From NCBI GenBank assembly GCA_017523185.1, contig JAFWXB010000008.1, positions 1 through 11,029 on the forward strand: a DNA stretch of 11,029 nucleotides, written 5' to 3'. The notes beneath the pieces were generated by a model. That model was not told the DNA's origin and did no database searches. It was given only the letters and a program-made list of their open reading frames with translations. Each line of letters begins with the position of its first letter. The stretch's first letter is position 1. A program made the translations under genes and the position numbers. The DNA is from Lachnospiraceae bacterium. Lineage in GTDB: Bacteria > Bacillota_A > Clostridia > Lachnospirales > Lachnospiraceae. Of this stretch, positions 1 through 11,029 are shown piece after piece.

Positions 1-1
1 C

Positions 2-385
2 ATTGATGATAACACATATAATAAAATTAAGCTGACCTATGACAATGAAGAAACAGGGCAAAGAGAAGTCTATATTGCTCAAGATAGTTCGAATATCAAT
101 AAATGGGGAATTTTACAGCACTTTGATACGTTAGAAAAGGGCGAAAACGGACAAGCAAAAGCAAATGCACTACTTTCTCTATACAATAAAAAAACACGTA
201 ATTTGACGATTAGAAATGCCGTAGGAGATAATCGTGTACGTGCAGGAAGTTTAATTGTTGTAAATTTGGACCTTGGAGATGTGAAAGTAAAGAATTTTAT
301 GTTGGTAGAAAAGGTAAAGCATATTTATAAAGAGAATGAGCATTTGATGGATTTAACATTAAGAGGGTCAGAGTTTGTTGTATAA
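2..385 (+). CDS. XkdQ/YqbQ-like phage tail hub protein, C-terminal part
   Basis: The frame is open from the first bases of the window to a TAA at 383-385, so only the last 127 residues are present and the true start lies upstream. The visible part is rich in beta strands. It includes a segment with an EETGQRE stretch, a helix containing KANALLSLYNKK, and an ending of the type 'VEKVKHIYKENEHLMDLTLRG'. This pattern is typical of the C-terminus of XkdQ/YqbQ-type proteins, the baseplate hub component of contractile-tailed PBSX-like phages, where a late beta domain helps mount the tail spike. An internal ATG at 203 exists but is not the start, because homologous-looking sequence continues upstream in frame. 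The next gene follows after about 35 bases. The assignment relies on gene order as much as on the fragment. Confidence 0.72.
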   Translation: MDDNTYNKIKLTYDNEETGQREVYIAQDSSNINKWGILQHFDTLEKGENGQAKANALLSLYNKKTRNLTIRNAVGDNRVRAGSLIVVNLDLGDVKVKNFMLVEKVKHIYKENEHLMDLTLRGSEFVV

Positions 386-420
386 ATAAACAAAAAAACG
401 TATGAAAGAGGGTGGTTTCT

Positions 421-723
421 TTGGCTGATACGGTGGAATTGGTAAAACTCTTAAAAAAAGTTGCAATTGAAGCAATGGAAAGCAAAAAATTAACCAATGT
501 TGTATTTGGAAAAGTAGTATCTGTAAATCCCTTAAAAATCAATGTAGAACAGAAATTGCCATTAACAAAAGCACAACTTGTTTTAACAAGGAATGTGACA
601 AATTATAAAATAGATGGACTTAGTATCAGTAATGCCTTAAAAAAGGGTGATGAAGTCATTCTGATTCGTCAGCAAGGTGGACAAAAATATATTGTGATAG
701 ATAGAATTGGAGAAATGTTATGA
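421..723 (+). CDS. DUF2577 (XkdR-like) phage tail protein
   Basis: This small protein of about 100 residues starts with a helix (ADTVELVKLLKKVAIEAMESKK). A short beta domain follows, reading like an OB fold, with VVFGKVVSVNPLKINVEQKLPL and GDEVILIRQQGGQKYIVIDRIG. This is the layout of DUF2577/XkdR proteins, which sit between the hub (XkdQ) and the gp25-like wedge protein (XkdS) in PBSX-type tail operons. I chose the TTG at 421 as the start: an AGAGGGTGG ribosome site at 407-415 lies about 5 bases upstream. The in-frame GTG at 412 falls inside that ribosome site and is unlikely to be used. The stop codon overlaps the next ATG (ATGA at 720-723), which implies translational coupling. The exact structural role is inferred from context. 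Confidence 0.78.
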   Translation: MADTVELVKLLKKVAIEAMESKKLTNVVFGKVVSVNPLKINVEQKLPLTKAQLVLTRNVTNYKIDGLSISNALKKGDEVILIRQQGGQKYIVIDRIGEML

Positions 724-1124
724 TACCTTCCAATCTTGGATTTTTACAATCAGACTTTGAACAGGAAGAACAATCCGGAAAGACATATAAAATGCAATTA
801 GAGGGAAATACAGCTCAAGGATTGACAGATGGCATAGAAGCAGTAAAACAAGCAATTTTTCGTATTTTAAATACCGAAAGATATCAATATCTTATTTATT
901 CATGGAATTATGGTATTGAAACCTTAGACCTTTATGGACAACCGATTACCTATGTATGTCCGGAATTAGAACGAAGAATTGCAGAGGCTCTTTTGACAGA
1001 TACAAGAATCACAGAAGTAACGGATTTTGAGCATGATACCAGTACAAAAGGTGTCATTCATACAACATTTGTTGTACATACGATATATGGCGATATAAAA
1101 ACCGAAAAAGAGGTGAATATATAA
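720..1124 (+). CDS. DUF2634 (XkdS-like) baseplate wedge protein
   Basis: The 134-residue product has the hallmarks of DUF2634/XkdS, a family related to the T4 gp25-type baseplate wedge. It has a central helix reading GIEAVKQAIFRILNTERYQY (residues about 39-58), followed by the conserved SWNYGIETLDLYG segment. A later helix of the ELERRIAEALLTDTRI type precedes a final beta hairpin (THTTFVVHTIYGD-like). Such proteins are thought to anchor the sheath-baseplate junction in contractile tails. The start overlaps the preceding stop by four bases, and its own TAA shares a base with the next ATG (TAATG at 1122-1126), so it sits in a tightly coupled tail operon. Length is normal for the family and nothing appears broken. 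Confidence 0.85.
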   Translation: MIPSNLGFLQSDFEQEEQSGKTYKMQLEGNTAQGLTDGIEAVKQAIFRILNTERYQYLIYSWNYGIETLDLYGQPITYVCPELERRIAEALLTDTRITEVTDFEHDTSTKGVIHTTFVVHTIYGDIKTEKEVNI

Positions 1125-2326
1125 TGTACCAAGACCAAACATATGATGTCATTTTAAAACGAATGTTAGATAGAGTACCAAACAGTATAGATAAAAGAGA
1201 AAGCTCTTTGATTTGGGATACCTATAGTGCTACAGCTATCGAATTACAAATTTTGTATATTGAATTAGAAACTTTAATTGCAAATTCGTATGGAGATACT
1301 GCAGGTCGTGAATTTTTAATATTGCTATGTAAAGATAGAGGAATTGAACCGGAATCGGCAACCAATGCTATTTTATTGGGTGAATTTACACCAAAAACAA
1401 TTGATGTTCTTGGAAATCGTTTCAATATTGGAGATATGAATTATATTGTAACCGAAAAGATTGCAGATGGACAATATCAAGTACAATGTGAAACAACAGG
1501 AATCATTGGAAATCAGTATTTAGGTCAGATGATTCCGATTGAATATATTAACGGATTGGAAACAGCAACTTTAACAGAGTTACTGATTCCGGGAGAAGAT
1601 GAAGAAGATACCGAAGTATTGCGAAAACGCTATTTTGATTCTTTTAACGAACAAAATTTCGGAGGCAATCATGCTGATTATCTTGCAAAAGTTAGAGGTG
1701 TAGATGGTGTAGGAAATTGCAAAATAACAAGAGTATGGAATAGCGATATTTCTCCGAGTGATATGATACCTACAAATGCAGTTATAGATTGGTATGCAAC
1801 AATTATAGATTCTTTGGATGAAGAGGTTGCTTTATGGCTTTCTGCAGTTTATTCAGCTTCATTAGAAAAGAAATTAACGATTGGTGGAACTGTACTTGTA
1901 ACAATGGTGGATTCAGATGACTATGGAGAAGTTTCAGAAACTTTAATTAGTCGTGTACAAGAATTATTAGACCCTGAAAAAAGTGCAGGGGAAGGCTATG
2001 GATTAGCACCAATTGGACATGTCGTAAATGTAAAAAGTGCTATACCTGTAAAAATTTTTGTAACAGCAACCATTATATTTGAAAGTGGTTTTAGTTGGGA
2101 AAATCTTAGTGAAACTATTACAGAAACGATAGAACAATATTTATTTGAACTTCGAAAAGAATGGGCAGAAAGTAGTCAGTTGATTGTACGAATTAGTCAA
2201 ATAGAATCAAGAATACTGGGAATTAGAGGCGTAATGGATATTTCAGATACCAAAATAAATGAAAGTACAGATAATTTTATCTTAGGAGAATACGAAATTC
2301 CAATTGTTGGAGGAGTTTCTGAATGA
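1124..2326 (+). CDS. Baseplate J-like (XkdT) protein
   Basis: The 400-residue protein matches the Baseplate_J family (XkdT in PBSX, gpJ in P2), which builds the wedge ring of contractile-tail baseplates. The N-terminus (MYQDQTYDVILKRMLDRVP, then a KRESSLIWD motif near residue 25) is typical. So are the later GREFLILLCKDRGI region (about 62-75), the GTxxxGNR-like TPKTIDVLGNRFNIGD segment and the LRKRYFDSFNEQNFGGN-ADY motif (about 165-185). The middle carries GVGNCKITRVW, and the last third has the alternating beta/helix pattern expected for the J fold, ending IRGVMDISDTKIN. It overlaps both neighbours (TAATG upstream, ATGA at 2323-2326 downstream). Length is normal for the family. Confidence 0.93.
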   Translation: MYQDQTYDVILKRMLDRVPNSIDKRESSLIWDTYSATAIELQILYIELETLIANSYGDTAGREFLILLCKDRGIEPESATNAILLGEFTPKTIDVLGNRFNIGDMNYIVTEKIADGQYQVQCETTGIIGNQYLGQMIPIEYINGLETATLTELLIPGEDEEDTEVLRKRYFDSFNEQNFGGNHADYLAKVRGVDGVGNCKITRVWNSDISPSDMIPTNAVIDWYATIIDSLDEEVALWLSAVYSASLEKKLTIGGTVLVTMVDSDDYGEVSETLISRVQELLDPEKSAGEGYGLAPIGHVVNVKSAIPVKIFVTATIIFESGFSWENLSETITETIEQYLFELRKEWAESSQLIVRISQIESRILGIRGVMDISDTKINESTDNFILGEYEIPIVGGVSE

Positions 2327-3186
2327 TAAGAGAAGTAGAACTTATTGAGTATTTGCCAGAATTTATGCAGCAGTATAGAGAACCGGTTGTTGCACTTGCA
2401 GCAGAAAATCCCGAATTTGCAAATATATGGAATGCAGTTCATCATATTTTATATAATCATTTTCTTTTAACTGCAGATGAATATGGAATTTCCAGATTTG
2501 AAAAATTACTTGGTATCTATCCAAATCAGACAGACACATTAGAGATTCGTAGAACAAGAGTTAGAAATCGTTGGTTTAGTAAAATTCCTTATACTGTGAA
2601 AAGCTTAAGAGAAAAATTTGCTGAATTATTAGGTGGAGAAGACACTTTTTCTATTATATCGAATTTTGAACAAGGTTATGAGTTGTTATTGAAGGTATAT
2701 GCTTTAAAAACAGATAGTATAGCACAAGAAATTACACATATATTTCAAACAATGCTTCCAACAAATATGCAAAAATATGTAATTTATAGTGTTACATATC
2801 CTTTATATATGCAGATAATCGAAAAGATAGTAGATTCTGTTTTATTAAATAAACTAAACATTTATTTAACAGAAGAAACAGAAATAAAGTTATCTATTCC
2901 ATATGATTTGAGATTAAAAGAAAGTATAGATTTTATAAAAATATTAAATCAATTTTTGATATATACATCAGAACAGATAACATTTTCTCCAATGATAAAT
3001 ACAACAATCAATATAGATGAGCGTATGGATATAAATGATATGTCTATTCGAAATAATATGTTCATAAAAGAAAAATTGGAAGATGTTGTTGTTATATTAA
3101 ATAAAGATGAATGGTATCTTGATGGTACTTTTTCTTTAGATGGTACAAAACAGTTGGATTCAAAAATAGTAATGGAGGAAATATGA
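2323..3186 (+). CDS. DUF2313/YmfQ (XkdU-like) baseplate protein with extended C-terminus
   Basis: Residues 1-155 fit the YmfQ/DUF2313 family that follows baseplate J in Mu-, P2- and PBSX-like tail operons. Visible marks are LIEYLPEFMQQYREP, a buried helix ending LTADEYGISRFEKLLGI, and TLEIRRTRVRNRW followed by TVKSLREKFAELLGGEDTF. At 287 residues it is longer than the roughly 190 usual for the core family. Residues about 160-287 form an extension that is isoleucine/asparagine-rich and ends with a WYLDGTFSLDGTKQLDS motif; similar 'LDGxxxLDG' endings are common in clostridial phage versions. The extension is clearly more AT-rich than the first third of the gene (about 20-25% GC in sampled 60-base lines against 40% at 2341-2400), which suggests mosaic origin. 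It starts by ATGA overlap, and the stop overlaps the next start. Confidence 0.8.
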   Translation: MIREVELIEYLPEFMQQYREPVVALAAENPEFANIWNAVHHILYNHFLLTADEYGISRFEKLLGIYPNQTDTLEIRRTRVRNRWFSKIPYTVKSLREKFAELLGGEDTFSIISNFEQGYELLLKVYALKTDSIAQEITHIFQTMLPTNMQKYVIYSVTYPLYMQIIEKIVDSVLLNKLNIYLTEETEIKLSIPYDLRLKESIDFIKILNQFLIYTSEQITFSPMINTTINIDERMDINDMSIRNNMFIKEKLEDVVVILNKDEWYLDGTFSLDGTKQLDSKIVMEEI

Positions 3187-3566
3187 TGACAAATGCAATT
3201 ATTACAGTTACAGCTAGAAATAAAATGCTTAGAGCAAGAGCTGGAGAGATTAATTTGCCTAAAATTGTAGGATTTGTTTTTGGAAATGGTGGTGTAGACG
3301 AAAATGGAGCAGTATTAACTCCACCGGAAGAACAAACTGCACTCAAAGGCGAGCTTTTAAGAAAAGAAATTGACAGTTATACATTTGTATCTTCAACAAA
3401 ATGTATGTATGAATGTACATTACAACCAAGTGAACTTGTAGGAGAAAATATTAGTGAAATAGCACTTTATGATGAAGATGGTGACCTTGTTGCAATTAAA
3501 AACTTTATGGCAAAAGGCAAAGATTCTGATTTAGAGATGAAATTCCAAATGAATGATGAATTTTAG
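3183..3566 (+). CDS. Tail-collar-fibre-like small phage tail protein
   Basis: The 127-residue protein starts TNAIITVTARNKMLRARAGE. It continues with LPKIVGFVFGNGG, PPEEQTALKGELLRKEI, a CTLQPSELVGENISEIALYDEDGDLVA stretch and a final NFMAKGKDSDLEMKFQ beta strand. This is the pattern of the N-terminal domain of phage tail-collar fibre proteins (DUF3751-like), here as a free-standing short protein. It may form the attachment socket for the long fibre encoded next. Two tandem ATGs (3183 and 3186) follow a GGAGG at 3174-3178. The first overlaps the upstream stop, while the second has the better 7-base spacing, so either may be used. The function is inferred from family resemblance and from position between YmfQ and the fibre. 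Confidence 0.7.
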   Translation: MMTNAIITVTARNKMLRARAGEINLPKIVGFVFGNGGVDENGAVLTPPEEQTALKGELLRKEIDSYTFVSSTKCMYECTLQPSELVGENISEIALYDEDGDLVAIKNFMAKGKDSDLEMKFQMNDEF

Positions 3567-3580
3567 AATGGGGGAATAGT

Positions 3581-5422
3581 ATGGCAAACTTTGAAATCTC
3601 TGACGAATTGGAATTTAGTGAGGAGATAAGAAAACTTGAATCTACTGACCGTGCTCATGCAGATATATTTAATGAAGTTATTGGAAAAGTATTTGAAAAT
3701 ACTGTTTCAAATAGAAATGCTATACAGCTTGCAGAAATTCAGACAACTACATCTAAGATTTTAAACAGAAGCAAAGAAGGTGGCTTAAGGTTTAACAAGA
3801 TATTAGGTAAGAGTGAGCAGAAAACATTTTCTTGGATTGGAAAAAATTTGTTAAATACCAATCATCTTGTAGAAGAAACAATTAATGAAGTAACATTTAC
3901 TCCTATAAAAGATGAAAATGGTTTTTTGGAATATATTAATGTAAATGGAACTGCTAGTAATGATGCAATTTTTCCTTTAAATGATGATTATTTTAGAGTG
4001 ATTGGTGGACAAAAATATATTATAAATGGCTGTCCAACTGGTGGAGCTTCAAATACATACTGGATTCAAAGCACTGGGACAACGGCTGGACCAAGTGGAA
4101 CAACAGGCGATAGTGGTAGTAATACAAGCCCTTTTTATTTTGGTACGGATGGGGCAGGAATTAAATTTGCAATAGTAATAAAAAATGGAATAACAGTTTC
4201 TAATCTTAAATTTTATCCTATGTTGCGTATGGCAGAAATAGAAGATGGTAGTTATGAACCATATTGTGGTGGTTCTCCTGTACCAAATCCGATTTATCAA
4301 TCAGAACTGAAAGAAGTTGTAATCAGAGGGATTAAGACGGTTGGGAAGAATTTTTTTAATATTCATTCGGAACCAATTTACAGTAAAGGTGTTAATATAG
4401 TTGTGAATGATGAAAATATTTCTTTAATTGTAACAGGATTAAGTTTATTTGCACAAATTTATTTTGAATTTGATAAAAATTTAGCAGGGAAAACTATTGT
4501 TTTTTCGGTTGAAGATATTATTGCAAAAACAAATGCAACTATATCTTCTGATAATTGTCCGAGAATATACATGTATTATGAAGTTGATGGAAAAGAATAT
4601 CACTCTTCCATTTTTTATACAAGTAGTACAAAAAATAAAGCTATCACGATTCCAAAAGAAGCTATAAACATCAGATTCGTATTGAGAGCATTTCAATCAG
4701 CAGATGGATATGCCATTGGAGATGTTATTACGTTTGTTAAACCACAAATTGAAATCGGAAGTTCGTATACTGGATATGCTCCATATCAAGAATCCATAAT
4801 AGAATTTTCTTCCCCAATCACCTTGCGAGGAATTGGAGATGTGAGAGATGTGCTTGGACGAAATGAGATTGAGAGAAGTATTAAGCGAGTTGTGTTTGAT
4901 GGTAATGAAAATTGGAGTTCACAATCTAGTTCATTTTTGAACAAATTAGTATTTAATACTAACATAGAATCAGTTCCAAATCGTACTACTAATAGTGTAG
5001 GTAGTGGATTGTGTAATTATTTCAAATGGAATAATGCAGCTAATGATGTAGCAAATACTGTTAGATTTACGAATGGTTCTACTAACACAATTTGGTTTTA
5101 CCCATCAAGTTTCAAAACTATTGACGAATGGAAATCATGGCTTACTGAAAAATATGAAAGTGGAAATCCTGTAACTTTAGATTATGTCTTAGCAGAATCC
5201 GAATACGAAGAATTACCTATCGTAGACAAAATAGCCTTAAATTCTCTCGAAACATTCGATAATGTTACATACATAACAGTTGATTCAGAAATAGAGCCTG
5301 ATACAGAGGTAGATTTTGGCACATCTAAAAATAGTGCGTATACCTTGCAAGGATTGAATATTGCCGAAAGAACGGAGTTGTATGCAAAGAATATTGTCAA
5401 TGGAAATGAGGTGGAATATTAA
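3581..5422 (+). CDS. Phage tail fibre / receptor-binding protein with two lectin-like modules
   Basis: The 613-residue protein begins with a helical segment (residues 8-65, SEEIRKLESTDRAHADIFNE onward) likely to trimerise or attach to the baseplate. Two related beta modules follow. Module 1 begins GKNLLN (about 87) and ends FYPMLRMAEIEDGSYEPY (211-228). Module 2 begins GKNFFN (about 255) and ends FVKPQIEIGSSYTGYAPY (385-402). This 'GKNLFD...EIGxxxTxYEPY' frame is common in Firmicutes phage fibres with carbohydrate-binding-like jelly rolls. The C-terminal part carries LRGIGDVRDVLGRNEIERS, a VVFDGNENW motif (about 437-445) and NPVTLDYVLAESEYEELP, which are also typical of such fibres. A glycine/threonine/serine-rich loop lies at residues 153-183. 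The ribosome site is GGGGG at 3570-3574. The role is probably host receptor binding; the ligand cannot be read from sequence. Confidence 0.82.
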   Translation: MANFEISDELEFSEEIRKLESTDRAHADIFNEVIGKVFENTVSNRNAIQLAEIQTTTSKILNRSKEGGLRFNKILGKSEQKTFSWIGKNLLNTNHLVEETINEVTFTPIKDENGFLEYINVNGTASNDAIFPLNDDYFRVIGGQKYIINGCPTGGASNTYWIQSTGTTAGPSGTTGDSGSNTSPFYFGTDGAGIKFAIVIKNGITVSNLKFYPMLRMAEIEDGSYEPYCGGSPVPNPIYQSELKEVVIRGIKTVGKNFFNIHSEPIYSKGVNIVVNDENISLIVTGLSLFAQIYFEFDKNLAGKTIVFSVEDIIAKTNATISSDNCPRIYMYYEVDGKEYHSSIFYTSSTKNKAITIPKEAINIRFVLRAFQSADGYAIGDVITFVKPQIEIGSSYTGYAPYQESIIEFSSPITLRGIGDVRDVLGRNEIERSIKRVVFDGNENWSSQSSSFLNKLVFNTNIESVPNRTTNSVGSGLCNYFKWNNAANDVANTVRFTNGSTNTIWFYPSSFKTIDEWKSWLTEKYESGNPVTLDYVLAESEYEELPIVDKIALNSLETFDNVTYITVDSEIEPDTEVDFGTSKNSAYTLQGLNIAERTELYAKNIVNGNEVEY

Positions 5423-6963
5423 TGAATGTATTGATTGATGAATCCACCTTAACTAGAATTGCTAACGCTATTCGTGAAGCGTTGAGTAATGAAAATAAAA
5501 TGAAGATGTCAGAGGTGGCTACGAAGATTGAGGAAATTGTAGCTGCACGAGATTCTTTCAAAGAGCAGTATAACTATTATTGGAAAGAATCATATGATGG
5601 AAAACACACCATAATAGATGCTATTGTTGATAATGGTGGAGATGATATGAAGATATCGACAGCAACGACTTTTGAAATGCTAGCAGATAAAATTAGCACA
5701 GTTGCTTCAAGGAATTATAATGCAGGGGTTACAGATACGAAAGTTGGAACAGCAACAGCAGAAGATGTATTGGCAGGAAAAACATTTACTAATGCCAATG
5801 GTGTTGGATTGGTTGGCACTATGACAAACAATGAAGCGAAGACTGTTTCATTAAATTGTAGCGAAAACTACACAATTCCAAAAGGCTACCACGACGGAAA
5901 TGGTATTGTAAAAGCAAATACATTATCAAGTCAAACAATAGGAACTGCCACATCAGCAGATATTTTAGAGGGAAAGACAGCATGGGTTGGTGGAACTAAA
6001 CATACTGGAACAAAAAAAGATTGTCCGAATGGAACGAAGTGGGGCAGTTCTTACAGCATATCTGGTGGTATTGTAAATGCGATATGTAATGCTAATGGTC
6101 GTTGGGTTATCGGACAAAATGCAAGAATATCGTATTCTGATGATGGTAAAACTTGGAATAATAGTGGAGTTAGTACTGAAACTGTAAAATGTGTATGTAA
6201 TGCTAATGATATTTGGCTTGCAACAAGCACTTATAATGGCTTATGGTATTCAACTGATGGCAAAACATGGAGTAAAGTTTGTACAGAAAAGTTTAATAAA
6301 GTATATAACGCTAATGGTCTTTGGGTGGCGTTAAGTAGTGCTAATAAAGGACTATGGTATTCGAATGATGGTATTACGTGGAATCAAAGTAATGTTACTA
6401 ATGGTTATTTTTATTCTATATATTATAGTAATAACCTTTGGGTAGTTGGTGGTAATAATGTTAAAGGCTTATGGTATTCAACTGATGGCAAAACATGGAA
6501 TCAAAGTAATGTTGTTAATGAAGAAATAAAAACTATATGTTGTTTTAACGGAGTTTGGGTTGCAGGTTCTACAAAAACAAATCATACATCTGGACTATGG
6601 TATTCGAATGATGGTATTACATGGACAATAATTGATAATGGAATAATTGTACAATCGCTATGTAAAGCTAATGGAATTTTGGTAGCTGGTTCTTATGGCA
6701 AAGGACTATGGTATTCGAATGATGGTATTACATGGAATCAAAGTAATGTTAAATCTTATCAGTTTACGGTCATATACAACGCAAATGGAATTTGGATTGC
6801 AGGTGGTTATTCATGTGGTTTATGGTATTCAACTGATGGTCAGGAATGGAATCGAAGTGATAACACAGTTAATACAATACAAGATATACATAATGCGAAT
6901 GGTCTTTGGATTGCATCCACAGATAATGGAGCAGTATTATATTCTCTATCATCAGCAATATAG
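5422..6963 (+). CDS. Phage tail protein with C-terminal Asp-box beta-propeller
   Basis: The 513-residue protein has three parts. Residues 1-105 are a helical N-terminus (IDESTLTRIANAIREAL, SEVATKIEEIV) of the type found in clostridial phage tail proteins. Residues about 108-200 hold two copies of a GTAT-x-x-D-[VI]-L-x-GKT...G-x-x-GT module (starting V108 and I173). Residues about 210-513 form a propeller with seven Asp-box motifs (S-x-D-G-x-x-W) at S239, S277, S314, S353, S395, S432 and S470. These are spaced 37-42 residues apart, each preceded by an 'ANGxWxxG' strand. An eighth such strand closes the chain, followed by only a short ending (VLYSLSSAI). Asp-boxes mark sialidase/BNR-type propellers, but catalytic residues cannot be assigned here, so binding is likelier than catalysis. 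The ribosome site is GAGGTGG at 5408-5414, and the start overlaps the preceding stop by one base. Confidence 0.85.
   Translation: MNVLIDESTLTRIANAIREALSNENKMKMSEVATKIEEIVAARDSFKEQYNYYWKESYDGKHTIIDAIVDNGGDDMKISTATTFEMLADKISTVASRNYNAGVTDTKVGTATAEDVLAGKTFTNANGVGLVGTMTNNEAKTVSLNCSENYTIPKGYHDGNGIVKANTLSSQTIGTATSADILEGKTAWVGGTKHTGTKKDCPNGTKWGSSYSISGGIVNAICNANGRWVIGQNARISYSDDGKTWNNSGVSTETVKCVCNANDIWLATSTYNGLWYSTDGKTWSKVCTEKFNKVYNANGLWVALSSANKGLWYSNDGITWNQSNVTNGYFYSIYYSNNLWVVGGNNVKGLWYSTDGKTWNQSNVVNEEIKTICCFNGVWVAGSTKTNHTSGLWYSNDGITWTIIDNGIIVQSLCKANGILVAGSYGKGLWYSNDGITWNQSNVKSYQFTVIYNANGIWIAGGYSCGLWYSTDGQEWNRSDNTVNTIQDIHNANGLWIASTDNGAVLYSLSSAI
6238..6849 (+). repeat. Near-identical DNA repeats encoding the Asp-box blades
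   Basis: Six repeat cores of 33-48 bases lie inside the propeller gene, starting at 6238, 6349, 6466, 6592, 6703 and 6817. Two sub-types are visible. Type A (GLWYSNDGITW) occurs at 6349, 6592 and 6703; the segments 6346-6396 and 6700-6750 match in 50 of 51 bases. Type B (GLWYSTDGKTW) occurs at 6238 and 6466, where the first 34 bases are identical, and in diverged form at 6817. A more degenerate first copy ends at 6156. Such DNA-level identity between blades suggests recent duplication or gene conversion. Confidence 0.88.
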
Positions 6964-6977
6964 AAATGAGGTGAATC

Positions 6978-7250
6978 ATGGTAATTACATCTGACACAAT
7001 AATAGTAACTGCTTCTTTGGTTACTGCAATGATTACAATAGGGGGGATTGCCTTGGCTATCGTGCGTTGGGTATTTCGTCAACAAGAGCAGGATAAGGAT
7101 ATTAAAAATATGAAAGAAGAACAATGTTTATTAACCTATGGAGTGCGTGCTTGTTTGGACGGATTGGAGCAAATGGGGGCAAATCATACAGTTACAGAAG
7201 CAAAAAATAAGATAGATGAACATTTGAATCAAAAAGCACACGATATGTAA
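6978..7250 (+). CDS. Small one-span membrane protein of the phage lysis region
   Basis: The 90-residue protein has an N-terminal hydrophobic segment (residues about 8-30, IIVTASLVTAMITIGGIALAI), then a basic/polar stretch with RQQEQDKDIKNMKEEQ that may be coiled coil. A conserved-looking CLLTYGVRACLDGLEQMG segment follows, and it ends HLNQKAHDM. Proteins of this appearance are frequent just before the lysis genes in Lachnospiraceae prophages. They are hard to name, and database labels for them are unreliable. By position it corresponds to XhlA of PBSX, which has a helical part and one membrane span, though the order of span and helix is reversed here. It may be an accessory holin. The ribosome site GAGGTG is at 6968-6973. 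A terminator hairpin overlaps its stop codon. Confidence 0.7.
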   Translation: MVITSDTIIVTASLVTAMITIGGIALAIVRWVFRQQEQDKDIKNMKEEQCLLTYGVRACLDGLEQMGANHTVTEAKNKIDEHLNQKAHDM

Positions 7251-7289
7251 AAAGTGAGTTTCTATAAAAAGGAACTCACTTTTTCTTTA
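7249..7289 (+). terminator. Rho-independent terminator after the membrane-protein gene
   Basis: A perfect 12-bp inverted repeat (AAAAAGTGAGTT at 7249-7260 and AACTCACTTTTT at 7273-7284) with a 12-base loop is followed by CTTT. The hairpin starts inside the TAA stop of the upstream gene. The centre of the stem has a GTGAG/CTCAC core, and the T-run supports termination on the + strand. The A-run on the left arm could also give termination in the reverse direction. Confidence 0.82.
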
Positions 7290-7305
7290 TGAAAGGATGA
7301 TTAAA

Positions 7306-7806
7306 ATGAATTTTGGAAAAGCATTAGAAGCATTAAAACAAGGTTATGCAGTAAAACTTCCACATTGGAAAGGATATTGGAAGAAAGAAGATAACACAGT
7401 AAAAATGTATTGCAAAGACGGAACTGTATTGGACATCAGAGAAACACAGAATGTATTTTACACACTTAGCAATATTGCATCTGAAGAATGGGAAATTATA
7501 GAAGATTGTGATATTGATTTAAACGTACATACATTTACATTTGGAGAAGCAATCAGACATTTAAAAGTAGGTAAAAAAGTTGCAAGAAAAGGTTGGAATG
7601 GCAAGGGAATGTTTGTCGTATATCAAAAAGGCTATCCAAAAGGGATTCCATGCAATAAACAAACTGCCAAAGCATGGGGAATGGACGAAGGGGATTTATT
7701 TAGATGTAATCCATATCTGCAGATTAAAAATGTAGATGGTTCACATTCCATGTGGATTCCGTCAATCGGAGATGTTTTGGCAGAAGATTGGGTATTAGTA
7801 GAATAG
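7306..7806 (+). CDS. Tandem DUF2829 protein (Tad2-like domain, two copies)
   Basis: The 166-residue product contains two diverged copies of the DUF2829 (MW1434-like) fold. Copy 1 (1-66) starts MNFGKALEALKQG, has LPHWKGYW and ends NIASEEWEI. Copy 2 (77-166) starts FTFGEAIRHLKVGKKVARKGWNG, carries YLQIKNVDG and ends IPSIGDVLAEDWVLV, the family's typical 'PS..D.LA.DW' ending. DUF2829 is the domain of Tad2, a phage protein that sequesters signalling nucleotides of the Thoeris defence. Other DUF2829 proteins have no tested role, so anti-defence activity is an inference. I prefer ATG 7306 over ATG 7297: the AAAGGA site (7292-7297) gives 8-base spacing to 7306 and overlaps the earlier ATG, and MNFG is the usual family start. 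The stop codon overlaps the AGGAGA ribosome site of the holin gene. Confidence 0.8.
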   Translation: MNFGKALEALKQGYAVKLPHWKGYWKKEDNTVKMYCKDGTVLDIRETQNVFYTLSNIASEEWEIIEDCDIDLNVHTFTFGEAIRHLKVGKKVARKGWNGKGMFVVYQKGYPKGIPCNKQTAKAWGMDEGDLFRCNPYLQIKNVDGSHSMWIPSIGDVLAEDWVLVE

Positions 7807-7815
7807 GAGATAGAT

Positions 7816-8052
7816 ATGTTTAAAAATTGTGTAGTAAAAGAAAATGTAAATACTATTAAATGGTTCAAAGCTGCAGGAGTTCGTGCAGTAAAAACAGTAG
7901 CTCAGACAGCTGTCGGTATGTTAGTAGTTGGAACTCCGGCAAATGAAGTTGATTGGATTAACGTATTATCAGTATCAGCAGTAGCAGGAATTATTTCAGT
8001 CTTAACAAGTATTGCAGGCATTCCAGAAGTAGAAGAACAGGAGGAAAAATAA
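7816..8052 (+). CDS. Phage holin, r1t-like
   Basis: The 78-residue protein has a short polar N-terminus and then two hydrophobic segments: about residues 20-39 (AGVRAVKTVAQTAVGMLVVG) and 46-69 (DWINVLSVSAVAGIISVLTSIAG). They are separated by a TPANEVDW turn, and the tail is acidic (EVEEQEEK). The 'RAVKT.AQTA' start and 'DW..VLSVS..A...SVLTSIAG' second helix are characteristic of the Lactococcus phage r1t holin family. It would form membrane lesions that let the endolysin reach the wall. It lies between the DUF2829 gene (9-base gap, ribosome site AGGAGAT at 7805-7811) and the endolysin (1-base gap), the usual holin-lysin order. Confidence 0.9.
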   Translation: MFKNCVVKENVNTIKWFKAAGVRAVKTVAQTAVGMLVVGTPANEVDWINVLSVSAVAGIISVLTSIAGIPEVEEQEEK

Positions 8053-8053
8053 T

Positions 8054-8950
8054 ATGATTACACAAAAACAGTTTAAAGAGCATTTTCAGGATTTATATGA
8101 TAAAAAAGCAGTCTATGTGTGGGGTGCAAATGGAGAGATTATTACAAAAGAACTTATGGATAAGCTTTATAATACTTATGGTTCAAAAACCTACAATAAA
8201 GCATATTATGATAATAAGTTAAAGGAAGGTCAGGGAAGAATTGGTGCAGACTGTTCAGGAGCAATTTATCCACTTTCTAAAGGGGATAAAACAGCAAAAG
8301 GCTATTACAATGCTTGTAGAGTAAAAGGTACAATCAGCAATATGCCAAAAGATACAGCTTGTCTTGTGTTCAATAAGAACTTTACTCATGTTGGTGCTTA
8401 TACAGGAGATGGAAATACCATTGAAATGCGTTCCAGTAAGTTAAATGTACAAAAAGAAAAGTTCAATGCTGCTAGATGGACATATTATGGTATTCCTGAT
8501 TGGTTAGAAACAGAAACGACAGAAGAACCAGTAAAGGAATCAGGAGACCCTATTATCAGAAATATTCAGCAATGGTGTAATGAGTATTGTAATGCAGAAC
8601 TTGTCATCGATGGAGAATATGGACCAAAAACAAAAGCCGGATTGTGTAAAGCATTGCAACATTATTTGAATATTACATATAACGAAAATTTAGAAGAAGA
8701 TGGAATTTTTGGCGAAAAAACAAAAGAAGCTTGCAGAACCATTTCCGGTAAGAATGAACTTGTTTATATTGCACAGGCAGTATTATATTGTAAAGGTTAT
8801 GATATGAGCCACAGTATTGCAAACAACAATTTGGATGGCGAATTGGGAACAGGAACGAAGAAAGCAGTTTTAGAATATCAGCAAGATACAAGAGGTCTTA
8901 GACAAGACGGATTATGTGGACAGGCTACTTTTTATAGTATGTTTCATTAA
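8054..8950 (+). CDS. Phage endolysin: NlpC/P60-type peptidase with C-terminal peptidoglycan-binding modules
   Basis: The 298-residue protein has no signal peptide, as expected for a holin-dependent lysin. Residues about 1-152 form an NlpC/P60-like cysteine peptidase: GADCSGA gives the catalytic Cys67, FTHVGAYTG gives His112, and NTIEM gives Glu124 as the likely third residue. A short linker (TETTEEPVKESGD) leads to two repeats resembling PG_binding_1. The first, at about 165-232, has VIDGEYGPKTKAGL and EEDGIFGEKTKEA; the second, at about 234-298, has NLDGELGTGTKKAVLEYQQ and LRQDGLCGQATFYSMF. Such D-G-x-x-G-x-x-T motifs mark wall-binding units. It would cut peptide bonds in peptidoglycan at the end of the lytic cycle. 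The ribosome site AGGAGGA at 8039-8045 lies in the end of the holin gene. All catalytic residues appear present. Confidence 0.88.
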   Translation: MITQKQFKEHFQDLYDKKAVYVWGANGEIITKELMDKLYNTYGSKTYNKAYYDNKLKEGQGRIGADCSGAIYPLSKGDKTAKGYYNACRVKGTISNMPKDTACLVFNKNFTHVGAYTGDGNTIEMRSSKLNVQKEKFNAARWTYYGIPDWLETETTEEPVKESGDPIIRNIQQWCNEYCNAELVIDGEYGPKTKAGLCKALQHYLNITYNENLEEDGIFGEKTKEACRTISGKNELVYIAQAVLYCKGYDMSHSIANNNLDGELGTGTKKAVLEYQQDTRGLRQDGLCGQATFYSMFH

Positions 8951-9020
8951 TTTTTTAAAAAATATATTAATGTAAGTTCAATAAATAAAAAACGGGAAAA
9001 TCATATTTTCTTTTATTGAA
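8946..9020 (+). terminator. AT-rich inverted repeats after the endolysin, possible weak terminator
   Basis: Two structures follow the endolysin stop. ATTAATTTTTT (8946-8956) faces AAAAAATATATTAAT (8957-8971). A nested hairpin follows, with outer arms TTCAATAAA (8977-8985) and TTTATTGAA (9012-9020) and inner arms GAAAAT (8996-9001) and ATTTTC (9005-9010) around a 3-base loop. They are placed correctly to end the late transcript, but the stems are almost all A-T and the T-tract is imperfect, so efficiency is doubtful. Confidence 0.4.
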
Positions 9021-9053
9021 TCAGAAATACATGGTTTAGTTTTAAAATCTTTA

Positions 9054-9179
9054 AATAATGGATATATCAAACTGAATATATATACTATTATAGAAACCAA
9101 ACAAGCACATGGATACATTTAAGTGAAATTAAAATTTGGAATTGGTTGGATTGCTTTAGAATTTGTAGAAAAATTATAA
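9054..9179 (+). pseudogene. Decayed C-terminal SH3b-domain relic of a cell-wall lysin
   Basis: In the frame beginning at 9054 the translation reads NNGYIKLNIYTIIETKQA, then HGYI, a TAA stop at 9120-9122, then VKLKFGIGWIALEFVEKL and a TAA at 9177-9179. The pattern 'YTIxETKxxxGYxWxKLKxGxGWIxLxYVxKL' is how bacterial SH3-type domains end in many clostridial amidases and phage lysins. The stop falls where such domains usually have a Trp-containing 'TWGKLK' segment. The upstream half of an SH3b domain is not visible, and there is no start codon with a ribosome site. This looks like a leftover of an older lysin or wall-binding gene. Recognition is by eye from one short stretch, so chance resemblance is possible. 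Confidence 0.5.
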
Positions 9180-9214
9180 GAACATATAAAATAATTGTAT
9201 ACATTAATACATTA

Positions 9215-9277
9215 TTGTCAAATGAATGATTTAAGTGTATAATAATTATTGACAATACTTGAATAGTATGATAGACT
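9215..9277 (+). promoter_or_regulatory. Two overlapping sigma-A-like promoters upstream of the peptidase gene
   Basis: Promoter 1 is TTGTCA (9215-9220), 17 bases, then TATAAT (9238-9243). Promoter 2 is TTGACA (9249-9254), 17 bases, then TAGACT (9272-9277) with an extended-10 TG at 9269-9270. Both point toward the peptidase gene at 9306. The two -35 regions form an inverted pair, TTGTCAA (9215-9221) and TTGACAA (9249-9255), which could be operator half-sites or simply a by-product of the two promoters. Confidence 0.65.
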
Positions 9278-9305
9278 AATAAAATTATTTTTTGGAGGTG
9301 TTGGT

Positions 9306-9833
9306 ATGAATAATGAAATGCGTATACAAATAAATGCGTTGGCAGAAGATATTATTAAAATCTTTGACATACCAACGCCTATTGAAGATATTGATGTGGT
9401 TGTTGAAACTTTAGGTGGTAAAATACAAGAAGATATGGAGAGTGGAAGTTTCTCTGATGGAAAAATAGAGAGAGAGGAAGTCGATGGTAAATTTTTGATT
9501 AAAATACCATATGGACAATCTGAAAGTAGAAAAAATTTTACAGTTGCACATGAATTAGGACATTTGTTTTTACACATGGGTTATTTGATTGATGCAGAAT
9601 TATGGGAAAAATCTAAAAATAAAACTTTTTATCGTAAAGGAAATTCTGAAATAGAATTACAAGCTAATGAATTTGCAGCAGCGTTTTTGATGCCAAGAAA
9701 AAAGTATAAAGAGATTTTAGATAAGTATTCTGAAAGTAATTATGTTTTGATTTCCAAAGTGGCTGATTATTTTAATGTCTCAATTGATGCAGCATCGTAT
9801 AGAGGAAAATGGTTAGGATATTTAGAATGGTAA
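9306..9833 (+). CDS. ImmA/IrrE-family zinc metallopeptidase
   Basis: The 175-residue protein has the ImmA/IrrE layout. An N-terminal helix (ALAEDIIKIFDIPTPIEDID) leads to a short beta region, then the zinc motif VAHELGHLFLH (His82, Glu83, His86), and then ELQANEFAAAFLMP with Glu122 as the likely third zinc ligand. Length is typical, and all catalytic residues are present. Characterised relatives cleave a partner regulator: ImmA cuts the ICEBs1 repressor ImmR, IrrE/PprI cuts DdrO, and CapP cuts the CBASS repressor CapH. No HTH partner gene is visible here. It is preceded by GGAGGTG (9294-9300) and a promoter pair, and its stop lies inside the start of the next gene (ATGGTAA at 9827-9833). The two genes are therefore probably co-translated, so the peptidase may regulate or process something tied to the cyclase-like protein. 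Confidence 0.9.
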   Translation: MNNEMRIQINALAEDIIKIFDIPTPIEDIDVVVETLGGKIQEDMESGSFSDGKIEREEVDGKFLIKIPYGQSESRKNFTVAHELGHLFLHMGYLIDAELWEKSKNKTFYRKGNSEIELQANEFAAAFLMPRKKYKEILDKYSESNYVLISKVADYFNVSIDAASYRGKWLGYLEW

Positions 9834-11029
9834 ATTTTGAAGAAAAAAAAGAGTTATCTAAGTATAAAATAATAGTAAATAATACAGAAGAACAAGATAC
9901 ATTATTATCAAAAGAGAGTTTTAAAAATGTAGGAGATAATGTTGTCTTGTTCTTTTCTTTTGATATTGTAAACTCATCTATATATAAAACTATTAATTAT
10001 TATGGTTGGTCAGTTGTTATTGATAAGATTATTACTGAGCTTAGAAATAAGGTAAAGGAGAAGATTACACGTGCAGAAGTATGGAGAGTTTTAGGAGATG
10101 AGGTTATATTTATAGTCAATATATGTGATATCGAATCTATATATGAATATATTGAATCTATATATAGTATATTGATAAATTTTTGTGAAAATATTGAAAA
10201 TGGAAATTTTTTTGATAAGATAGAAAATTTATCTCATTCAATGATTCATTTAATGAAGATAGAGAATATTATTTCATTACAATCTTGTGCTTGGCTTGCA
10301 GCTGTTAAAGATAAAAATGAAATAAAAGATATTTCAAATATAGAATATATAGAAAATATGTTTGAAATTATTGAAGAAAATAAAAATATAAAATTTTATG
10401 AATTTATAGGAATTGATATTGATACGGGTTTTAGATTAGTGGAACAAACTAGAGAAAAAAGGTTAGTTTTAAGTTTTGAGTTAGCATATATACTTTCAAA
10501 ACATAAGGAATTTATAAAACGGTTAAATATAGTGACATATCGTAAATTGAAAGGTGTATGGAATAATTCTGCATATCCAATCATATGGTATTATGATAAA
10601 AATAAACATAATAATAGAAAATTTATTGCAAGTTTTCCATTTGATGCTATTGAAAAAGATGAGATTTATGTAGAATTTTTTAGTAAAAAAATTTTTCCAG
10701 AGTATATGTATAAAGATGTGAAAAATGCTTTGAAAAAAATTTTATTAGATAGAAAATTGGAAGTAAAAATTAATAGAATTGAAAATCTTATAGAAAACAG
10801 TAAGAATTCATATAAACAATATATTGATAATTCTAAATTGGAATTACATTGTGTAGCAGTTTGTTATAATGAAGAAGGAAAAATTCTTATTGTAAAAAGA
10901 ACTGAAAGAGAAATACTTAAATCAAAATGGGAATTTGGTTGTGCTAAAGCAAATTCAAGAAAACAATTGATAGATACTATCATAGAAGAATATGAAAAAG
11001 ATTTTGGGATTCAAATTGAATTATATATA
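9827..11029 (+). CDS. Class III nucleotide cyclase-like domain fused to a NUDIX-fold domain (3' end beyond window)
   Basis: The frame from ATG 9827 stays open for 401 codons to the window edge, so the C-terminus is missing. Residues about 38-256 resemble a class III cyclase catalytic domain. FFSFDIVNSS (metal Asp46) matches the 'FxDIVGST' motif and WRVLGDEVIF (Asp91) the second metal motif. FIGIDIDTGFRLVEQ (Gly195 to Arg203) matches 'WGxxVNxAxRM', RLVLSFELAYIL the following strand, and YRKLKGV....IIWYY (238-256) the usual 'LKG' ending. Residues about 338-401 resemble a NUDIX fold: LHCVAVCYNEEGKILIVKR, then KWEF (367-370), then a helix with IIEEYEKDFGI where the NUDIX box lies. Residues 257-337 are a lysine-rich helical linker. 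The gene overlaps the peptidase gene and is very AT-rich (8 of 60 bases G or C at 10141-10200). Fold calls are by hand, and the substrate is unknown. Confidence 0.7.
   Translation, partial: MVNFEEKKELSKYKIIVNNTEEQDTLLSKESFKNVGDNVVLFFSFDIVNSSIYKTINYYGWSVVIDKIITELRNKVKEKITRAEVWRVLGDEVIFIVNICDIESIYEYIESIYSILINFCENIENGNFFDKIENLSHSMIHLMKIENIISLQSCAWLAAVKDKNEIKDISNIEYIENMFEIIEENKNIKFYEFIGIDIDTGFRLVEQTREKRLVLSFELAYILSKHKEFIKRLNIVTYRKLKGVWNNSAYPIIWYYDKNKHNNRKFIASFPFDAIEKDEIYVEFFSKKIFPEYMYKDVKNALKKILLDRKLEVKINRIENLIENSKNSYKQYIDNSKLELHCVAVCYNEEGKILIVKRTEREILKSKWEFGCAKANSRKQLIDTIIEEYEKDFGIQIELYI

Follow-up and report, generated by a model that had tools for sequence, protein, structure and literature searches.

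The question raised by this locus is what two adjoining genes at the end of a stretch of phage DNA, encoding a metallopeptidase and a predicted nucleotide cyclase fused to a Nudix-like domain, do for the phage that carries them. The window, by which we mean the whole 11,029-base stretch of DNA that was analysed, is mostly filled with phage genes, which run through baseplate, tail, holin, and endolysin to an AT-rich two-gene stretch. A PHROGs search with the eight proteins encoded upstream assigned three to tail or baseplate, one to holin, and one to endolysin families, while two matched unknown families and one had no match. A tail-region protein at 5422-6963 contains many repeats of the 'GLWYS-DG--WN' type. 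The original prediction had described a two-gene unit at the phage end, and the two ORFs, 9306-9833 and 9827-11029, were found as described on the same strand, with the second still open at the contig end. The AT enrichment it had reported was also confirmed, with a GC content of 0.22-0.29 over 9001-10800 against about 0.30-0.37 in most phage genes; the dip is not unique to the cassette, as 2401-3300 also has a value of 0.255. The features of the two genes and of the region upstream are as follows.

9213-9257, no strand: perfect 9-bp inverted repeat, TATTGTCAA / TTGACAATA, spanning the best promoter-like site (possible operator)
9215-9243, + strand: best promoter-like site, TTGTCA-17-TATAAT, 11/12 matches
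9294-9298, + strand: GGAGG ribosome-binding site, read from the sequence
9306-9833, + strand: M78 (ImmA/IrrE/CapP-type) metallopeptidase, 175 aa, peptidase domain only, intact (Pfam PF06114, E 3.8e-19)
9549-9563, + strand: HELGH zinc motif, residues 82-86, from the ORF translation
9827-11029, + strand: cyclase-Nudix fusion, 401 aa seen, ending at the contig end (phrog_6174, E 6.5e-101)
9932-10606, + strand: class III nucleotide cyclase domain, about residues 36-260, predicted fold
9962-9964, + strand: first metal aspartate, D46 (FFSFD), invariant in 56/56 aligned relatives
10097-10099, + strand: second metal aspartate, D91 (LGDE), invariant in 56/56
10410-10439, + strand: GIDIDTGFRL motif of the cyclase, D-I-D-x-G-F-R invariant in 56/56
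10832-11029, + strand: start of the Nudix-fold domain, residues 336-401, predicted fold (in P0002 it ends near residue 484)
10928-11011, + strand: degenerate Nudix box, residues 368-395, from the 56-sequence alignment

The case for promoters of its own was weak: the best site matches at 11/12 positions, but the total of 8 promoter-like sites did not differ from the 8.2 +/- 2.7 found in shuffled sequences. The inverted repeat was considered as an operator, and the idea was dropped because none of the 9 relatives inspected showed this repeat in its upstream region. The ATGGTAA overlap of the two genes was present as predicted, with the cyclase ATG at 9827-9829 and the peptidase stop codon at 9831-9833. 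An alternative in-frame ATG for the cyclase lies at 9809, and the query references for the cyclase started at 9830, without the initiator Met. An ATGG+stop overlap recurred in 27 of the 39 surveyed M78-cyclase junctions, which include four near-copies from C. difficile phages, and it was in the cyclase frame in 26 (not in L028). Because the overlap is so frequent, it suggests that the peptidase and the cyclase may be translated in a coupled manner and perhaps form a complex.

The peptidase was assigned to the M78 family with the predicted HELGH motif intact, and its best family match was the PADLOC capP model (E 7.5e-32, model positions 4-149 of 242), with the PDB CapP structure 7t5t matching at E 2e-5. 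The zinc motif HE[LI][GA]H was kept in all 39 adjacent M78 genes of a 50-locus survey, where the peptidases were 165-201 aa long. These matches raise the alternative that a damage cue activates the peptidase, which would then cut an HTH repressor and thereby switch on the cyclase operon, as in CapP/ImmA-type derepression. The available text of PMC10904395 describes such cleavage of repressors by CapP and PprI once ssDNA activates them, and the inverted repeat at the window's best promoter as well as HTH or repressor genes near the phiC2, LE1, and L034 copies are compatible with it. Those regulators occur near single copies: phiC2 has annotated regulators and repressors of the cI type at a distance of about 2-5 kb, LE1 a CI repressor close to the M78-cyclase pair, and L034 an adjacent 99-aa ORF that resembles an HTH protein by eye. 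However, no HTH repressor gene was conserved beside the cassette in the 50 loci, where every neighbor family apart from the three core families occurred in at most 5 loci, and the small ORFs upstream of the cassette appeared, by eye, unrelated to each other; a repressor could still be encoded farther away. The C-terminal domain of CapP is also absent, as the match stops with about 90 capP model positions left, and the solved CapP has 291 aa versus 175 aa for the window peptidase. What stood of the predicted parallel to the CapH/CapP regulators of CBASS was therefore the M78 domain with its HExxH motif, and a CapP-style role is disfavored because there is neither a conserved repressor gene nor a CapP C-terminal domain; we consider derepression of this type rather unlikely.

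The second protein had 459 homologues at E <= 1e-3 (7997 candidates scored), and its relatives were mostly about 470-520 aa long among the 120 matches listed. The predicted motifs DIVNSS, LGDE, and GIDIDTGFRL were all present, and the AlphaFold model supported the class III cyclase core that had been proposed. The concern that the metal aspartates might vary freely among homologues was removed by the alignment, in which both were invariant in 56/56 relatives. As judged from the predicted model, the N-terminal part is thus a class III-type nucleotide cyclase domain with both metal aspartates, and the matches listed in the structure comparison were class III cyclases. Sequence searches of the PDB with the cyclase part returned nothing useful (DosC at 0.0036), and no solved PycC was among the 50 structural matches listed for the cyclase-only model, which says nothing about membership. 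In PADLOC, where the presence of a PycC model is uncertain, there was no PycC-named match at E <= 1.

The hhalign comparison of the cyclase domain with the L104-type PycC family of canonical layout, one such family among clades A-E, gave a weak match in the right register (9.3% probability, E 0.0035), and the full-length profile reached 0.8%. Because this match is weak, the cyclase is not clearly placed in the canonical PycC family, and it would at best be a remote cousin of the L104-type family. Among the specificity residues described for AnPycC and EaPycC in the available text of PMC11224242, as aligned by motif, the cassette cyclase shares just one with EaPycC, an arginine four positions before the second metal aspartate, whereas its serine two positions before the first one (56/56) agrees with neither AnPycC nor EaPycC, and base specificity is not readable from these motifs.

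The NUDIX-like C-terminus that had been predicted was likewise supported as a Nudix fold by the AlphaFold model, though with a degenerate box. In the 56 aligned relatives, the GX5EX7REUXEEXGU box of an active Nudix hydrolase was not found: the E53-equivalent Glu was kept in 52/56 and an Asp stood at the E57-equivalent position in 54/56, while the Gly of GX5E was Ala in 55/56, its Glu was kept in 9/56, the Arg of REUxEE in 6/56, and E56 in 9/56. The domain thereby differs from the MutT-type hydrolases (MutT2, NudG), to which the PDB sequence search gave weak matches (best 0.0027). Since several Nudix folds lay within 1 Z of each other in the structure comparison, the ligand cannot be read from the model. 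Most likely the degenerate-box domain would bind a nucleotide and gate the cyclase. At L033 (7935-9332), a split or a frameshift leaves the Nudix-like part in an ORF of its own, and an M78 gene lies upstream.

A profile search with the family alignment identified 41 loci in genome contigs and 28 in viral contigs, the latter comprising 23 of the C. difficile phage type (48% identity) and 5 of the Leptospira type (30%). The neighborhood survey covered 50 loci, namely the 41 genome loci, 5 of the 28 viral ones, and 4 from annotated records. Whether the peptidase gene stays adjacent in homologues had been posed as a check, and 31 of the 41 genome loci carry an intact M78 gene immediately 5' of the cyclase gene. 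Of the remainder, L023 has an M78 remnant, L036 starts inside the cyclase, and L031, L032, and L041-L046 show no M78 gene. Single-sequence scans of viral contigs returned 5 distant M78 loci and no relative of the cyclase.

The third core family was a PycTM-like gene that accompanies the cassette in 24 of the 41 genome loci, in 23 of them downstream on the same strand and in one, that of Floricoccus (L037), upstream of M78. A third arrangement is seen in phiC2, where the gene lies on the opposite strand. The protein is roughly 170 aa long, and each of the 25 copies scored contains at least two hydrophobic segments. Most of these genes had themselves gone into the HMM behind this count, but Pfam PF18967 gave the same result: it matched with E-values down to 2.3e-12 and passed its 27.2-bit threshold in 6 of the 8 effectors tested, plus L036, while L012 (26.9 bits), L025 (25.1), and L037 (21.4) fell below it. 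PADLOC PycTM models matched 6/6 effectors tested. In 3 of these 6 (L006, L012, and L024), the PADLOC 'Effector, 2TM' model outscored the PycTM models, which puts the effector in a broader 2TM group. This group is also used by other nucleotide-signal systems. A sequence search for solved structures related to PycTM gave no convincing match (best E 0.69).

The effector expected downstream of the cyclase was accordingly found beside the cassette in related genomes, but it was not seen in 17 of the 41 genome loci, 2 of which end at a contig edge and 1 of which has just 960 bp of downstream sequence. Two close relatives, L009 and L016, have complete neighborhoods without PycTM, and a plasmid search gave no PycTM match. 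The closest locus, L006, carries all three genes, with a cyclase 67% identical to P0002.

The M78 and cyclase distances between loci had a correlation of 0.94 over 28 loci; for PycTM, the correlation was 0.81 with the cyclase (20 loci) and 0.75 with M78. None of 2000 permutations was as high as any of the three. These correlations omit the near-copies L047, L065, L071, L075, and L076, as well as L077, loci without M78, and the broken or cut L023, L026, L027, L033, L036, L038, and L040; those with PycTM also omit L037, where the effector was not part of the BLAST cluster. On this comparison, the M78 and cyclase genes are co-inherited. Among the 299 genomes searched from the bacterial family to which L012 (Schaedlerella) belongs, a full cyclase was found in 5, and all 4 strong matches to the PycTM type of this family fell in these 5 genomes, adjacent to the cyclase, although this co-occurrence is partly circular because some PycTM query rows came from the same genomes. 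The 9 weaker of the 14 cyclase matches in this search, and the 5 weaker of 6 in a further search, spanned just part of the model, about 60-145 positions, and were left out of the family. The PycTM search of the 299 genomes gave matches in 9, which in 5 of these were all weaker (1.2e-12 to 4.1e-4). Two of the weaker matches in this set, L104 (644-2022) and L105 (3-1989), are pairs of cyclase and PycTM with no M78 gene seen within roughly 3.4 kb, and for the L104 cyclase a uridylate cyclase of known structure was matched at E 0.0025. Across 50,697 phage records (tblastn, E <= 0.01), PycTM of the phiC2 type was found only in 4 Clostridioides records from two phages, all of which also carry the cyclase, while in the 3 LE1 phage records the cyclase was present and tblastn returned no PycTM.

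In phiC2, the cassette comprises phiC2p42 (M78), p41 (cyclase-Nudix, 48% identical to P0002), and p40 (PycTM), sits between lysis and integration genes, and differs from the arrangement of most genome loci in the strand of PycTM; all three genes are also present in phiCD27. Parts of this module have been described before. In the available text of a 2014 review (PMC4009436), a low-similarity 'tcdB-like' gene of phiC2 beside a DUF955 gene is placed in a lysogenic conversion module, with the pair conserved in phiCD27; by its position, this gene is presumably p41. A coding sequence of phiC2/phiCD27, also presumably p41, is reported in PMC12774648 to be 20% identical and structurally very similar to a Pycsar cyclase (TM 0.87), so that, going by the accessible part of that article, the cyclase of these phages is already in print as Pycsar-like. 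In the open-licence papers searched, we found no description of the whole three-gene architecture and no paper tying Pycsar to both a peptidase and a Nudix domain; among those listed, the one that mentions Pycsar together with Nudix deals with Cap16.

Since the temperate phages phiC2 and phiCD27 as well as the Leptospira phage LE1 carry a homologous pair, and the LE1 M78 gene is annotated as 'immunity region protein in prophage', the peptidase and a cyclic-nucleotide signal might instead tune prophage behavior, serving phage immunity or lysogeny control with no abortive infection; a relative without M78 in a signalling context is also in line with this. However, PycTM is a known defense effector, and PycTM-bearing cassettes also lie outside obvious phages (L018, L017, L020/L021, L007, L013, and L025), which makes lysogeny control quite unlikely. 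These cassettes have housekeeping-type neighbors, such as TRCF in L018 and Obg in L017, and the flanks of L020/L021 are common to two species. Large serine recombinases upstream of the cassette in L007, L013, L025, and L027, the last of which is cut before the effector, hint at integrative elements.

The distant members of the cyclase family have other surroundings. The Brevinema and Mycoplasmataceae loci L041-L045 encode cyclase-only proteins of 266-276 aa with no M78 or PycTM nearby (only 312 bp upstream were available for L043), and the distant members from Lysobacterales also show neither gene. Chakrabartyella piscis (L032, 4996-10060) has a second cyclase, M78-less and with a very degenerate Nudix-like end, which is preceded by two related genes, the adjacent one matching SpoIIE (PF07228, 3.9e-48), and followed by an ORF that resembles, by eye, an anti-sigma ATPase; this setting suggests a non-defense signalling use of the cyclase. 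Because distant members show neither M78 nor PycTM and one M78-less member lies beside SpoIIE phosphatases, the cyclase family, taken overall, is not confined to defense.

At three loci (L023, L026, and L038) the cyclase is broken and PycTM intact, with the M78 remnant of L023 also lacking the zinc motif; L023 and L026 are metagenome bins, in which assembly errors are possible. An intact PycTM beside a broken cyclase fits an effector that is harmless without its cyclase. A Panoptes-like guard, in which the cyclase product constantly holds PycTM off until phage proteins that destroy or soak up the signal free the toxin, is in keeping with a non-canonical cyclase paired with PycTM, and in the available text of PMC12657218 the Panoptes authors speculate about possible guards for the signal pool of Pycsar. 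Such a guard is nevertheless very unlikely, as these three loci should then be toxic unless misassembled. Panoptes itself has an mCpol synthase and an S-2TM-beta effector; the matches listed for the cyclase model of the cassette were class III cyclases, and its effector matches PF18967.

Drawing on PycTM in relatives, the adjacency of M78 and cyclase, and their co-inheritance, we therefore consider it likely that the window holds the first part of a Pycsar-like abortive-infection cassette carried by a prophage, with the third gene located immediately beyond the contig end. The nucleotide-signalling cassette of the original prediction is thus upheld in its cyclase and Nudix folds and its linkage, but not as a CapP/CapH-type module. 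We infer a PycTM gene in this phage and an anti-phage function for the cassette, together with the signal and the roles given below to the Nudix domain and the peptidase. With Pycsar, in which PycC is paired with PycTM or PycTIR, the cassette shares a class III-fold cyclase with both metal aspartates and, in its relatives, a PF18967 PycTM effector adjoining the cyclase; it differs in the added M78 gene, in the C-terminal Nudix-fold domain, and in a cyclase that is not clearly joined to the canonical PycC profile. The CBASS effector Cap16 (TM + NUDIX) likewise places a Nudix-fold domain within a nucleotide-signal defense system, but according to the accessible text of PMC10419184 the domain is on the effector there, rather than on the cyclase.

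The circuit most likely resembles Pycsar with two added control parts, the peptidase and the pseudo-Nudix domain. Infection by another phage would change something that is read by the Nudix domain or by the peptidase. The N-terminal cyclase domain would then produce a cyclic mononucleotide, for which a pyrimidine one is the natural guess, and this would activate PycTM, damaging the membrane and stopping the infection. The Nudix-fold domain would most likely gate the cyclase by binding a nucleotide, while the co-translated M78 peptidase would be the second control part, probably acting on a protein of the cassette and not on a dedicated repressor. The activating direction is favored over a Panoptes-like one because PycTM stays intact beside the broken cyclases of L023, L026, and L038. 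For Pycsar itself, the available text of Hou et al. reports in vitro activity of E. coli PycC and AnPycC on their own and proposes phage components or pH changes as triggers of PycC (PMC11224242).

More tentatively, the cassette could represent a distinct Pycsar class, carried by prophages for defense against superinfection, in which the pseudo-Nudix domain would sense a phage-altered (deoxy)nucleotide pool and the co-translated M78 peptidase would process or restrain the cyclase or PycTM, so that the membrane effector would fire only when two independent checks agree. A Pycsar-like class with a Nudix-fold domain and a peptidase would offer two deletable parts with which the sensing of infection can be tested. 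It would also give a likely function to the large family phrog_6174 of phages and gut bacteria, which is listed as unknown in PHROGs, and to the genes of phiC2 and phiCD27 that were previously read differently.
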